A program made the position numbers and the translations under genes. From assembly GCA_036946405.1 (NCBI GenBank), contig JAQIJC010000001.1, forward strand, positions 2,679,501 through 2,743,500: a DNA stretch of 64,000 nucleotides, in the 5' to 3' direction. Shown piece after piece: positions 1 through 64,000 of this stretch; positions within the stretch are counted from its first letter, which is position 1, and each line of letters begins with the position of its first letter. Source of the DNA: Sphingomonas phyllosphaerae. GTDB taxonomy: Bacteria; Pseudomonadota; Alphaproteobacteria; Sphingomonadales; Sphingomonadaceae. The notes under the pieces are model-generated. The model ran no database searches. It saw nothing but the letters and a program-made list of their open reading frames with translations, and had not been told where the DNA came from.

Positions 1-619
1 GCCCTTGCGGCCAGTCGCGGATCAGCCGCGGCGAAACGATCTGCACGCCGGTGAACACGAACGGCGCGACACGACCGGGCTTGCGCCGCCCGCTGATCCG
101 TCCATCGGCGGCAAGGTGGAAATCGCCCTGGCCGTTATGGTTGTGCGCGCGGGCATAGGGCACCATCAGCAGCAGCGCGTCCATCGAGGCATCGTCCCAT
201 CGATCGGCGAGCTGGCGGATCGCGTCGGTCGGGCCGTCGAGCCAGAGGTTGTCGCCATTGACGACGATGAACGGCTCCTCGCCCAGCAAGGGCAACGCAC
301 GCACGATCCCGCCGCCGGTTTCCAGTAACTGCGCGCGCTCGTCGGAGACGATCACCTCGATATCATGGACCCGGTGACGCAGATGGGCCTCCAGCGCATC
401 GGCGAGGTAATGGACATTGACCACCGCACGCTCGACCCCGGCGGATCGCAGGCGATCGAAGACGTGATCGATCAACGCGCGCCCGCGCACCTCAACCAGC
501 GGTTTGGGCCGCGTTGCCGTCAACGGACGCATCCGCTTCCCGACTCCCGCCGCCATCACCATCGCCGTGCGGGGCACGCGCGAGCCCGGATCGGGTCGGA
601 TATATTTCGGCCGGGTCAC
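1..619 (-). CDS. murU: MurNAc-1-phosphate uridylyltransferase, MurU-like (3' end outside window)
   Basis: Sugar nucleotidyltransferase, probably making UDP-MurNAc from MurNAc-1-phosphate in the cytoplasmic peptidoglycan-recycling route that bypasses de novo synthesis. About 206 codons are visible and the C-terminus runs off the window. The N-terminal nucleotide-binding signature reads AAGVGKRMRPLTATRPKP, and the metal-binding region FIVVNGDNLW follows. I chose the GTG at 619 because it overlaps the amgK stop as GTGA, which gives translational coupling; an ATG at 562 is too close to the signature. The adjacent AmgK kinase supports MurU over a generic glucose-1-phosphate transferase. Substrate is inferred from context. 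Confidence 0.85.
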   Translation of the reverse strand, partial: MTRPKYIRPDPGSRVPRTAMVMAAGVGKRMRPLTATRPKPLVEVRGRALIDHVFDRLRSAGVERAVVNVHYLADALEAHLRHRVHDIEVIVSDERAQLLETGGGIVRALPLLGEEPFIVVNGDNLWLDGPTDAIRQLADRWDDASMDALLLMVPYARAHNHNGQGDFHLAADGRISGRRKPGRVAPFVFTGVQIVSPRLIRDWPQG

Positions 620-1608
620 TTCAGTCCTCGCGCGTCGGCGAGCAGCAGCGGGTCACCGCGCCATTCGGGCGGTAGATTGTCGTCGAACCAGCGTGCGACT
701 GGCGCCAGTGCCGGGTGGGTCAGGTCGCGTTCCAGATACGCCCAGACCCGCGGGCAGAGCGCGGCGTAGCGCGGCTTGCCGTCACGCTTCCACAATCGGG
801 CGAAGATGCCGAGGATCTTGGCATTCCGCTGCGCGCCGAGCACATGATAGGCACGCAGGAAATCTTCGCCCTCGCCCGTGGCGGCGCGGTAACGCGCCAG
901 CATCGCTTCCTCGATCGTGGGATCGACGTCACGGCGCGCATCCTGAAGCAGCGATACGAGATCGTAGGCAGGGTGTCCTGCCAGTGCGTCCTGAAAGTCG
1001 AGCAGACCGAGCGTTCGCTCGGGCCCGACCAGCATCAGGTTTTCGGCATGATAGTCGCGCAGCACCGTCACCGGCGTTTCACCGTCGACATGCTGCAGGA
1101 CATCATCCCATGCCGCCCGGTAGCTATCCGCATCGACATCCGCGCCGATCGCGGAACAATACCATTCGACGAGCAGCCCCGCCTCGCGCTGCAACTCCGC
1201 GCGGTCATAGTCGCGCCACGGCCCCGCCGGGTGGGCGCGCAACGCGACAAGCAGGTCGATCGCGGCCCCATATAGCGTCACCGCTGCGTCCGGGTCGGCG
1301 TCGGCGGTCTCGCGCAGCCGCACGTCGCCGAAATCCTCGAGCAGCACCAACCCGCGCTCCAGATCGATCGCATGGATCGCGGGTGCGGCGAAGCCGTGCT
1401 CGGAAAGCCATTCGGCGACGGCGAGGAACGGGCGCGGATCCTCCTGTGGCGGCGGTGCGTCCATCAGGATCGCGCGGCAGGTGCCGGCATGGACACGAAA
1501 ATACCGCCGGAACGACGCGTCGCCGGCCAGCGGCTCGATGCGACCCCCGCCCCATCCATGCGCGTCGAGAAAGGCGGGCGCAGCCGCCGGCGGAATCATC
1601 GTGGCCAT
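616..1608 (-). CDS. amgK: N-acetylmuramate/N-acetylglucosamine anomeric kinase, AmgK-like phosphotransferase
   Basis: Aminoglycoside-phosphotransferase-fold kinase of about 330 residues. It probably phosphorylates recycled MurNAc (and GlcNAc) at C1, giving the substrate for MurU. The catalytic loop reads VLRDYHAENLMLV and the metal-binding segment is LGLLDFQDALAGHPAYDL, both typical of AmgK rather than antibiotic kinases. The start is the ATG at 1608 (MATMIPPAAAP). An upstream in-frame ATG at 1725 would put about 39 basic, non-conserved residues inside tsaE. It overlaps the tsaE 3' end by 13 nt and the murU start by 4 nt, so the three are probably one mRNA. Confidence 0.88.
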   Translation of the reverse strand: MATMIPPAAAPAFLDAHGWGGGRIEPLAGDASFRRYFRVHAGTCRAILMDAPPPQEDPRPFLAVAEWLSEHGFAAPAIHAIDLERGLVLLEDFGDVRLRETADADPDAAVTLYGAAIDLLVALRAHPAGPWRDYDRAELQREAGLLVEWYCSAIGADVDADSYRAAWDDVLQHVDGETPVTVLRDYHAENLMLVGPERTLGLLDFQDALAGHPAYDLVSLLQDARRDVDPTIEEAMLARYRAATGEGEDFLRAYHVLGAQRNAKILGIFARLWKRDGKPRYAALCPRVWAYLERDLTHPALAPVARWFDDNLPPEWRGDPLLLADARGLK

Positions 1609-2051
1609 CGCCCGTCCCAAGCGTCGGGCGCGGCCCAAGTCAAGCGACGCGCGCCATCGGGGGCCAGTCCGATGTCGAGCGACAGCGCATCGGGCCAGCG
1701 CCCCGCCCCCGCGCGCTCGGGCCATTCGATCAGCAGCGCCGCGTCGAGCCGCGCCTCGTCAAGTCCAAGCTCATCGACCTCGGAAGGATCGTCGAGCCGG
1801 TACAGATCGATGTGAAGCACCGACAGCCGCAGCTCCGGCGGGTCGTACGGCTGGACGATCGCGAAGGTCGGACTCGGCGCTTCCCCGGCCAGCCCGAGCG
1901 CGGCGAGCAATCCGCGCGCCAGCGTCGTCTTGCCCGCGCCCAGCCCGCCCGTCAGCGTCACCACATCGCCGGCCCGCAGCACCTCGGCCAATCGCGCTCC
2001 GGCCGCGGCGGTTGCGATCGCGTCCGCCAGACGCTCGTCGCCGCGCCTCAT
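1596..2051 (-). CDS. tsaE: tRNA threonylcarbamoyladenosine biosynthesis ATPase TsaE
   Basis: Small P-loop ATPase (151 aa, normal length) that works with TsaB and TsaD to form t6A37 on ANN-decoding tRNAs. The Walker A motif GGLGAGKTT is near residue 36, followed by the family segment SPTFAIVQPY and the acidic HIDLYRLDDPSEVDELGL. Its ATG overlaps the divL stop as ATGA, so it is translationally coupled to divL. A divL-tsaE-phosphotransferase-nucleotidyltransferase order is, to my knowledge, widespread in alphaproteobacteria. Confidence 0.93.
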   Translation of the reverse strand: MRRGDERLADAIATAAAGARLAEVLRAGDVVTLTGGLGAGKTTLARGLLAALGLAGEAPSPTFAIVQPYDPPELRLSVLHIDLYRLDDPSEVDELGLDEARLDAALLIEWPERAGAGRWPDALSLDIGLAPDGARRLTWAAPDAWDGRWPR

Positions 2052-4429
2052 CGCCGCGGCAGCTCCACGGTGACGATCGTGCCGGTTTCCGGGGTGCTTT
2101 GCAGCGCGATCGTACCGCCATGCGCCTCGACGAATTGCTTGGCGAGCGGCAGACCTAGCCCGAGCGCCCGTTCGCCCGTGGTCGGCGTACCCTCGCCTGC
2201 GAAGCGGTCGAAAGCGCGGGACACCTGTTCGGCCGTCATACCAGGTCCGCTGTCGGTCACAACGATCCGCGCCCCGCGCGCGTTGCCGTCCACCGACAGC
2301 GCCACCTTGCCATGCTCGGGGGCGGCACCGATCGCACGCCGCAGCAGATGCTCGACGACCTCGCGGATGCGGCGCGCATCGCCGGTCAGCCGCCCGGCCG
2401 AGCGCTGCACCTCGACCGCCAGATCGATATGGTGCCGCCGCGCGGTGGCGCGCAACGCCTCAACCGCGGCGCGTGCCACCGCCGCTACGTCGATATCGGC
2501 GCGTTCCAGCGGGCGCGCCCCACTGTCGGTCGAGGTCAGATCGAGCACATCGTCGATCAGCAGGCCGAGGCGGTCGACCGAATCGAGGATCGCATCCAGA
2601 TACGCAATGGCGTCCGCCGACAGATCGCCGGCATAACCGCCATGCAGCATCTCCGCGAACCCGCTGATCGACGTCAGCGGGGTACGCAGTTCGTAGCTCA
2701 TGTTCGCGACGAACGCCGTTTTCACCTGGTCGGCGGCCTCCAGCGCGTCATTGCGCTCGCGCAACGCCTGTTCCATCGCGCGACTGTCGCTGATGTCGAG
2801 CATCGTGAAGAGGGCATTGCCATCGGGCAGCGGCACCGCCGCGAATTCGAACTGTCGCCCATCCGCCAGCGCGATATGCCCGGCACGTTGCTGCCGTTCG
2901 ATCGTCGCCGTCCGCACCAGTTCGGCGATGGACCGTGCGCGACGCGGGTTCGACAGCTTGGGAGCGACCTTCTCCGCGATCACGTCGACGCGCGGGTGGC
3001 CGGTGAGGAACTCGTCATCCAGATCCCACAAGGCGCGGAAGCGATTGTTCCAGAGTTGCAGACGTCCGTCCGCGGAGAAAACACCCAGCGCTTCGAAGAG
3101 GTTGTCGAAGGTCGCGGTACGGACGCGCAGCAGCGTGTCACGCGCACTGGCGAGTTGCACCTGCTCGGTACGATCCTCGAAAAACACCATCAACCCGCCG
3201 TCGGGGATCGGCTGCGCCACAACGCGCAGATGCGTGCCGCCGGGCAGATGCCAGTTTTCCTCGACCGCGGTATCGGCATTGACGAACCAGCCGCGCCGCT
3301 CCGCCTTCCAGCCGGGGAAATCGCGGACTTCGGGAACGCGATTGGCCTCGCGCATCCGCTCCAGCACGCGGTCGAATTCCGGACGATCCGCCAGCCATTC
3401 CAGCCGCATCGCGAACATCCGCCGAAACGGCTGATTGCAGAACACCAGGCTGCGGTCGCCGCTGAACTGCGCCACCCCGGCCGACAGACGGTCGAGCATC
3501 GCGCGCTGAGCCTCGGCGAAACGGCGCTCGCGTGCGTGGCTCTGCTCCAGCTCCTCGATATCGATCGCATAGCCCGCTACACCGCCGACGGGCAGCGGCA
3601 CATCGTGGATGCGCAGCGCCCGCCGCGCACCGCCGATCGTGGCAGGAAGAACGCGCTGCTGCGGCCGGCGCTCGTCGCGCGCCTGCGCCGCGCCGGCGGT
3701 CGGGCTGCCCTGCCCCGCTCCGTCGACCAGTTCCAGCCCGCGCCCGACGACATCGGCGGCATCGCTGCCCTCGACGGCGGTGACATAGGCCGAATTGACC
3801 ATCGCGAGCTGAAGGTCGCCGTCGCGATACCACATCGGCAACGGTGCCGCTTCGACCAGCCCGGTCAGCGCATCGAACGCATCGGACAAATCCTCGAAGT
3901 CGTCGCCGAGCCGCCGCATCTCGCCTTCGCTGGCGGTCGAATCGTAGAACCACAGAATGACCGCTTCGCCGCGGCGGTCGCCCTGAACCGTCAGCGTCCG
4001 GCCGCCGTCGCGTGCGTGGATCGTGTGCGTGAAATTGCGCGCCGATCGCTGGCAGGCGGCCAGCCCGCTCGACATCGCCTCGGCCTCATGCGGGTGAAGG
4101 CCCCAACCCGCTGCCTCGACTTCCTGAAAATAGGCAGGGATATCAGTGAAACCCAGCCAGTCCGCGACCCGCCGCGCCATCTCGACGCGTCCATCGGGCA
4201 GCACCACCATCGGCTGCGTCGGCGCGCCCGCGAGCAACGTTTCGATCGTCTCACGCTCGCGCACCGCCTCGACCGCGCCGGCGCGCGCGCGCAACCCCAG
4301 CGCGATCAGCACGACCCCCGCGAATACGAGCAACAGCACGACCGCACCGATCGCGACGGCGATACCCGGCGGGAAGGACGTCATAGAGCGTGCGAGATCC
4401 GCGACATACGGCTTGTCTAGGGTCGGCAT
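2048..4429 (-). CDS. divL: DivL-like PAS-domain pseudokinase (Tyr in place of phospho-acceptor His)
   Basis: A 793-residue membrane sensor protein. One transmembrane helix lies at about 21-47, then PAS-like segments, a HisKA dimerisation helix at about 565-630 and a HATPase domain from about 675. The H-box reads NMSYELRTPLTSISGF: residue 579 is tyrosine (TAC at 2693-2695) where active kinases have histidine. That substitution is the hallmark of Caulobacter DivL, which binds DivK-P and modulates the CckA-CtrA pathway. ATP-lid motifs DSGPGM (about 726) and GLGLPLAK (about 757) remain, but the N-box is poor (HLLRRAIGAA). First gene of the tsaE-amgK-murU operon. The start may instead be the ATG at 4384. 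Role in cell-cycle control is inferred from orthology. Confidence 0.9.
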   Translation of the reverse strand: MPTLDKPYVADLARSMTSFPPGIAVAIGAVVLLLVFAGVVLIALGLRARAGAVEAVRERETIETLLAGAPTQPMVVLPDGRVEMARRVADWLGFTDIPAYFQEVEAAGWGLHPHEAEAMSSGLAACQRSARNFTHTIHARDGGRTLTVQGDRRGEAVILWFYDSTASEGEMRRLGDDFEDLSDAFDALTGLVEAAPLPMWYRDGDLQLAMVNSAYVTAVEGSDAADVVGRGLELVDGAGQGSPTAGAAQARDERRPQQRVLPATIGGARRALRIHDVPLPVGGVAGYAIDIEELEQSHARERRFAEAQRAMLDRLSAGVAQFSGDRSLVFCNQPFRRMFAMRLEWLADRPEFDRVLERMREANRVPEVRDFPGWKAERRGWFVNADTAVEENWHLPGGTHLRVVAQPIPDGGLMVFFEDRTEQVQLASARDTLLRVRTATFDNLFEALGVFSADGRLQLWNNRFRALWDLDDEFLTGHPRVDVIAEKVAPKLSNPRRARSIAELVRTATIERQQRAGHIALADGRQFEFAAVPLPDGNALFTMLDISDSRAMEQALRERNDALEAADQVKTAFVANMSYELRTPLTSISGFAEMLHGGYAGDLSADAIAYLDAILDSVDRLGLLIDDVLDLTSTDSGARPLERADIDVAAVARAAVEALRATARRHHIDLAVEVQRSAGRLTGDARRIREVVEHLLRRAIGAAPEHGKVALSVDGNARGARIVVTDSGPGMTAEQVSRAFDRFAGEGTPTTGERALGLGLPLAKQFVEAHGGTIALQSTPETGTIVTVELPRR

Positions 4430-4463
4430 CGATTACCGGCAAGCGGCGCGGCGTGCGCACACG

Positions 4464-4491
4464 AAAAAGGGCGAGGCCAACGGCCCCGCCC
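4464..4491 (-). terminator. Rho-independent terminator of ahcY
   Basis: On the minus strand a 10-bp GC stem (GGGCGGGGCC / GGCCTCGCCC, one G-U pair) with a three-base loop is followed by TTTTT. It lies 27 nt past the ahcY stop and just upstream of divL, so it would insulate divL from ahcY transcription. Confidence 0.75.
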
Positions 4492-4517
4492 CTCGTTCGC
4501 CATCGCTGATCGCGCGA

Positions 4518-5939
4518 TCAGTAGCGATAGTGATCCGGCTTGAACGGCCCTTCGACCGGAACGCCGATATAACCCGCCTGCTTCGGGGTCAGCTTCGACA
4601 GCTGGACGCCCAGCTTTTCGAGGTGCAGCGCGGCGACCTTCTCGTCGAGGTGCTTGGGCAGGACATAGACCTCGTTCTTGTAGTTCTCGGACTTGGTCCA
4701 CAGCTCGATCTGCGCCAGCGTCTGGTTGGTGAAGGACGCCGACATCACGAACGACGGGTGACCGGTCGCGCAGCCGAGGTTCACCAGACGCCCCTTGGCG
4801 AGGACGATGATCTGCTTGCCGTCCGGGAACTTAACCAGGTCGGTGCCCGGCTTCACTTCGGTCCACTCATAGTTGCTGAGCGCCGCGATCTGGATCTCGC
4901 TGTCGAAGTGGCCGATGTTGCAGACGATCGACATCGGCTTCATCGCCTTCATGTGATCGGCGGTGATGACGTCGGCGTTGCCGGTCGCGGTACAGAAGAT
5001 GTCCGCGCGCTTGACCGCCTCGTCCATCGTCACGACCTCGAAACCTTCCATCGCCGCCTGCAGCGCGCAGATCGGGTCGACTTCCGTCACCATCACGCGT
5101 GCGCCGCCGTTGCGCAGCGACTGCGCCGAACCCTTGCCGACATCACCGAAGCCCGCGACGCAGGCGACCTTACCGGCCAGCATGACGTCGGTGGCGCGAC
5201 GGATCGCGTCGACCAGCGATTCCTTGCAGCCGTAAAGGTTGTCGAACTTCGACTTGGTGACCGAGTCGTTGACGTTGATCGCCGGGAACGGCAGCTCGCC
5301 CTTCTTCGCGATCTCGTACAGGCGGTGGACGCCGGTGGTCGTCTCTTCCGAAACGCCCTTCAGGTTCTTGACGGTTTCGGTCAGGTAGCCGGGCTTCTTG
5401 GCGATGAACGCCTTGACCGAACGCTGGAATTCGACTTCCTCGTCATTCTCGGGCTCGCCGAAGCTCGCGCCGGCCTCGAGCTTGGCACCCCATAGCGCGA
5501 ACATGGTCGCGTCGCCGCCGTCGTCGAGGATGATGTTGGCGGTCTGGCCGTCGCCGTTCACGTCCCAGTCGAAGATCGAACCGACATAATCCCAGTAATC
5601 GGCGAGCGTCTCGCCCTTGACGGCGAACACCGGGATGCCCGCAGCGGCGATCGCGGCGGCGGCATGATCCTGCGTTGAGAAGATGTTACAGGTCGCCCAG
5701 CGGACGTCGGCGCCGAGTGCGGTCAGGGTTTCGATCAGGACGGCGGTCTGGATCGTCATGTGCAGCGAGCCGGTGATCCGCGCGCCCTTCAGCGGCTGTG
5801 ACGCGCCATACTCTTCGCGCAGCGCCATCAGGCCGGGCATTTCCGTCTCGGCGATGTTGATCTCGGCGCGGCCGAAGTCGGCGAGGCCGATGTCCTTGAT
5901 GACGTAGTCGTTCTTTTCGAGCACGGGGGCGGTTGCCAC
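4518..5939 (-). CDS. ahcY: Adenosylhomocysteinase (SAH hydrolase)
   Basis: NAD-dependent cytoplasmic enzyme that cleaves S-adenosylhomocysteine to homocysteine and adenosine, removing the inhibitor of SAM-dependent methyltransferases. About 473 residues from the GTG at 5939, the usual bacterial length. The NAD-binding loop [12 protein letters not shown] and the C-terminal PFKPDHYRY are diagnostic. The GTG is preferred to the ATG at 5996 because a GGAG lies about 8 nt upstream and because homologues begin at [16 protein letters not shown] strong palindrome at 6024-6059 is its probable operator, and a terminator follows the gene. Confidence 0.96.
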
Positions 5940-6023
5940 GGCGTTGTCTCCACTCAGATGAGGCCGACCAAGGCATGCACCCACACCGATCGGCATCCGC
6001 GCGCCTTAGCCGCGATGGCCGCG

Positions 6024-6059
6024 CCGATCAAATATAAAGGTATCTTTATATGTGATCGG
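6024..6059. promoter_or_regulatory. 36-bp palindromic operator upstream of ahcY, SahR/ArsR-type candidate
   Basis: Inverted repeat centred between 6041 and 6042 with only two mismatched pairs out of 18. The inner half-sites are ATATAAAGGT and ATCTTTATAT, flanked by CCGATCA and TGATCGG. It is AT-rich in otherwise GC-rich DNA and sits 85 nt upstream of the ahcY start. ArsR-family SahR is known to control SAH-recycling genes in many Proteobacteria, so SahR is the likeliest ligand. That assignment is inference; no sahR gene is in the window. Confidence 0.7.
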
Positions 6060-6157
6060 TGAACGATGGTGGCGTTCTGCGCCGCACCGGGACACGATCT
6101 CGCCCGAAAATATCACCGAGCAGCGACGGGCGGGATCGCGCTCGCAGCGAAAACGGC

Positions 6158-6718
6158 TCAGCTATGGCCGCTCTGGCTCGACAGGAGACGCGGATCGACT
6201 CCGGCGGCGACGAAGCCGCGCGTCCAACGTTCCTCGACCGGCGTGGCGAACAGCATGTCGGTCGCATCCTCGACATTGAGCCAGCCGTGCCGGGTCAGTT
6301 CCACCTCGAGCTGGCCCGGCCCCCAGCCGGCATAGCCGAGCGCCACCAGCCATTGCGACGGACCGGTCCCGGCGGCGATCGCGCGCAGGACGTCGAGCGT
6401 TCCCGAAAGGCGCCAGCGGCCCGCGACATCGAGCGTGTCCTGACCGCCCCAATCGTCCGAATGGAGCACGAAGCCGCGTCGCGGTTCGACCGGGCCGCCG
6501 AAATGCACCGGCGCATCGGGCGCCACACCGGGCGCGATCTCCAGTTGCTCCAGCACCTCGTGCAGCCCGAGCCCGTTGACGGTCGCGCCGACGCCGATCC
6601 CCAGCGCCCCCTGATCGTCGTGACTGCAGATCGCGATCACCGAATGATCGAACCGCGCATCGCCGATGCCCGGCATCGCGAGCAGGAACTGGCCGGTGAG
6701 ATAGGTCGCTTGCTCCAT
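6158..6718 (-). CDS. YqgE/AlgH family protein
   Basis: 186 residues, the normal family length. The family pattern is clear: an N-terminal TGQFLLAMPGIGDARFDHSV, a central HFGGPVEPRRGFVLHS and a C-terminal segment around DATDMLFATPVEERW. Structures of this family are known, but the biochemical role is poorly defined; AlgH was named from alginate regulation in Pseudomonas. It has its own start and no operon partner here; ahcY follows on the same strand after a gap that holds the ahcY operator. Confidence 0.92.
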   Translation of the reverse strand: MEQATYLTGQFLLAMPGIGDARFDHSVIAICSHDDQGALGIGVGATVNGLGLHEVLEQLEIAPGVAPDAPVHFGGPVEPRRGFVLHSDDWGGQDTLDVAGRWRLSGTLDVLRAIAAGTGPSQWLVALGYAGWGPGQLEVELTRHGWLNVEDATDMLFATPVEERWTRGFVAAGVDPRLLSSQSGHS

Positions 6719-6814
6719 CGCGCTGACTTAGGCGCTCGGGCCGCGCTTGCCAAAGCTTGAAATCGCGGCGCGCACTCGCCATCGCTGGCGCGCATCCTAA
6801 CCGGAGTGACCTAT

Positions 6815-7294
6815 ATGCCCATCGGTATCGGCGAACGCCTTCCTTCCGTACAGCTTACCAAGCTCGTCGCCGACGGGCGCGAGCCGATCGACACCGCCGA
6901 CTATTTCGAGGGTCGCCGCGTGGCGTTGTTCGCGGTGCCGGGCGCGTACACGCCGACCTGTTCGGCCAAGCACCTGCCGGGCTTCATCGAAAAGGCCGAC
7001 GCGCTCAAGGCGAAGGGCGTCGACGAGATCGCCTGCACCGCGGTGAACGATCCGTTCGTGCTGGAAGCATGGGCCAAGGCCAATGGCGCGCAGGGCATCA
7101 CGATGCTGGCCGATGGCAACGCCGATTTCGCCTCCGCGCTGGGGCTCGACATGGACGGCACCAAGTTCGGCATGGGCCGCCGCAGCCAGCGTTACGCGAT
7201 GGTCGTCAACGATGGCGTCGTCGAGTCGCTGCACGTCGAGGCCCCGGGCGAGTTCCGCGTCAGCTCCGCCGATCACCTGCTCGAAACGCTGTAA
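6815..7294 (+). CDS. Peroxiredoxin, Prx5/AhpC-TSA type
   Basis: Thiol peroxidase of 159 residues that reduces H2O2 and organic hydroperoxides. The peroxidatic motif GAYTPTCSAKHLPGF holds the catalytic Cys with its Thr and Pro. The Prx5-type segment FGMGRRSQRYAMVV is near the C-terminus. The ATG at 6815 has GGAG eight nt upstream; the in-frame GTG at 6806 overlaps that ribosome site and is unlikely. Divergent from yqgE. Confidence 0.94.
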   Translation: MPIGIGERLPSVQLTKLVADGREPIDTADYFEGRRVALFAVPGAYTPTCSAKHLPGFIEKADALKAKGVDEIACTAVNDPFVLEAWAKANGAQGITMLADGNADFASALGLDMDGTKFGMGRRSQRYAMVVNDGVVESLHVEAPGEFRVSSADHLLETL

Positions 7295-7296
7295 GT

Positions 7297-7329
7297 GTCG
7301 CCCGCCCCGCCGTTCGGCGGCGGGGCGAC
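7297..7329 (+). terminator. GC-rich hairpin after the peroxiredoxin gene
   Basis: Just past the stop, GTCGCCCGCCCC pairs imperfectly with GGGGCGAC around a short TTC loop. No U-run follows, so it could be an mRNA 3' stabiliser or a weak terminator. Confidence 0.35.
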
Positions 7330-7390
7330 GTGCCGCCGTCCGGCAGCGGGGCGACTTGCCCCGGTCATACGGACTATGTAACCGTCCGAC

Positions 7391-8821
7391 ATGACAGCGA
7401 ATGACCTCGTCCGGGAACTCGACCGGCTCTACACCGCCTCCGTCGACCGACTGAAGGCGGCGATCACCGCCTATATCGCCGATGGCTCCGTGCCCGAGCG
7501 CAGCGCGCGCAACGATGGCTCGTTCGCCTATCCCGAAATCCGCCTGCGTTTCGCGGGCAGCGACGGGCGGCCGACGCCGATGCGGTCGTTCGGGCGGCTG
7601 GTCAGCCCCGGCGACTATCGCATCAGCGTCACCAAGCCGGCGGTGTTCGCCGACTATCTGGTCGAGCAGCTGACGCTGTTGATCGAGGATTACGACGTCC
7701 AGGTCGACGCGGTGCCCGGGACGCAGGAAATCCCCTATCCCTATGTCATCGAGCCGCACCACGCGCTAAGCCTCGACGCCACGTCGGCGGCCGAGCTGGC
7801 GCGCTATTTCCCGACCACCGAACTCGCGTTCATCGGCGACGAGATCGCCGACGGGCTATGGGCGTCGATCGACGGCACGCGTCCGCTGGCGCTGTTCGAC
7901 GGGCTGCGCACCGACTTCAGCCTCGCACGGCTGCGGCATTACACCGGCACGCCGCCGGAGCATGTCCAGCGTTACGTGCTGTTCACCAACTATCATCGCT
8001 ATGTCGACGAATTCGTCCGCTGGGGTGCGCAGCAGGTGAGCGAGGGCGGACGCTTCACCGCATTGTCAGGGCCGGGCGGCGTGCTTTTCAAGGCGGGCGA
8101 CGATCCGGCGATGCTGGACGACAGCGCGTGGCGGCGATTGCAGATGCCCGCCTATCACCTGATGGCCGACGATCGCACCGGGATCACGCTGGTCAACATC
8201 GGCGTCGGCCCGTCGAACGCCAAGACGATCTGCGACCATCTGGCGGTGATGCGCCCGGAGGCGTGGGTGATGATCGGGCATTGCGGCGGGCTGCGGCCGT
8301 CGCAGCGGATCGGCGACTACGTCCTCGCACACGCGTACCTGCGCGACGATCATGTGCTCGACGACATGCTGCCACCCGAGATCCCGGTGCCGGCGATCGC
8401 GGAGGTGCAGCAAGCGCTGGCGCGCGCCGCCGAGACGGTGTCGGGTCAATCAGGCGACGAGCTGAAGCGGCGGCTGCGGACCGGGACGATCGTCACCACT
8501 GACGATCGCAACTGGGAGCTGCGGTATGCGCGTTCGGCGCTGCGCTTTTCGCTGAGCCGCGCGGTGGCGATCGATATGGAATCGGCGACGATCGCGGCGC
8601 AGGGTTATCGCTTCCGCGTGCCGTACGGGACGTTGCTGTGCGTGTCGGACAAGCCGCTGCACGGCGAATTGAAATTGCCCGGGCAGGCTAATCGCTTCTA
8701 CGAACGCGCGATCAGCGAGCACATGCGGATCGGCATCGAAACCTGCGAGGAGCTGCGCCGCGAGGGCGCGAAGCTGCACAGCCGGAAGCTGCGCGCGTTC
8801 AACGAGCCGCCATTCCGCTGA
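7391..8821 (+). CDS. amn: AMP nucleosidase
   Basis: Hydrolyses AMP to adenine and ribose-5-phosphate, helping control the adenylate pool. The 476-residue length matches the family. An N-terminal AMP-nucleosidase domain (about 1-180) is followed by a purine-nucleoside-phosphorylase-like domain. In that second domain are ITLVNIGVGPSNAKTICDHL, the substrate loop MIGHCGGLRPSQRIGDYVLA, and the Met-Glu of AIDMESATIAAQGYRFRVPY. Start ATG at 7391; no neighbour appears coupled. Confidence 0.96.
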   Translation: MTANDLVRELDRLYTASVDRLKAAITAYIADGSVPERSARNDGSFAYPEIRLRFAGSDGRPTPMRSFGRLVSPGDYRISVTKPAVFADYLVEQLTLLIEDYDVQVDAVPGTQEIPYPYVIEPHHALSLDATSAAELARYFPTTELAFIGDEIADGLWASIDGTRPLALFDGLRTDFSLARLRHYTGTPPEHVQRYVLFTNYHRYVDEFVRWGAQQVSEGGRFTALSGPGGVLFKAGDDPAMLDDSAWRRLQMPAYHLMADDRTGITLVNIGVGPSNAKTICDHLAVMRPEAWVMIGHCGGLRPSQRIGDYVLAHAYLRDDHVLDDMLPPEIPVPAIAEVQQALARAAETVSGQSGDELKRRLRTGTIVTTDDRNWELRYARSALRFSLSRAVAIDMESATIAAQGYRFRVPYGTLLCVSDKPLHGELKLPGQANRFYERAISEHMRIGIETCEELRREGAKLHSRKLRAFNEPPFR

Positions 8822-8886
8822 TCGACTCGGAAACACCGCGGCGTCCGTGCGTTGCGCTTCCGAAACCACCGATACGGGAGCAGATC

Positions 8887-9369
8887 ATGGCCGACGACAC
8901 CAGCGATACGCCGACGCCGGCGGCATCGAAGCCCGCCACCCCGCGCCGCCGCGCGCCGCGCAAGGCCGCCGCCCCCAAGGCAGCATCACCGCGCGCCACG
9001 AAGACGAAGACGGCCAAGGCGGACACCGCCCCCGCTGCCGCCAAGAAGCCGGCAGCCAAGCGCACCCGCGCGACGCCGGCGAAGTCCCGCACCACGGCAA
9101 GCCGCAAGTCGGCGTCGCGGAGCGAGGCGGCGATCGACAAGGTCGGCGGCAAGTGGGGCGCGGCGGCGATCGCGGGCGGTGTCGCGGCGATCGGCGCGGC
9201 CGCGACGGCCGCGCTGCTGACCCTGCGCGGTTCGACGCCGAAGTCGCCGCGGCTTCCGGCACCCGATGCGCCGAAGAAAGCGAAGGCGCATCAGCCGGAT
9301 GGGAAGGATTCGTCCAAGTCGTTCGAGGCCGGGATCGCCGACGAGAATACGATCCCCGCGAAGGCGTGA
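8887..9369 (+). CDS. Histone-H1-like Lys/Ala/Pro-rich protein with one membrane segment
   Basis: 160 residues with no enzymatic motif. Residues about 1-85 are a basic, low-complexity Lys/Ala/Pro/Thr/Arg tail like the C-terminal domain of histone H1. A hydrophobic glycine/alanine helix follows at about 95-117 (AAAIAGGVAAIGAAATAALL), then an acidic-basic tail ending IPAKA. The tail would be cytoplasmic and nucleic-acid or polyphosphate binding. That role is inference. Start ATG at 8887 has GGGAG upstream. Confidence 0.65.
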   Translation: MADDTSDTPTPAASKPATPRRRAPRKAAAPKAASPRATKTKTAKADTAPAAAKKPAAKRTRATPAKSRTTASRKSASRSEAAIDKVGGKWGAAAIAGGVAAIGAAATAALLTLRGSTPKSPRLPAPDAPKKAKAHQPDGKDSSKSFEAGIADENTIPAKA

Positions 9370-9378
9370 TCGCGTTTG

Positions 9379-9514
9379 TCGACCCCGGGGATCGACCCCG
9401 GGGCAACAAGCTCCGTCGTCACCCCGCGACTGGTTCCGGGCCCTACCGCTCCGCAAGAGCAACTGCCGGCCTGTTGGCGGAGCGGTGGATGCCGGAACGG
9501 GTCCGGCATGACGG
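9379..9514. repeat. Family A intergenic palindromic repeat (copy 1)
   Basis: Tandem short palindromes ending GCCGGAACGGGTCCGGCATG, between two convergent genes. It shares the CCGGAxxxxxTCCGG core with other A copies in the window. Confidence 0.6.
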
Positions 9515-9522
9515 TTTGAGGC

Positions 9523-10278
9523 TTACCCCTTGAGAAAGGTCGCGATTGCCTGTCCGAGTTCGGGCTTGGTCACCGCGCTCATGTGATTGCCTTGTATCTC
9601 GACGTAGCGCGCCTGCGGCAGCGCGTCGGCCAGCGCGGGCGCGGAGCCGTTGTCGTCGTCGTCCTTTCCGCTGACCACCAATACCGGCTGGACGATCGCG
9701 TCGAGCGCACCCTCGGGCGTGCCGACGAACGTGTCGATGATCCCCAGCAGCGCGACCGGATCGCCGCCGGTCGTCTTCAGGAACGCCTCGGCCAGCCACT
9801 CGGGGCTACCGCGTTCGTGTTTGCCGAGGTTGGTCAGGATGTTGCGGAAGTGGCCCGCGCGGCGGTCGGCGCGGGTGATGCCGTCCAGCCCCATGCCCGA
9901 GATCACCACGCGCCGCGGCGTCGCACCGGTGGCGAGCATCCGTACCGTGGTGCGCGCGCCCAGCGAATAGCCGCCGAGATCATAATCACCTAGCCCAAGA
10001 TGCGCGATCAACGCATGGCCGTCCCGCGCCAGAGCGTCGGGCGGATAGGCGCTTGCGTCGTGCGGGCGGGCGCTGGCGCCGTGCGCGCGCAGATCGGGCA
10101 TGATGACGCGGAAACCGGCCGCGGCGATCGCGGCAGCGTGGCCGTATTTCAACCAGTTGGTCTGTGCGTCCGAGAAGAAGCCGTGGATCAGCACCACCGG
10201 TCGCCCCTCGCCCAGTTCGCGCCACGCGATCCGCTGTCCGTCGAAGCTGTCGAAATACCGGGTTTCAGTCGGGGACAT
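9523..10278 (-). CDS. Alpha/beta hydrolase
   Basis: 251-residue alpha/beta-hydrolase. The oxyanion motif VLIHGFFSD is at about 30, the nucleophile elbow GGYSLGA at about 113, and the catalytic His probably lies in QGNHMSAV near the C-terminus. No signal peptide, so cytoplasmic. Start is the ATG at 10278 (MSPTETRYFDS), which overlaps the upstream GFA gene by 14 nt; the longer frame to 10458 reads through that gene. Substrate is unknown. Confidence 0.85.
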   Translation of the reverse strand: MSPTETRYFDSFDGQRIAWRELGEGRPVVLIHGFFSDAQTNWLKYGHAAAIAAAGFRVIMPDLRAHGASARPHDASAYPPDALARDGHALIAHLGLGDYDLGGYSLGARTTVRMLATGATPRRVVISGMGLDGITRADRRAGHFRNILTNLGKHERGSPEWLAEAFLKTTGGDPVALLGIIDTFVGTPEGALDAIVQPVLVVSGKDDDDNGSAPALADALPQARYVEIQGNHMSAVTKPELGQAIATFLKG

Positions 10279-10711
10279 GACCACGCGTTTCCATCCATTG
10301 GCTGACGATATTTGGGAGATCCGAGGTGCGCTTTTCGGGCAGATCGGCGGTGTCCCGCCATGCTTCGTGGCGGCGTTCGACGCCGAAATGACCCATCGGG
10401 TGTAGAAGGTGCGCGTCATCGAAGCTGCCGACCGTGAGGTCCAGATTTTCGGACGCATTGCCTTCGTAGGTCAGTGGCGTGCCGCACTCACTGCAAAAGC
10501 CGCGCTGCGCGATCTCCGACGACGCGTGGCGATCGGGTTCGCGGGTCGTCCATGTCACGGCGGCGCGCGGAACCTGCTTGAGCGCAGCGAAGACCCCGCC
10601 GGTCGCGCGCTGGCACATCCGACAATGGCAGAGATAGGCATCGTCGTCGGTAACCGCGACGCTGTAGCGCACGCTGCCGCACTGGCAGCCTCCAGTCATA
10701 ATGCGGCTCAT
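10265..10711 (-). CDS. GFA-domain protein (Zn-binding, glutathione-dependent formaldehyde-activating-like)
   Basis: About 148 residues with the GFA/CENP-V zinc pattern: GGCQCGSVRY, then CHCRMCQRATGG, then FCSECGTPLTY. These cysteines normally bind two zincs. Relatives include S-(hydroxymethyl)glutathione synthase, but most GFA paralogues have no assigned reaction. The start is ambiguous: ATG 10711 chosen, 10699 or 10732 possible. Coupled by a 14-nt overlap to the downstream hydrolase; divergent from yitT. Confidence 0.85.
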   Translation of the reverse strand: MSRIMTGGCQCGSVRYSVAVTDDDAYLCHCRMCQRATGGVFAALKQVPRAAVTWTTREPDRHASSEIAQRGFCSECGTPLTYEGNASENLDLTVGSFDDAHLLHPMGHFGVERRHEAWRDTADLPEKRTSDLPNIVSQWMETRGHVPD

Positions 10712-10793
10712 CCCCGCGGCTGTACGCACCATGCCGCGCGGCGTCCACCGATGCTGCGTTGCAGCGTTCGGACGGCGCGGATAGGGAGCGGGG

Positions 10794-11402
10794 GTGAACG
10801 TGGACGAACCCCTGCCCCATTCGGCGATCGAGGATGCCTATGCGCTGACGCTCGGCTGCATCCTCGTCGTGCTCGGGCTGGCGCTTCTCCATGCCGCGGG
10901 ACTGGTGACCGGGGGGACCGCGGGGATTGCGCTGTTGATCTCCTATGCGGTGCCGCTGCCGACCGGTGTGCTGTTCACGCTCATCAACCTGCCCTTCATG
11001 TGGCTGGCGTGGAAGGCGATGGGGCGGCGGTTCACGCTACGCACCGTGCTGGTCGGCGCCGGGGTAGCGGCGCTGGGGACGTGGACGCGGATCGGGCTGA
11101 CGATCGCGCATATCGACCCGGCGTTCGCGGCGCTGGCGGGCGGATCGGTGATCGGGTTCGGCGCGCTGGCGCTCGCGCGGCACCATGCCGGGATCGGCGG
11201 GACCGGGGTGGTGACGCTGTGGCTACAGAAGACGCGCGGGTGGAACGCCGGGCGAACGCAAATGGCGATCGACGCGCTGATCCTGCTGACCGCGCTGGCG
11301 TTCCTGCCGCCGGAGCGGGTCGGCTGGTCGGCGATCTCGTCGGCGGCGATCAGCGGGATATTGATCGCGTGGCATCGGCCGGGGCGGTATCGGGGGTATT
11401 GA
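10794..11402 (+). CDS. YitT family integral membrane protein
   Basis: 202 residues with about five or six hydrophobic helices. The diagnostic YitT segment GLVTGGTAGIALLISY is at about 37-52, followed by a partly degenerate second repeat around HAGIGGTGVVTLWLQ. Family function is unproven; substrate transport is only assumed. Starts at GTG 10794 with GGAG about 6 nt upstream. Divergent from the GFA gene across 80 nt. Confidence 0.85.
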   Translation: MNVDEPLPHSAIEDAYALTLGCILVVLGLALLHAAGLVTGGTAGIALLISYAVPLPTGVLFTLINLPFMWLAWKAMGRRFTLRTVLVGAGVAALGTWTRIGLTIAHIDPAFAALAGGSVIGFGALALARHHAGIGGTGVVTLWLQKTRGWNAGRTQMAIDALILLTALAFLPPERVGWSAISSAAISGILIAWHRPGRYRGY

Positions 11403-11416
11403 GCGCGCAGTCACGG

Positions 11417-11510
11417 TCATCCCCGCGGAGGCGGGGATCCAGAACCGATGTCGTTTCGCCTCTTGCGATGACCTGCGCGTCTGGATTCCCGCCTGCGCGG
11501 GAATGACGGT
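11417..11510. repeat. Family A-like repeat pair between convergent genes
   Basis: Two short palindromes (CCCCGCGGAGGCGGGG and TTCCCGCCTGCGCGGGAA) flank about 45 nt. The outer ends, TCATCCCCG and CGGGAATGA, are inverted relative to each other. Located between yitT and asd. Confidence 0.55.
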
Positions 11511-11527
11511 TGGGTGAGCGGCGGCGC

Positions 11528-12598
11528 TTACTCCGCGGTCAGCACCGCCTGGAAGTCGTCTGCGCCGGTTTCGTCCGCCTTCTTGAGATGACGGCGGCCG
11601 AGCAGTTCGGCGATCTGCACCGCGTTGAGCGCTGCGCCCTTGCGGAGATTGTCGCTGACGCACCACAGCACCAGACCATTCTCGACGGTCGGGTCCTCGC
11701 GGACGCGGCTGACATAGGTCGCATCGTCGCCCGCGCTCTCGATCGGGGTGACGTAGCCGCCGTCCTCGCGCTTGTCGATCAGCATCACGCCCGGTGCCTC
11801 GCGCAGGATGTTCTGCGCATCCTCGGCCGACAGCTCGTTCTCGAACTCGATGTTGAGCGCCTCGCTATGGCCGACGAACACCGGCACGCGCACGCAGGTG
11901 GCGGTCAGCTTGATCTTCGGATCGAGGATCTTCTTGGTCTCGACGACCATCTTCCACTCTTCCTTGGTCGAGCCGTCGTCGAGGAAGCTGTCGATGTGCG
12001 GGATGACGTTGAAGGCGATCTGCTTGGTGAACTTCTTCGGCTCGGCAGGGTCGCCGACGAAGATGTTGCGGCTCTGCTCGAACAGCTCGTCCATGCCGAT
12101 CTTGCCCGCGCCCGACACCGACTGATAAGTCGCGACGACGACGCGCTTGATCGTGGCCGCGTCATGCAGCGGCTTGAGCGCGACGACCATCTGCGCGGTC
12201 GAGCAATTCGGGTTGGCGATGATGTTCTTCGCCTTGTAGCCGTCGATCGCGGCGGCGTTCACCTCCGGCACGATCAGCGGCACGTCCGGGTCCATGCGGT
12301 AGAGCGACGAATTGTCGATCACCGTGCAGCCCGCCGCCGCGAACTTCGGCGCGTAGACCGCGGTCGCCTCGCTGCCAATCGCGAACAGCGCCATGTCCCA
12401 GCCCGCGGGATCGAAATGCTCGATGTTCTGGACCTTCAGCATCCGGCCGGTGTCGCCATATTCGATTTGGTCGCCGACCGAGCGCGACGAGGCGAGCACC
12501 GCGATCTCGTCGGCCGGAAACTGCCGCTCGGCGAGGATGTTGACCATCTCGCGACCGACATTGCCCGTGGCTCCCGCCACCACCACCCGGTACCCCAT
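11528..12598 (-). CDS. asd: Aspartate-semialdehyde dehydrogenase
   Basis: Reduces L-aspartyl phosphate to aspartate semialdehyde, feeding lysine/DAP, threonine and methionine synthesis. 356 residues. The NADP-binding start is VVVAGATGNVGREM, the catalytic cysteine is in IIANPNCSTAQM, and the substrate region TYQSVSGAGKIGMDEL is intact. The C-terminal tail is about 15 residues longer than most (KKADETGADDFQ). No other biosynthetic gene is adjacent. Confidence 0.96.
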   Translation of the reverse strand: MGYRVVVAGATGNVGREMVNILAERQFPADEIAVLASSRSVGDQIEYGDTGRMLKVQNIEHFDPAGWDMALFAIGSEATAVYAPKFAAAGCTVIDNSSLYRMDPDVPLIVPEVNAAAIDGYKAKNIIANPNCSTAQMVVALKPLHDAATIKRVVVATYQSVSGAGKIGMDELFEQSRNIFVGDPAEPKKFTKQIAFNVIPHIDSFLDDGSTKEEWKMVVETKKILDPKIKLTATCVRVPVFVGHSEALNIEFENELSAEDAQNILREAPGVMLIDKREDGGYVTPIESAGDDATYVSRVREDPTVENGLVLWCVSDNLRKGAALNAVQIAELLGRRHLKKADETGADDFQAVLTAE

Positions 12599-12687
12599 AT
12601 CCGTCCTTCCAACGCGCCAACGACCGGCGCTTTCACATCATGTCGCGGCTGCCCGTAGCGCCGCAATTTTCGAAAAGCCAGAAAGCT

Positions 12688-14922
12688 CTACTTGGGACCG
12701 CTGCCGACATGCTGGTCGAGGAAGCGCTCGATCGTCGTCCAGACATGGATGTCGCGCGACGCCGAATGCGTCTTGCCGGGATAGAGCATCATCTCGAACG
12801 GCATGTCCGCGGCCTGCAATTCCGCCGCGACCTTGGTGGAATTGTCGAGGAAGACATTGTCGTCGGCCATGCCGTGCATCAACAGCAGCGGCGTGGTGAT
12901 CTTCTTCGGGTCGATCACCGCACGGGACGCGTCATAGGCGACGCCATCGACAAGCGGATCCCCCATGTAACGCTCGGTATAATGCGTGTCGTAGAGATGC
13001 CAGTCGGTGACCGGCGCCCCCGAGATCGCGGCGGCATACAGGCTCTGATCGGCCTCGATCATCTTGAGCGACATATAGCCGCCGTACGACCAGCCGAAGG
13101 TGGCGATCCGCTTCGGATCAACGAAGGCGAGCGTTTTCAGATATTCCGCGCCCTTGCGCTGATCCGCGACCTCGACGGTGCCCATCGCGTGCCAGATCGC
13201 GCTTTCGAACGCGACACCGCGGTTCGCCGAGCCGCGATTGTCGACCTCGAAATAGATCCAGCCTTTGTCGACCAGATGCTGGATCAGCGGGTTCTTCCAG
13301 CTGCGCGTCACATATTGCGGACCGGGGCCGCCATAATGCTGGAAGAACACCGGGTAACGCTTCCCCGGCTCCAGCCGCGGCGTGACCATCTGCCAGTGCA
13401 GATCGGTGGTGCCGTCGGCGGCCTTGATCGTGCCGAAGCGCACCGGTTCGTGGCTGGCCACATAGGGGGCATAGGGGTGCGTGCCCTCGACACGGTTTTC
13501 GTTGATCCATGCCAGCCGCTTGCCGCTGGCGTCGGCAAGATAGGTCTGCGGCGGCTGATCGGGGCTCGAGCGCGTGACGAGGAAGCGCTGCGCCTTGCCG
13601 TCGGCGGTGACGCTGTTGTTCCAGCCATGCTCGGTCAGTCGCGTGATCCCGCCGCGCTTGAGGTCGAGCGCGTAAAGATGCTGTTCGAGGACATCGTCCT
13701 TGTTGGCGGTGAAATAGACGCGACCCTTGACCTCATCGACCGCGACCAGCCCGGTGACGACCCACTCGCCCTTGGTCAGCTGCGTCCAGCGGCCGCCCTT
13801 CAACCGCCACAGATGCGCGTAGCCGTCGCGTTCGGAATGCCACAACAGGCTGCCGTCCTCCATCGGGCGATAGCTGTCGGAAAGGTTGATCCAGCTTTTC
13901 GCGCGCGCGGTTTCAGTGAAGAGCACGGTCGCCTTGCCGGTCGCGGGATCGACGCGGAGCATGTCGAGCTTGGTCTGCGCGCGGTTCTGGCGCTGCACGA
14001 GCAGGGCCGAGCCGTCGGGCAGCCAGTCGACGCGCGCGAGATAGATGTCGGGATCGCTGCCGAGATCGACCTTCACCCCACCTGAACCATTGGCGCCCGA
14101 ACCATCGGCGCGCATGACGTACAGGTCGACCAGCACGTTGGGGGTGCCGGCGGCGGGATAGCGCTGTTCGTAGATGCTGGTGCCGGTCGCGCCGATCGCG
14201 GCGCGGGTGAAGACCTTGACCGGCGTCTCGTCGAACCGCTCGATCGCGACATAGCGATCGTCGGGGCTCCACCAATAGCCGTCGGTGCGGTGCATTTCCT
14301 CCTGCGCGACGAATTCCGCCTCGCCGAAATGGACGAGCCCCTTGCCCTCGCTGGTGAGCGCGCGTGCGACCCCGCCGCCGAGCGGCTGAATCCAGAGGTT
14401 CTGGTCGCGGACATAGCTGACGAAGCCGCCGCGCGGAGAGACGTTGGCGTTGAGCACGCCGCCGGGCACGTCGGTGATCCGGCGCACCTGCCCGTCGATG
14501 CCGGCGAGATAGAGGTTGCCGTCGATCGGCACGAGCAGGCTGCGCCCGTCCGCCGCCCAGTCGTAGGCGACGATGCCCTTGAGCGCGCCGATCCGGGCGC
14601 GTTCGCGCTGCATCTTCTCGGCTTCGGACAAGGCCGCGCCGGTGCCGATCCTGAGGCTGTCGACCAGCATCCGCTCCGCACCGGTCGTGGTGTCGCGCGC
14701 CCAAAGGTCGAGCCGGTCCTTGTCGTCGGGGCGCGCGCGCAGGAAGGTGAGCAGCGTGCCGTCGGGCGACAGTTTGAGCGCGCGCGGCTGCGGGCCGGCG
14801 AGATCGGGGGTGGCGAACACCCGTTCCAGCGTGAGCGGCGTCGGCGCGTCGGCCCCCTGCGCCTCAGCCACGGTCGAAAATCCCGTCGTCGCCAGCGCGG
14901 CGGCGATAAACCACTTGTGCAT
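12688..14922 (-). CDS. Dipeptidyl peptidase IV-like S9 peptidase, periplasmic
   Basis: 744-residue secreted serine peptidase. A Sec signal peptide (MHKWFIAAALATTGFSTVAEA) is followed by an N-terminal beta-propeller with the DPP-IV glutamates in HFGEAEFVAQEEMHRTDGYW. The catalytic domain carries the nucleophile GWSYGGYMSL, the Asp in MADDNVFLDNS and the His in GKTHSAS. It would remove Xaa-Pro dipeptides from peptides in the periplasm, probably for nutrition. Monocistronic. Confidence 0.94.
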   Translation of the reverse strand: MHKWFIAAALATTGFSTVAEAQGADAPTPLTLERVFATPDLAGPQPRALKLSPDGTLLTFLRARPDDKDRLDLWARDTTTGAERMLVDSLRIGTGAALSEAEKMQRERARIGALKGIVAYDWAADGRSLLVPIDGNLYLAGIDGQVRRITDVPGGVLNANVSPRGGFVSYVRDQNLWIQPLGGGVARALTSEGKGLVHFGEAEFVAQEEMHRTDGYWWSPDDRYVAIERFDETPVKVFTRAAIGATGTSIYEQRYPAAGTPNVLVDLYVMRADGSGANGSGGVKVDLGSDPDIYLARVDWLPDGSALLVQRQNRAQTKLDMLRVDPATGKATVLFTETARAKSWINLSDSYRPMEDGSLLWHSERDGYAHLWRLKGGRWTQLTKGEWVVTGLVAVDEVKGRVYFTANKDDVLEQHLYALDLKRGGITRLTEHGWNNSVTADGKAQRFLVTRSSPDQPPQTYLADASGKRLAWINENRVEGTHPYAPYVASHEPVRFGTIKAADGTTDLHWQMVTPRLEPGKRYPVFFQHYGGPGPQYVTRSWKNPLIQHLVDKGWIYFEVDNRGSANRGVAFESAIWHAMGTVEVADQRKGAEYLKTLAFVDPKRIATFGWSYGGYMSLKMIEADQSLYAAAISGAPVTDWHLYDTHYTERYMGDPLVDGVAYDASRAVIDPKKITTPLLLMHGMADDNVFLDNSTKVAAELQAADMPFEMMLYPGKTHSASRDIHVWTTIERFLDQHVGSGPK

Positions 14923-15037
14923 TCAGACCCTCCGTCACGCCGACGCTGGTGGCAAAGATCAATGCGGAGGGACAGCGGAATCTTGGGATCGCTCGCCCTG
15001 GTGGCGATTGACTTGCGCCGATCACCTGCCCTGTTCC

Positions 15038-15118
15038 GTCATCCCGGACTCGATCCGGGATTCCGCTTCTTACTCCTGTCGCCAAGAAGCGGGGCCCCGG
15101 ATCAAGTCCGGGGCGACG
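15038..15118. repeat. Family A repeat (copy 3)
   Basis: GTCATCCCGGACTCGATCCG at the left and GGATCAAGTCCGGGGCGAC at the right form inverted arms around a C/T-rich centre. The same arrangement recurs at 35340 and 56903. The gene-free stretch 14923-15418 holds only this and the next repeat. Confidence 0.7.
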
Positions 15119-15162
15119 AACAGAGGCTTGGTCCGCTCAAACCTACGAGCCGACCTAGGGTG

Positions 15163-15414
15163 GATCGACATTCATGGTTGCCTTCGCTGCCCTCGCCCCT
15201 CGCAGAGGGGAGAGGGATGCGCAGACTTAGGCTTTGCGCAGCAAAGTCTTAGTCGGAGCTGGGTGAGGGGTGGCGCTCGCGCAAGCGAGCGCGCGAGCCT
15301 TCGGCTCGCTCGACCCCTCACCCAAGCTGCGCTAGCCAGCACGCTGGCAAGCTCCGCTATCCCTCTCCCCTGTCCATGGGCGAGGGCAGCAGGACGCTAC
15401 CATGAATGTCGATC
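15163..15414. repeat. 252-bp nested palindromic element with 16-bp terminal inverted repeats (family C-related)
   Basis: Ends GATCGACATTCATGGT (15163-15178) and its exact complement (15399-15414). Inside are family-C style arms, CCCTCGCCCCTC / GAGGGGAGAGGG on the left and CCCTCTCCCC / GGGCGAGGG on the right. Several perfect hairpins lie between them: a CTTAG/GCTTTGC hairpin near 15222-15254, GCGCTCGC-GCAA-GCGAGCGC (15273-15292), GCGAGCC/GGCTCGC, and GCTAGCCAGC/GCTGGCAAGC near 15331-15352. No coding capacity. It ends 4 nt from the GH127 stop codon. Confidence 0.8.
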
Positions 15415-15418
15415 GGCC

Positions 15419-17335
15419 CTAAGCGAGTTGCCAATAGGTCGCGTAGCGTTCGTGCGCGATGCGGTGATAGGGAACCAGCCGCACCGGCGTGCCATCCTGC
15501 GCGGCGATCGTGAATTCGAGCGGGTTGCCGGTCGGTCGGATGCTCCTCGCCAGCGCGTCGGGGTCGCCCGCGAGCACGGGCACCGCGACGGGCGTGTCAT
15601 TATACTCGCCGTATTTACGCTCGTTGACGATGATGTCCGCGCCGGGCGCCAGCCCCTGCCGGCCGAGCGCGCCGGCCAGCACCAGCGGGCCGTAGGTGAA
15701 GGCGACGATCTGCGGCGCGGCGGGCGCCTGTTCGGCGGCGGGCTCCATGACCAGTTGCAGCTCGACGGTGTCGCCGTCGTTCCACGTCCGGTCGATGGTG
15801 ACGTAGCTGCCGGACTCGGTGGAAGTCACGGTCTCGCGACCGTTGACGACCAGCGTCGCGGTGCGGCTCCAGCGTGGGTGACGCAGCTTGAGTGCGAGCG
15901 AGGCCGGGCGCTTGGCGGCGATGCGCAGCCGGGTGCCCGCCTGCGCGGGGAAGGAGGTTTCCTGCGTCAGAACGACGCCTTGCTCACGCCATTTCAGCGC
16001 CGACGGGATGAACAGGTTGACGTAGAGCTGCCGCCCGTCGTGGAAGTAGATCGAATCTCGGTACTTTACGTGGTTTTCCATCCCCGTGCCGGTGCAGCAC
16101 CAGAAGCTGTCCTCGGGAGTGTGGTACAATTTCATATAGCCGGGGCGCGCGCCCTGAAAATAGGTCGCCATGCCGCTGTCGGGATCCTGCGAGGCAAGAA
16201 TGCCGTTATAGAGCGTGCGTTCGTAATAGTCTGCGTAATCGGCGCGCGGGTCCTGCAGGAACAATTGCCGCGTCAGCTTGAGCATATTGTGCTGGCAGCA
16301 CGTCTCCGATCCCTTGGCCGAGAAGACGTGCTTGTCGAAATCGGCCATCGCGAAGAAATGCTCGTTGTCGCCGTGCCCGCCGGTCGCGAAGGCGCGGGTG
16401 CGCGCCACCGTCTTCCAAAAGAATTGCGCGGCGGCGTGATAGCTGGCGTCGCCGCCGGCCTCGTGAACGCGCTGGAACCCGATGATCTTCGGAATCTGCG
16501 TATTGGCGTGCATCCCGTCGAGCTGGTCCTGCGCCTTCACCAGCGGGGCGAGTACCGCCTTTTGTGAAAAGCGCTCGGCAAGCCGTTGATAATCTGCATT
16601 TCCGGTCATCACGAACAGGTCGGCATAGACTTCGTTCATGCCGCCGTATTCGGTCTTAAGCATCTCCTCGAACTGCGCGTCGCCCAAGGGGCGTGTGGCG
16701 ACTACGCCCCAGTCCGCGAGCCGCAGCAGCACCGCTTTCGCCGAGGCACTGTCCGCGAGCAGCGTCGCGTCGCGCAGTCCGGCATAGACCTTGTGGAGCG
16801 TGTACCACGGCACGCCGGTGATCGGCTCGCCGCGCAGATGCGCCGAAACGAGCGCCGCGCCCTTCGGAAAGGCGCAGACCAGCCCGCTGTTCGCCGCCCT
16901 CTGGCACGCCGCCAACTCCGCGGCGATATAGTCGATCCGCTTGCGGTAGACGGCCTTGCCGGTCGCGCGATAGGCCAGCGCGCAGGCGGAGAGGTAATGG
17001 CCGAGCGTGTGGCCGTGGCAGTTGATGTCCGCCCACATCGGCTCGGACTCCCAGCCACCATAGACCGGCGCTTTGGGCTTCAGCCCGGCATTGACCCGGA
17101 AATTGTGGAGCATCCGGTCAGGCTGGAGCCGCAGCAGATAGGCTTCGGTCTGACGCTGTGCATGGAGGAACGGGCTGTCGTGAAGGTCAACGTCGCGCAT
17201 GTCGAACGGCTGGAGCGACACTGGCGTGCGCGTCTGCGCTGAAAGCGGCGCAGCGACGCCGGCGATCAGCGCGCTGCCGGCGACGCCGGAAAAAAAATGC
17301 CGACGTGACAGCGGGTTACAACAGACGATCGCCAC
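15419..17335 (-). CDS. GH127 family glycosidase (beta-L-arabinofuranosidase-like, DUF1680), Tat-exported
   Basis: 638-residue glycoside hydrolase. The N-terminus NPLSRRHFFSGVAGSALIAG is a twin-arginine signal, so the enzyme probably folds before export. The GH127 zinc/catalytic cysteines are visible in GSETCCQHNMLKL and SFWCCTGTGMENH. In the characterised HypBA1 these positions hold the Glu-Cys3-zinc centre that releases L-arabinofuranose. The (alpha/alpha)6 catalytic domain is followed by beta-sandwich domains. No sugar operon is adjacent, so the exact substrate remains open. Confidence 0.9.
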   Translation of the reverse strand: MAIVCCNPLSRRHFFSGVAGSALIAGVAAPLSAQTRTPVSLQPFDMRDVDLHDSPFLHAQRQTEAYLLRLQPDRMLHNFRVNAGLKPKAPVYGGWESEPMWADINCHGHTLGHYLSACALAYRATGKAVYRKRIDYIAAELAACQRAANSGLVCAFPKGAALVSAHLRGEPITGVPWYTLHKVYAGLRDATLLADSASAKAVLLRLADWGVVATRPLGDAQFEEMLKTEYGGMNEVYADLFVMTGNADYQRLAERFSQKAVLAPLVKAQDQLDGMHANTQIPKIIGFQRVHEAGGDASYHAAAQFFWKTVARTRAFATGGHGDNEHFFAMADFDKHVFSAKGSETCCQHNMLKLTRQLFLQDPRADYADYYERTLYNGILASQDPDSGMATYFQGARPGYMKLYHTPEDSFWCCTGTGMENHVKYRDSIYFHDGRQLYVNLFIPSALKWREQGVVLTQETSFPAQAGTRLRIAAKRPASLALKLRHPRWSRTATLVVNGRETVTSTESGSYVTIDRTWNDGDTVELQLVMEPAAEQAPAAPQIVAFTYGPLVLAGALGRQGLAPGADIIVNERKYGEYNDTPVAVPVLAGDPDALARSIRPTGNPLEFTIAAQDGTPVRLVPYHRIAHERYATYWQLA

Positions 17336-17462
17336 GAAACTCTCCTATCGTGCGCAGCTCGGGCCGCGCCGGCGAGCATAGTCATTACTCCGTCAATTAC
17401 CACCCGTTAACAGCCACTTGGCTCGACCGCGCAACGCTGCGGCCGCAATGATGGCGCACCGC

Positions 17463-18296
17463 TCAACCGAACAGGCCCAGTTCCGCCACTTCGTCCGCGC
17501 TCAGGTCGATCCCAAACATCATGCTCAGCCGCATCCGGTAGACGCGCGGATCGGTAATCTCGGCTTCGGCGGTCGTCTCCGAGGCACGACGGCGATACTG
17601 GCGGTCGGTCAGCGAGGCGAAGCCGCGCGGCAGGATGATGCTGGTCACCGTCACATTGGTGAAGCGGCTGGCGGGCGCGGTCATCGACCAGTGATTGCCC
17701 ATCGCCAGATCGCTGTCATGCACCTCCGCGGTGGTGAAGCTGTATTGCGGCTGCCATCCCGGCCCCGCGCCGCGGCCGTCGGTGGTGGTCGGGTCGCCGT
17801 CGCGCAGCAGCAGCCAGCCGCCCGCCCCGGCGCGTTCGTCGTCGCGGACCAGCAGGAAGCGCGCGCCGTCCGGCGCCTCGCCCTGCGCGCCATCGGCGAG
17901 CGGCATGACCGGCGCGTAGCTGCCGCCGAAGCCGGCGTCGGCGATCCAGTGCTGCCCGTCGATCGTCACCAGCGACAGCGTGTGCGTCAGCGGCGGGGTC
18001 TCCGTGGCGCCGAGCCAGACGCGCGCCAGCAGCGGACGGGCATTGAAATCGAGCGCGGCGAGCGCGTCGAGCAACAAGCGGTTCTGCTCGAAACAATAGC
18101 CGCCGCGCCGCGCGGTGACCAGTTTGGCGGCGACGCTCGCACCATCGATCGCGATCGCCCGGCCGAGCCGCACGTCGAGGTTCTCGAACGGAATCGCGAG
18201 GCGATGTGCATGCTGGATGCGCGACAGGCCGGCGGCATCGCGGGTCGGACGCGCGGGAAGGTCGATGCGGGCGAGATAGGCGTCGAGGTCGAACAT
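17463..18296 (-). CDS. nat: Arylamine N-acetyltransferase
   Basis: Acetyl-CoA-dependent N-acetyltransferase of 277 residues. The catalytic triad is visible: Cys in RRGGYCFEQNRLL, His in THTLSLVTIDG and Asp in IADAGFGGSYAP. The conserved PFENLDVRLG is near residue 37. The start is the ATG at 18296 (MFDLDAYLARIDL); the longer frame upstream adds unsupported basic residues and overlaps the divergent gene. Typical roles are arylamine detoxification or acyl transfer in secondary metabolism. Confidence 0.92.
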   Translation of the reverse strand: MFDLDAYLARIDLPARPTRDAAGLSRIQHAHRLAIPFENLDVRLGRAIAIDGASVAAKLVTARRGGYCFEQNRLLLDALAALDFNARPLLARVWLGATETPPLTHTLSLVTIDGQHWIADAGFGGSYAPVMPLADGAQGEAPDGARFLLVRDDERAGAGGWLLLRDGDPTTTDGRGAGPGWQPQYSFTTAEVHDSDLAMGNHWSMTAPASRFTNVTVTSIILPRGFASLTDRQYRRRASETTAEAEITDPRVYRMRLSMMFGIDLSADEVAELGLFG

Positions 18297-18391
18297 GCCG
18301 CCTGCGGTAGCGCGGTTGCGTGGCGATGAGAACGGGTTTGACCGGCCCGGTGCACAGGCCCATGCCGGAACCCGCAAATGAGGAGGCCGAG

Positions 18392-19519
18392 TTGAGCGAC
18401 ATCAAGGGTTTGGAGCTGCGATCGATCGTCGACGCCGAGGGATCGCTGACGCTGCGGCTGGAAGAGGTCACTTATCCGACGCCGGCCGACGACGAGGTGC
18501 TGGTGCGCGTCGAAGCCGCGCCGATCAACCCCTCCGACCTCGGGCTGCTGCTCGGGCCGGCGGATGTCGCGACACTGGAGGACGTCGGCACGCCCGACGC
18601 GCCGGCGTTGCGCTTCCAGGTGCCGCGCGGGCGGATGGGCGGGCTGCGCGCGCGGGTCGGCCAGTCGCTGCCGGTTGGGAACGAGGGCGCGGGCACCGTG
18701 GTAGCGGCGGGTGCGCAGGGGCAGGAACTGGTCGGGCGCAAGGTCGGGATGATCGGCGGCGCGATGTTCGCGCAATACCGGCTCGCCAAATTGCGCGAGG
18801 TGGTGCCGCTGCCCGAGGGCGCGAGCGCGGCGGACGGCGCGGCGATGTTCGTCAACCCACTGACCTCGCTGGCGTTCGTCGAGGCGATGCGGGCCGAGGG
18901 ACACAAAGCGATCGTCCATACCGCCGCAGCGTCGAACCTCGGGCAGATGCTCCAGAAAATCTGCCTCGCCGATGGCGTGCCGCTGGTGAACATCGTCCGC
19001 AAGCCCGAGCAGGCAGCGATCCTGCGGGGGATCGGCGCAACCTATGTGCTCAACAGCCAGGACGAGGATTTTCGCGCGCAACTGGCGGATGCCTGTGCTG
19101 AGACGGGCGCGACGATCGCGTTCGACGCGATCGGCGGCGGGTCGCTGGGGAGCGATATCCTGCAGGCGATGGAGCAGGCCGCCAACCGTAACGCGGGCGC
19201 GTATAGCCGCTACGGCTCGGAGACGTTCAAGCAGCTGTATATCTATGGTGCGCTGGATACCGGCGCGACGACGCTCAACCGGCTGGCGTTCGGGTTCCAG
19301 TGGAGTGTGTCGGGCTTCCTGCTGTTCCCGTGGCTCAAGAAGGCGGGCGCGGAGACTGCGGCGCGGATGCGGCAGCGGATCGCCGACGAGCTGACCACGA
19401 CGTTCGCGAGCAACTACACCGCGACGATCGGGTTGAAGGAGTCTCTGAATCCCGACGTGCTGCGCGCGTATGAGCGCAAGGCGACTGGGGAGAAGTACCT
19501 GATCGATCCGACGCGCTGA
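18392..19519 (+). CDS. MDR-family zinc-independent alcohol dehydrogenase / quinone oxidoreductase-like protein
   Basis: 375 residues in the medium-chain dehydrogenase fold. The GroES-like domain carries VEAAPINPSDLGLLLGPAD and VGNEGAGTVVAAG. The Rossmann region (HTAAASNLGQMLQKICLADG) has no classical GxGxxG. Structural zinc cysteines are absent, which points to the quinone-reductase branch. I chose the TTG at 18392 because AGGAGG lies 5 nt upstream; an ATG at 18362 is the alternative. Substrate is unknown. Confidence 0.82.
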   Translation: MSDIKGLELRSIVDAEGSLTLRLEEVTYPTPADDEVLVRVEAAPINPSDLGLLLGPADVATLEDVGTPDAPALRFQVPRGRMGGLRARVGQSLPVGNEGAGTVVAAGAQGQELVGRKVGMIGGAMFAQYRLAKLREVVPLPEGASAADGAAMFVNPLTSLAFVEAMRAEGHKAIVHTAAASNLGQMLQKICLADGVPLVNIVRKPEQAAILRGIGATYVLNSQDEDFRAQLADACAETGATIAFDAIGGGSLGSDILQAMEQAANRNAGAYSRYGSETFKQLYIYGALDTGATTLNRLAFGFQWSVSGFLLFPWLKKAGAETAARMRQRIADELTTTFASNYTATIGLKESLNPDVLRAYERKATGEKYLIDPTR

Positions 19520-19523
19520 AGAA

Positions 19524-19581
19524 CGTCATTGCGGGCGTAGCGAAGCAATCCAGGGTGCCGCAGGGAACACTGGATTGCTTC
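19524..19581. repeat. Family B repeat, right arm degraded (copy 1)
   Basis: Left arm CGTCATTGCGGGCGTAGCGA is followed by AGCAATCCAG and a partial right arm CTGGATTGCTTCC. It lies directly after the MDR stop. Confidence 0.65.
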
Positions 19582-19617
19582 CTCCGGCCGTCGCCGGGGT
19601 CGCGATAACGGCGGCCC

Positions 19618-20781
19618 CTAAACCGCCTGCCCGGCCGCCCAGCCGCTCGCCCACGCCCATTGAAAATTGTAGCCGCCGAGCCAGCCGGTGACGTCGACCG
19701 CCTCGCCGATCGCGTAGAGGCCGGGCACCTTGCGGGCCTCCATCGTCTTCGAGGACAAAGCGTCGGTGGCGATGCCGCCGACCGTCACCTCGGCCTTGGC
19801 GAACCCTTCGGTGCCGTCGGGGTGGAAGCGCCAGTCGGACAGGCGGCGTTCGGCCTCGGTCAGCGCGCGGTCGGTCGCCGCGCCGAGTTCGCCGATCGCG
19901 AGCCGTTCGGCGAGCACGTCGGCCAGCCGCGACGGCAGACCGAGCGTTTGCGTCAGCGTCGCGCGGGGACGGGCGCGTTTGGCGGCGGTGAGCCAGCCCG
20001 CAGGAGCGTCGGGGCGAAAGTCGATCGCGACCGCTTCACCGTGCCGCCAATAACTCGACGCTTGCAGGATCGCGGGACCGGACAGGCCGCGATGGGTGAA
20101 CAGCGCCGCCTCGGCGAAGGCGGCCTTGCCGGCGCGCGCGACGACCGGGGTGGCGACACCGGAGAGCGCGCGGAACAGCGCTTCGTCCCCGGGCAATGTT
20201 AAGGGCACCAGCGCGGGGCGCGGCTCGACCACCTTCAGCCCGAAGCGGCGCGCGATGTCATAGGCGATGCCGGTCGCGCCCATCTTCGGGATCGACGGGC
20301 CGCCGGTCGCGATCACCAGCGCCGGGGCGGTGTAGCGGCGGTCGCCGTGCGTGATCGTATAGCGGCCATCGGCGTGGTCGATCTCGCCGAGTGGCTGGCC
20401 AAGCCGGATCGTCACGCCGCCCAGCTCGCACTCGCGGAGCAGCATGGCGACGATCGCGCGCGCCGAGCCGTCGCAGAACAATTGCCCGAGCGTCTTTTCG
20501 TGCCACGCGATGCCGTGACGTTCGACCATATCGAGGAAATCGCGCGCGGTATAACGGCCGAGCGCCGACTTGGCGAAATGCGGGTTGGCCGACAGATAAC
20601 GGTCGGGCGCGGTGTGCAGGTTGGTGAAGTTGCATCGGCCGCCGCCGGAGATCAGGATCTTCTTGCCCGGCGCCTCGGCATGGTCGAGCACGACGACACG
20701 CCGGCCGCGCTGCCCGGCGACCGCCGCCGCCATCAACCCTGCCCCGCCCGCGCCCAGCACGATCGCGTCGAATGTTTCCAT
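19618..20781 (-). CDS. HI0933/YhiN-type flavoprotein (BaiN-like FAD-dependent oxidoreductase)
   Basis: 387 residues, normal for the family. N-terminal dinucleotide fold VLGAGGAGLMAAAVAG, then the family marker GKKILISGGGRCNFTN near residue 40, and a C-terminal FAD contact AIGEAVDVTGWLGGYNFQWA. Enzymes of this family reduce double bonds in some cases (BaiN), but the bacterial role is unsettled. Monocistronic, flanked by B-type repeats on both sides. Confidence 0.9.
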   Translation of the reverse strand: METFDAIVLGAGGAGLMAAAVAGQRGRRVVVLDHAEAPGKKILISGGGRCNFTNLHTAPDRYLSANPHFAKSALGRYTARDFLDMVERHGIAWHEKTLGQLFCDGSARAIVAMLLRECELGGVTIRLGQPLGEIDHADGRYTITHGDRRYTAPALVIATGGPSIPKMGATGIAYDIARRFGLKVVEPRPALVPLTLPGDEALFRALSGVATPVVARAGKAAFAEAALFTHRGLSGPAILQASSYWRHGEAVAIDFRPDAPAGWLTAAKRARPRATLTQTLGLPSRLADVLAERLAIGELGAATDRALTEAERRLSDWRFHPDGTEGFAKAEVTVGGIATDALSSKTMEARKVPGLYAIGEAVDVTGWLGGYNFQWAWASGWAAGQAV

Positions 20782-20805
20782 GACGGGGCCGTGTCATAGA
20801 TTACA

Positions 20806-20880
20806 CGTCATTGCGAGCGTAGCGAAGCAATCCAGTGTTCCGCGCGACGCCCTGGATTGCTTCGCTTCGCTCGCAAAGAC
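20806..20880. repeat. Family B repeat (copy 2)
   Basis: Near-perfect inverted repeat: ATTGCGAGCGTAGCGAAGCA plus ATCCAG on the left and its complement on the right, with a 15-20 nt variable centre. It lies upstream of the YhiN-type gene. Confidence 0.8.
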
Positions 20881-20918
20881 GGGAAGGCACGTACCTTCGG
20901 GATGCCTTGCACCCAGCC

Positions 20919-21013
20919 GTCATGCCGGACTTGTTCCGGCATCCACCGTTCCGCTAACCCATCAGCCGTAGATCGCGCGCAGCCGTGGACCCCGGAACGA
21001 ATCCGGGGTGACG
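20919..21013. repeat. Family A repeat (copy 4)
   Basis: Starts GTCATGCCGGACTTGTTCCG and ends GGAACGAATCCGGGGTGACG, with two local palindromes at the ends. It sits between two minus-strand genes. Confidence 0.65.
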
Positions 21014-21041
21014 GAGCGGTCACTCATGGGTGACGGTTACC

Positions 21042-22361
21042 CTATATCGCCGCCAGCGCCTGTTCCATGTCGGCGACCAGATCGTCGGCGTCCTCAACAC
21101 CGATCGAGATGCGGACGAGATTGTCGGTGATGCCCAGCGCCTGCTTGCGTTCGTCGGCGACGGACAGATGCGTCATGCCGGCCGGATGGCTGGCGAGCGT
21201 TTCGGTGCCGCCGAGGCTGACCGCCAGCTTGGCGATCTTCAGCGCGTCGAGGAAGCGGAACGCCTCGGGCTCGCCGCCCTTGAGGTAGAGCGAGAAGGTC
21301 GAGCCGCCGCCGGTGCAATGGCGGCGATAGATATCGGCCTGACGTCCCTCGGCCTCCGCGAGGAAGCCGAGATAGCCGACGCGCTCGACCTTGTCGTGGT
21401 CGCGCAGGAAGGCGCAGACCTTGGCGGCATTCTCGCCCGCACGGCTCATCCGCAGCTCCAGCGTCTCGAGGCTGCGCATCAGCATCCACGCAGTGTTCGG
21501 GTCGCAGATCGTGCCGATCGTGTTGCGCATCGCGCGGATCGTGTTGATGAGCGGCTTCGCCCCCAGCACCGCGCCCGCGACCAGATCGGAATGGCCGCCG
21601 GCATATTTGGTCAGGCTGTAGACCACCGCGTCGGCGCCGTGCTGGAGCGGCTGCGACCAGAGCGGGCCGAGGAAGGTATTGTCGATCGCGATCGGCGGCA
21701 GTTCCTCCGCATTCGCGAAGATCGCGTCGCGGCTGGCGCGCACCGCCTCGACATCGACCAGCGCATTGGTCGGGTTGGCGGGGCTTTCGAGATAGATCAG
21801 CGCGACGCGGCCGGCATCGTTCGCCTGCTTCATGACCGCGTCGATCTCCTCGCGGGTCGCGCCCGCCGGAAAGTCGAGCCAATTGACCCCGAAGCGGCCG
21901 AGGACGCGCGCGATCAGCGTCTCGGTGGCGGCATAGAGCGGGCCGGAGTGGACGATCGTGTCGCCGGGGCGGACAAGAGAAAGAAAAAGCGTGGCGATCG
22001 CCGACATGCCGCTGGAGAAGGTCAGTGCATCCTCCGCGCCTTCCCAGATGCCGAGCCGGTCCTCGAGGATTTCCTGATTGGGGCCGTTGAAGCGCGAATA
22101 GACCAGTCCTTCCGCGCCCCCGGGGCGCTTGCCGGTGACGCCCTCGAAATGGCGCTTGCCCGCCGCGGCATTGGGAAAGACGAAGGTCGACGTTAGGAAC
22201 ACCGGCGGCTTTAGCGCGCCCTCGGACAGCGCGGGGTCGTAGCCGTGCCCCATCATCAGCGTCGCGGGCTTGAGCTTGCGCCCGCCGATCGAGTCGACCT
22301 CGGCCTTGGGCGAGCGGCGCGTCTCGACGCCGGTCAGATCGTCTTCGGTCGGCTTGGTCAT
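21042..22361 (-). CDS. Trans-sulfuration PLP enzyme (cystathionine gamma-synthase / methionine gamma-lyase family)
   Basis: PLP-dependent Cys/Met metabolism enzyme of about 439 residues, somewhat longer than MetB because of an N-terminal extension. The PLP lysine is in VYSLTKYAGGHSDLVAG. Other family blocks are FSSGMSAIATLFLSLVRPGD and YLESPANPTNALVDVEA. Start ATG at 22361 (MTKPTEDDLTG) with AGGTGAG upstream. Sequence alone does not separate cystathionine gamma-synthase, O-acetylhomoserine sulfhydrylase and methionine gamma-lyase. Confidence 0.85.
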   Translation of the reverse strand: MTKPTEDDLTGVETRRSPKAEVDSIGGRKLKPATLMMGHGYDPALSEGALKPPVFLTSTFVFPNAAAGKRHFEGVTGKRPGGAEGLVYSRFNGPNQEILEDRLGIWEGAEDALTFSSGMSAIATLFLSLVRPGDTIVHSGPLYAATETLIARVLGRFGVNWLDFPAGATREEIDAVMKQANDAGRVALIYLESPANPTNALVDVEAVRASRDAIFANAEELPPIAIDNTFLGPLWSQPLQHGADAVVYSLTKYAGGHSDLVAGAVLGAKPLINTIRAMRNTIGTICDPNTAWMLMRSLETLELRMSRAGENAAKVCAFLRDHDKVERVGYLGFLAEAEGRQADIYRRHCTGGGSTFSLYLKGGEPEAFRFLDALKIAKLAVSLGGTETLASHPAGMTHLSVADERKQALGITDNLVRISIGVEDADDLVADMEQALAAI

Positions 22362-22372
22362 GACAGTCTCAC

Positions 22373-22780
22373 CTATTGCGAGCGATAAGGAACGAACTGG
22401 CCCATCGCGCAGCTTCCGCTGGGGATGCGCGCCGGAAGATTGACGGTCTGGGCGATGTCGCCGCGACACAGCCGCGTCTGGAACTGGCGGGTGACGATCG
22501 CGTCGCCGCGCGCCACCGCCTCGCAGCCGCCGCCGGTGTCGGTGACGTAGACCAATTTACCGCTGACGCGGTACAACAGCTTGCCGTCGTAGGCGGTGAG
22601 TTGCGGGCGGGTCCAGCGCGTGTCGATGCAATCCTGCGGCTTGCCGGCGACCTTTCCCGCGAGCAGCTTTTCGTAGGCGATCCGGTCCTTGTCGGGCCTG
22701 TCGGACTTCTGCGCCGGAGCGGCGACCACCGCGGCGGCTCCGAGCGCCGCCGCAGCGGCGAAGGTGATGAGGAAACGCAT
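22373..22780 (-). CDS. Secreted four-cysteine hypothetical protein
   Basis: About 135 residues. Signal peptide MRFLITFAAAAALGAAAVVA is followed by a small domain with four cysteines (PQDCIDTRW, GGGCEAVAR, RLCRGDIA, GSCAMGQF), which could form two disulfides in the periplasm. The preferred start is the ATG at 22780, since the residues before it are charged and lie outside the signal. It ends 11 nt before the trans-sulfuration gene start, so the two may share an mRNA. I do not recognise the family. Confidence 0.7.
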   Translation of the reverse strand: MRFLITFAAAAALGAAAVVAAPAQKSDRPDKDRIAYEKLLAGKVAGKPQDCIDTRWTRPQLTAYDGKLLYRVSGKLVYVTDTGGGCEAVARGDAIVTRQFQTRLCRGDIAQTVNLPARIPSGSCAMGQFVPYRSQ

Positions 22781-22837
22781 CGCTTTCTCTCCTTCTCTCC
22801 GCACGTTACCGGCATGGTTACGTGCGATACCATATCG

Positions 22838-23554
22838 TCAGCTCTGATCCTTGCGCAAGCGGCGTTCGGCGAAGGTGGCGACATCGGACGCACGCAGGAA
22901 CGGATTGGTCGCGCGCTCTGCGCCAATCGTGGTCGGGATCGTCGGCTCGCCAGCGGCGCGAAGCCGGTCGACCTCAGCCATCCGCGTCACCAGCGCGTGA
23001 TTGTCCGGCTCGACCATCAGCGCGAAACGGCCGTTCGATCGCGTATATTCGTGCCCGCAATAGACGCGCGTCTTGTCGTCGAGCGCGGCGTAGCGCTGCA
23101 TGTTCGCGAACATCTCGGCGGGCGTGCCCTCGAAGAGCCGGCCGCAGCCCATCGCGAACAGCGTGTCGCCGGTGAAGATCACGCCATCGTCGGCGAAATG
23201 GAAGGCGATATGCCCGGCGGTGTGGCCGGGGACATGCCAGACCGTCGCGCGATGGGCGCCGAGCGAGACGGTGTCGCCCTCGCCGACGCCATCGTCCAGC
23301 GCATTTATCTTCGCGCGCTCGGCCGCGGGGCCGATCACCCGCGCGCCGCTCGCCTGCTTGATCGCCGCTGCGCCGCCGACATGATCGCCGTGCCAGTGCG
23401 TCAGCCACACCGCGCCGATCGTCCAGCCGCGCGCCGCTGCCGCGTCGAGCAGCGGCTGCGCCTCGCCCGGATCTAGCGCGACGGTCTGAGTGCCGTCGTG
23501 CAGTAGCCACGCATAATTGTCGCTCAGGACGGGGACGCGGACGATCTCCAGCAT
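22838..23554 (-). CDS. gloB: Hydroxyacylglutathione hydrolase (glyoxalase II)
   Basis: Metallo-beta-lactamase-fold thioesterase (238 aa) that hydrolyses S-lactoylglutathione to D-lactate and glutathione. The binuclear metal motif is THWHGDHVGG near residue 52. Further ligands lie in HVPGHTAGHIAFHF, FTGDTLFAMGCGR and VYCGHEYTRSN. Its ATG is one nt after the gloA stop, giving a glyoxalase I-II operon that detoxifies methylglyoxal in two sequential steps. Confidence 0.96.
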   Translation of the reverse strand: MLEIVRVPVLSDNYAWLLHDGTQTVALDPGEAQPLLDAAAARGWTIGAVWLTHWHGDHVGGAAAIKQASGARVIGPAAERAKINALDDGVGEGDTVSLGAHRATVWHVPGHTAGHIAFHFADDGVIFTGDTLFAMGCGRLFEGTPAEMFANMQRYAALDDKTRVYCGHEYTRSNGRFALMVEPDNHALVTRMAEVDRLRAAGEPTIPTTIGAERATNPFLRASDVATFAERRLRKDQS

Positions 23555-23555
23555 C

Positions 23556-23990
23556 TTACCACGTCCCGGTGTTGGGCATCGACACCCACGGCTCGGCGGG
23601 GTCGAGCGTGCCGTCCTGCAACAGCTCGATCGAGATGCCGTCGGGAGTCTTCACGAACGCCATATGCCCGTCGCGCGGGGGGCGGTGGATCGTGTAACCG
23701 TGGTCGAGCAAGCGCTGGCAGGTCTCGTAGATATCGTCGACGCGGTAGGCGAGATGGCCGAAGTTGCGGCCGCCGGTATAGTCCTCCGGGTCCCAATTGT
23801 GGGTCAGTTCGACCTCGGCGTTGGCGCGCTCGCCCGGCGCGTTCATGTCCTCGGGCGTCGCGAGGAAGATCAGCGTGAAGCGGCCCTTCTCGTTCTCGAT
23901 GCGGCGCACCTCTTTCAGCCCGAGTAGCTCGAAGAAGGCGATCGTCGCGGCGGGGTCGCTGACCCGGATCATCGTGTGCAGATATTTCAC
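23556..23990 (-). CDS. gloA: Lactoylglutathione lyase (glyoxalase I)
   Basis: 144-residue VOC-fold enzyme that isomerises the methylglyoxal-glutathione hemithioacetal to S-lactoylglutathione. Two beta-alpha-beta units are visible, with metal-site context HTMIRVSDPAATIAFFELLG, VELTHNWDPEDYTGGRNFGH and SIELLQDGTL. The start is the GTG at 23990 (VKYLHTMIRV), with GGGAG about 8 nt upstream; the longer open frame reads back into the hydrolase gene. It sits 17 nt downstream of the ABHD10-like gene and 1 nt upstream of gloB. Confidence 0.95.
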   Translation of the reverse strand: MKYLHTMIRVSDPAATIAFFELLGLKEVRRIENEKGRFTLIFLATPEDMNAPGERANAEVELTHNWDPEDYTGGRNFGHLAYRVDDIYETCQRLLDHGYTIHRPPRDGHMAFVKTPDGISIELLQDGTLDPAEPWVSMPNTGTW

Positions 23991-24007
23991 CGTTTTACTC
24001 CCGCCCT

Positions 24008-24733
24008 CTAGGGCACCACATCCTCGATGGCGCGGACCAGCAACGCGAGATCGTCCTCGCGTGACAGCCGGTGGTCGCCGTCCTTGACCAACCACGTCTG
24101 AACGTGCGGCGAGCGGATCAGTTCGGCGAGCCGGCAGGTGCGATGCCACGGCACGTCGGGGTCCTGCTGCCCCTGCAGCAAGCGCACCGGGCCGTCGAAG
24201 GCGATCGCGCCGGCCATCAGCCGGTTCGCCTCGCCCGATTGCCAGAAGCGGCGCGTGTAGACGGTCGGCGCCGGGCCATAGGGGTTGGGGCGTTCGAGGC
24301 GACCGTGCTGGAGCAGGTACATCTTCTCGTCCTGCGAGAAGCCCCAGTCGGTGAAGTCGGGCGCGGGGGCAATGCCGACCAGCGCCGCGACGCGCTCGGG
24401 CCGTGCCAGTGCGGCGAGCAATGCGATCCACCCGCCCATCGACGAGCCGACCAACACCACTGGACCGTCGACATGGTCGATCATCGCCAGTGCATCGTCG
24501 CGCCAGTCGGCGAGCGACTGGTCCTCGAACTTGCCCTCGCTGGCGCCGCAGCCGCCGTAATCGAAGCGGAGATAGGCGCGGCCCTGCGCCTTGGCCCATT
24601 CCTCCAGCGCGACCGCCTTGCTGCCGGTCATGTCGGAGGCATAGCCGGGCAGGAAGACGATCGTCGGCGTGGTGCCTTGGGTATGGTGGTAGGCGAGCCG
24701 CGGGCGCGGCGGTTGCGATGTGACGATGCTCAT
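24008..24733 (-). CDS. Alpha/beta hydrolase, ABHD10-like
   Basis: 241 residues. The oxyanion region is FLPGYASDMTGSKA, the nucleophile elbow GSSMGGW is near 91, a catalytic Asp probably lies in GQQDPDVPW and the His in KDGDHRLSRED. The FLPGYASDMTGSKA / FDYGGCGASEGKF pattern resembles ABHD10, a mitochondrial thioesterase/depalmitoylase. It is the first gene of the run into gloA and gloB, so a role with thioesters or reactive-carbonyl adducts is a reasonable inference. Confidence 0.82.
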   Translation of the reverse strand: MSIVTSQPPRPRLAYHHTQGTTPTIVFLPGYASDMTGSKAVALEEWAKAQGRAYLRFDYGGCGASEGKFEDQSLADWRDDALAMIDHVDGPVVLVGSSMGGWIALLAALARPERVAALVGIAPAPDFTDWGFSQDEKMYLLQHGRLERPNPYGPAPTVYTRRFWQSGEANRLMAGAIAFDGPVRLLQGQQDPDVPWHRTCRLAELIRSPHVQTWLVKDGDHRLSREDDLALLVRAIEDVVP

Positions 24734-24785
24734 GCGCGCGGCTTTAGCGGGAAGGCGCGGTGGAGCGGAAGGGTGGCGTGGCGCT

Positions 24786-24895
24786 TATGCCTCCACCCCG
24801 GCGGAAGCCGGGGCCGAGTCGGGAAGGCCGAAGTGACGTAGGGCACGCCAATCATACGCCTCCCCCAACTGGGCCCCGGCCTTCGCCGGGGTGCC
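24786..24895. repeat. Family A-like repeat pair
   Basis: CACCCCGGCGGAAGCCGGGG on the left and GGCCCCGGCCTTCGCCGGGG on the right are short palindromes flanking about 60 nt. Similar pairs recur at 59239 and 61851. Confidence 0.6.
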
Positions 24896-24911
24896 GGCTG
24901 GGAGTGGGAGG

Positions 24912-26321
24912 TCAGCCCGTCAGCATCCGCACCATCTCGCCCGCGAGCAGCGACAGCGTGTCGTCGCGTGCGCCCATCACGACGATGCGGTCGCCGGGCC
25001 GCGCTTGCGCCACACAGTGCGCCGCCGCCGCCGCGCGGTCGGGGATGTGGAGCGCGTGGCCGCCGGCAATCATCACGTCATGGACGATGTCGGCGCTGGT
25101 CACCTCGCGCGACACGGTGCCGCCCTGATAGACCGGATCGGGTAGCACGAGCAGGTCTTCGGCGCGCAGGTGGGTGGCGAACATCGCGGCGAGTTCGGCG
25201 CGCATCACCTTGAGCGGGCCGTAGCCGTGCGGCTGGAACAGCGCGATCACGCGGCCGGGAAAGGCGTGGAGCGTGTCGAGGGTCGCGGCGATCTTGTCGG
25301 GGTTGTGGCCAAAGTCGTCGATCACCGCGACGCCGTTCGCCTCCCCCACGAGGTCGAAGCGGCGGCGCAGACCGGTGAAGTGCTCGACACCCGCCACCGC
25401 CTGTTCGAGCGACATGCCGGCGGCGCGCGTCGCGCCGATCGCCGCGAGGGCGTTCGACACGTTGTGGCGGCCGGGCACCTTTAGCGCGACAGGCACGCGC
25501 TGGCCGGTCGCGACAAGCGTGAAGCGGATCGCGAACGGTTCGGCGACCATGTCGGTCGCGAAGAGGTCCGCGCTCTCATCGGCCAGCGAGAAGCGCGTCA
25601 CCCGTGCCGGCGGCAGCGCCATCGCGAGCCGGGCGGCGTCCATGTTGTCGGCATTGACCACCGCGACCCGCGCATGGCCGATGAAGTCGCCGAACAGGCG
25701 GTTCAGCTCCTCGAGCGATTTATGGTCGAGGCTGACGTTGTTGAGCACCGCGACCTGCGGGCGATAGAGCGCGATCGAGCCATCGCTCTCGTCGACCTCG
25801 CTGACATGGGGATCGCCCTGCCCGACCAGCGCGCTGGCGAACGGGCGGTCGGTGCTGGCGAAGTCCTTCATCACCGCGCCGTTCATCACGGTCGGGTCGC
25901 GCCCGGCAGCGTGGAGGATCGTCGCGATCATGCCGGTGACGGTCGACTTGCCGCTGGTCCCCGCAACGCCGATCGGTTGCGCGGCGGCGTTGAACAAGGC
26001 GGCGTTCAGCTCCGCGCGCGACAGGCGGCGGCAGCCGAGCCGGGTGGCGGCGACGATGTCGGCGACAGTGTCCTCGACGGCGGCGGAGGCGACGACGATC
26101 TGGTCGGGCGACGTCACGCCGCTGCCGTCCTGCGCGAACAGCTCGACACCGAGCGCGCGCAGGCCGTCGAACTTGGCGGGGACGCGGCCCTGATCGAGCC
26201 CGCGGTCGCTGCCCGCGACGATCGCGCCGCGGCCCTTGAGGATCATCGCCAGCGGCATCATTCCCGATCCGCCGATCCCGACCAGAAAGAAGCGCTGGCC
26301 CGATACGTTGCCGTCATGCAT
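24912..26321 (-). CDS. Mur ligase family protein, candidate murein-peptide ligase (Mpl-like)
   Basis: 469 residues with all three Mur-ligase domains. N-terminal FLVGIGGSGMMPLAMILKGR binds the UDP-sugar, the P-loop is VAGTSGKSTVTGMIATIL, and the central block is HVSEVDESDGSIALYRP. The C-terminal domain has DDFGHNPDKIAATL. This resembles MurC or Mpl. The divergent LD-carboxypeptidase next door supports Mpl, which reattaches recovered tripeptide to UDP-MurNAc. A true MurC would be expected in the division/cell-wall cluster. The assignment is an inference. Confidence 0.75.
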   Translation of the reverse strand: MHDGNVSGQRFFLVGIGGSGMMPLAMILKGRGAIVAGSDRGLDQGRVPAKFDGLRALGVELFAQDGSGVTSPDQIVVASAAVEDTVADIVAATRLGCRRLSRAELNAALFNAAAQPIGVAGTSGKSTVTGMIATILHAAGRDPTVMNGAVMKDFASTDRPFASALVGQGDPHVSEVDESDGSIALYRPQVAVLNNVSLDHKSLEELNRLFGDFIGHARVAVVNADNMDAARLAMALPPARVTRFSLADESADLFATDMVAEPFAIRFTLVATGQRVPVALKVPGRHNVSNALAAIGATRAAGMSLEQAVAGVEHFTGLRRRFDLVGEANGVAVIDDFGHNPDKIAATLDTLHAFPGRVIALFQPHGYGPLKVMRAELAAMFATHLRAEDLLVLPDPVYQGGTVSREVTSADIVHDVMIAGGHALHIPDRAAAAAHCVAQARPGDRIVVMGARDDTLSLLAGEMVRMLTG

Positions 26322-26371
26322 GGCGGCGGGCTATCGGCGCTTTGCGCGGGCGTGACAAGCAGGAGGTGGCG

Positions 26372-27187
26372 ATGCGGATCGGAGTGCTGGCGGCGAGCAG
26401 CGTCGCCAACCCGGACGTGATCGCGCCGGTGTCCGCCTTCGCGGCGGTCGCCTATCCCGAGATCGACCTCGTCTTTCACCCGCAATGCTATGCGCAGGAC
26501 GGGCATTTCGCGGGATCGGACGCGGTGCGCGCGGCGGCGTTCCTCGAATTTGCCAACGATCCGGCGTTCGACGCGATCTGGTTCCTGCGCGGCGGCTATG
26601 GGTCGAACCGGTTGCTGGCGACGATCATGCCGCAGCTGGGGCCGGCGGCGCGGACCAAGACCTATCTCGGCTATTCCGACGTCGGCTTCCTGCTCGGCGC
26701 GCTGTACGCGCGGCGGATCGGGCGCGCGGTGCATGGGCCGATGGCGAGCGACATCCGGCGGCGTGACGGCGACGCGACGGTGGCGCGATCACTGGGGTGG
26801 CTGGCGCGGGGGGATCGTGCGGGGCTGGAGCCGGGGCTCGACGGCCGGCCGGCGGCGGCGTTCAACCTGTCGATCCTCGCGGCGCTGATCGGGACGCCGT
26901 ATCTGCCCGATCTCGCCGACCATGTGCTGATCGTCGAGGAAGTGTCCGAGGCGATGTATGCGATCGACCGGATGCTGTTCACGCTTGGCAACGCCACGCA
27001 GCTGCGCAGCATCGCGGGCGTGCGGCTTGGGGCGGTGACGGCGGTGAAGGACAACGAGCCCGACTGGAGCGAGCCGATCGAGGCGATGATGACGCGCTGG
27101 TGCCGCGATCTGGGGGTACCGTATCTGGGACGCGCGCAGATCGGGCATACGCAGGCAAACCATGTCGTGCCGTTCGGGGTCGCGTGA
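26372..27187 (+). CDS. ldcA: LD-carboxypeptidase (S66 family)
   Basis: Cytoplasmic serine peptidase of 271 residues that removes D-Ala4 from recycled muropeptides. The catalytic Ser is in LGYSDVGFLLGAL, and the Glu and His are in LIVEEVSEAMYAIDRML and GRAQIGHTQANHVVPFG. FLRGGYGSNRLL is the usual substrate loop. The ATG at 26372 has AGGAGG five nt upstream and is preferred to 26342. Divergent from the Mur ligase across 50 nt, so both probably share a regulatory region. Confidence 0.92.
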   Translation: MRIGVLAASSVANPDVIAPVSAFAAVAYPEIDLVFHPQCYAQDGHFAGSDAVRAAAFLEFANDPAFDAIWFLRGGYGSNRLLATIMPQLGPAARTKTYLGYSDVGFLLGALYARRIGRAVHGPMASDIRRRDGDATVARSLGWLARGDRAGLEPGLDGRPAAAFNLSILAALIGTPYLPDLADHVLIVEEVSEAMYAIDRMLFTLGNATQLRSIAGVRLGAVTAVKDNEPDWSEPIEAMMTRWCRDLGVPYLGRAQIGHTQANHVVPFGVA

Positions 27188-27206
27188 GCCCGGGGCGACG
27201 AAGACC

Positions 27207-28190
27207 TCAGTGCGCGATGCCGAGCAACAGGAGCAGCGCCACCCAGATCACGAGCGCAGCCAGCGAGGCGAACAGCGCGGCCGCGGTACGCACCGCGGCG
27301 CTGCCGTTGCCGAGCCGGTACGCACCGCGCAGCTGCACGAACAAATGCACCGGAAACAGCAGCATCAGCAGCGCGACGCCGGGCAGATGCAGCGCGCTCG
27401 ACCACAGGATCATCGTCGTGATGAGCAGGCTGACGAAGCTCATGGAATAGGTGACGAACACCGCATGGTCGAACAGGTGCACGTCGCGCCGCCATGCGAA
27501 GAGCAGCCACATGAACGGCACCGATAGCGGGATCAGCGCCCAGGAAAATTTGTAGCCGTTCGCCTCCATCTTGAAGAGCAACAGCTCGGGGTCCTCGATC
27601 GCGTGATTGAGTTTCTCGTCAAGCGTATGCCAGCCGGTCTTGATCGGCTCGTTCACCCCGTCGGACGCATTCGGCATCCGGTCGATGATCTTGCGCGCGC
27701 TTTCCAGTTCCCGCGCGTTCGTCGCGACCTGGGCGATGCGCGCGTCGAGCGCGGTCGTATCGCGCCCCGCCCGCGCGGCCACCGCGCGCTGACCTCGAAG
27801 CGTCTGGCCGAGGTCGGCGATGCGGCTTTGCTCGGCGACGAGCTGCGCGCGGGCGTTGCCGGACGGCGCGTTGACGCTCGCGAATCCGCCGAACAGCGAG
27901 TAAGCGATGTAGAGCAGGAAAACCGAGAAGAGGTACAGCGCCAGCGGTGAGAGGAAGCGGCGGCGCTCGCCATTGATGTAGCGGCGGGTCAGCGCGCCGG
28001 GGTGGCGCAGCAGCATCCCGATCGTCCGCCACACCGCGCCCTCGATGTGCAGGACGCCGTGCGTAAAATCGTGCCACCACGCGCCGAGTGTGCGGTGGAT
28101 GTGCCCGGACTGTCCGCAGACATGACAGTAATCGCCGATGCGCGACGCACCGCAATTGAGGCAGGTCGCCCCGCCGCCGGTCATTTCCAT
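27207..28190 (-). CDS. DUF3667 zinc-ribbon membrane protein
   Basis: About 327 residues. A zinc ribbon at the N-terminus (CLNCGASRIGDYCHVCGQ) is followed by the family-typical TLGAWWHDFTHGVLHIEG. Hydrophobic helices occur at about 80-100 and in a C-terminal cluster of four. A long hydrophilic, partly coiled region (about 110-195) lies between them. Start taken as ATG 28190 (MEMTGGGATC); the frame extends to 28253. Function unknown. Confidence 0.8.
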   Translation of the reverse strand: MEMTGGGATCLNCGASRIGDYCHVCGQSGHIHRTLGAWWHDFTHGVLHIEGAVWRTIGMLLRHPGALTRRYINGERRRFLSPLALYLFSVFLLYIAYSLFGGFASVNAPSGNARAQLVAEQSRIADLGQTLRGQRAVAARAGRDTTALDARIAQVATNARELESARKIIDRMPNASDGVNEPIKTGWHTLDEKLNHAIEDPELLLFKMEANGYKFSWALIPLSVPFMWLLFAWRRDVHLFDHAVFVTYSMSFVSLLITTMILWSSALHLPGVALLMLLFPVHLFVQLRGAYRLGNGSAAVRTAAALFASLAALVIWVALLLLLGIAH

Positions 28191-28260
28191 CGTCTTGATC
28201 CGCCCCGCTAAATCCCCGCAGCCGGTCTGGCACAAAGCCGGCGCGTGCGGCAAGGCTCGG

Positions 28261-28887
28261 TCAGACCTCGGTCTTCGCCTCCTGCGGATGGTGCGGCGTC
28301 AGGATCAGCGTGCGGCCCTCCACCCGCCAGCTCTTCAGCCGTGACAGGAAGTTCATCCCCAGCACGTCGACATCGCCGAACGCGGGCGACACAACCACCG
28401 CCAGATCGCGCGCGACGACGTTGCCGAAGCGCAGTTCGGGCACCTCGCCGGTGTCGGCGCGGATCGTGCCGTTCGCGGTCTTGAGCAGCACCGGGAAGAC
28501 CGCGGGCTTCACCTCGACCCCGGCGGCAGCGGCGGTGGCGGGCGACAGCGCTGTGATCGTCGCACCGCTGTCGACCAGCAGGCGGCGCTCAACCCCACCG
28601 ATCGTCGCGCGGACGTAGAAATGGCCGTCGCGGCTCATGCGAATGCGGGTTTCTTCGCCCGCGACCTTCTGTTCATCCATGTCGAGCGCCGCCGCCGCAC
28701 GGCCGAGCCACGGGTCGAACCGACCACGCTCGGCGATCGTCGCGTACAACAGCAGCCCGGCACCGACCCACAGCGCTAGGCTGACGAGCGTGCGCAGGAT
28801 CGGGATGCGTCGCGCCACCAGCGCGGCGACGAACAGCGCGCCGAGCAGCAGATAGAAGTGGGGATTGGCCGAAATCTCGACAGGCAT
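28261..28887 (-). CDS. Retropepsin-like aspartic protease, membrane-anchored (clan AA, TIGR02281 type)
   Basis: 208 residues. Two hydrophobic helices at about 9-26 and 33-50 anchor the protein. A periplasmic retropepsin fold follows, with the catalytic LLVDSGATITALS near 104 and the flap/second half DVLGMNFLSRLKSW. Proteins of this type probably dimerise like retroviral proteases; substrates are unknown. Divergent from the thrS leader region. Confidence 0.82.
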   Translation of the reverse strand: MPVEISANPHFYLLLGALFVAALVARRIPILRTLVSLALWVGAGLLLYATIAERGRFDPWLGRAAAALDMDEQKVAGEETRIRMSRDGHFYVRATIGGVERRLLVDSGATITALSPATAAAAGVEVKPAVFPVLLKTANGTIRADTGEVPELRFGNVVARDLAVVVSPAFGDVDVLGMNFLSRLKSWRVEGRTLILTPHHPQEAKTEV

Positions 28888-28964
28888 GGCCGGTATATAG
28901 GGGCGGCAAGCTTGCTGGAGAATGGCTGGCGCAGGCGCGGTCTGCTCGCTATGTCGGGAGCGTG

Positions 28965-29030
28965 ATGACGATGCTCACTACTATCACCACCCGGCCGCGT
29001 CCGGGGGCCGGCGCCCGCGTCATCGCCTGA
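28965..29030 (+). CDS. Candidate threonine-rich leader peptide upstream of thrS
   Basis: A 21-codon frame, too short for usual gene calling, reading MTMLTTITTRPRPGAGARVI plus a final A. Five of its first nine residues are Thr and one is Ile. A GGGAG lies 4 nt before the first ATG (10 nt before a second in-frame ATG). It ends 138 nt before thrS and is followed by alternative hairpins. The pattern matches thrL-type attenuation. Stalling at Thr codons under low charged tRNA-Thr would favour thrS readthrough. This is inference; no homologue was checked. Confidence 0.62.
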   Translation: MTMLTTITTRPRPGAGARVIA

Positions 29031-29056
29031 CGCTGGGGGCCCCGCCCGCCCGGACC

Positions 29057-29111
29057 GGGTGGAGACGGTGCGGCGGCTTTCCACCCTGACGACCACCCAC
29101 GCCGCTCTTTT
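29057..29111 (+). promoter_or_regulatory. Candidate attenuator (alternative hairpins) of thrS
   Basis: GGGTGGA (29057-29063) can pair with TCCACCC (29080-29086), while GCGGCG (29070-29075) can pair with CGCCGC (29100-29105), which is followed by TCTTTT. The two pairings interlock and cannot both form, as expected of anti-terminator and terminator. The terminator stem is short with a 24-nt loop, so the fold needs testing. Confidence 0.5.
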
Positions 29112-29168
29112 CGTCGGGGCACGGCATCGCTAGGCCGTTGTGACGACTTTGTGCAGGAAGACCCTTCG

Positions 29169-31160
29169 ATGGAAATGCTCTCGATCACGCTGCCCGACGG
29201 TTCGGTCCGCGAGGTCGCGTCCGGCACCACTCCCGCCGACATCGCCGCCGCGATCGGGCCGGGGCTCGCCAAGGCGGCGATCGCCGCGCGCGTGGATGGC
29301 GAACTGCGCGACCTGTCGCGCCCGCTGACGCAGGATGCGCGGCTCGCGCTGGTGACGCAGAAGGACGAGGCGGACGCGCTGGAGCTGGCGCGGCACGACT
29401 TCGCGCACGTGATGGCGGAGGCGGTGCAGCATCTGTTTCCGGGCACGCAGATCACCTTCGGCCCGGCGACCGAGGACGGCTTCTATTACGACTTCGCACC
29501 GAAGGACCGCCCGTTCACCGACGAGGATCTGCCCGCGATCGAGGCCGAAATGCGCCGCATCATCGCGAAGAACGAGCCGTTCACGCGCGAGGTCTGGTCG
29601 CGCGAGCGGTTGATCGAGACGTGGAAGAAGCAGGGCGAGACGTTCAAGGCCGAATGGGCCGCCGAACTGCCCGACGGCGAGGAGCTGACGATCTATCGGC
29701 AGGGCGCATGGCTCGACATGTGCCGTGGGCCGCACATGCCCACGACCGGGCGGCTCGATCCCAATGCCTTCAAGCTGACGCGCGTGTCGGGCGCGTACTG
29801 GCGCGGCGACCAGAAGAACGCGATGCTCAGCCGCGTCTATGGCACCGGCTGGCTCAACAAGAAGCAGCTCGACGCGCATCTGACGATGCTGGAGGAAGCC
29901 GCCAAGCGTGACCACCGCAAGATCGGCGCGGAGATGGACCTGTTCCACCTTCAGTCCGAGGCGCAGGGCTCGGTGTTCTGGCACCCCAAGGGCTATATCC
30001 TGTGGCGGCAGCTGGAAGCGTATATGCGCCGCCGGCTCGACGCCGCCGATTATGCCGAGGTGAAGACCCCGCAGCTGATGGACGCGCGGCAGTGGGAACA
30101 GTCGGGGCACTGGGGCAAGTATCGCGAGAACATGTTCGTCGTGCCCGACGAAATCCCCAATACCGAGGACGAGGGCGCGGTCATTTCGGGCGACGCCGAT
30201 ATGATGGCGCTGAAGCCGATGAATTGTCCGGCGCACGTGCTGATCTTCAAGCAGGGGATCAAATCGTATCGCGACCTGCCGATCCGCATGGCCGAATTCG
30301 GCTGCTGCCACCGCAACGAGCCGCATGGCGCGCTGCACGGGATCATGCGCGTCCGCCAGTTCACGCAGGACGATGCGCATATCTTCGTGCGCGAGGACCA
30401 GCTGGTCGAGGAGGTGCGCAAGTTCTGCGAGCTGCTCCACTCGGTCTATCAGGATCTCGGCTTCACCGATTATGCGGTGAAGCTGGCGTTGCGCCCCGAG
30501 AAGCGTTTCGGATCGGACGAGATGTGGGACCGCTCCGAGCAGGAATTGCGCGATGCGGTGCAGGCGTCGAACCTGCCGCAGGAGATCAAGGACAAGTTCG
30601 AGGAGCTGCCCGGCGAAGGCGCTTTCTACGCGCCGAAGCTGGAATTCCACCTGACCGACGCGATCGGGCGGACGTGGCAGGTCGGGACGATCCAGTCGGA
30701 CCGCGTGCTGCCCGACCGGCTCGACGCGAGCTATGTCGGCGAGGATGGCAACCGCCATCGCCCGGTGATGCTGCACCGCGCAATTCTCGGCACGTTTGAG
30801 CGGTTCATCGGTATCCTGATCGAGCATCACGCCGGGCGCTTCCCGTTGTGGCTGTCGCCGGTGCAAGCGGTGGTGGCGACGATCGTCTCCGACGCCGACG
30901 ATTATGCGCATGAGGTGGCGGCCAAGCTGCGCGCGGCGGGCATCCGCGTCGAAACCGATCTGCGCAATGAGAAGATCAACTACAAGGTGCGCGAACATTC
31001 GGTCGCCAAGGTCCCGAACCTGCTGGTGGTCGGCAAGCGCGAGGCGGAGGAAGGCAAGGTCGCGCTGCGCCGGCTGGGCAGCCAGGCGCAGACATTCCTG
31101 ACGCTCGACGAAGCAGTGCAGATGCTGCGCGACGAGGCGCTGGCGCCGGATTTGCGCTGA
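29169..31160 (+). CDS. thrS: Threonyl-tRNA synthetase
   Basis: Class II synthetase, about 663 residues, charging tRNA-Thr. Domain order: TGS (about 1-62, [20 protein letters not shown]), the editing domain (with [14 protein letters not shown]), the catalytic core and a C-terminal anticodon-binding domain. Zinc/catalytic blocks include [10 protein letters not shown] and [19 protein letters not shown]. The start ATG at 29169 has AGGAAG eight nt upstream; a GTG at 29151 is less likely. infC lies downstream with one small gene between, echoing the thrS-infC linkage of other bacteria. Confidence 0.97.
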
Positions 31161-31218
31161 CGCTCGACGTCGTCGGTCCGCTCTCTTATGATGCCTGGGC
31201 ACATAGGAGAGCGGACCG

Positions 31219-31524
31219 ATGCATATCTTGCTTGCGATGCTGGTGCTGCCCCTGCCCGCTTCGGCGCAGACGGGGATCGCCGGACAGGTCGGCACGAGCG
31301 TCCACGACAACAACGGGCGCATCGATCGCGAGCGCTCCGCCGGTCGGCTGTCGCGCAGCGATGCACGGCGCGCGAAGACCGAGAATGCCATTACCGACGA
31401 TCTGGCGCAGCGTTATGGCAGCGACGGGCGGTTGACCGACTCCGAACAGGCGGAGATCACCAACCGCAACAATGCGATGCAAAGCATCCTCAACGCGCCG
31501 GCACGGACCGGGCCGAAGCGCTAG
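31219..31524 (+). CDS. Small secreted hypothetical protein
   Basis: 101 residues: signal peptide MHILLAMLVLPLPASAQ followed by a polar domain rich in Arg, Asp and Ala with no cysteine. No motif recognised. A GGAGAG precedes the ATG at good distance. It lies between thrS and infC in the same direction, separated from infC by a family C repeat. Confidence 0.6.
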   Translation: MHILLAMLVLPLPASAQTGIAGQVGTSVHDNNGRIDRERSAGRLSRSDARRAKTENAITDDLAQRYGSDGRLTDSEQAEITNRNNAMQSILNAPARTGPKR

Positions 31525-31560
31525 ACAGCGACGTTCGCGCGACGGATGTGGTTTCTTTAG

Positions 31561-31671
31561 CCCTCTCCCCGCCGGGGAGAGGGTTTGGGTGAGGGGTAGG
31601 AGTCTCACCGAGAGCGCCCTCTCTGCGAGGCCCGAACCCCTCTCCCAACCCTCTCCCCAAAGGGGAGAGGG
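31561..31671. repeat. Family C repeat (copy 2)
   Basis: Left hairpin CCCTCTCCCC-GCC-GGGGAGAGGG, then TTGGGTGAGGGG, a central variable hairpin, and a right hairpin CCCTCTCCCC-AAA-GGGGAGAGGG. It forms a cloverleaf-like plan shared with copies at 40716 and 55104. Confidence 0.8.
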
Positions 31672-31749
31672 CTTTAGCGGTGCACCCGCTTCCAAAACGC
31701 GAACCTATGCCCTATATTGCGAGGGTAAACCGACACAGGAGAAATACCC

Positions 31750-32295
31750 ATACGTCCTCCCATGACGCGCCGTCCGATGCAGGCGCCTCCGATGAACGGC
31801 CCGCGGTTCAATGAGTGGATCCAGAGCCCGAAGGTCCGCGTGATCGACCACGAGGGAGAGAACCTTGGCGTGATGTACACGCGCGAGGCGATGGAGCAGG
31901 CGCGCGAGGTCGGGCTCGACCTGGTCGAAGTGTCGCCCAACGCCGATCCGCCCGTCGCCAAGTTCCTCGACGTCGGCAAGTTCAAGTACGAGGCGCAGAA
32001 GAAGGCGAATCTCGCCCGCAAGTCGCAGAAGACGCAGGAGATCAAGGAGATCAAGATGCGTCCGAACATCGACGACCACGATTACGACACCAAGATGAAG
32101 AAGGTGGTCGAGTTCATCGAGGAAGGCGACAAGGTGAAGGTCACCATGCGCTTCCGCGGTCGCGAGCTGAGCCACGGCCAGCTCGGCATGAACGTGCTGC
32201 AGCGAGTCGCCGAGCAGGTGCAGGAAGTCGCGAAGGTGGAAGCCTATCCGCGCATGGAAGGCCGTCAGATGCTGATGGTGCTCGCGCCGAAGTAA
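31750..32295 (+). CDS. infC: Translation initiation factor IF-3, apparent ATA start
   Basis: IF-3 of about 181 residues that binds the 30S subunit and proofreads start codons. N-domain [18 protein letters not shown], linker [12 protein letters not shown]-domain [17 protein letters not shown] and [14 protein letters not shown]. The first ATG (31762) is 20 nt from the AGGAG at 31737-31741. An in-frame ATA at 31750 is 8 nt from it and gives [10 protein letters not shown]. infC is known for a rare start codon (AUU in E. coli) that lets IF-3 repress its own synthesis, so ATA is the likely start. Confidence 0.93.
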
Positions 32296-32325
32296 CGCCC
32301 GCTTTTGCCAAGCCTGCCGTAACGT

Positions 32326-32351
32326 CCGCCGCGCCCTGACCAGCGCGGCGG
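32326..32351 (+). terminator. Hairpin downstream of infC
   Basis: Perfect 9-bp stem CCGCCGCGC / GCGCGGCGG with an 8-nt loop, 30 nt after the infC stop. The U-run is poor (CGTTGCATT), so it is a weak terminator or an mRNA end stabiliser. Confidence 0.45.
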
Positions 32352-32489
32352 CGTTGCATTCGTTCGACAGTGTTTTCGAATTTTCGCGTCGACGCTCGAA
32401 AATGGCTGGACGGACGCGGCTTCTGCGTTACGCTCACCCAATACCGAACCTTCAAAGAGTTCGGATGACATTGGGAGAGAGATAGCGCC

Positions 32490-35294
32490 ATGCGTCTTAC
32501 CGCCACCCTTCTGTCCACCGCCGCCGCGGTGCTGGCAATGCCGGCCCTGGCGCAGGACCAGACGAGCCCCGTTACCACCAACGCCGCGGTCGCCGGACAG
32601 AGCGACACCGCCTCCGCGCAAGCCGGCGACACCGGGCTGCTCAATGCCGGCGATATCGTCGTTACCGCCACCCGCCGCGCCGAGCGGCTGGCCGACGTGC
32701 CGATCTCGATCAACGCGGTCAGCCAGGCCGCGCTCCAGAACTCGGGCGCGACCGACATTCGCCAGCTCGCGCAGCTTGCGCCGTCGCTGAACGTCTCGTC
32801 GACCGGATCGGAAGCCAATGCCTCGGCGCGGGTGCGCGGCATCGGCACCGTCGGCGACAACCCCGGGCTCGAAAGCTCGGTGACGGTGTTCATCGACGGC
32901 GTGTACCGCAGCCGCACCGGCTCGGGGCTCAACGATCTCGGAGAGGTCGACCGCGTCGAGGTGCTGCGCGGGCCGCAGGGCACGCTGTCCGGGCGCAATT
33001 CCTCGGCCGGTGCGATCAACATCTACACCAAGGCGCCCTCGTTCGACTTCGGCGGCTATGCCGAGGGGACCTACGGCAATTACGATTTCTACCGCGTCGC
33101 GGGCGCGGTGACCGGGCCGATCGTCAAGGACCTGCTCGCATTCCGGATCGACGGCGTCGCGTCGAAGCGCGACGGCTTCTATCGCGACGTGGTCAACGAC
33201 ACCGATTACAACGATCGCAATCGCTGGTTCGTGCGTGGGCAATTGCTGCTGGAGCCGTCGCCCGATTTCTCGGTGCGACTGATCGGCGACTATACGTGGC
33301 GTAACGAAAAGTGTTGCGGCGCGGTCTATGTCGACACGCGCGAGAAGACCGACCCAACGCCGGGTACGCCGGGCGATTATGCGATCAACCCGGCGGGCAA
33401 CCGCATCGTCAGCGTCATGCAGCAGGTCGCGGCGTTGCGCGGTTATCCGGCGGGCAGCGTCTTCCCGGCCGGCAACGATCCGTACAGCCGCCGCATCGCC
33501 TTCACGCCGGGGCGTGCCTATTCGAACGTCACCAAGGATTACGGCGGGTCGGGGCAGATCGACTGGAATCTGGGCAGCGCGGCGCTGACGTCGATCACCG
33601 CCTATCGCGAGTATAAGTCGGACGGCGCGAACGACATCGACGCCAACGTGCTCGACATCGGCTATCGCCCCGACGACGGCAACAACTACCGGCAATTCCA
33701 CACCTTCACCCAGGAATTGCGGTTGAACGGCGAGGCGTTCGGGGACCGGCTCAACTGGTTGATCGGCGGCTTCTTCAGCAACGAGAATCTGCAGGTCGTC
33801 GACAATCTGAAGTTCGGGCGCGACTATGGTGCGTTCGCCGCCTGCCGGATCGTCGCGACGATCAATCCCACCGCCGCGCTGCGCAATCCGGCCAATCCGG
33901 GCTGTCTCGGCACCACCCCGCTCGCACCGCTGGGCGGTGCCACCGGGCGACAAGCGATCGGCGCCGGACTGGGCCAGGCCGCCGGGCTCATCCTGCCGGC
34001 CGTCGATCTGCTCTCGCGGCTCAACGACCTTGGCACGACGCGTGACGTCTACAACCAGAACAGCAAGAGCTTCGCGGTCTTCACCCACAACATCTTCCGG
34101 CTGACCGACCGGCTGTCGCTGACCGCCGGTGCCCGCTGGACCCGGGAGCAGAAGGACTTCGACGCGACGTTCGGCAACAACAACACCGTCTGTCCGCAGG
34201 TGCAGGCATTGCTGAACCCGTTGTTCAACAACGCGACGCTGGCCGCGCTGACCCGCGGGATCGCCACCCTTGCCTGCACGGGCAATTCGTCCAGCGCGCT
34301 GAACGGTCGCACGATCAACGACAAGTTGCGCGAGAATCAGGTGACCGGCACCGCAGTGCTGAGCTGGAAACCGACCGACCGGTTGATGACCTACGCCAGC
34401 TATTCGCGCGGCTACAAGGCGGGCGGCTACAATCTCGACCGCTCCGATCTGGGCGACGCCTATAATCCCGCGACGATCGCCAATATCGATGGCAGCCGGC
34501 TGCGCTTCGATCCCGAGACGGTCAATGCCTATGAGGTCGGGCTGAAATATTCGAGCCGGCAGTTCACGTTCAACCTCGCCGGCTTCCGGTCGGAGTTCAA
34601 GAACTTCCAGCTCAATACGTTCAACGGCACCAATTATGTCGTCGAGAATATCGGATCGTGCTCGGACGGGCTGAACGGCGCGGATCGCGACAATTCGCTG
34701 GCGACCGGCGCGTGCACCGGCGACGTGCGCTACGGCGTCGTCAGTCAGGGGTTCGAGGCCGAGGCGGGAATTTACCCGGTCGAGCATCTGGCGATCAACA
34801 TGGGTTATACGTTCGCGGACACGAAGTATCGCCGCAATCTGGTCGGGTCGGATGCCGGGGCGGCGCTGGATCCGGCGTTGTTCCTGCTGTCGGGATCGCA
34901 GATGTCGAACGCGCCGCGTAACGTCATCACCACGTCGGTCAGCTGGAACCCGCCGATCGGCAGCAGCGGCATGTCGGCGCTGTTCTACGTCGATCAGCGG
35001 ACGGTGTCCGATTACAATACCGGTTCCGACCTGTTCGTCGAGAAGACGCAGGATGGGTTTACCCTGCTCAACGCCCGCGTCGGCTTGCGCGGCAATCAGG
35101 ATCGCTGGGCGATCGAGGTCTGGGCACAGAACCTGCTCGACACCGACTACCAGCAGGTGGCGTTCAACGCGCCGTTCCAGGGCGCAGGCAGCCAGCAGCA
35201 GGTGCAATCGTTCGGGGGCGTCGGCAACCAGCTATTCGCGTCGTTCCTCGCGGAGCCGCGGACCTATGGCCTGACGCTAAGGACGCGGTTCTGA
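32490..35294 (+). CDS. TonB-dependent outer-membrane receptor
   Basis: 934-residue beta-barrel receptor. Signal peptide ending PALAQ, then a short TonB-interacting region and a plug domain starting GDIVVTATRRAERLADVPIS with VLRGPQGTLSGRNSSAGAIN. The barrel ends GLTLRTRF, with the terminal Phe needed for BamA recognition. Sphingomonads carry many such receptors for glycans, siderophores and aromatics; nothing adjacent fixes the ligand. Preceded by about 190 nt of non-coding DNA. Confidence 0.95.
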   Translation: MRLTATLLSTAAAVLAMPALAQDQTSPVTTNAAVAGQSDTASAQAGDTGLLNAGDIVVTATRRAERLADVPISINAVSQAALQNSGATDIRQLAQLAPSLNVSSTGSEANASARVRGIGTVGDNPGLESSVTVFIDGVYRSRTGSGLNDLGEVDRVEVLRGPQGTLSGRNSSAGAINIYTKAPSFDFGGYAEGTYGNYDFYRVAGAVTGPIVKDLLAFRIDGVASKRDGFYRDVVNDTDYNDRNRWFVRGQLLLEPSPDFSVRLIGDYTWRNEKCCGAVYVDTREKTDPTPGTPGDYAINPAGNRIVSVMQQVAALRGYPAGSVFPAGNDPYSRRIAFTPGRAYSNVTKDYGGSGQIDWNLGSAALTSITAYREYKSDGANDIDANVLDIGYRPDDGNNYRQFHTFTQELRLNGEAFGDRLNWLIGGFFSNENLQVVDNLKFGRDYGAFAACRIVATINPTAALRNPANPGCLGTTPLAPLGGATGRQAIGAGLGQAAGLILPAVDLLSRLNDLGTTRDVYNQNSKSFAVFTHNIFRLTDRLSLTAGARWTREQKDFDATFGNNNTVCPQVQALLNPLFNNATLAALTRGIATLACTGNSSSALNGRTINDKLRENQVTGTAVLSWKPTDRLMTYASYSRGYKAGGYNLDRSDLGDAYNPATIANIDGSRLRFDPETVNAYEVGLKYSSRQFTFNLAGFRSEFKNFQLNTFNGTNYVVENIGSCSDGLNGADRDNSLATGACTGDVRYGVVSQGFEAEAGIYPVEHLAINMGYTFADTKYRRNLVGSDAGAALDPALFLLSGSQMSNAPRNVITTSVSWNPPIGSSGMSALFYVDQRTVSDYNTGSDLFVEKTQDGFTLLNARVGLRGNQDRWAIEVWAQNLLDTDYQQVAFNAPFQGAGSQQQVQSFGGVGNQLFASFLAEPRTYGLTLRTRF

Positions 35295-35339
35295 GCTGAG
35301 CTTCAGCCCGATGGGCATCCACCGCCAACCGCAACTTTC

Positions 35340-35423
35340 GTCATCCCGGACTTGATCCGGGATCCCGCTTCTTCCTTCCGTCCTCAAGAAGAAGCGGGGC
35401 CCCGGATCAAGTCCGGGGCGACG
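35340..35423. repeat. Family A repeat (copy 6)
   Basis: GTCATCCCGGACTTGATCCG at the left, GGATCAAGTCCGGGGCGAC at the right, and a CTTCTT/AAGAAG inner stem. It lies between convergent tonB-receptor and proS genes, so it could serve as a bidirectional terminator. Confidence 0.75.
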
Positions 35424-35433
35424 GCTGCAAAGG

Positions 35434-36963
35434 TCAATACGCGCGCCCGACCAGCACGCGTTCGACCGCGGTGTCGCCGGTGAAGATGCACGCACCGTCC
35501 GCGGACGCCTGCCCCATCGGCGCGTTGCGCAGGGTCAGCTTGAGCGCCTTCAGCCGCTCGACCACCGCGTCGAGCGCCGCGCCGGTCGGGCGCGACCATT
35601 GCACTTCCAGCCAGCCGGGGTTCTTCGCGCCCTCCGCGAAATGCGTCTCGACCTGCGACCAGTCGCTGGCCGGCGCGATGTTCGCCTCCAGCCGTGCCTT
35701 CGCCTGATCGAACAAGGTCTGCTGGATGTCGGCGAGCAGCGTCGCGACCCCGCCCGCAAAGCCGTCGCGCGCCACCGCCGCGCTGTCGAGCTTGCCGTCT
35801 TCGCGGTACAGGCGATCGCGGCGGATCACCGAAATATTGCCCGCCGCCATGTCGCGCCCGCCGACCTCGATGACGAGCGGCGCGCCCTTCTTGATCCAGC
35901 CCCAGCGCTTGTTCGTCGCCTTGACCGGCTTGAGGTCGAGCAGCGCGCGTACCGGCTCGCCGAACGCGCTTTCCGCCGCCAGTGCCTGCTGCAACGCGCG
36001 GCAATAGCTCACCAGCGCTTCATCCTCGGGCGCGTCGCGCAGCATCGGGACGATCACCACCTGCCACGGCGCGACGCGCGGCGGCACGCGCAGCCCGTCG
36101 TCGTCGCCATGCACCATGATGAGCGCGCCGATCATCCGCGTCGACACGCCCCAGCTTGTGGTCTGGGCATGTTCCAGCTGCCCCTCGGCATTTTGGAAGC
36201 GGATGTTCTGCGCCTTGGCGAAATTGGTGCCGAGGAAGTGCGACGTGCCGGCCTGGAGCGCCTTGCCGTCCTGCATCATCGCCTCGATCGACCAAGTGCC
36301 GACCGCGCCGGGGAAGCGCTCGTTCTCGGGCTTCTCACCCGCGATCACCGGCACCGCCACGCAATTCTCCGCAAAGTCGCGATAGACTTCGAGCATCTTG
36401 AGCGTTTCCTCGCGCGCCTCGTCAGCGGTGGCGTGGGCGGTATGCCCCTCCTGCCAGAGGAATTCGGCGGTGCGCAGGAACATGCGCGTCCGCATCTCCC
36501 AACGGACGACGTTCGCCCATTGGTTGATGAGCACCGGCAAATCACGCCACGATTGCACCCAGCGCGCGAAGGCGTGGCCGATCACCGTCTCGCTGGTCGG
36601 GCGGACGACGAGCGGCTCCTCCAGCTTCGCGGCGGGGTCGGGAACCAGCCCGCCCTTCCCGTCCGCGATCAGCCGGTGGTGCGTGACGACCGCCATCTCC
36701 TTCGCGAAGCCTTCGACATGGCTCGCTTCCTGCTCGAAATAGCTGAGCGGGATGAAGACCGGGAAATAGCAATTCTCGTGACCGGTCGCCTTGATGCGGT
36801 CGTCGAGCAGCCGCTGGAACCGCTCCCAGATGCCATAGCCCCATGGCCGGATGACCATGCAGCCGCGCACGCCCGATTCCTCGGCCATATCGGCCTCGGT
36901 GATGACGGATTGATACCAGGCGGCGAAGTCGGCCTCGCGGGTGACGGGGAGCGCATGTTTCAT
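35434..36963 (-). CDS. proS: Prolyl-tRNA synthetase, archaeal/eukaryotic type
   Basis: 509-residue class II synthetase charging tRNA-Pro. It lacks the insertion editing domain of the E. coli type and ends with a Tyr (ERVLVGRAY), the pattern of the shorter archaeal/eukaryotic-like ProRS. Motif 2 region NQWANVVRWEMRTRMFLRTAEF, PRPTSETVIG-like LVVRPTSETVIGHAF, and the downstream HGDDDGLRVPPRVAPWQVVI are clear. Divergent from the EamA transporter. Confidence 0.95.
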   Translation of the reverse strand: MKHALPVTREADFAAWYQSVITEADMAEESGVRGCMVIRPWGYGIWERFQRLLDDRIKATGHENCYFPVFIPLSYFEQEASHVEGFAKEMAVVTHHRLIADGKGGLVPDPAAKLEEPLVVRPTSETVIGHAFARWVQSWRDLPVLINQWANVVRWEMRTRMFLRTAEFLWQEGHTAHATADEAREETLKMLEVYRDFAENCVAVPVIAGEKPENERFPGAVGTWSIEAMMQDGKALQAGTSHFLGTNFAKAQNIRFQNAEGQLEHAQTTSWGVSTRMIGALIMVHGDDDGLRVPPRVAPWQVVIVPMLRDAPEDEALVSYCRALQQALAAESAFGEPVRALLDLKPVKATNKRWGWIKKGAPLVIEVGGRDMAAGNISVIRRDRLYREDGKLDSAAVARDGFAGGVATLLADIQQTLFDQAKARLEANIAPASDWSQVETHFAEGAKNPGWLEVQWSRPTGAALDAVVERLKALKLTLRNAPMGQASADGACIFTGDTAVERVLVGRAY

Positions 36964-37052
36964 GCGCGCGGCGATAGCGGCAAAAGCGCCCGCTCGCCAA
37001 GCGGCAACGCGCGGGGTTCCTTTGGCGGAGTGCGGCGGTTAGGGACGGCACC

Positions 37053-37952
37053 ATGTCGGGTGATCGCGTCCTGAAGGGCATCGCCCTGCGCCTGCTGGCG
37101 ATTTTCTTTCTGTCCACCATGTCGGCGCTGGTGAAGCTGGCCGAGACGCGCGGCGCGTCGCTGCCCGAAACGATGTTTTGGCGACAGGCGTGCGCGTTGC
37201 CGGTGGTGCTGGCGTTCGTCGCGACGACGCGCGGGTTGGGGTCGCTGCGGACGGCGCGGATCAAGGGGCATCTGGCGCGCTCGCTGGTGGGCGTGGTCGG
37301 CATGGTGTTCACGTTCGGTGCGGTACTGCTACTGCCGCTCGCCGAGGCGACGACCTTCCAGTTCACGGTGCCGATCTTCGCGACGATCCTCGGCGCGCTG
37401 GTGCTGGGCGAACGCACCGGCGTGCAGCGCTGGAGCGCGGTGCTGGTCGGGTTCGCGGGGGTGCTGATCGTCGCGCAGCCGGGGAGTGGCGCGCATGTGC
37501 CGCTGTTCGGGGCGATCGTCGGGTTGCTGGCGGCGCTGTTCGTCGCTTTGGTCGCGATCCTGCTGCGGCAGTTGCGCGACGAGCCGTCGGGCACGACGGT
37601 ATTCTGGTTCTCGGTGCTGACGCTGCCGCTGATCGCGGTACCCTACGCCTTCCACCTCAAGGCGCACGATCCGCTGACGTGGCTGAACCTCGCCGCGATC
37701 GGAATGGTCGGGGGCTGCGGGCAATTGGCGCTGACCGGGGCGGCCAAGCTGGCGCCGGTGACGACGGTGGTGCCGATGGACTATTCGGGACTGATCTGGG
37801 CGACGCTGTACGGCTGGCTGCTGTTCGGGGTGCTGCCGAGCGCGATGACGTGGGTGGGCGCGCCGGTGATCATCGCGAGCGGGCTGTTCATCGTGTGGCG
37901 CGAGCAGCGGCTGGGGAAGCAACAGACGGTGACCGCCGCGCCGGAGGATTGA
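37053..37952 (+). CDS. EamA/DMT-family transporter
   Basis: 299-residue inner-membrane protein with about ten predicted helices in two EamA repeats. Typical blocks: ETMFWRQACALPVVLAFV in the first half, LPLAEATTFQFTVPIFATIL before the midpoint, and LAPVTTVVPMDYSGLIWATL in the second. Likely a metabolite exporter of the drug/metabolite superfamily; the substrate cannot be told. An IS110 element starts 8 nt after its stop. Confidence 0.9.
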   Translation: MSGDRVLKGIALRLLAIFFLSTMSALVKLAETRGASLPETMFWRQACALPVVLAFVATTRGLGSLRTARIKGHLARSLVGVVGMVFTFGAVLLLPLAEATTFQFTVPIFATILGALVLGERTGVQRWSAVLVGFAGVLIVAQPGSGAHVPLFGAIVGLLAALFVALVAILLRQLRDEPSGTTVFWFSVLTLPLIAVPYAFHLKAHDPLTWLNLAAIGMVGGCGQLALTGAAKLAPVTTVVPMDYSGLIWATLYGWLLFGVLPSAMTWVGAPVIIASGLFIVWREQRLGKQQTVTAAPED

Positions 37953-37966
37953 GCGTGGTCACGTCA

Positions 37967-38938
37967 TCAACTCAGTTGCGCGGCATCATCGCGGATTTTA
38001 GCGTTGGCGATGGTGATGAGTTTTCGCATGGCGGCGGTTAGGGCGACGATGGGTTTTTTGCCGCTGTCACGGAGGCGCTGGTAGAAGGCCTTGATGTCGG
38101 GCGCGAAGCGGACGGCGGAGAGGGCAGCCATGAAGGTGACGCGCCTGACCTCCGGGCGGCCGCCGCGGGTGCGGCGATAGCCATCGACGGTGCCGCTTTG
38201 GCGGGGATGGGGTGCAAGGCCGGCGAGGCTGGCGATCTGGCGCCGTCCGAGCGTGCCGAGTTCGGGCAGGAGGGCGATGAGCGCCGCGGCGGTGGTCGCG
38301 CCGATGCCGGGGATGGTGCGCAGGACGCTGGCGGTGCGGGCGAGTGATGCGCAGCCGGCGAGCAGCGCCTCGATCCGGGCCTCGAGCGCGGCGATGGCCT
38401 GGTCGTGCGCGGCGACCAGCGCGCGCAGCTCGGCGGCGACCGGGCCGGCGCCGGGGGCCTTGAGGCGGTTGGTGCACGCGGTGCGGGCACGGACGAGATC
38501 GCTGCGGGTGTTGACCAGCGTCGCGAGCTCCTGGCGGTGTTCATCGCGCGGGTGCCAGCGGTCGAGGCGCTCGTGGCGCTCCTGCCCGTAGCGCGCGAGC
38601 GCACGGGCATCGAGCGCATCGGTCTTGGCCAGCGTTCCCAGCGAGCGGATGAACGCCTTGACGCGGCGGGCATCGGCACGGTGGATGGCATGGCCGGCGC
38701 GTGACGCCGCCGCGAGCAGCGCGGCCTCGTAGCCGCCGGTCGCCTCGCAGACCAGCAGGCGCCCGGGCGGCAGCGCGGCGGCAAAGGCGTCGAGCGCAAG
38801 CGGCGTGTTGGCGATGGTGGTGGCGCGGCCGGTGACGCTGTCGAAGACGGCGATGCCGGCCTTGCCGACGTCGCAGCCGACGAACCCGGTCGGCGTGGTG
38901 GCGGCGGCGTCAGTGGCGGGGTTGGCGGAGCGGGTCAT
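37967..38938 (-). CDS. IS110 family DEDD/serine transposase
   Basis: About 323 residues from ATG 38938. The RuvC-like domain carries the DEDD acids in GFVGCDVGKAGIAVF, VCEATGGYEAALL and AKTDALDARALARYG. The C-terminal Tnp_20 domain has IPGIGATTAAALIALLPELG and the probable nucleophilic serine in PRQSGTVDGYRRTRGGRPE. Such enzymes recombine DNA under guidance of a bridge RNA made from the element. The frame is intact, so the copy may be active. Confidence 0.93.
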   Translation of the reverse strand: MTRSANPATDAAATTPTGFVGCDVGKAGIAVFDSVTGRATTIANTPLALDAFAAALPPGRLLVCEATGGYEAALLAAASRAGHAIHRADARRVKAFIRSLGTLAKTDALDARALARYGQERHERLDRWHPRDEHRQELATLVNTRSDLVRARTACTNRLKAPGAGPVAAELRALVAAHDQAIAALEARIEALLAGCASLARTASVLRTIPGIGATTAAALIALLPELGTLGRRQIASLAGLAPHPRQSGTVDGYRRTRGGRPEVRRVTFMAALSAVRFAPDIKAFYQRLRDSGKKPIVALTAAMRKLITIANAKIRDDAAQLS

Positions 38939-38944
38939 GACGGT

Positions 38945-39120
38945 TATCCTCGGCGATAGCCTGCGATTGTCTGCGGGCGTCGTCGAGCGGCCCCTGCAAC
39001 TCACCAGGCGTGACGGGAAGCGGGCAACCGACCGGGATGACGACGGGCGAAAAGCCCTATTGCGAGACGGCCCGGTTGCCCGCGCCCGGCATCAGGTGGC
39101 CACCTGATGCCGGGCATCCC
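38945..39120 (-). ncRNA. Candidate IS110 bridge RNA region
   Basis: Non-coding element end upstream of the transposase. CGGGCAACCG (39021-39030) pairs with CGGTTGCCCG (39073-39082), enclosing CCG/CGG and a GGGC-GAAAA-GCCC hairpin with internal loops. Next to it lies a perfect 32-bp palindrome at 39084-39115. In IS621 the bridge RNA lies in this position and carries target- and donor-binding loops. Boundaries and loop assignment are not determined. Confidence 0.55.
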
Positions 39121-39163
39121 GCTCATGCAGGACACCACCCCCCTACGTCATCTCCAACAGACA

Positions 39164-39232
39164 ATTGCGAGCGTAGCGAAGCAATCCAGCGCCCAGCGCG
39201 CGACGCTCTGGATTGCTTCGCTACGCTCGCAA
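39164..39232. repeat. Family B repeat (copy 3)
   Basis: ATTGCGAGCGTAGCGAAGCA plus ATCCAG and its exact complement, separated by a variable centre of about 17 nt. The arms are perfect over 26 bp. It is 13 nt beyond the gcvPB stop, so it may end that operon. Confidence 0.85.
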
Positions 39233-39245
39233 TGACGATATCGAC

Positions 39246-41042
39246 CTACTCCGCCGCCTCGGCCTGCGCGACCGGCGGCTTCCACGTCAGCACCGGCTTG
39301 CGCGCCGCGAGCGTCTCGTCGAGGCGCGCGCGGGGGGCAAAGTGCGGGGCGGTCTTGAGCGACGGGTCGCCGGCCTTCGCCCGCTCCGCCACCGAGCGCA
39401 GCGCGCCGATGAACTGGTCGAGCGCGGCGCGGCTCTCGGTTTCGGTCGGCTCGATCAGCATCGCACCGTGAACGACCAGCGGGAAATACATGGTCATCGG
39501 GTGGAAGCCTTCGTCGATCAGCGCCTTGGCGGCGTCGATCGTCGAGAAGCCGGCGGCGAAGCCCTTATCCGAGAAGATCGCCTCGTGCATGCACGGCCCC
39601 GCCCCCGCGAACGGTGCGTCGAGCACATCCTCCAGCGAGCGCAGCACGTAATTGGCGTTGAGTACCGCATCCTCCGCGACCTGCTTCAACCCGTCCGCGC
39701 CGTGGCTGAGGATATAGGCGAGCGCGCGGGTGAACATGCCCATTTGGCCGTGGAACGCGACCATGCGGCCGAACGTGTCGGGATGGTCGTCGCCAGCGAG
39801 CATGTGGTCGCCGTGTCCCCCGGACACGGCTGAACCGTGCGGGGCACGGTTCACCACATGCTCTTCCTCGATCAGCTGGATGTGCCCGTCGGCCATCCGC
39901 GCGGTGAACGGCAGCGGGCCGAACGGCGCGAGCGCCTCCGAGAGCACCACCGGCCCCGAACCGGGCCCGCCGCCGCCGTGCGGGGTCGAGAAGGTCTTGT
40001 GGAGGTTGATGTGCATCGCATCGACGCCGAGGTCGCCGGGACGGACGCGCCCGACGATCGCGTTGAAGTTCGCGCCGTCACAATAGACGTAGCCGCCCGC
40101 TTGGTGGACCGCGTCGCTGATCTCCTTAAGATCACGCTCGAACAGCCCGCAGGTGTTCGGATTGGTGATCATCACCGCCGCGACGTCCGGCCCGAGCCGC
40201 GCCTTGAGCGCCGCGGTGTCGACGCGCCCGTCGGCGGTGGCGGGAATGTCCTCGACCGTGAAGCCCGCGAAGGCGGCGGTCGCCGGGTTGGTGCCGTGCG
40301 CGCTCTCGGGCACCAGCACGACCTTGCGGTGGCCCTCGCCACGCTTTTCCAGCGCCGCCTTGATGCACAGGATTCCGCACAGCTCGCCATGCGCGCCGGC
40401 CTTGGGGCTCATCGCGACGCCGTACATGCCGGTCAGCTTGATGAGCCACACCGCCAGCTCGTTGATGACGCCCAGCGCGCCCTGCACTGTGTCGACCGGC
40501 TGGAGCGGGTGGATGTCGGCGAAGCCCGGCATCCGCGCCACCTTCTCGTTCAAGCGCGGATTGTGCTTCATCGTGCACGAGCCGAGCGGGAACAGCCCGA
40601 GGTCGATCGCGTAATTCTGGCGGCTGAGCCGGGTGTAGTGGCGCACCGTCTCCTGCTCCGACAGGCCGGGCAGCCCGATCTCGCTCTTGCGCGTCAGGTC
40701 GCCGAGCCGGTCTAGCCCCCTCCCCTTTGGGGAGTTCCGGGTCGAATGTGCCCCCGGCACATTCTCAACATCGCGGGGCGATGTTGACCCGGAACTGGTT
40801 GGGTGAGGGGTCGAGGTCTCACCGAGACCAGCCTCTCGGTGAGACACCGACCCCTTACCCCGGCCCTCTTCCCAAAGGGGAGAGGGAGCATCGGCGAAGT
40901 CGACGCCGGTCGTCTCGGTCGAGCCGATCTCGAAAATCAGCGGCTCTTCGAGCATCAGTGCCTTGTTGCCGGTGAAGGTCGGTGCGGCGTTGCCGCCGGC
41001 GATCGGAGCGGTCGGCTTCCAGCCGCTTGCGTTGATGCTCAT
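39246..41042 (-). CDS. gcvPB: Glycine decarboxylase P-protein subunit 2, with two in-frame repeat insertions
   Basis: PLP subunit of the glycine cleavage system (598 aa; relatives are nearer 520). The PLP lysine is in [20 protein letters not shown]; other blocks are [17 protein letters not shown] and [20 protein letters not shown]. The ATG at 41042 overlaps the gcvPA stop as ATGA. Two segments look foreign: residues about 54-110, encoded by a family C repeat carrying element E1, and residues 394-415, encoded by element E2. Both keep the frame and contain no stop. The inserts are low-complexity (for example [17 protein letters not shown]). Whether the enzyme tolerates them is unknown. Confidence 0.94.
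39798..39863. repeat. Element E2: kissing-loop cloverleaf inserted in gcvPB
   Basis: 66 nt, exactly 22 codons. Outer stem GAGCATGTGGT / ACCACATGCTC (11 bp) encloses hairpin 1 (39810-39830, 8-bp stem, loop CCCCG) and hairpin 2 (39831-39853, 9-bp stem, loop CGGGG). The loops are fully complementary. Begins on a codon boundary and encodes E-H-V-V-N-R through D-H-M-L. Confidence 0.85.
40716..40886. repeat. Family C repeat inserted in gcvPB (copy 3)
   Basis: 171 nt, 57 codons. Carries the family C plan: left CCCCCTCCCC-TTT-GGGG, then (after E1) GGTTGGGTGAGGGG, a central hairpin GTCTCACCGAGA / TCTCGGTGAGAC, and right CCCTCTTCCC-AAA-GGGGAGAGGG. Read on the minus strand it stays open and adds a Ser/Gly/Pro-rich segment. 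Confidence 0.85.
40733..40796. repeat. Element E1: kissing-loop cloverleaf nested in the family C repeat
   Basis: 64 nt. Outer stem AGTTCCGGGTC / GACCCGGAACT (11 bp) encloses hairpin 1 (40744-40764, 8-bp stem, loop CCCCG) and hairpin 2 (40765-40787, 9-bp stem, loop CGGGG). The fold and loops match E2 exactly, while every stem differs in sequence. Confidence 0.85.
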
Positions 41043-42397
41043 GCCAGTGCCTCCTGAAGCGCGGTCGCCAGCGCCTCGATATCCTCGTCGGTCGCCGTCT
41101 CGGTGACGGCGACGATCAGCCCGTTCGCCAGCGCGTCCTCGCCCGGGTACAGCCGCCCGAGCGACACGCCCGCCAGCACGCCCTTGTCGGCGAGCGCGCG
41201 TACCACCGGCCGCGCCTCCTGCCCGATGTCGAGCGTGAATTCGTTGAAGAAGGTGTCGTTGACGACGCGCACGCCCGGCACCTTCGCCAGCCGATCGGCG
41301 GCACGGCACGCGCCCGCGTGGTTGAGCGCCGCGAGCCGCCGCAGCCCCGCCTCGCCCAGCAAGGTCATGTGGATCGAGAACGCCAGCGCACACAGCCCGG
41401 AATTGGTGCAGATGTTGCTGGTCGCCTTCTCGCGGCGGATATGCTGCTCGCGGGTGGAGAGCGTCAGCACGAAGCCGCGCCGCCCCTCGGCGTCGACGGT
41501 CTGCCCGCACAGCCGGCCCGGCATCTGGCGGACGTATTTCTCCTTGCAGCCAAACAGACCGACATAGGGTCCGCCGAACTGCAGCCCGACGCCGAGCGAC
41601 TGGCCCTCGCCGACGACAATGTCGGCGTCCATCTCGCCCGGCGAGCGGATCGCGCCGAGCGCGACCGGCTCGGTGACGACGGCGATCAGCAGCGCCTTTT
41701 TCGCATGGCAGGCATCGGCGAGCGGGGTCAGGTCGGCGATGCGGCCGAGGATGTCGGGATATTGGACGACGACGCACGAGGTGTCGTCGTCGATCTTCGC
41801 GATCAGCGCGTCGAGATCGGTGTCGGCACCCAGCGTCGGCAGCGCGGTGTCGAGCACATCGCCGGTGTACTTGGCCATCGTCTTCGCGACCGAGACGTAA
41901 TGCGGGTGCAGCCCGCCCGACAGGATCGCCTTGCCGCGCCGCGTGATCCGCCGCGCCATCCCGATCGCTTCCCAGCACGCGGTCGACCCGTCGTACATGC
42001 TGGCGTTCGCGACATCGGTGCCGAGCAAGGCGGCGACCTGCGTCTGAAACTCGAACAGCATCTGGAGCGTGCCCTGCGCGATCTCCGGCTGGTACGGCGT
42101 ATAGGCGGTCAGGAATTCGCCGCGTTGGATCAGGTGATCGACGCTGGCGGGGACGTGGTGGCGATACGCACCCGCGCCGAGGAAAAACGGCACCTCGCCC
42201 GCGACGGTGTTCTTGCGGGCGAGCGCGGCCATGTGGCGCTCGACCGCCAGCTCGCTGGCGTGATTGGGGAGGTCGTGGATCGGGCCGTCGAGCCGCGCGG
42301 CGTCGGGCACGTCGGCGAAGAGTTCGTCGATCGACGATGCGCCGATGACGGCCAGCATGTCCTGGCGGTCGGTGGGGGTAAGGGGCAGGTAGCGCAT
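41039..42397 (-). CDS. gcvPA: Glycine decarboxylase P-protein subunit 1
   Basis: 452 residues, normal for the split alphaproteobacterial P-protein; it pairs with GcvPB to decarboxylate glycine and load the aminomethyl group onto GcvH. Start ATG at 42397 ([15 protein letters not shown]), typical of the family; the longer frame reads through a repeat. Conserved blocks: [50 protein letters not shown]. Coupled to gcvPB by ATGA; separated from gcvH by family C copy 4. Confidence 0.96.
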
Positions 42398-42407
42398 TCT
42401 GTCATTC

Positions 42408-42538
42408 TCCCCCCTCCCCGGCGGGGAGGGGTCGGGGGAGGGGTAGCGTCCCGGGGGTACGGGCAGCGGCAGGCGAGACGGCGACCGTCCTACGAGCACG
42501 CGCCCCTCCCCCACCCCCCTCCCCGCAGGGGAGGGGGC
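42408..42538. repeat. Family C variant repeat (copy 4) between gcvPA and gcvH
   Basis: CCCCCTCCCCGGCGGGGAGG at the left and CCCCTCCCCGCAGGGGAGGG at the right, with GGGGGAGGGG / CCCCTCCCCC inner arms. It occupies almost the whole 151-nt gap inside the gcv operon, leaving room for a stem in the mRNA. Confidence 0.75.
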
Positions 42539-42548
42539 TATGGTTACA

Positions 42549-42920
42549 TCACAGCTTCGCGACGAAGGCGGCGTAGGCGGTTTCGTCCATCAGCGCGTCG
42601 AGCTCGGAGGCGTCCGACAGCGTGATCTTGAAGAACCAGCCGTCGCCCTCGGGATCGCTGTTGACCAGCGCCGGCTCGTCGGTCAGCGCCGGATTGCCTT
42701 CGAGCACATTGCCGGAGACGGGCGAATAGACGTCCGACGCGGCCTTGACGCTCTCGACCACCGCGGCTTCGTCGCCCTTCGACAGCGAACGGCCCGCGTC
42801 AGGCACTTCGACGAACACGATGTCGCCCAGCTGACCCTGCGCATAGTCGCTGATGCCGACCGTGCCGGTGTCGCCATCGACGTCGATCCACTCGTGATCC
42901 TCGGTGAAATAACGGCTCAT
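42549..42920 (-). CDS. gcvH: Glycine cleavage system H protein
   Basis: 123-residue lipoyl carrier shuttling the aminomethyl group from the P-protein to GcvT. The lipoylation lysine is in [19 protein letters not shown]-terminus [20 protein letters not shown] and the [13 protein letters not shown] block are classical. Starts 3 nt after the gcvT stop. Confidence 0.97.
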
Positions 42921-42922
42921 CT

Positions 42923-44086
42923 TTACTTCACTCCTCGGAAGTAGCGGTGGGGAACGAACGGCATCGCGGTGACGGTGGCGCGGTGCGCCTTGCCACGCTG
43001 CGACAGGGTAACGACGGTGCCGGGCGCGGCATCCGCAAGCGGGACATAGGCCATTGCGATCGGCGCGCCGACGGTCGGCGCGAAGCCGCCGCTGGTGACC
43101 CGGCCGACGACCGCGCCCGTGGTGTCGACGACGTCGGCGCCTTCGCGGACCGGCTGACGCCCCTCGACCAGCAGCCCGACGCGCTTGGTGGCGGGGCCAT
43201 TCTCGCGCTCGGCGAGGATGCGCGCCGCACCGGGGAAGTCGGCGGCCTCGCGGCGGCGCTTGAACAGCGCGAAGCCGAGATCGGCCTGTACCGGGGTGAT
43301 CGCGGGATCAAGGTCGTGGCCGTAGAGCGGGAGCCCCGCCTCCAGCCGCAGCGAGTCGCGCGCGCCGAGCCCGATCGGCTTGATCTCCGGCTGCGCGACC
43401 AGCGCATCGGCGAACGCCTCGGCGGCCTCGGCGGGCACCGACATCTCCACGCCGTCCTCGCCGGTATAGCCCGAGCGGCTGATCCACAAAGCGTGGCCGT
43501 TCCACTCGAACGCGCCCGCCTGCATGAAGGTCAGCGCCGCGACGCCGGGCACCAGCCGCGCCACCGCCTCGACCGCCTTCGGCCCCTGCACGGCGAGCAG
43601 CGCGTGATCTTCCATCATGTTGAGTGTGATATCGTCGGGCAGATGCTCGACCAAGTGCGCGACATCGTCGTACTTCGTCGCGCCGTTGACGACCATGTAG
43701 ATGCGATCCGCGGCTTGCGGCGTCAGCATCAGATCGTCGAGCACCCCGCCCTCTTCGTTGAGGAGTAGCGAGTAGCGCGCCTTGTTGAGCGGCGCATCGC
43801 TGATCGCGGCGGGCATCAGCGCCTCCAGCGCGGTGGCGACGCCCTCGCCGGTGATCGACAGCTGGCCCATGTGGCTGACGTCGAACAGCCCGGCATTCTC
43901 GCGCGTCCAGAGGTGCTCGGCCATGATGCCTTCGTACTGGACGGGCATGTGGTAGCCGGCGAACTCGACCATCCGGCCGCCCTTCGCGCGATGCCAGGCG
44001 TCGAGCGGGAGCGTCAGTATCTCCAGCGGCTCGAAACCGTCGTCTTCATGGGTGCCGCCATGGTGGAGAATGGGCGTATCGCTCAT
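42923..44086 (-). CDS. gcvT: Aminomethyltransferase (glycine cleavage T protein)
   Basis: 387-residue folate-dependent enzyme that releases ammonia and passes the methylene to tetrahydrofolate. Family blocks: [31 protein letters not shown], and [13 protein letters not shown] in the middle. Start ATG at 44086 ([11 protein letters not shown]); the longer frame runs back through the riboswitch and is not coding. First gene of gcvT-gcvH-gcvPA-gcvPB. Confidence 0.96.
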
Positions 44087-44148
44087 CACAGGTCTTCCGT
44101 CGCAAGAGGCCGGTCGCGCCGAGCCGAAGCCCGTTGACGATCCGAATG

Positions 44149-44347
44149 CCCCCTCTGTCACGGAACCTGAGAGCTTTCCCCGGCCGCGCCGGGTTACCCC
44201 TTCGGTGGGCGCACGAGGCAAAGCCCATGCGCCGCTTTCCAGAGTGTCGATCGGCCGGCGCGGTCCCTGCTGCCTGAGAGATTCCGGGGTGGTTGCTCCT
44301 TCGGCGGCGGCTGATGACCTGAAAGGCCGGCCGCGCTCTCCCGCGCC
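44149..44347 (-). promoter_or_regulatory. Tandem glycine riboswitch controlling the gcv operon
   Basis: On the minus strand two gcvT-type aptamers in series. Aptamer 1: GGGAGAG, then GCCGAAGGAGCAACC, then AATCTCTCAGGCA with CAGGGACCG. Aptamer 2: CACTCTGGA, then CACCGAAGGGGTAACCCGG, then AGCTCTCAGGTTCCGTGACA with GAGGGG. Both conserved core blocks and the short linker match the cooperative glycine riboswitch, which turns on gcv expression when glycine is high. Ends about 60 nt before gcvT. Confidence 0.95.
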
Positions 44348-44494
44348 TGCCCATGCCCCTTGCGCGGCATCGACTGAAGCGCCCTCTACGCCCGCCGTGG
44401 CACGAGTCAATCGCGGAATGCGCGTCACGGCGCTGGCGTCGTGCACCAACCTCCGCCACTATCGAAGAGTCGGATTGCGGAGGGGGGAATCTGG

Positions 44495-45409
44495 ATGTCG
44501 GACACACTGAAGGGAGTGGCGATCGCCTCGAAAAAGGCCGTCCATCGGTTGCTCATCGCGCCATGGCAGCGGCGGCGCTGGGCGGCCGCGCGCGAGCCAT
44601 TCGACCACCGCACGCCGGAGGGGCTGACCTTTCGGCTGTACCCGCACGAGTATGTCGATTCCTTCATCTATCAATTCGGCATCTACGAGCGGCAATATCT
44701 CGATTTCCTGCTGAAGGTGTTGCCGCGCGACGCGGTCATGCTGGATATCGGCGCGAACATCGGCAATCACGCGCTGTATCTGGCGCCGCATATCGCCGCC
44801 ATCCACGCGTTCGAGCCCAATCCCGTCACGTTCGCGAGGCTGAAGCACAATGTCACGCGCAACGCGCTGGATGATCGGATCACGCTGCACCACATCGGAC
44901 TGGGCGACGACGAGGGAATGTTTCGCTTCGCCTCGAACGTGTCGGGCAATCTCGGCGCGAGCGGCTTCCTGCGCGACGACGCCGCCACCGACGCGCGCGT
45001 CGAGGTGATCGAGTTGCCGATCCGCCGCGCGGATGATTACGTCGCCGGGCTCGATCTATCACGGATCGACTTCGTGAAAATGGACGTCGAGGGGTGGGAA
45101 GCGTCGGTGTTTCGCGGGCTGGCCGGCACGATCGCGCGCTATCGGCCCATTGTGGCGTTCGAATATCACGGCCACGAACAACCCCGTAGCGACTTCGACG
45201 CGATCGCCGCCGCGCTGCCGGGCTATATCATCGTCGATCCGACCTTCGCAGCGGCGAAGGCCAGTTACGCCGCAAAGGCGCTATGGGCGATCCGCCGCGC
45301 AGGCTGGCCGGAGTTGCGCCGCGTCACCGAGCCGGAGCCGCGCACCTACGAGAGCTTGCTGGCTTTTCCCGATGAGGAGATGCTCGCGAGGTTCGATCGC
45401 GGCGACTGA
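44495..45409 (+). CDS. FkbM family SAM-dependent methyltransferase
   Basis: 304 residues. SAM-binding motif VMLDIGANIGNHALYLAPH near 92, acidic loop HAFEPNPVTFARLKHN, and the FkbM block DFVKMDVEGWEASVFRGLAG. Such enzymes O-methylate sugars in glycans or polyketides. ATG at 44495 with GGAGGGGGG upstream; an earlier ATG (44441) is less likely. Divergent from the gcv operon. Confidence 0.9.
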   Translation: MSDTLKGVAIASKKAVHRLLIAPWQRRRWAAAREPFDHRTPEGLTFRLYPHEYVDSFIYQFGIYERQYLDFLLKVLPRDAVMLDIGANIGNHALYLAPHIAAIHAFEPNPVTFARLKHNVTRNALDDRITLHHIGLGDDEGMFRFASNVSGNLGASGFLRDDAATDARVEVIELPIRRADDYVAGLDLSRIDFVKMDVEGWEASVFRGLAGTIARYRPIVAFEYHGHEQPRSDFDAIAAALPGYIIVDPTFAAAKASYAAKALWAIRRAGWPELRRVTEPEPRTYESLLAFPDEEMLARFDRGD

Positions 45410-45465
45410 TGTGGAGCCACTGCCGGTCCCATGGCGTTGCGGAATATTGGAGAAGGAGATCGCTT

Positions 45466-45729
45466 ATGGACACTGCCACCTCCCCGGTCGTCGAGCGGAT
45501 CGCGCGTGTGCTGGCCGCTCAGCATTTGAGCGCCAACGGGCATGGCACGGTCGAGTCGCCCAGCGCTTTGGTCGACGCGCAGTGGAAGGATCACCGCGAT
45601 GACGCGATCGCGGTGCTGCATACGATGCGCGCGCCGAGCCCGGCGATGGCGGCGGCGGGCGATGTCGCGGTGTGGGAACGGATGGTGCTGGCGGCGATCG
45701 CGGAGGCGAAGCCCGGCATCGTCATGTAG
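45466..45729 (+). CDS. Small hypothetical protein
   Basis: 87 residues, acidic-to-neutral, with no cysteine or membrane segment. Starts MDTATSPVVERIARVLAAQ after AAGGAG at 7 nt. Contains a short Trp-Lys-Asp-His motif (DAQWKDHRDDAIAVLHTM). Its stop overlaps the convergent MFS gene by 8 nt. Family not recognised. Confidence 0.65.
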   Translation: MDTATSPVVERIARVLAAQHLSANGHGTVESPSALVDAQWKDHRDDAIAVLHTMRAPSPAMAAAGDVAVWERMVLAAIAEAKPGIVM

Positions 45730-46906
45730 CGGCGCGGCGGTCCACTGCCCACGATATGGCGAGGACGACCAGCCCCGCGACCGCGAGCGCCGCGCCGACC
45801 GGGCCGGTCGAGGTCCAGCCCCAGCCGGCGGCGATCGCCATCCCGCCCAGCCACGGCCCGAGCGCATTGGCGGTGTTGAACGCCGAATGGTTGAGCGCGG
45901 CGGCCAGTGCCTGCGCGTCGCCAGCAACGTCCATGAGCCGGGTCTGAAGTACGGTGCCCAGCGACCCGCCGATCCCGATCGCGACCATCGCGATCAGCAC
46001 GGTCGCGAAATGCTGCGCGGCGAGCGGCCAGAGCAGCAGCGCGGCGATGCTCCACACCAGCACCGCGGCGGCGGTGGGCAGCAGCGCGCGGTCGGCGAAC
46101 TTCGGGACGATCAGGTTGCCCGCCGTCATCCCGACACCGAACGCGGCGAGCGCGAACGGCACCATGCGCGGGCCGACCTGCGTTACCGCCGCCATCGTGT
46201 CGGCCAGATAGGTATAGACCGCGAACAAGCCCCCGAAACCGATCGCGCCAATACCGAGCGTCAGCCACACCTGCGGCCGCTTGAGCGCGCGCAGTTCCGA
46301 TAGCGGGCTCGCCGCCGGGTCGCCACGATCGCGCGGCGCGAAGAACGCGACCAACGCGGCGGTGAGCGCGGCCAGACCGGCGACGACGATGAAGCACGAG
46401 CGCCAGCCGAGCAATTGTCCCATGAAGTTGGCGAGCGGCACGCCGATGATCGTCGCGACCGTCAGCCCCAGCATGACGCGCGCCACCGCCTGCGTCCGGC
46501 GGCCCGCATCGACCAGCGATGCCGCGACCAGCATCGCAATCCCGAAATAGGCGCCGTGCGGCAACCCGGCCATGAAGCGGAACAGCATCATCCAGCCATA
46601 GCTCGGCGCAAGCGCCGACAGGCCGTTACCGACCGCGAAGAGCGTCATGAGCGCGATCAACAGGTGCCGCCGCGCCATTCGCGCGCCGAGCACCGCCAGC
46701 AGCGGCGCACCGACGACCACGCCTAGCGCATAGGCACTGATGACATGCCCGGCGGTGGGCGCGTCGACGCCCAGGTCGCGTGCCATGTCGGGCAGCAGGC
46801 TCATCGTCGCGAATTCGGTGGTGCCGATCGCGAACCCGCCGACCGCGAGCGACAAATGGATCAAGCCGACGGGTGCATTGCGCACGTCGGCGATGGCGGT
46901 GGCCAT
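45722..46906 (-). CDS. MFS transporter, DHA1 sugar/drug exporter type (AraJ/SotB-like)
   Basis: 394 residues, about 12 helices. The DHA1 signature GFAIGTTEFATMSLLPDMA is in helix 1, LGARMARRHLLIALMTLF follows helix 2, and FRFMAGLPHGAYFGIAMLVA is in helix 4. Most like arabinose or chloramphenicol-class exporters. The start is ATG 46906 (MATAIADVRNAP); the frame to 46993 is a weaker alternative. Confidence 0.9.
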   Translation of the reverse strand: MATAIADVRNAPVGLIHLSLAVGGFAIGTTEFATMSLLPDMARDLGVDAPTAGHVISAYALGVVVGAPLLAVLGARMARRHLLIALMTLFAVGNGLSALAPSYGWMMLFRFMAGLPHGAYFGIAMLVAASLVDAGRRTQAVARVMLGLTVATIIGVPLANFMGQLLGWRSCFIVVAGLAALTAALVAFFAPRDRGDPAASPLSELRALKRPQVWLTLGIGAIGFGGLFAVYTYLADTMAAVTQVGPRMVPFALAAFGVGMTAGNLIVPKFADRALLPTAAAVLVWSIAALLLWPLAAQHFATVLIAMVAIGIGGSLGTVLQTRLMDVAGDAQALAAALNHSAFNTANALGPWLGGMAIAAGWGWTSTGPVGAALAVAGLVVLAISWAVDRRAAT

Positions 46907-46999
46907 GCGATTTCCCCGATTTCGGCTGTTCTGGTAAGCCGCATAGCTGGCGATGCTGCGGTGCAGCGTCAAGAGGGCTGTCGGTCGTTCCAACCCAAC

Positions 47000-47133
47000 C
47001 GTCGCTCCTGCGCAGGCAGGAGCCTATGGCTGTTCGTGGAGGCTTGGAAGGTCTGACACGAGGCGCAAGGGATGTGTGTCAGGCTGTTCGCGACATTCGA
47101 CAGACATAGGCCCCTGCCTTCGCAGGAGCGACG
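47000..47133. repeat. Family D: 134-bp element with 29-bp inverted ends
   Basis: Left end 47000-47028 (starts CGTCGCTCCTGCG) and right end 47105-47133 are complementary at 27 of 29 positions. An inner CTGACAC / GTGTCAG hairpin lies between. No coding capacity. It fills much of the gap upstream of the MFS gene and resembles a MITE, but no target duplication was seen. Confidence 0.75.
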
Positions 47134-47175
47134 GGGTGGGCTGGATGGTCACATGCCCCCACTATCATCCCGGAC

Positions 47176-48369
47176 CTACGAAGCCGGCGTCAACCGCAGC
47201 AACCGTCCTTGCGAGTCGCCGCCATCCTCCAGCACGTAGATCGCGCCGTCCGGTCCCTGCTCCACCTCGCGGATGCGCGCGCCCATCGACCATTGGTCGC
47301 CCTTGCTCGCATTGGTCCCGTTCAGATCGACGCGCACCAGCGCCTGCGAGGACAAACCGCCGATGAACGCGTCGCCCTTGTATTGCGGGAACAGGTCGCC
47401 CGAATAGATCATCAGCCCGCCCGGCGAGATCACCGGATTCCACCACACCTTCGGCGCTTCGTAACCGTCCCCGGCGGCGTGGTCGGGAATGTCGCTGCCG
47501 TCGTAATTCGAGCCGTTCGAGACGTTCGGCCAGCCATAATTGCGCCCGGGCAACACCAGGTTCAGCTCGTCGCCGCCCTTCGGTCCCATCTCCTGCTGCC
47601 ACAAATTGCCCTGCGCGTCGAAGGCGAGGCCGAGCAGGTTGCGATGGCCGTAGCTCCATACCTCGGGGAGGAAACCCTGCGCCGCCAGCGGGTTGTTCGC
47701 CGCCGGCTTGCCTTCGGGCGTGAGCCGCAGCACCTTGCCGAGCGAGCCGCTTTTGTCCTGCGCCGGCGTGAACTTCTGTCGATCACCATTGGTGAAGAAC
47801 AGATATTGGCCATCGGGCGAGAAGGCGATCCGTCCCGAATAATGGCCGTCGCCGGTCACCAGCGGCGTGGCGCGGTACAGCGTCTCGATCGACGTCAGCC
47901 GCTCCGCACCCGCCTCGCCCGACAGGATTCCGCGCGCGAGCACCACACCCTTGCCGCCCTGCCCGGCCGCCGAATAGCTGAAATAAACCCGCTTGCTGGT
48001 CGCGAAATCGGGGGCGAGCACCACGTCCATCAACCCGCCCTGCCCTTCGGAATCGACATCGATCGTTGCGATCGTCCGTCGCGACGCCCCGTCGGCGGCG
48101 ACGAGCAGCAACGCGCCCTTCTTCTCGGTGACGAGCATCCGGCGATCCGGGAGAAACGTCATCGCCCAGGGCGCGTCGAAGTCGGCGATCACGGCGCGGG
48201 CAAAGGGCGTGCCCGCGACCGGCGTGCCGCTTGGCGAGGGCGAAGGGCTCGGCGCGGGTGCGGGGGCGACCGGGGCGTCCGCGATCGGCTGCACCGCGGG
48301 CGAATCTTCACCGTTGCAGGCCGCTGCGGCGCTGAGCGCGACGGCGGCGAAGGCGATACGGTACAGCAA
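47176..48369 (-). CDS. PQQ-dependent soluble sugar dehydrogenase-like lipoprotein
   Basis: About 397 residues. The lipobox ALSAAAACNGED marks a lipoprotein, followed by a Pro/Ser linker and a six-bladed propeller. Blocks DAPWAMTFLPDRRMLVTEKK, GDGHYSGRIAFSPDGQYLFF and SYGHRNLLGLAFDAQGNLW are those of aldose sugar dehydrogenases (YliI/Asd type). I chose the TTG at 48369 because AGGAG is 7 nt upstream; GTG 48387 or ATG 48405 would bury that site. Likely periplasmic, oxidising sugars with PQQ. Confidence 0.9.
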   Translation of the reverse strand: MLYRIAFAAVALSAAAACNGEDSPAVQPIADAPVAPAPAPSPSPSPSGTPVAGTPFARAVIADFDAPWAMTFLPDRRMLVTEKKGALLLVAADGASRRTIATIDVDSEGQGGLMDVVLAPDFATSKRVYFSYSAAGQGGKGVVLARGILSGEAGAERLTSIETLYRATPLVTGDGHYSGRIAFSPDGQYLFFTNGDRQKFTPAQDKSGSLGKVLRLTPEGKPAANNPLAAQGFLPEVWSYGHRNLLGLAFDAQGNLWQQEMGPKGGDELNLVLPGRNYGWPNVSNGSNYDGSDIPDHAAGDGYEAPKVWWNPVISPGGLMIYSGDLFPQYKGDAFIGGLSSQALVRVDLNGTNASKGDQWSMGARIREVEQGPDGAIYVLEDGGDSQGRLLRLTPAS

Positions 48370-48563
48370 CCCTTTTCTCCTTTTCACGTCAATTTCACCC
48401 AACAAACCCGTGTATCCGCCATTGTTCCCCTGCTGTCGCCTAGGTGCTTGCGAGGGTGGCAGACCGGCGCTATATGGACCGTGCTTTCTCTTACATCGTC
48501 AGGTGATAAGGGGCTGCGGGGCTCGCTCCGCGGCGGCAAGAAACGCATGTGCGGCAGGTGCTT

Positions 48564-49169
48564 TTGAACGACATCACTCCCCTCGTCCGGTTGATCGAGC
48601 CAGAGGCCGACGCGCTCGGCTTCGCACTGGTGCGCGTCCGGCTGTTCGGTAAGGACGACGAGCGCACGTTGCAGATCATGGCCGAGCGGCCCGACACGCG
48701 GCAGCTGACCATCGACGATTGCGCCGAACTGTCGCGCCGCATCTCGGACAAGCTCGACGCGCTGGAAGAGGCCGGCAAGGACCCGATCGAGGGCGCGTAC
48801 CGGCTGGAAGTGTCGTCGCCCGGCATCGACCGCCCGCTGACCCGCCGGCAGGACTTCACCGACTGGGCCGGGCATGAGGCGCGGATCGTGCTGACCGAGG
48901 CGGTCGACGGGCAGAAGCAGTTCAAGGGCGACCTGGAAGGCATCGACGCCGACGGGATGATCGCGATCCGTCACCCGCGCACCGGCGTGCTGGAGCAGGT
49001 GCCGTTCGCGCTGATCGCCGATGCCAAGCTGGTGCTGACCGATCGCCTGATCGCGGCCACCGTCCCGCTCTCGATGGAGGGCGCGGAAGAAGAGATTCAG
49101 ATAACGTCCACGGACGATAGTGACGACATGTCCGCGCACGCGGACGGGGAAGAAGAGGAAATCCACTGA
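48564..49169 (+). CDS. rimP: Ribosome maturation factor RimP
   Basis: About 201 residues, needed for 30S maturation. Family blocks: LIEPEADALGFALVRVRLFG, the YRLEVSSPGIDRPLTRRQDF core and the C-terminal SH3-like part. The start is uncertain: TTG 48564 gives the expected short N-terminus, GTG 48549 is possible. The tail has an acidic extension (HADGEEEEIH). Its stop overlaps nusA by one nt (TGATG). Confidence 0.93.
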   Translation: MNDITPLVRLIEPEADALGFALVRVRLFGKDDERTLQIMAERPDTRQLTIDDCAELSRRISDKLDALEEAGKDPIEGAYRLEVSSPGIDRPLTRRQDFTDWAGHEARIVLTEAVDGQKQFKGDLEGIDADGMIAIRHPRTGVLEQVPFALIADAKLVLTDRLIAATVPLSMEGAEEEIQITSTDDSDDMSAHADGEEEEIH

Positions 49170-50788
49170 TGGCCACCGGCGTCACCGCCAATCGTGCGGA
49201 GCTGATCGCGATCGCCAATTCGGTCGCTTCCGAGAAGATGATCGACAAGGCGATCGTCATCGAGGCGATGGAGGACGCGATCCAGCGCGCCGCGCGCACG
49301 CGTTATGGCCAGGAAATGGACATCCGCGCGAAGCTGGATCCGAACAACGGCGACCTGCGCTTGTGGCGCGTCGTCGAGGTGGTCGAGCTGGTCGACGACA
49401 TCTACAAGCAGGTCGACGTCAACGGCGCGCAGAAGCTGCAGCCGGGCGCGAGCGTCGGCGACTATCTGGTCGATCCGCTGCCGCCGATCGAATTCGGCCG
49501 CATCCAGGCGCAGGCCGCCAAGCAGACGATCTTCCAGAAGGTTCGTGATGCCGAGCGCGAGCGCCAGTATGAAGAGTTCAAGGAGCGCGCCGGCGAGATC
49601 ATCACCGGCGTCGTCAAGCGCGTCGAGTTCGGGCATATCGTCGTCGACCTCGGCCGCGCCGAGGGCGTGATCCGCCGCGACGCGCAGATCCCGCGCGAAG
49701 TGGTGCGCGTCAACGATCGCATCCGCTCGCTGATCCTGAAGGTGGTGCGCGAGAACCGCGGCCCACAAATCTTCCTGAGCCGCGCGCATCCCGACTTCAT
49801 GAAGAAGCTGTTCGCGCAGGAAGTGCCCGAAATCTATGACGGCATCATCGAGATCAAGGCCGCGGCGCGCGATCCGGGCAGCCGCGCCAAGATCGGCGTC
49901 ATCTCGCATGATTCGAGCATCGATCCGGTCGGCGCGTGCGTCGGCATGAAGGGCAGCCGCGTGCAGGCGGTCGTGCAGGAGATGCAGGGCGAGAAGATCG
50001 ACATCATCCCGTGGTCGCCCGACACCGCAACCTTCGTCGTCAATGCGTTGCAGCCGGCGAACGTCGCGCGCGTCGTGATCGACGAGGAAGAGGACCGCAT
50101 CGAGGTTGTCGTGCCCGACGATCAGCTGAGCCTCGCGATCGGCCGTCGCGGCCAGAACGTGCGTCTCGCCAGCCAATTGACCGCCAAGGCGATCGATATC
50201 CTGACCGAAACCGACGCCAGCGAGAAGCGGCAGCAGGAGTTCGTCAAGAACTCCGAGACCTTCCAGAACGAGCTGGACGTGGACGAAACGCTTGCGCAGC
50301 TGCTGGTCGCCGAGGGCTTCGGCGCGCTGGAAGAGGTCGCCTATGTCGAGCTCGACGAGCTGGCCGGGATCGAGGGCTTCGACGAGGATCTCGCGCAGGA
50401 ACTGCAGAGCCGTGCGCAGGAAGCGCTCGACCGCCGCGAGCAGGCCAATCGCGAGGAGCGGCAGGCGCTGGGCGTCGAGGATGCGCTGGCCGAGCTGCCG
50501 TATCTGACCGAGGCGATGCTGGTCACGCTCGGCAAGGCCGGGATCAAGACGCTCGACGATCTCGCCGATCTGGCGACCGACGAGCTGGTCGAGAAGAAGC
50601 GCGCCGAGCCGCGCCGCCGCAACGACGATGCGCCGCGCCGCACCGATCGCCCGGAGAACAAGGGTGGCGTGCTGGGCGAGTACGGGCTGAGCGAAGAGCA
50701 GGGCAATGAGATCATCATGGCCGCGCGCGCGCACTGGTTCGACGACGAGCCGGCGGCCGAGCCGGCGTCGGAGGATCAGGACGCCTGA
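49169..50788 (+). CDS. nusA: Transcription termination/antitermination factor NusA
   Basis: 539 residues. N-terminal RNAP-binding domain, S1 domain (IITGVVKRVEFGHIVVDLGR), two KH domains (around SSIDPVGACVGMKGSRVQAV and SLAIGRRGQNVRLAS), then two C-terminal acidic repeats (VDETLAQLLVAEGFGALEEV and LPYLTEAMLVTLGKAGIKTL). Ends in an Arg-rich and acidic tail. Coupled to rimP upstream and the tautomerase downstream, each by TGATG. Confidence 0.97.
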   Translation: MATGVTANRAELIAIANSVASEKMIDKAIVIEAMEDAIQRAARTRYGQEMDIRAKLDPNNGDLRLWRVVEVVELVDDIYKQVDVNGAQKLQPGASVGDYLVDPLPPIEFGRIQAQAAKQTIFQKVRDAERERQYEEFKERAGEIITGVVKRVEFGHIVVDLGRAEGVIRRDAQIPREVVRVNDRIRSLILKVVRENRGPQIFLSRAHPDFMKKLFAQEVPEIYDGIIEIKAAARDPGSRAKIGVISHDSSIDPVGACVGMKGSRVQAVVQEMQGEKIDIIPWSPDTATFVVNALQPANVARVVIDEEEDRIEVVVPDDQLSLAIGRRGQNVRLASQLTAKAIDILTETDASEKRQQEFVKNSETFQNELDVDETLAQLLVAEGFGALEEVAYVELDELAGIEGFDEDLAQELQSRAQEALDRREQANREERQALGVEDALAELPYLTEAMLVTLGKAGIKTLDDLADLATDELVEKKRAEPRRRNDDAPRRTDRPENKGGVLGEYGLSEEQGNEIIMAARAHWFDDEPAAEPASEDQDA

Positions 50789-51018
50789 TGCCGTTCGTAT
50801 CGATCCGACTGGCGGGGACGGCGACGCGCGAGCAGAAAGCGGCGATCGTGGCGGACGTCACGACGTCGCTGGTCACGCGGCTGGGCAAGAACCCGGCCGC
50901 GGTGCAGATCGTGATCGAGGAAGTGTCGACCGAGAATTACGGCGCGGGCGGCCAGTTGCTGGCCGACCGCGACGCGCCCGTTGCCAAGGGAGACGCACAT
51001 GCGGACCCCCGACAATGA
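50788..51018 (+). CDS. 4-oxalocrotonate tautomerase-family protein
   Basis: 76 residues. Met is followed by the catalytic Pro (MPFVSIRLAGTATREQKAAI), as in 4-OT enzymes, with the conserved NPAAVQIVIEEVSTENYGAGG. The family catalyses keto-enol isomerisation with a free N-terminal proline. Its ATG overlaps the nusA stop (TGATG), an unusual location for a tautomerase. Substrate unknown. Confidence 0.87.
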   Translation: MPFVSIRLAGTATREQKAAIVADVTTSLVTRLGKNPAAVQIVIEEVSTENYGAGGQLLADRDAPVAKGDAHADPRQ

Positions 51019-51035
51019 GACGCTGACGCTCGACC

Positions 51036-51063
51036 GTCATGCCGGGCTTGTTCCGGCATCCAC
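51036..51063. repeat. Family A short palindrome left of the GIY-YIG gene
   Basis: GTCATGCCGGGCTTGTTCCG followed by GCATCC; a single inverted unit 43 nt from the 3' end of the nuclease gene. Confidence 0.6.
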
Positions 51064-51106
51064 CTTTGCCACGATCTCATCGTCTGCTGGTTGGCGACCC
51101 GACTGG

Positions 51107-51418
51107 TCATGCCCGGATAAATTCGAGGCCGAATGCGATCGCGAGGTCGTCCCAATGCGGATTGTCGCGCTCGATCAGATTGAGCTTCCACGTGCGCGGC
51201 CATTTCTTGATCCGCTTCTCGGCGGCGATGGCCGCGTCCATCGTGTCGGCGATCTCGGACCAGACGAGATGTTTGACGGCGTAACGCTCGGTGAAGCCAC
51301 CAAACGTGCCGTCGCGATGCTGCATGACGCGCCCGATGAGGTTGGCGGTGACGCCGACGTAGAGCGTGCCGTTCCTTCCGCTGGCCATGATGTAGACGCA
51401 AGGTTGCCGCTCTCTCAC
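51107..51418 (-). CDS. GIY-YIG domain nuclease (URI/endonuclease-like)
   Basis: 103-residue single-domain protein. The GIY-YIG core is CVYIMASGRNGTLYVGVTAN, the helix has RVMQHRDG, the metal glutamate probably lies in DAAIAAEKRIKKWPRTWK, and the tail has NPHWDDLA. It lies on the opposite strand inside the nusA-ylxR junction with family A palindromes on both sides. Such small nucleases are common in Bacteroidetes and Alphaproteobacteria and often look mobile; function is unproven. Confidence 0.9.
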   Translation of the reverse strand: MRERQPCVYIMASGRNGTLYVGVTANLIGRVMQHRDGTFGGFTERYAVKHLVWSEIADTMDAAIAAEKRIKKWPRTWKLNLIERDNPHWDDLAIAFGLEFIRA

Positions 51419-51431
51419 ACCGTTCTCCCCT

Positions 51432-51529
51432 CGTCATGCCGGGCTCGTCCCGGCATCCACCGTTCCGCACGATCATGCACGGTCAATGTTGCGGCACCGT
51501 GGACCCCGGAACAAGTCCGGGGTGACGGA
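51432..51529. repeat. Family A repeat right of the GIY-YIG gene
   Basis: Two palindromes: GTCATGCCGGGCTCGTCCCG with GGCATCC, and TGGACCCCGGAACAAGTCCG with GGGTGACG. The pair runs up to the ylxR ribosome site. Confidence 0.7.
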
Positions 51530-51546
51530 AGCAGGGAGGCGCGCGC

Positions 51547-52254
51547 ATGACAGACTCCGAACGCTCCTGCATACTTACCCGCGAGCGCGCGTCGCCCACG
51601 GCGCTGATCCGCTTGGCACTCGCCCCTGACGGGCGGGTGCTGCCGGACGTGCGCGCCAAGGCACCGGGGCGCGGTGCGTGGATCGGGGTCGATCGCGCCG
51701 AACTCGAACAGGCGATCGCCAAGGGTAAGCTGCGCGGTGCGCTCGCGCGCGCATTCAAGACCGGCGAGGTCACGATCCCCGACGATCTGCCCGCGCTGAT
51801 CGCCGCCGCGCTGGAGCGCAACGCGCTCGACCGGCTGGGGCTTGAATCGCGTGGCGGGACGGTGCTGACCGGCGCGGAGCGGATCGAAACCGCGGCGCGC
51901 TCGGGCAAGCTCCACGCGCTCTATCATGCCGCCGACGCCGCCGAGGACGGCTGCCGCAAGCTGGCGCAGGCGTGGCGCGTCGGGTCTGATCGCGAAGGTT
52001 CCGACGTCAGGGGCTTGGCACTGCCGGTGGCGCGCCCCATATTGTCGTTGGCGCTGGGCCGCGAAAATGTGGTACACGTCGGCGTCATCGACCGCGCTGC
52101 GGCCAAACGACTCAGCGAAGCGCTCGATCGTTGGCTGCACTTTATCGGCCCTGATCTGAATACAGCACCTTGCGCTACGGCCGCGCAAGGCGCATCGGCG
52201 CCCGGCATTGCCGGGGCGACCGCTACCGGCCGTGAGACTGCACGAGGAATTTGA
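51547..52254 (+). CDS. ylxR: YlxR/RnpM-type (DUF448) RNA-binding protein
   Basis: 235 residues: an N-terminal YlxR domain (RSCILTRERASPTALIRLAL, GRGAWIGVDRAELEQAIAKG) fused to an L7Ae-like second domain (about 95-215). In Alphaproteobacteria this two-domain form is typical of the nusA-infB cluster. GGGAGG precedes the ATG. The C-terminal tail is encoded by two adjacent small hairpins (52168-52218). Its stop abuts the infB GTG. Confidence 0.92.
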   Translation: MTDSERSCILTRERASPTALIRLALAPDGRVLPDVRAKAPGRGAWIGVDRAELEQAIAKGKLRGALARAFKTGEVTIPDDLPALIAAALERNALDRLGLESRGGTVLTGAERIETAARSGKLHALYHAADAAEDGCRKLAQAWRVGSDREGSDVRGLALPVARPILSLALGRENVVHVGVIDRAAAKRLSEALDRWLHFIGPDLNTAPCATAAQGASAPGIAGATATGRETARGI

Positions 52255-55089
52255 GTGAGCGAGACCGACAACGACAAGCCGAAACTCGGAATGCGCCAGC
52301 CGCTGGGGCTCAAGCGCACGGTCGAGACCGGCAAGGTGAAGCAGAGCTTCAGCCACGGCCGTAGCAATACGGTGGTGGTCGAGGTGAAGCGTCGCCGCGT
52401 GCTCGGTCCGCAAGGCGGTGCGCCCGAGGCGGCGAACCCGGCGCCCGAGCCGACGCCGGCACCCGCCGCGCCGGTCGCTCCCGCGCGTCCCGCACCGCGT
52501 CCGCCGGTTTCGAACGAGACTCCGCAGGAGCGCCAGGCGCGTCTGCTGCGCGAGGCCGAGGACCAGCGGATGCACACGCTGGAGGAAACCCGCCGTCGCG
52601 AGGACGCCGAGCGCCAGCGCGCCGCCGAGGACGAGCGTCGCCGCGCCGAGGAGCGCGCGCGTGCCGAAACCGAAGCGACGGCCAAGGCTGCGGAGCCGAC
52701 GCCGGCCCCCGCCCCGGCCACGCCGGAGCCGACCGCCGCACAGCCTGCTCCCCCCGCAGCCCCGACGCCAGCGCCGACGCCCGTCCCTGCGCCGGTCGAG
52801 GCCGCTACGCCCGCGCCGGTTGCGACGCCAACCCCGACGCCCGCTCCGGTCGCCGAAGCTGCACCCGCGCCGGCCGCTCCTGCGCCGACCCCGGCACCTG
52901 CGCCGGCCCCCGCGCCGCGTGCTGCACCGACGCCGGTGCCCGCGCCGACGTTGGGGCTCGGTCGCGATCCGTCGATGCCTGCGCCGCGCCGCTTCTCGCC
53001 GGTCGCGCGCCCCGAGATCCCGAAGCCGCAGCCCAAGCCGGCCCCGGCTCCCGCTGCCGCGTCCGCTCCTGCCGCTTCGACGAACGGGGCGACGGGCGGC
53101 GGCAGCAGTGCACCGCGCAGCCTGCCCAGTGGTCAGGCGACGCCGCGCAACAACAGCCCGGCGCGTCCGCAGCAGCGTGACCGCAAGGGCGATGAGCGTC
53201 GCGGCGGCAAGCTGACCGTCACGCGTGCGCTCAACGAAGACGGCGCGCGCGCCCGCAGCCTCGCCGCGCTGAAGCGCGCGCGAGAGAAGGAGAAGCGTGG
53301 CTTCGGCGGCCCGCGCGAGCCCCAGGCCAAGCAGGTCCGCGACGTGCAGGTGCCCGAGGCGATCACGGTGCAGGAACTTGCGAACCGCATGGCGGAGCGT
53401 GGGGCCGATCTGGTCAAGACGCTGTTCAAGATGGGCATGCCCGTCACGATGACGCAGACGATCGATCAGGACACCGCCGAGCTGCTGGTGACCGAATTCG
53501 GCCACAACATCGTTCGCGTCTCGGATTCGGACATCGATCTCGCGATCGACACCACCGAGGATGCGGCGGAGACGTTGCAGACTCGTCCGCCGGTCGTGAC
53601 GATCATGGGCCATGTCGACCACGGCAAGACCTCGCTGCTCGACGCGCTGCGCGGCACCGATGTCGTGCGCGGCGAGGCCGGGGGCATTACCCAGCATATC
53701 GGCGCCTATCAGGTGACGCTGAAGGACAAGTCGAAGATCACGTTCCTCGATACGCCGGGCCACGAGGCGTTCACCGCGATGCGCGCGCGGGGTGCCGACG
53801 TGACCGATATCGTGGTGCTGGTGGTCGCCGCCGACGACGGGCTGATGCCGCAGACGATCGAGGCGATCAACCACACCAAGGCGTCGGGCAAGCCGATGAT
53901 CGTGGCGATCAACAAGATCGACAAGCACGAGGCAAATGCCCAGCGCGTCCGCGAGCGGCTGCTCGAGCACGACATCCAGGTCGAGATGATGGGCGGCGAG
54001 ACGCAGGACGTGGAAGTCTCCGCGCTCAAGAAGATCGGGCTCGACGAATTGATCGAGAAGATCCAGCTTCAGGCCGAACTGCTCGACCTCAAGGCGAACC
54101 CGGATCGCGCCGCCGAGGGCAGCGTGATCGAGGCCAAGCTCGACAAGGGCCGTGGTCCGGTCGCGACCGTGCTGGTCACGCGTGGTACGCTCAAGGTCGG
54201 AGACGTGTTCGTCGTCGGCGCGGAAAGCGGCAAGGTCCGTGCGCTGGTCGACGACAAGGGGCGGCAGCTCAAGGAAGCGGGTCCGTCGATGCCGGTCGAG
54301 GTGCTCGGCCTGTCGGGCACACCGTCGGCGGGCGACCAGTTGCAGGTCGTCGAGAACGAGCAGCGGGCACGCGAGGTCGCGGAATACCGTCAGAGCGTGC
54401 TCACGCAAAAGCGCACGACCTCGGCACCGACCAGCCTCGAGAACATGTTCTCGGCGCTGCGCGCGAACGCCGCGATCGAATATCCGCTGGTCGTGAAGGC
54501 CGATACGCAGGGCACGGTCGAGGCGATCGTCGCGTCGATCAACAAGATCTCGACCGATCTGATCCGCGCACGCGTGCTCCATTCGGGTGTCGGCGGGATC
54601 ACCGAGAGCGACGTGACGCTGGCGGGTGCCAGCGGCGCGCCGATCATCGGCTTCCACGTCCGCGCCAACGCCAAGGCACGCGAGATCGCCGAGCGGCAGA
54701 AGGTGGCGTTGAAATACTATGACGTCATCTACGACCTGATCGACGAGATCCGCGCCGGCATGGCGGGCGAGCTCGGGCCGGAAGCGTTCGAAACCGTCGT
54801 CGGTCGCGCGGAGATCCGCGAGGTCTTCTCGGCGGGCAAGCACGGCAAGGCGGCGGGTCTGCTGGTCACCGAGGGTGTCATCCGCAAGGCGCTCAAGGCG
54901 CGCATCACGCGCAACGACGTCATCATCTACAATGGTGAGATCGCATCGCTGCGCCGCTTCAAGGACGACGTGCCGGAAGTGCGTGCGGGTCTGGAGTGCG
55001 GCGTCACGTTCACGCAGAACTTCGTCGACATCAAGGCCGGGGATTATCTCGAAACCTTCGAGGTCGAGCTGCGCGAGCGCACGCTGTAA
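52255..55089 (+). CDS. infB: Translation initiation factor IF-2
   Basis: 944-residue GTPase that brings fMet-tRNA to the 30S subunit. The N-terminal 300 residues are a Pro/Ala/Arg-rich, charged linker (typical of this group). G domain motifs: [16 protein letters not shown] (G1), [15 protein letters not shown] (G3) and [13 protein letters not shown] (G4). C-terminal domains II-IV follow. Starts with GTG one nt after the ylxR stop. Confidence 0.98.
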
Positions 55090-55103
55090 TCGACTGTAAA
55101 TTG

Positions 55104-55207
55104 CCCTCTCCCCTCCGGGGAGAGGGTTGGGTGAGGGGCCGACACGAACGCTGGTCTCGGTGAGACACCCTCCCCTCACCCCGCCCCTCTCCCCAGAGGG
55201 GAGAGGG
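55104..55207. repeat. Family C repeat between infB and rbfA (copy 5)
   Basis: Left CCCTCTCCCC-TCC-GGGGAGAGGG, then TTGGGTGAGGGG, a central arm with GGTCTCGGTGAGACA, then CCCCTCACCC and right CCCTCTCCCC-AGA-GGGGAGAGGG. The right arm overlaps the rbfA ribosome site. Confidence 0.85.
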
Positions 55208-55216
55208 AGATCGTTA

Positions 55217-55600
55217 ATGACCGACAAACCCGAAAAGTCTGTCCGAACGCTGCGCGTCGGCGAGCAGGTCCGGCACATCCTGTCGGAAATCCTCCAGCGC
55301 GGCGACGTGCACGACGAGACGCTCGCCAGCCATATGGTCAGCGTTACCGAAGTGCGCATGTCGCCCGACCTGCGCCATGCGACGGTGTTCGTGAAGCCAC
55401 TGCTCGGCAAGGACGAGGAAGCGGTGCTTAAGGCGCTGCGCACCAACACCGCCTATCTGCAACGCGAGGTCGCGACCCGCGTGAAGATGAAATATGCCGC
55501 GCGGCTCAAGTTTCTGGCCGACGAGAGCTTCGACGAAGGCAGCCATATCGATGCCCTGCTCCGCCGCCCGGAGGTGGCGCGCGATCTTGACGGGGAATGA
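55217..55600 (+). CDS. rbfA: 30S ribosome-binding factor RbfA
   Basis: 127 residues, the normal size; helps late 30S maturation. Family blocks: [38 protein letters not shown] and [24 protein letters not shown] 55217 with GGGAG at 55205-55209, part of the family C right hairpin; the longer frame to 55127 reads through that repeat and is not the gene. Confidence 0.95.
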
Positions 55601-55621
55601 GGTAAGACGCATCTTACCGGA

Positions 55622-55897
55622 ATGAATGCGCGCACCACTTTGTCGGCCAAGGGGCAAGTCGTCATCCCCAAGGATGTGCGGGACTCGCTGGGGCTCCATG
55701 CGGGGCAGCAGCTTGACGTCATTTGTTCGGGCGATGCGGTGCTTCTCCGTCCTACACCCGTAAAAAGCGGCCAGTCGGCTGACGAGGTTGCGGCTCGGAT
55801 CCGCGAACTAGCCGCCTCTTACCGGGGACCGCCCGTGTCGATCGACGACATGAATGCAACGATCGCGGATCACTGGGCGGCCGGCGGTCGGCAATGA
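55622..55897 (+). CDS. AbrB/MazE-type antitoxin
   Basis: 91 residues. The N-terminal swapped-hairpin beta-barrel DNA-binding domain shows TLSAKGQVVIPKDVRDSLGL and GQQLDVICSGDAVLLRP. The C-terminal half would bind the toxin. Its stop overlaps the PIN toxin ATG (ATGA), the usual antitoxin-first order. A GGAATG ribosome site is weak. Confidence 0.9.
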   Translation: MNARTTLSAKGQVVIPKDVRDSLGLHAGQQLDVICSGDAVLLRPTPVKSGQSADEVAARIRELAASYRGPPVSIDDMNATIADHWAAGGRQ

Positions 55898-56283
55898 AGG
55901 CGATAGACACCAATGTAGTGGTTCGTCTGTTGATCGGCGATGATCCTGCGCAACAGGCGATCGCGAGGGCATTGCTGAACGCCCCGGTGCTGGTCACGAT
56001 CACCGTCATGATCGAAAGCGCGTGGGTCTTGCGCTCACGTTATGGCTTTGATCGAGAGACTGTGGCGGCGCTGCTGGACGCCTTTCTAGACTATCCGAAC
56101 GTGCTTGTGCAGGCGGAGGCGCGGGTTCGCTGGGCCTTGGCACGCTATCGCAGCGGCGGCGACATTGCGGACCTTCTTCATATTGCGGCCGCCGAGCCCG
56201 CCGACCGGTTCGCCACCTTCGATCGCGGTATCGCCCCGGCAGCGGGCAACGATTGCCCGCTTACGGTCGAGACGCTCGCCTGA
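55894..56283 (+). CDS. PIN-domain toxin (VapC family)
   Basis: 129-residue RNase. PIN acidic residues are in AIDTNVVVRLLIGDDP, TVMIESAWVLRSRYGF, GGDIADLLHIAAAEP and ATFDRGIAP. VapC toxins cleave tRNA or rRNA. Forms a type II TA pair with the AbrB-type antitoxin; its stop overlaps tdk (TGATG), so the module is tightly wedged in the rbfA-truB interval. Confidence 0.9.
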   Translation: MKAIDTNVVVRLLIGDDPAQQAIARALLNAPVLVTITVMIESAWVLRSRYGFDRETVAALLDAFLDYPNVLVQAEARVRWALARYRSGGDIADLLHIAAAEPADRFATFDRGIAPAAGNDCPLTVETLA

Positions 56284-56861
56284 TGGCCAAGCTCTATTTC
56301 TACTACGCCAGCATGAACGCCGGCAAGTCGACCAACCTGCTGCAAGCCGACTTCAACTATCGCGAGCGCGGGATGGCGACGATGCTGTTCACCGCGGCGG
56401 TCGACGATCGCTTCGCCGCCGGGACGATCGCGTCGCGGATCGGGCTGTCCGCGCCTGCGACGATGTTCGATCCAACGACCGACATCGCCGGCTGCGCGCT
56501 GCGACGCCATGCCGAAACGCCGCTCGCCTGCGTGCTGGTCGATGAGGCGCAGTTCCTGACCGCCGCGCAGGTCGACCAGCTTGCCGCGCTGGCGGATCGC
56601 GCCGGGATACCGGTGCTCGCGTACGGGCTGCGCACCGACTTTCGCGGCGCGCTGTTTGAGGGATCGGCGCGGCTGCTGGCGCTGGCGGACGCGCTGGTCG
56701 AGATAAAGTCGGTGTGCGAATGCGGGCGCAAAGCGACGATGAACCTGCGGGTCGATGCCGACGGCCGGCCGGTCGCCGAAGGGCGGCAAACGGAGATCGG
56801 CGGCAACGATCGATACGTCGCATTGTGCAGACGGCATTTCGGCGAGGCGTTGGAACAGTAA
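56283..56861 (+). CDS. tdk: Thymidine kinase (type II)
   Basis: 192 residues. P-loop YASMNAGKSTNLLQADF, Mg/Walker B VLVDEAQFLTAAQVDQL, and a zinc-binding pair SVCECGRKATM with ALCRRHF. Salvages thymidine into the dTMP pool. The first ATG of the frame after the vapC stop overlap is used. It is the third accessory gene between rbfA and truB. Confidence 0.95.
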   Translation: MAKLYFYYASMNAGKSTNLLQADFNYRERGMATMLFTAAVDDRFAAGTIASRIGLSAPATMFDPTTDIAGCALRRHAETPLACVLVDEAQFLTAAQVDQLAALADRAGIPVLAYGLRTDFRGALFEGSARLLALADALVEIKSVCECGRKATMNLRVDADGRPVAEGRQTEIGGNDRYVALCRRHFGEALEQ

Positions 56862-56902
56862 GGCTACGGCCAATCGACATTCTATGTTCGCCTGCCCCCC
56901 TC

Positions 56903-56988
56903 GTCATTCCGGACTTGATCCGGGATCCAGCCTCTTTTTACTTCAGTGGCTAAGAAGAAGCTCGGCCCTGGATCAAATCCGGGGCGAC
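56903..56988. repeat. Family A repeat (copy 8)
   Basis: GTCATTCCGGACTTGATCCG at the left and GGATCAAATCCGGGGCGAC at the right with a TTTTTACTT/AAGAAGAAG-like centre; downstream of tdk. Confidence 0.7.
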
Positions 56989-57116
56989 GCACGAAAGGGA
57001 TTTCCGGATCAGAAACGACGACGCGACCGGTCCTGACGGCTTGAACGTCACGCAATCCCAGCCAAATCGAGCTACTCGGCGCTTGCCTCCCTGTCACGAA
57101 CCGACAACCTACAGCG

Positions 57117-57275
57117 ATGACGATCTTCGGCGAGGTGGTAGTAGAGGTGGTCCAGAGCCTCTGGAGCAATTCGGTCGACGCGGCATATAAGCGCTGGGGT
57201 TGGAAGGGCGGCATCGTCACCTTCTTTGGCCCGGTTGCACTCCTGGCTTTGCTGGTGTGGGCAGCCCACCATTAG
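57117..57275 (+). CDS. 52-residue single-pass membrane protein
   Basis: Too short for standard gene calling. MTIFGEVVVEVVQSLWSNSV is followed by DAAYKRWGWKGG and a hydrophobic helix (IVTFFGPVALLALLVWAAHH) at the C-terminus. Charged N-terminal half and a single helix fit a small inner-membrane protein. The frame is clean to TAG, but no strong ribosome site precedes the ATG. Family not recognised. Confidence 0.55.
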   Translation: MTIFGEVVVEVVQSLWSNSVDAAYKRWGWKGGIVTFFGPVALLALLVWAAHH

Positions 57276-57329
57276 CAAGCACGTCTTCTCTCCTAGCCAT
57301 CCCCCCGCCCTCGCCCTATCTGCGCGGGC

Positions 57330-58022
57330 ATGAACCCGAACGGCATCATCTGGTCGGCGGCGATCTGGATCATTCCGCTCGTCATCGCGATCGTCTTCCA
57401 CGAGGTGGCACATGGCCTCGCCGCGCGCGCACTCGGCGATTCGACCGCGCAGGAGCAGCGGCGGCTGTCGCTCAACCCGCTGCGCCACGTCGATCCGATC
57501 GGCACCGTCGCGCTGCCGCTGTTGCTCGCGATCGCCAAGGCGCCGGTGTTCGGCTGGGCGAAGCCGGTGCCGGTCGATGCGCGGCGCCTCCCCCATCCGC
57601 GCCGCGACATGATGCTGGTCGCGCTGGCCGGGCCGGGATCGAACCTCGTGCTGGCATTGGTCGGCGCGGTGCTGCTGGGGCTGTTCACGCGTGACATCTA
57701 TGGCGTCGCGCCGGGGAGCGTCAGCGCGTTCGTCGCCGCCAATCTGCTCAACTTCGTCATCATCAACGTCTTTCTGGCGATCTTCAACCTGATCCCGCTG
57801 CCGCCGTTCGACGGCGGGCATGTCGTGGCCGGCCTGCTTCCGGAACGGCTGGCGCAGCGCTGGGACGGCCTCGCGCGGTTCGGCTTCCCGCTGCTGATCG
57901 TCCTGTTGCTCGTGCTGCCGGCGCTGGTGCCGGGCGCCAACATCGTCCAGCGACTGGTTGCCCCGCCCGCACAGGCGCTCGCCGACTGGTATCTGGCGCT
58001 GGCGGGAGCGCTCGGCGCGTGA
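57330..58022 (+). CDS. Site-2 protease-type membrane metalloprotease (M50)
   Basis: 230 residues with about six helices. Zinc motif IVFHEVAHGLAARALGD in helix 1 and the second ligand PPFDGGHVVAGLL. Shorter than RseP and without a PDZ domain, so it is of the compact M50B type. Its stop overlaps the truB GTG (GTGA), which couples it to truB. Substrate unknown. Confidence 0.9.
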   Translation: MNPNGIIWSAAIWIIPLVIAIVFHEVAHGLAARALGDSTAQEQRRLSLNPLRHVDPIGTVALPLLLAIAKAPVFGWAKPVPVDARRLPHPRRDMMLVALAGPGSNLVLALVGAVLLGLFTRDIYGVAPGSVSAFVAANLLNFVIINVFLAIFNLIPLPPFDGGHVVAGLLPERLAQRWDGLARFGFPLLIVLLLVLPALVPGANIVQRLVAPPAQALADWYLALAGALGA

Positions 58023-58918
58023 CGCTGCACGGATGGCTGATCCTCGACAAGCCGCTCGGGCTCGGCTCGACGCAGGGCGTCTCGGCCGCGAAGCGCGGCT
58101 TGCGCAACGGCGGCTATGGCAAGGCCAAGGTCGGTCATGGCGGTACGCTCGACCCGCTGGCGACGGGCGTGCTGCCGATCGCGATCGGCGAGGCGACCAA
58201 GCTGGCTGGGCGGATGCTCGACAGCGACAAGGTCTATGATTTCACGATCCGCTTCGGCGAGCAGACCGACACGCTGGACGCCGAGGGCAAGGTGATCGCG
58301 ACCAGCGAGGCGCGTCCGACCGCGGCGGCGTTGGCAGCGATCCTGCCAAGCTTCAACGGCCCGATCGCGCAGGTACCCCCCGCTTACTCCGCGCTCAAGG
58401 TCGACGGCCAGCGCGCCTATGACCTCGCCCGCGCCGGCGAGGCGGTGGTGCTGGCGACGCGTGACGTCACGATCCACGCGCTGACGCTGGCGACCACCTC
58501 CGACGACGGACCGCTCGAAGAGGCGACGCTGACGGCGCATGTCTCCAAGGGCACGTATATCCGCAGCCTCGCGCGCGACATCGCGCTGGCGCTCGGCACG
58601 GTCGGCCATGTCAGCTACTTGCGCCGCACGAAGGCCGGGCCGTTCTCGCTCGATCAGGCGATTACGCTGGACAAACTGGACGAAGTCGCTAAGGCGCGCA
58701 GCCTTGAACACATTCTCCTGCCATTGAGCGCAGGGCTGGACGACATCCCGGCTCTCGTACTCACACCCGACCAGGCAGGGGCGCTCCGTCAGGGGCGTGT
58801 ACTGGCCGGGATCGCCGCCGACGACGGTCAGGCCTTTGCCATGCTGGGGGAATTACCCGTCGCACTGGTCGAGGTGGAGCAAGGCTCCGTCCGCGTCGTC
58901 CGGGGCTTCAACCTGTAG
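58019..58918 (+). CDS. truB: tRNA pseudouridine-55 synthase TruB
   Basis: 299 residues; forms Psi55 in the T loop of tRNAs. Catalytic Asp in [20 protein letters not shown]; other blocks [20 protein letters not shown] and [18 protein letters not shown]. Start GTG 58019 (overlapping the M50 stop). rpsO follows after 20 nt. Confidence 0.96.
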
Positions 58919-58938
58919 AAGATGTCGTAGGAACCCAT

Positions 58939-59208
58939 ATGTCGATTACCGCAGAACGCCGTCAGGAAGTCATCAAGGACAACGCCCGCGCCGAAGGCGA
59001 CACCGGTTCGCCCGAGGTCCAGGTCGCGATCCTGACGGAGCGGATCAAGAACCTGACCGAGCACTTCAAGGGCCACGCCAAGGACAACCACTCCCGCCGC
59101 GGCCTGCTGATGATGGTCAACAAGCGGCGCTCGCTGCTCGACTATCTCCGCAAGAAGGACGGTGACCGCTATCTGGCGCTCATCGCGAAGCTCGGCCTCC
59201 GCAAGTGA
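58939..59208 (+). CDS. rpsO: Ribosomal protein S15
   Basis: 89 residues, exactly family size. Blocks: [40 protein letters not shown] and a C-terminal [12 protein letters not shown]. Last gene before a terminator that overlaps its stop codon; pnp follows about 215 nt later. Confidence 0.98.
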
Positions 59209-59238
59209 AATAAAGGCGCCGCAAGGCGCCTTTATTTC
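59207..59238 (+). terminator. Perfect hairpin terminator overlapping the rpsO stop
   Basis: GAAATAAAGGCGCC - GCAA - GGCGCCTTTATTTC: 14-bp perfect stem with a GNRA tetraloop and T-rich 3' arm. The stem begins inside the TGA stop of rpsO (59206-59208) and would work on either strand. Confidence 0.8.
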
Positions 59239-59329
59239 ATCCCGACGCCGATTCGGGATCCAGCAAGTACGAGCGCAGGAGCGCTCTTCCAGCCGCTGGA
59301 GCTGGACCCCGGCCTTCGCCGGGGTGACG
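59239..59329. repeat. Family A-like repeat in the rpsO-pnp gap
   Basis: CCGACGCCGATTCGGGATCC at the left and GGACCCCGGCCTTCGCCGGG with GTGACG at the right. It fills most of the gap between the rpsO terminator and the pnp ribosome site. Confidence 0.6.
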
Positions 59330-59422
59330 ATGGGGGAAGGACAATACGGTCCAACCTCCGAGCCGCTACTGGCTCACTCGCAGGCCCCCCTCGCATCGGG
59401 CGCGGGGAGTGAAGGAAATCAG

Positions 59423-61756
<2,334 letters not shown>

Positions 61757-61784
61757 CCGCTTCGCTTTGCGTGCAGCAAGCGAG

Positions 61785-61820
61785 TGGCCCCGGCAGCGAT
61801 GCCGGGGCCATTTTGGTTTT
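61785..61820 (+). terminator. Rho-independent terminator of pnp
   Basis: Stem TGGCCCCGGCA / TGCCGGGGCCA (11 bp, perfect), loop GCGA, then TTTTGGTTTT. 29 nt after the pnp stop. Confidence 0.85.
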
Positions 61821-61850
61821 GGAGTGCTCCGTTACCTCAAAATCAAAGCG

Positions 61851-61953
61851 TCACCCCGGCGAAGGCCGGAGTCCAGTTGCGAACGGCTGGTAATGACGCG
61901 AACCGTTCGACCACTACGACCTTCCCAACTGGGCCCCGGCCTTCGCCGGGGTA
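61851..61953. repeat. Family A-like repeat pair (copy 10)
   Basis: TCACCCCGGCGAAGGCCGGA at the left and GGCCCCGGCCTTCGCCGGGG at the right flank about 60 nt. Confidence 0.6.
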
Positions 61954-61972
61954 ACAGCAGGAGGTGGCGTCA

Positions 61973-62042
61973 GTGCGAGCGTAGCGAGGCGATCCAGGGC
62001 TGGATCAGGACGCTCTGGATAGTCGCGCTACGCTCGCAACGA
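61973..62042. repeat. Family B repeat (copy 4), diverged
   Basis: GTGCGAGCGTAGCGAGGCGA plus TCCAG on the left; CTGGATAGTCGCGCTACGCT plus CGCAAC on the right. The arms have drifted, but pairing is largely retained. Confidence 0.7.
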
Positions 62043-62048
62043 CGCCGC

Positions 62049-63992
62049 TTACTCCACCCCACGCTCGAACGGTGCCGCCGGCAGATCCGCGCCATCGAAC
62101 AGGTTCGTGAACGGCGCATCGCTCCACGCGTACCGCACCTTCGTCACGCCCGCGGCATTCGCGCCCGGCAACACCACCGTGTCGCCGCGCGCCTCCGCCG
62201 GAACGTAGCGGCACGTATCGCCCACGCACGCCTCGAAACCGATCGCCTGCCCTGCGCTATACGTATGCAGCCCGTCGGTGACGTTGCGATAGCGCACCAC
62301 CAGATCGCTGCCGCTCCGCGACACGCCCGCGACCTCCGGCCCGCTACGGAGCCCCGGATGGCCATAAGCGACGACGCGCGCCAGACGCGCCAGCCGCTCG
62401 CCGACGACAGTCTTCTGCGTCGGGTGGATGTCGAACCGGTCGCCGACGTCCAGCGTCACCGCGAGCCCGGCCTGCGCATCCTGCGCGACCGCCTGCGCCT
62501 GCGCCTCGCGCAGCTCCGCCCAACCCGACTGCACCGGCGCGGTCGACGGCTTGCCGTAGGAGGTGAGCTGGACGACAAAGAACGGCAACGTCGGCGCGGC
62601 GAAGGTCCGCCGCCAGTCCGCCATCAACAACGTCATCAACTCGCGATAGGTCGACGCCTCGCCGGCGTTCGACTCGCCCTGATACCAGGCGGCGAGCTTC
62701 AGCCCGTAGCCGGCGAACGGCGCGATCATCCCGTTGTGGAGCGTCGCAAGGCTGTTGGGCACGTCCCACGGCGCAGGCGCGATCTTCTCGCCGGTCAGCG
62801 TGCGGCCCTGACTGTAGCGCCACGGCCCGGCGAACGGCACCAATGTCCCGTCCGCCAGTTCCAGTCCACGCGGCGCGGCCCCGGTCAGCCCGCCACCGTT
62901 CGCGCCGCCCAGCACGCGCATCGCGACGACGTTGCGACCGACCTTCCACGTCCCCGCCGGCGCGTCGTAGTGCCGCCACGCCCAATTGACGCTGCCGCCG
63001 CCGACATAACGACCGTTGACCCACGTCTCCTCATATTGATCGATCGGCCCGAGCTGCAGCGTCTTGGCCGCCGCGACCTGCGCGGCGGTCAGGTCGATCG
63101 TGCCGCGCAGCCACATCACGCCCTCGAAGGCGGCGAGCGCGGGCACGCCCGCCTCCTTCCATGCCGAGGTCGGGATCGTCGCCCATTTGCTGTCGTCGAA
63201 GTCGGCGCGCCGGAACGCCGCCTGCCGCGCGGCGGCGGGATCGTGCGCCTTCCACCATGCCTCGCGCCGCGCGCCGTCCTGCGCCAGCGCCTTGGCCGGA
63301 TCGCGCCCGTAGAGATCGACCGCGGCGATCCCATCCTTCAGCCGCGGGATCGTCACCAGCGACGCCGGGCTGATCCAGCTCTCGATCCGCGTTCCGCCCC
63401 ATTCGGAGTTGATGAAGCCGATCGGCACCTTCTCGCTCTGCCGCAGCGAGCGCGCCATGTAGTAACAGACCGCCGATGCATCGCCGACCGTCTCCGGCCC
63501 GACCCGCTGCCATTTGGCGGGCGCTTCCAGATCGGCGAGCGGCTGCGCACGGCTGGTGTCGGGGATCGTGGCATAGCGCAGGTCCGGGTCGGCCGGCGTC
63601 TGCAACGCGCCCCAGGCGTTGGTCGACTGCTTGACCATGAACTCCATGTTCGACTGGCCGCCGCACAGGAAGACATCGCCGACCATGATGTCGCTCAGCG
63701 TCTGCCCGCCGTCGAGCGCCAGCGTGTAAGGCCCGCCCGCGGCCTGCGCCGGCAGCGTCGTGCGCCACCGGCCCTGCGCATCAGCGGTTGTGGTGGCGCG
63801 CTGCTCGCCGAGTCGTACCGTGACCGCGGCGTTCGGCGCACCCCGCCCCCACACTGCGATCGGCCGGTCGCGCTGGAGCACGGCATGATCGGCGAAGATG
63901 TGCGCGAAGCGCGGGGCCGCCTCCTGCGCCATTGCCGGCGCGGCGAGCGCCATCGCCGATCCCGCCATCACCACGCGCCACATCGCCATCAT
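62049..63992 (-). CDS. Sialate O-acetylesterase-like SGNH hydrolase, secreted
   Basis: 647 residues with a signal peptide (AGSAMALAAPAMAQ). SGNH Ser in FLCGGQSNMEFMVKQ and Asp-His in DIHPTQKTVVGERLARL. The central galactose-binding-like part has TWVNGRYVGGGSVNWAW. Family members deacetylate sialic acids or acetylated plant polysaccharides; without neighbours the substrate is open. The start could be 63992 or the next ATG at 63989; GGAGG lies just upstream at the edge of the window. Confidence 0.9.
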   Translation of the reverse strand: MMAMWRVVMAGSAMALAAPAMAQEAAPRFAHIFADHAVLQRDRPIAVWGRGAPNAAVTVRLGEQRATTTADAQGRWRTTLPAQAAGGPYTLALDGGQTLSDIMVGDVFLCGGQSNMEFMVKQSTNAWGALQTPADPDLRYATIPDTSRAQPLADLEAPAKWQRVGPETVGDASAVCYYMARSLRQSEKVPIGFINSEWGGTRIESWISPASLVTIPRLKDGIAAVDLYGRDPAKALAQDGARREAWWKAHDPAAARQAAFRRADFDDSKWATIPTSAWKEAGVPALAAFEGVMWLRGTIDLTAAQVAAAKTLQLGPIDQYEETWVNGRYVGGGSVNWAWRHYDAPAGTWKVGRNVVAMRVLGGANGGGLTGAAPRGLELADGTLVPFAGPWRYSQGRTLTGEKIAPAPWDVPNSLATLHNGMIAPFAGYGLKLAAWYQGESNAGEASTYRELMTLLMADWRRTFAAPTLPFFVVQLTSYGKPSTAPVQSGWAELREAQAQAVAQDAQAGLAVTLDVGDRFDIHPTQKTVVGERLARLARVVAYGHPGLRSGPEVAGVSRSGSDLVVRYRNVTDGLHTYSAGQAIGFEACVGDTCRYVPAEARGDTVVLPGANAAGVTKVRYAWSDAPFTNLFDGADLPAAPFERGVE

Positions 63993-64000
63993 CCCCTCCG

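Follow-up and report, generated by a model that had tools for sequence, protein, structure and literature searches.

A dispersed family of 64-bp cloverleaf elements in the Sphingomonadaceae, probably recognised and copied as folded DNA

The gcvPB gene of Sphingomonas phyllosphaerae, located in a 64,000-nucleotide stretch of contig JAQIJC010000001.1 (the whole of which is termed the window), carries two cloverleaf-shaped palindromic structures, E1 and E2, which share one architecture and differ in the sequence of their stems. This raises the question of whether they are coincidental, act as a structured RNA or are copies of a mobile DNA element, and how pairing could be kept while the paired letters changed. 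The answer favoured here, with a probability of roughly 60%, is that they belong to a family of 64-bp mobile DNA elements of the Sphingomonadaceae which is recognised and copied as a folded DNA cloverleaf, the mobility being suggested by comparison of sequences. The features of the locus are as follows.

39246 to 41036 (upper end approximate), minus strand: gcvPB (glycine dehydrogenase subunit 2) with both insertions, inside the open reading frame (ORF) 39246-41978; Pfam.
39799 to 39862, plus strand: E2, a canonical 64-bp cloverleaf forming an in-frame insertion in gcvPB; covariance model R1 (82.1 bits, E 2.2e-17) and empty sites.
39799 to 39808, plus strand: left arm of the E2 outer stem, pairing with 39853-39862; sequence and fold.
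39810 to 39830, plus strand: E2 hairpin 1, 8-bp stem plus C-G closing pair, triloop CCC; fold and closing-pair changes in the family.
39832 to 39852, plus strand: E2 hairpin 2, 8-bp stem plus C-G closing pair, triloop GGG; fold, with no compensated closing-pair change in the family.
39853 to 39862, plus strand: right arm of the E2 outer stem; sequence and fold.
About 40714 to 40889, no strand assigned: composite CCCTCTCCCC-type palindromic repeat hosting E1, itself inserted in frame in gcvPB; G355 and G400 lack it, and G316 has it without E1.
40733 to 40796, plus strand: E1, a canonical 64-bp cloverleaf nested in the composite palindromic repeat inside gcvPB; covariance model R1 (81.9 bits, E 2.4e-17), with G316 having the composite without E1.
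40744 to 40764, plus strand: E1 hairpin 1, triloop CCC; fold.
40766 to 40786, plus strand: E1 hairpin 2, triloop GGG; fold.

The gcvPB locus of this genome matches the Pfam families PF21478 (GcvP2_C) and PF02347 (GDC-P). Both cloverleaves lie where the first-pass annotation had placed them and fold as it described, with fold energies of -41.8 kcal/mol for E1 (z -6.6) and -48.8 kcal/mol for E2 (z -7.9) and none of 200 shuffles of either being equally stable. Its account of two hairpins within an outer stem stands, while the stem lengths are revised: the outer stem of E1 is 10 bp in the register of the family rather than 11 bp, and each hairpin comprises an 8-bp stem and a C-G pair that had been counted as loop. 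E2 has one extra outer pair, 39798/39863, beyond the shared 64-nt unit. The spaced loop motif CCCCG-N17-CGGGG, found twice in the window against 0.29 expected and reaching two in 3 of 100 shuffles, is weak evidence when taken alone. A pairing-based scan for an outer stem enclosing two hairpins, with the loops left free, identified only E1 and E2 as cloverleaves in the 64 kb, and a similar scan of 900 kb sampled at regular spacing from three genomes returned four, three of which are family members. The composite repeat at 40714-40889 includes a GTCTCACCGAGA hairpin and is in frame in gcvPB, and repeats with C-rich and G-rich arms like those of the CCCTCTCCCC composite are frequent hosts of cloverleaves. 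Directly adjoining gcvPB is an ORF (37967-39004, minus strand) whose sequence resembles, in its motif, an IS110-type (DEDD) transposase; a stretch resembling its far end also occurs beside a one-armed hairpin elsewhere in the genome (C1:477508, L261).

E1 and E2 belong to a family dispersed in the Sphingomonadaceae. Its 64-bp unit reads AG-N5-GGT, C, N8-CCCCG-N8', T, N8-CGGGG-N8', ACC-N5'-CT, in which the N arms are complementary, and is laid out as an outer stem of 10 bp, a C, hairpin 1 (tip C-CCC-G), a T and hairpin 2 (tip C-GGG-G). The AG and CT ends are frequent and not fixed, the left edge reading G (49%), G (71%), A (77%) and G (83%), where pairing of the outer stem starts with the A and the last G. 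Three exact copies of the inner pattern are present in the genome itself, the additional one at C1:67334, and 83 matches are spread over 29 of the 298 family genomes, this one included, against five for a reversed-pattern control. At least 120 stretches match in a pattern scan of named genomes, and among the matches listed almost all titles are of Sphingomonadales (Sphingomonas, Sphingopyxis, Sphingobium, Novosphingobium and Allosphingosinicella), the exceptions being one Streptomyces, one labelled Bacillus and one labelled only bacterium. The stretch titled Bacillus sp. 2B10 (L100) has its element in a host repeat of sphingomonad type, and its label likely reflects mislabelling or contamination. 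The pattern is also contained in 19 IMG/VR stretches (L161-L179). Both hairpin stems have at least seven of eight pairs in 153 of the 161 distinct flanked contexts.

A covariance model built from 80 diverse copies, a search that the first-pass annotation had proposed, yielded many further copies. It locates 10 full-length places in the genome, two of which share identical surroundings near the two contig ends and are possibly one copy assembled twice, as well as two one-armed places, one of them weak (C1:477508, E 0.114). The existence of this family, with its 10 full-length places and 83 against five pattern matches, removes coincidence as an explanation for E1 and E2. Matches occur in 30 of the 41 genomes of the genus, this one among them, and are absent from the other 11; the counts, in which some copies are matched on both strands, go up to 36 (G336). 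In the class only three of 289 genomes match, namely this genome, another of its genus and, weakly, G498 (31.8 bits). The copies are thus dispersed and patchy across genomes. Copies with altered tips exist among the covariance-model matches, single-armed forms comprise two found by pattern in addition to C1:477508, and no three-armed forms occur among the collected loci. Full elements number 218 against four unpaired halves, none of the latter an evident autonomous element, a weak search for an autonomous partner in the form of separated halves because the loci were picked for full elements. Several cloverleaves, one in a shifted register, lie close together at L235 in G204.

At E2, at E1 and in several unrelated host repeats, 64 bp take the place of what is mostly a 4-bp stretch in relatives or in empty repeats, a net gain of 60 bp. 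The E2 site in gcvPB is empty in G355, G400 and G390, with a net difference of 60 bp; in G355 and G400, whose flanking GcvPB residues are 98% and 100% identical to those of this genome, it reads GAGGAAGAG-AC-nGC, while this genome and G316 have 60 bp more than these two, in frame. Close relatives thus possess gcvPB without the palindrome, the comparison of empty sites having been suggested at first pass. The site is filled in two of the 27 genus loci read, out of 30 best matches to the filled protein (L303-L305 were missed by the motif search, as was L209 in a separate locus reading, which is thus not included). An Allosphingosinicella gcvPB carries an element at the site of E2 (L067, 6116-6179) with three compensated differences, where nearly all other genomes read are empty; this common element may represent a shared old insertion, a transfer or repeated insertion at one site. 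At the E1 site, G316 has the composite with the 4-mer AGAG (CTCT on the gene strand) in place of the 64 bp, and gcvPB of G355 and G400 lacks the composite altogether.

Among the host repeats, host A (cttcagg, GGAG or 64 bp, gggttgggg) provides 16 empty and 16 filled sites, and its eight empty sites in the genome itself comprise seven with GGAG and one with GGGAG. The host ccggnacgg..ggggacc has six empty sites of 4 nt and one of 5 nt against six filled, gggg..gg (AGAG or 64 bp) has four empty and two filled, cccgcgaaRg (4 or 64 bp, the 4-mer being CGGG in the rows shown) has 14 empty and four filled with a scatter of other lengths, and gttcgtgctg..tgtcgaag (4 or 64 bp) has seven empty and one filled plus one of 15. 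Two further host types show 10 or 70 (eight and nine sites) and 2 or 62 (seven and six sites), with a few other lengths, and two of the nine host patterns gave no empty/filled pair (pattern 6 one filled site only, pattern 9 nothing). A scan with looser flank matching, in which gaps of 0-30 were allowed, returned 278 empty sites with a gap of exactly 4 in 162, 3 in 49, 5 in 44 and another length in 23, such that 255 lie between 3 and 5; part of the gap-3 and gap-5 counts is slippage in G-runs, and a flank match with zero mismatches (L272/L249) gives a gap of 5. Canonical and reverse orientation both occur within one host type. Some of the filled host repeats may descend by copying from a single filled composite, in which case there were fewer independent events than filled sites; loci near contig ends are without flanks.

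A net gain of 60 bp keeps the reading frame. One copy lies in glyS (glycyl-tRNA synthetase beta) of this genome, and glyS of two other genomes has one in the same region; these cloverleaves (L255 1501-1564, at G000:C1:1930909, L276 and L130) are in frame at about the same position with different stems. Other copies are found in ORFs with RNB, 2-oxoacid dehydrogenase acyltransferase and ligase D domains. A codon-position filter, used because ORF length is uninformative in this GC-rich DNA, retained 26 of 258 loci, and of 10 of these 26 ORFs run against Pfam two were without a family. One reading frame gives similar peptides, including SGSTAPRAVEVVPGAQPTRN, in gcvPB (E1) and in glyS of two other genomes.

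The stems differ between copies and remain paired, which bears out the first-pass view of a repeated element in gcvPB kept more in structure than in sequence. Standard pairs fill 98.5% of the 2080 pair cells in an alignment of 80 sequences, against 64.7% on average when the 3' letters are shuffled and at most 39.6% for slid structures; two-sided changes account for 673 cells, one-sided changes for 13 and unpaired cells for 32. Such conservation and pairing figures are inflated, because most loci were fetched by exact loop and junction patterns and the counting scans need 20 of 26 pairs. A scan of 2.65 Mb, in which at least 20 of 26 pairs and at least six of eight junction bases were required and the loops left free, gave 236 distinct elements, after 19 of 255 rows with fewer than six of eight junction bases were dropped (17 of the 19 had the family loops). 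In these elements 212 mismatches occur in 6136 cells, of which 67 are G·T and 68 A·C, and a stricter list of 217 distinct elements gives 65 of each. On its own strand an RNA would accept G·U but not A·C, so the equal counts favour neither strand, and the strand symmetry of the mismatches therefore argues for a structure maintained in the DNA rather than in a single RNA strand. Comparison of 181 distinct inner sequences, from a list for which one intact triloop was required, gives 70 pairs that lie one compensated base pair apart and 29 that lie one stem base apart. Where the flanks of two copies can be aligned on either side, L276 and L130 are separated by three compensated pairs without a single change, L083 and L113 by five and none, and E2 and the Allosphingosinicella copy by three and one, while the other differing flank-aligned pairs show 4 to 14 compensated and 0 to 3 single changes, apart from four pairs that differ by at most one base. 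Same-locus pairs were not counted as orthologues in this comparison, and the flanks of some aligned pairs may themselves be repeats. Mirror-register rows were dropped before the 217-element, flank-pair and 181-sequence counts, and L014 was left out of alignment A1.

The tips behave differently from the stems. The five-base loops, exactly complementary between the two hairpins, had been read at first pass as suggesting a kissing complex and as the only conserved bases. The outer bases of the hairpin 1 loop are CG in 229 of the 236 elements, TA in six and CA in one, and since they mostly change together to T-A they form a ninth stem pair; the closing pair of hairpin 2 is changed in three of 236, in no case with compensation. 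The triloops CCC and GGG occur together in 228 of the 236 elements, and the remaining eight have one changed triloop, none both, while the stems are nearly always compensated. The uncompensated triloop mutants and the ninth pair of hairpin 1 remove the support for a five-base kissing contact, and kissing loops were ruled out on these grounds. The triloops are indeed conserved, and so are the junction letters GGTC / T / ACC, which the claim of loop-only conservation had left aside and which are near constant at 232 to 236 of 236 per position, a figure inflated by the fetch patterns and the junction condition. Taken as a whole, the earlier interpretation is partly supported.

Comparison of copies and sites shows, at the level of sequence, dispersal, mostly 4-to-64 replacement in both orientations and in unrelated contexts, and stems that vary with strand-symmetric Watson-Crick compensation. 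The most likely explanation is a short mobile DNA hairpin that would be inserted as a folded strand or by template switching and whose arms would be re-matched by template-switch copying. The element may enter as a folded single strand, or a nascent strand may switch onto and copy an extruded hairpin; joining into a gap of about 4 nt would cost one strand 4 nt and gain it 64, and differences between the arms would then be erased as one arm is copied from the other by template switching. Stem sequences would drift in this way with near-perfect pairing, only the junction and the tips, the likely points of recognition, being held constant. At C6:10467 (L260 1501-1543, G000:C6:10467-10509) a perfect palindrome with a CCC loop and arms of 39 bp reads as a mirroring of the left half of a one-armed element together with its host repeat, which is consistent with arm copying and would also arise by recombination between two inverted copies. 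The strand bias that lagging-strand entry might leave is not significant (mean skew -0.0074, t-test p 0.068, Wilcoxon p 0.149, n=234), and simple lagging-strand entry is accordingly disfavoured. Template switching explains the identity of the arms and not the constancy of the junction and tips. A more specific proposal, put forward tentatively and with less than even confidence, is that this is a transposable element with little conserved sequence; to spread, its folded single strand would be patched into a gap of roughly 4 nt, its identity would reside in its shape, its junction contacts and its two triloop tips, and each round of copying could re-template one arm while the stem letters drift.

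The pairing of the stems might instead be kept by selection on DNA structure, with a protein having to bind the folded cloverleaf if the element is to persist or move, rather than by template-switch repair. Near-constant junction bases are as expected for a fold recognised by a protein, and the inner stems have fewer mismatches than the outer stem (77 against 131 cells in the 217-element list). Genic copies without evident use nonetheless compensate, as E2 and its Allosphingosinicella counterpart do with their three pairs and one single change, and the palindrome at C6:10467 resembles a product of arm copying; selection of this kind is considered unlikely as the main cause, though it is the strongest of the rivals. 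A structured RNA or kissing-loop RNA element, by comparison, is very improbable and already largely refuted. The predicted RNA folds are stable and some copies lie in genes and are presumably transcribed, yet the near-equal G·T and A·C mismatches, by which an RNA element, including the RNA version of the kissing idea, was ruled out, the absence of compensation in all eight triloop mutants and the occurrence of both orientations in host repeats speak against it. Rfam gave nine matches listed in 39200-41300, each below the gathering score of its family, and the microRNA matches were set aside as below threshold.

The mobilising enzyme is probably not an IS200/RAYT Y1 transposase. That the cloverleaf is a non-autonomous MITE or REP moved by an IS200/IS605-type (Y1/RAYT) enzyme would agree with its hairpins, its dispersal and its insertion into REP-like repeats, with the link between GTAG REPs and RAYTs in excerpts of the literature (PMC3733652) and with the fact that, of the three genomes where Y1 is matched, two (G091 and G329) contain copies. 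The third such genome, G303, is without copies, however, and PF01797 is found in only three of the 41 genus genomes, being absent from the cloverleaf-bearing genome studied here and from G336 with its 36 matches, a distribution by which RAYT was ruled out as the mover. Furthermore, no GTAG tag is present in the 64-column consensus, where the A and G of the left edge are paired, and we know of no Y1 element that deletes 4 bp; this origin is accordingly given little credence. Only marginally more credible, and still improbable, is a DDE-type transposase as yet unknown, whose target duplication was later erased by arm homogenisation. The arithmetic fits, as a 56-bp element and a 4-bp duplication give the net 60 bp, and arm homogenisation is plausible. 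Filled sites nevertheless mostly end in AG...CT whatever the 4-bp target (GGAG, AGAG, CGGG, AGCT or AGAC), and no direct repeat of the target was seen in the rows shown.

The folded DNA cloverleaf favoured here bears on how mobile elements and structures are recognised. Mobile elements are usually found and classified by sequence, and a search of that kind would miss the cloverleaf in part, since its fold is better preserved than its letters. Covariation usually counts as proof of RNA structure, and its strand-symmetric form here provides a test, G·T against A·C, that separates conservation at the DNA level from that at the RNA level. Insertion that usually exchanges 4 bp for 64 has a defined outcome and lends itself to an assay. 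The in-frame copies in gcvPB and glyS represent a route by which selfish DNA could add peptides to important proteins, and if a folded-strand transposable element is indeed involved, its usual net gain of 60 bp leaves the frame unshifted, so that a cloverleaf can live inside essential genes.

No description of a 64-bp cloverleaf element was found in the literature searched (chiefly open-access, titles and abstract openings), in line with the first-pass failure to recognise a named repeat family. The closest systems, as compared by description, are the Rickettsia palindromic elements (RPEs), the CGTC and GTAG REPs and the mitochondrial double-hairpin elements, each of which shares part of the cloverleaf and lacks some feature as far as tested. 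RPEs are likewise short palindromic DNAs found in frame in conserved genes, with a similar peptide in different genes, and in-frame insertion in conserved protein genes is observed here twice in gcvPB and in glyS of three genomes. According to the excerpt of PMC10969869, RPEs measure about 150 bp and fall into families, every one of them with a conserved peptide, whereas most letters of the cloverleaf are free and it has 64 bp, two arms and defined tips, the RPEs being compared by description only. The cloverleaf also inserts into CCCCGCGAAGGCGGGG repeats. These repeats presumably are CGTC REPs. GTAG and CGTC REPs are small dispersed palindromes that also occur in sphingomonads, some of them in genes including those of tRNA synthetases, and CGTC REPs have no dedicated transposase, according to excerpts of PMC3733652. 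The cloverleaf resembles these and REPINs in being a small dispersed palindrome with some copies inside genes, and differs in forming one closed cloverleaf with an outer stem and free stem letters; no CGTC tag occurs in its consensus or at the edges of it. Nor does it show the conserved terminal inverted repeat of MITEs, as 118 different outer 7-mers occur among the 217 distinct elements, with AG/CT ends frequent and GGT/ACC fixed, or, in the rows shown, their target-site duplication, 4 bp being replaced instead. The mitochondrial double-hairpin and repetitive hairpin-forming elements (DHE, RHE) are single or double hairpins that look mobile, occur inside genes as well and show complementary substitutions from copy to copy (PMC2800124, in excerpt), and the cloverleaf shares with them two adjacent hairpins with such substitutions; they are, however, mitochondrial, and that excerpt describes neither an outer stem with fixed junction and tips nor a 4-bp replacement rule. 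Quasipalindrome template switching makes the arms of inverted repeats identical, as reported in excerpts of PMC8604942, PMC7202029 and PMC6357072. It is a mutational process and not an element, and explains arm identity, not dispersal. The attC sites of integrons are recombination sites at cassette ends, used by IntI. They are recognised as folded DNA hairpins (PMC11641012, in excerpt), while in the cloverleaf the fold itself is the dispersed unit, inserted with replacement of 4 bp.
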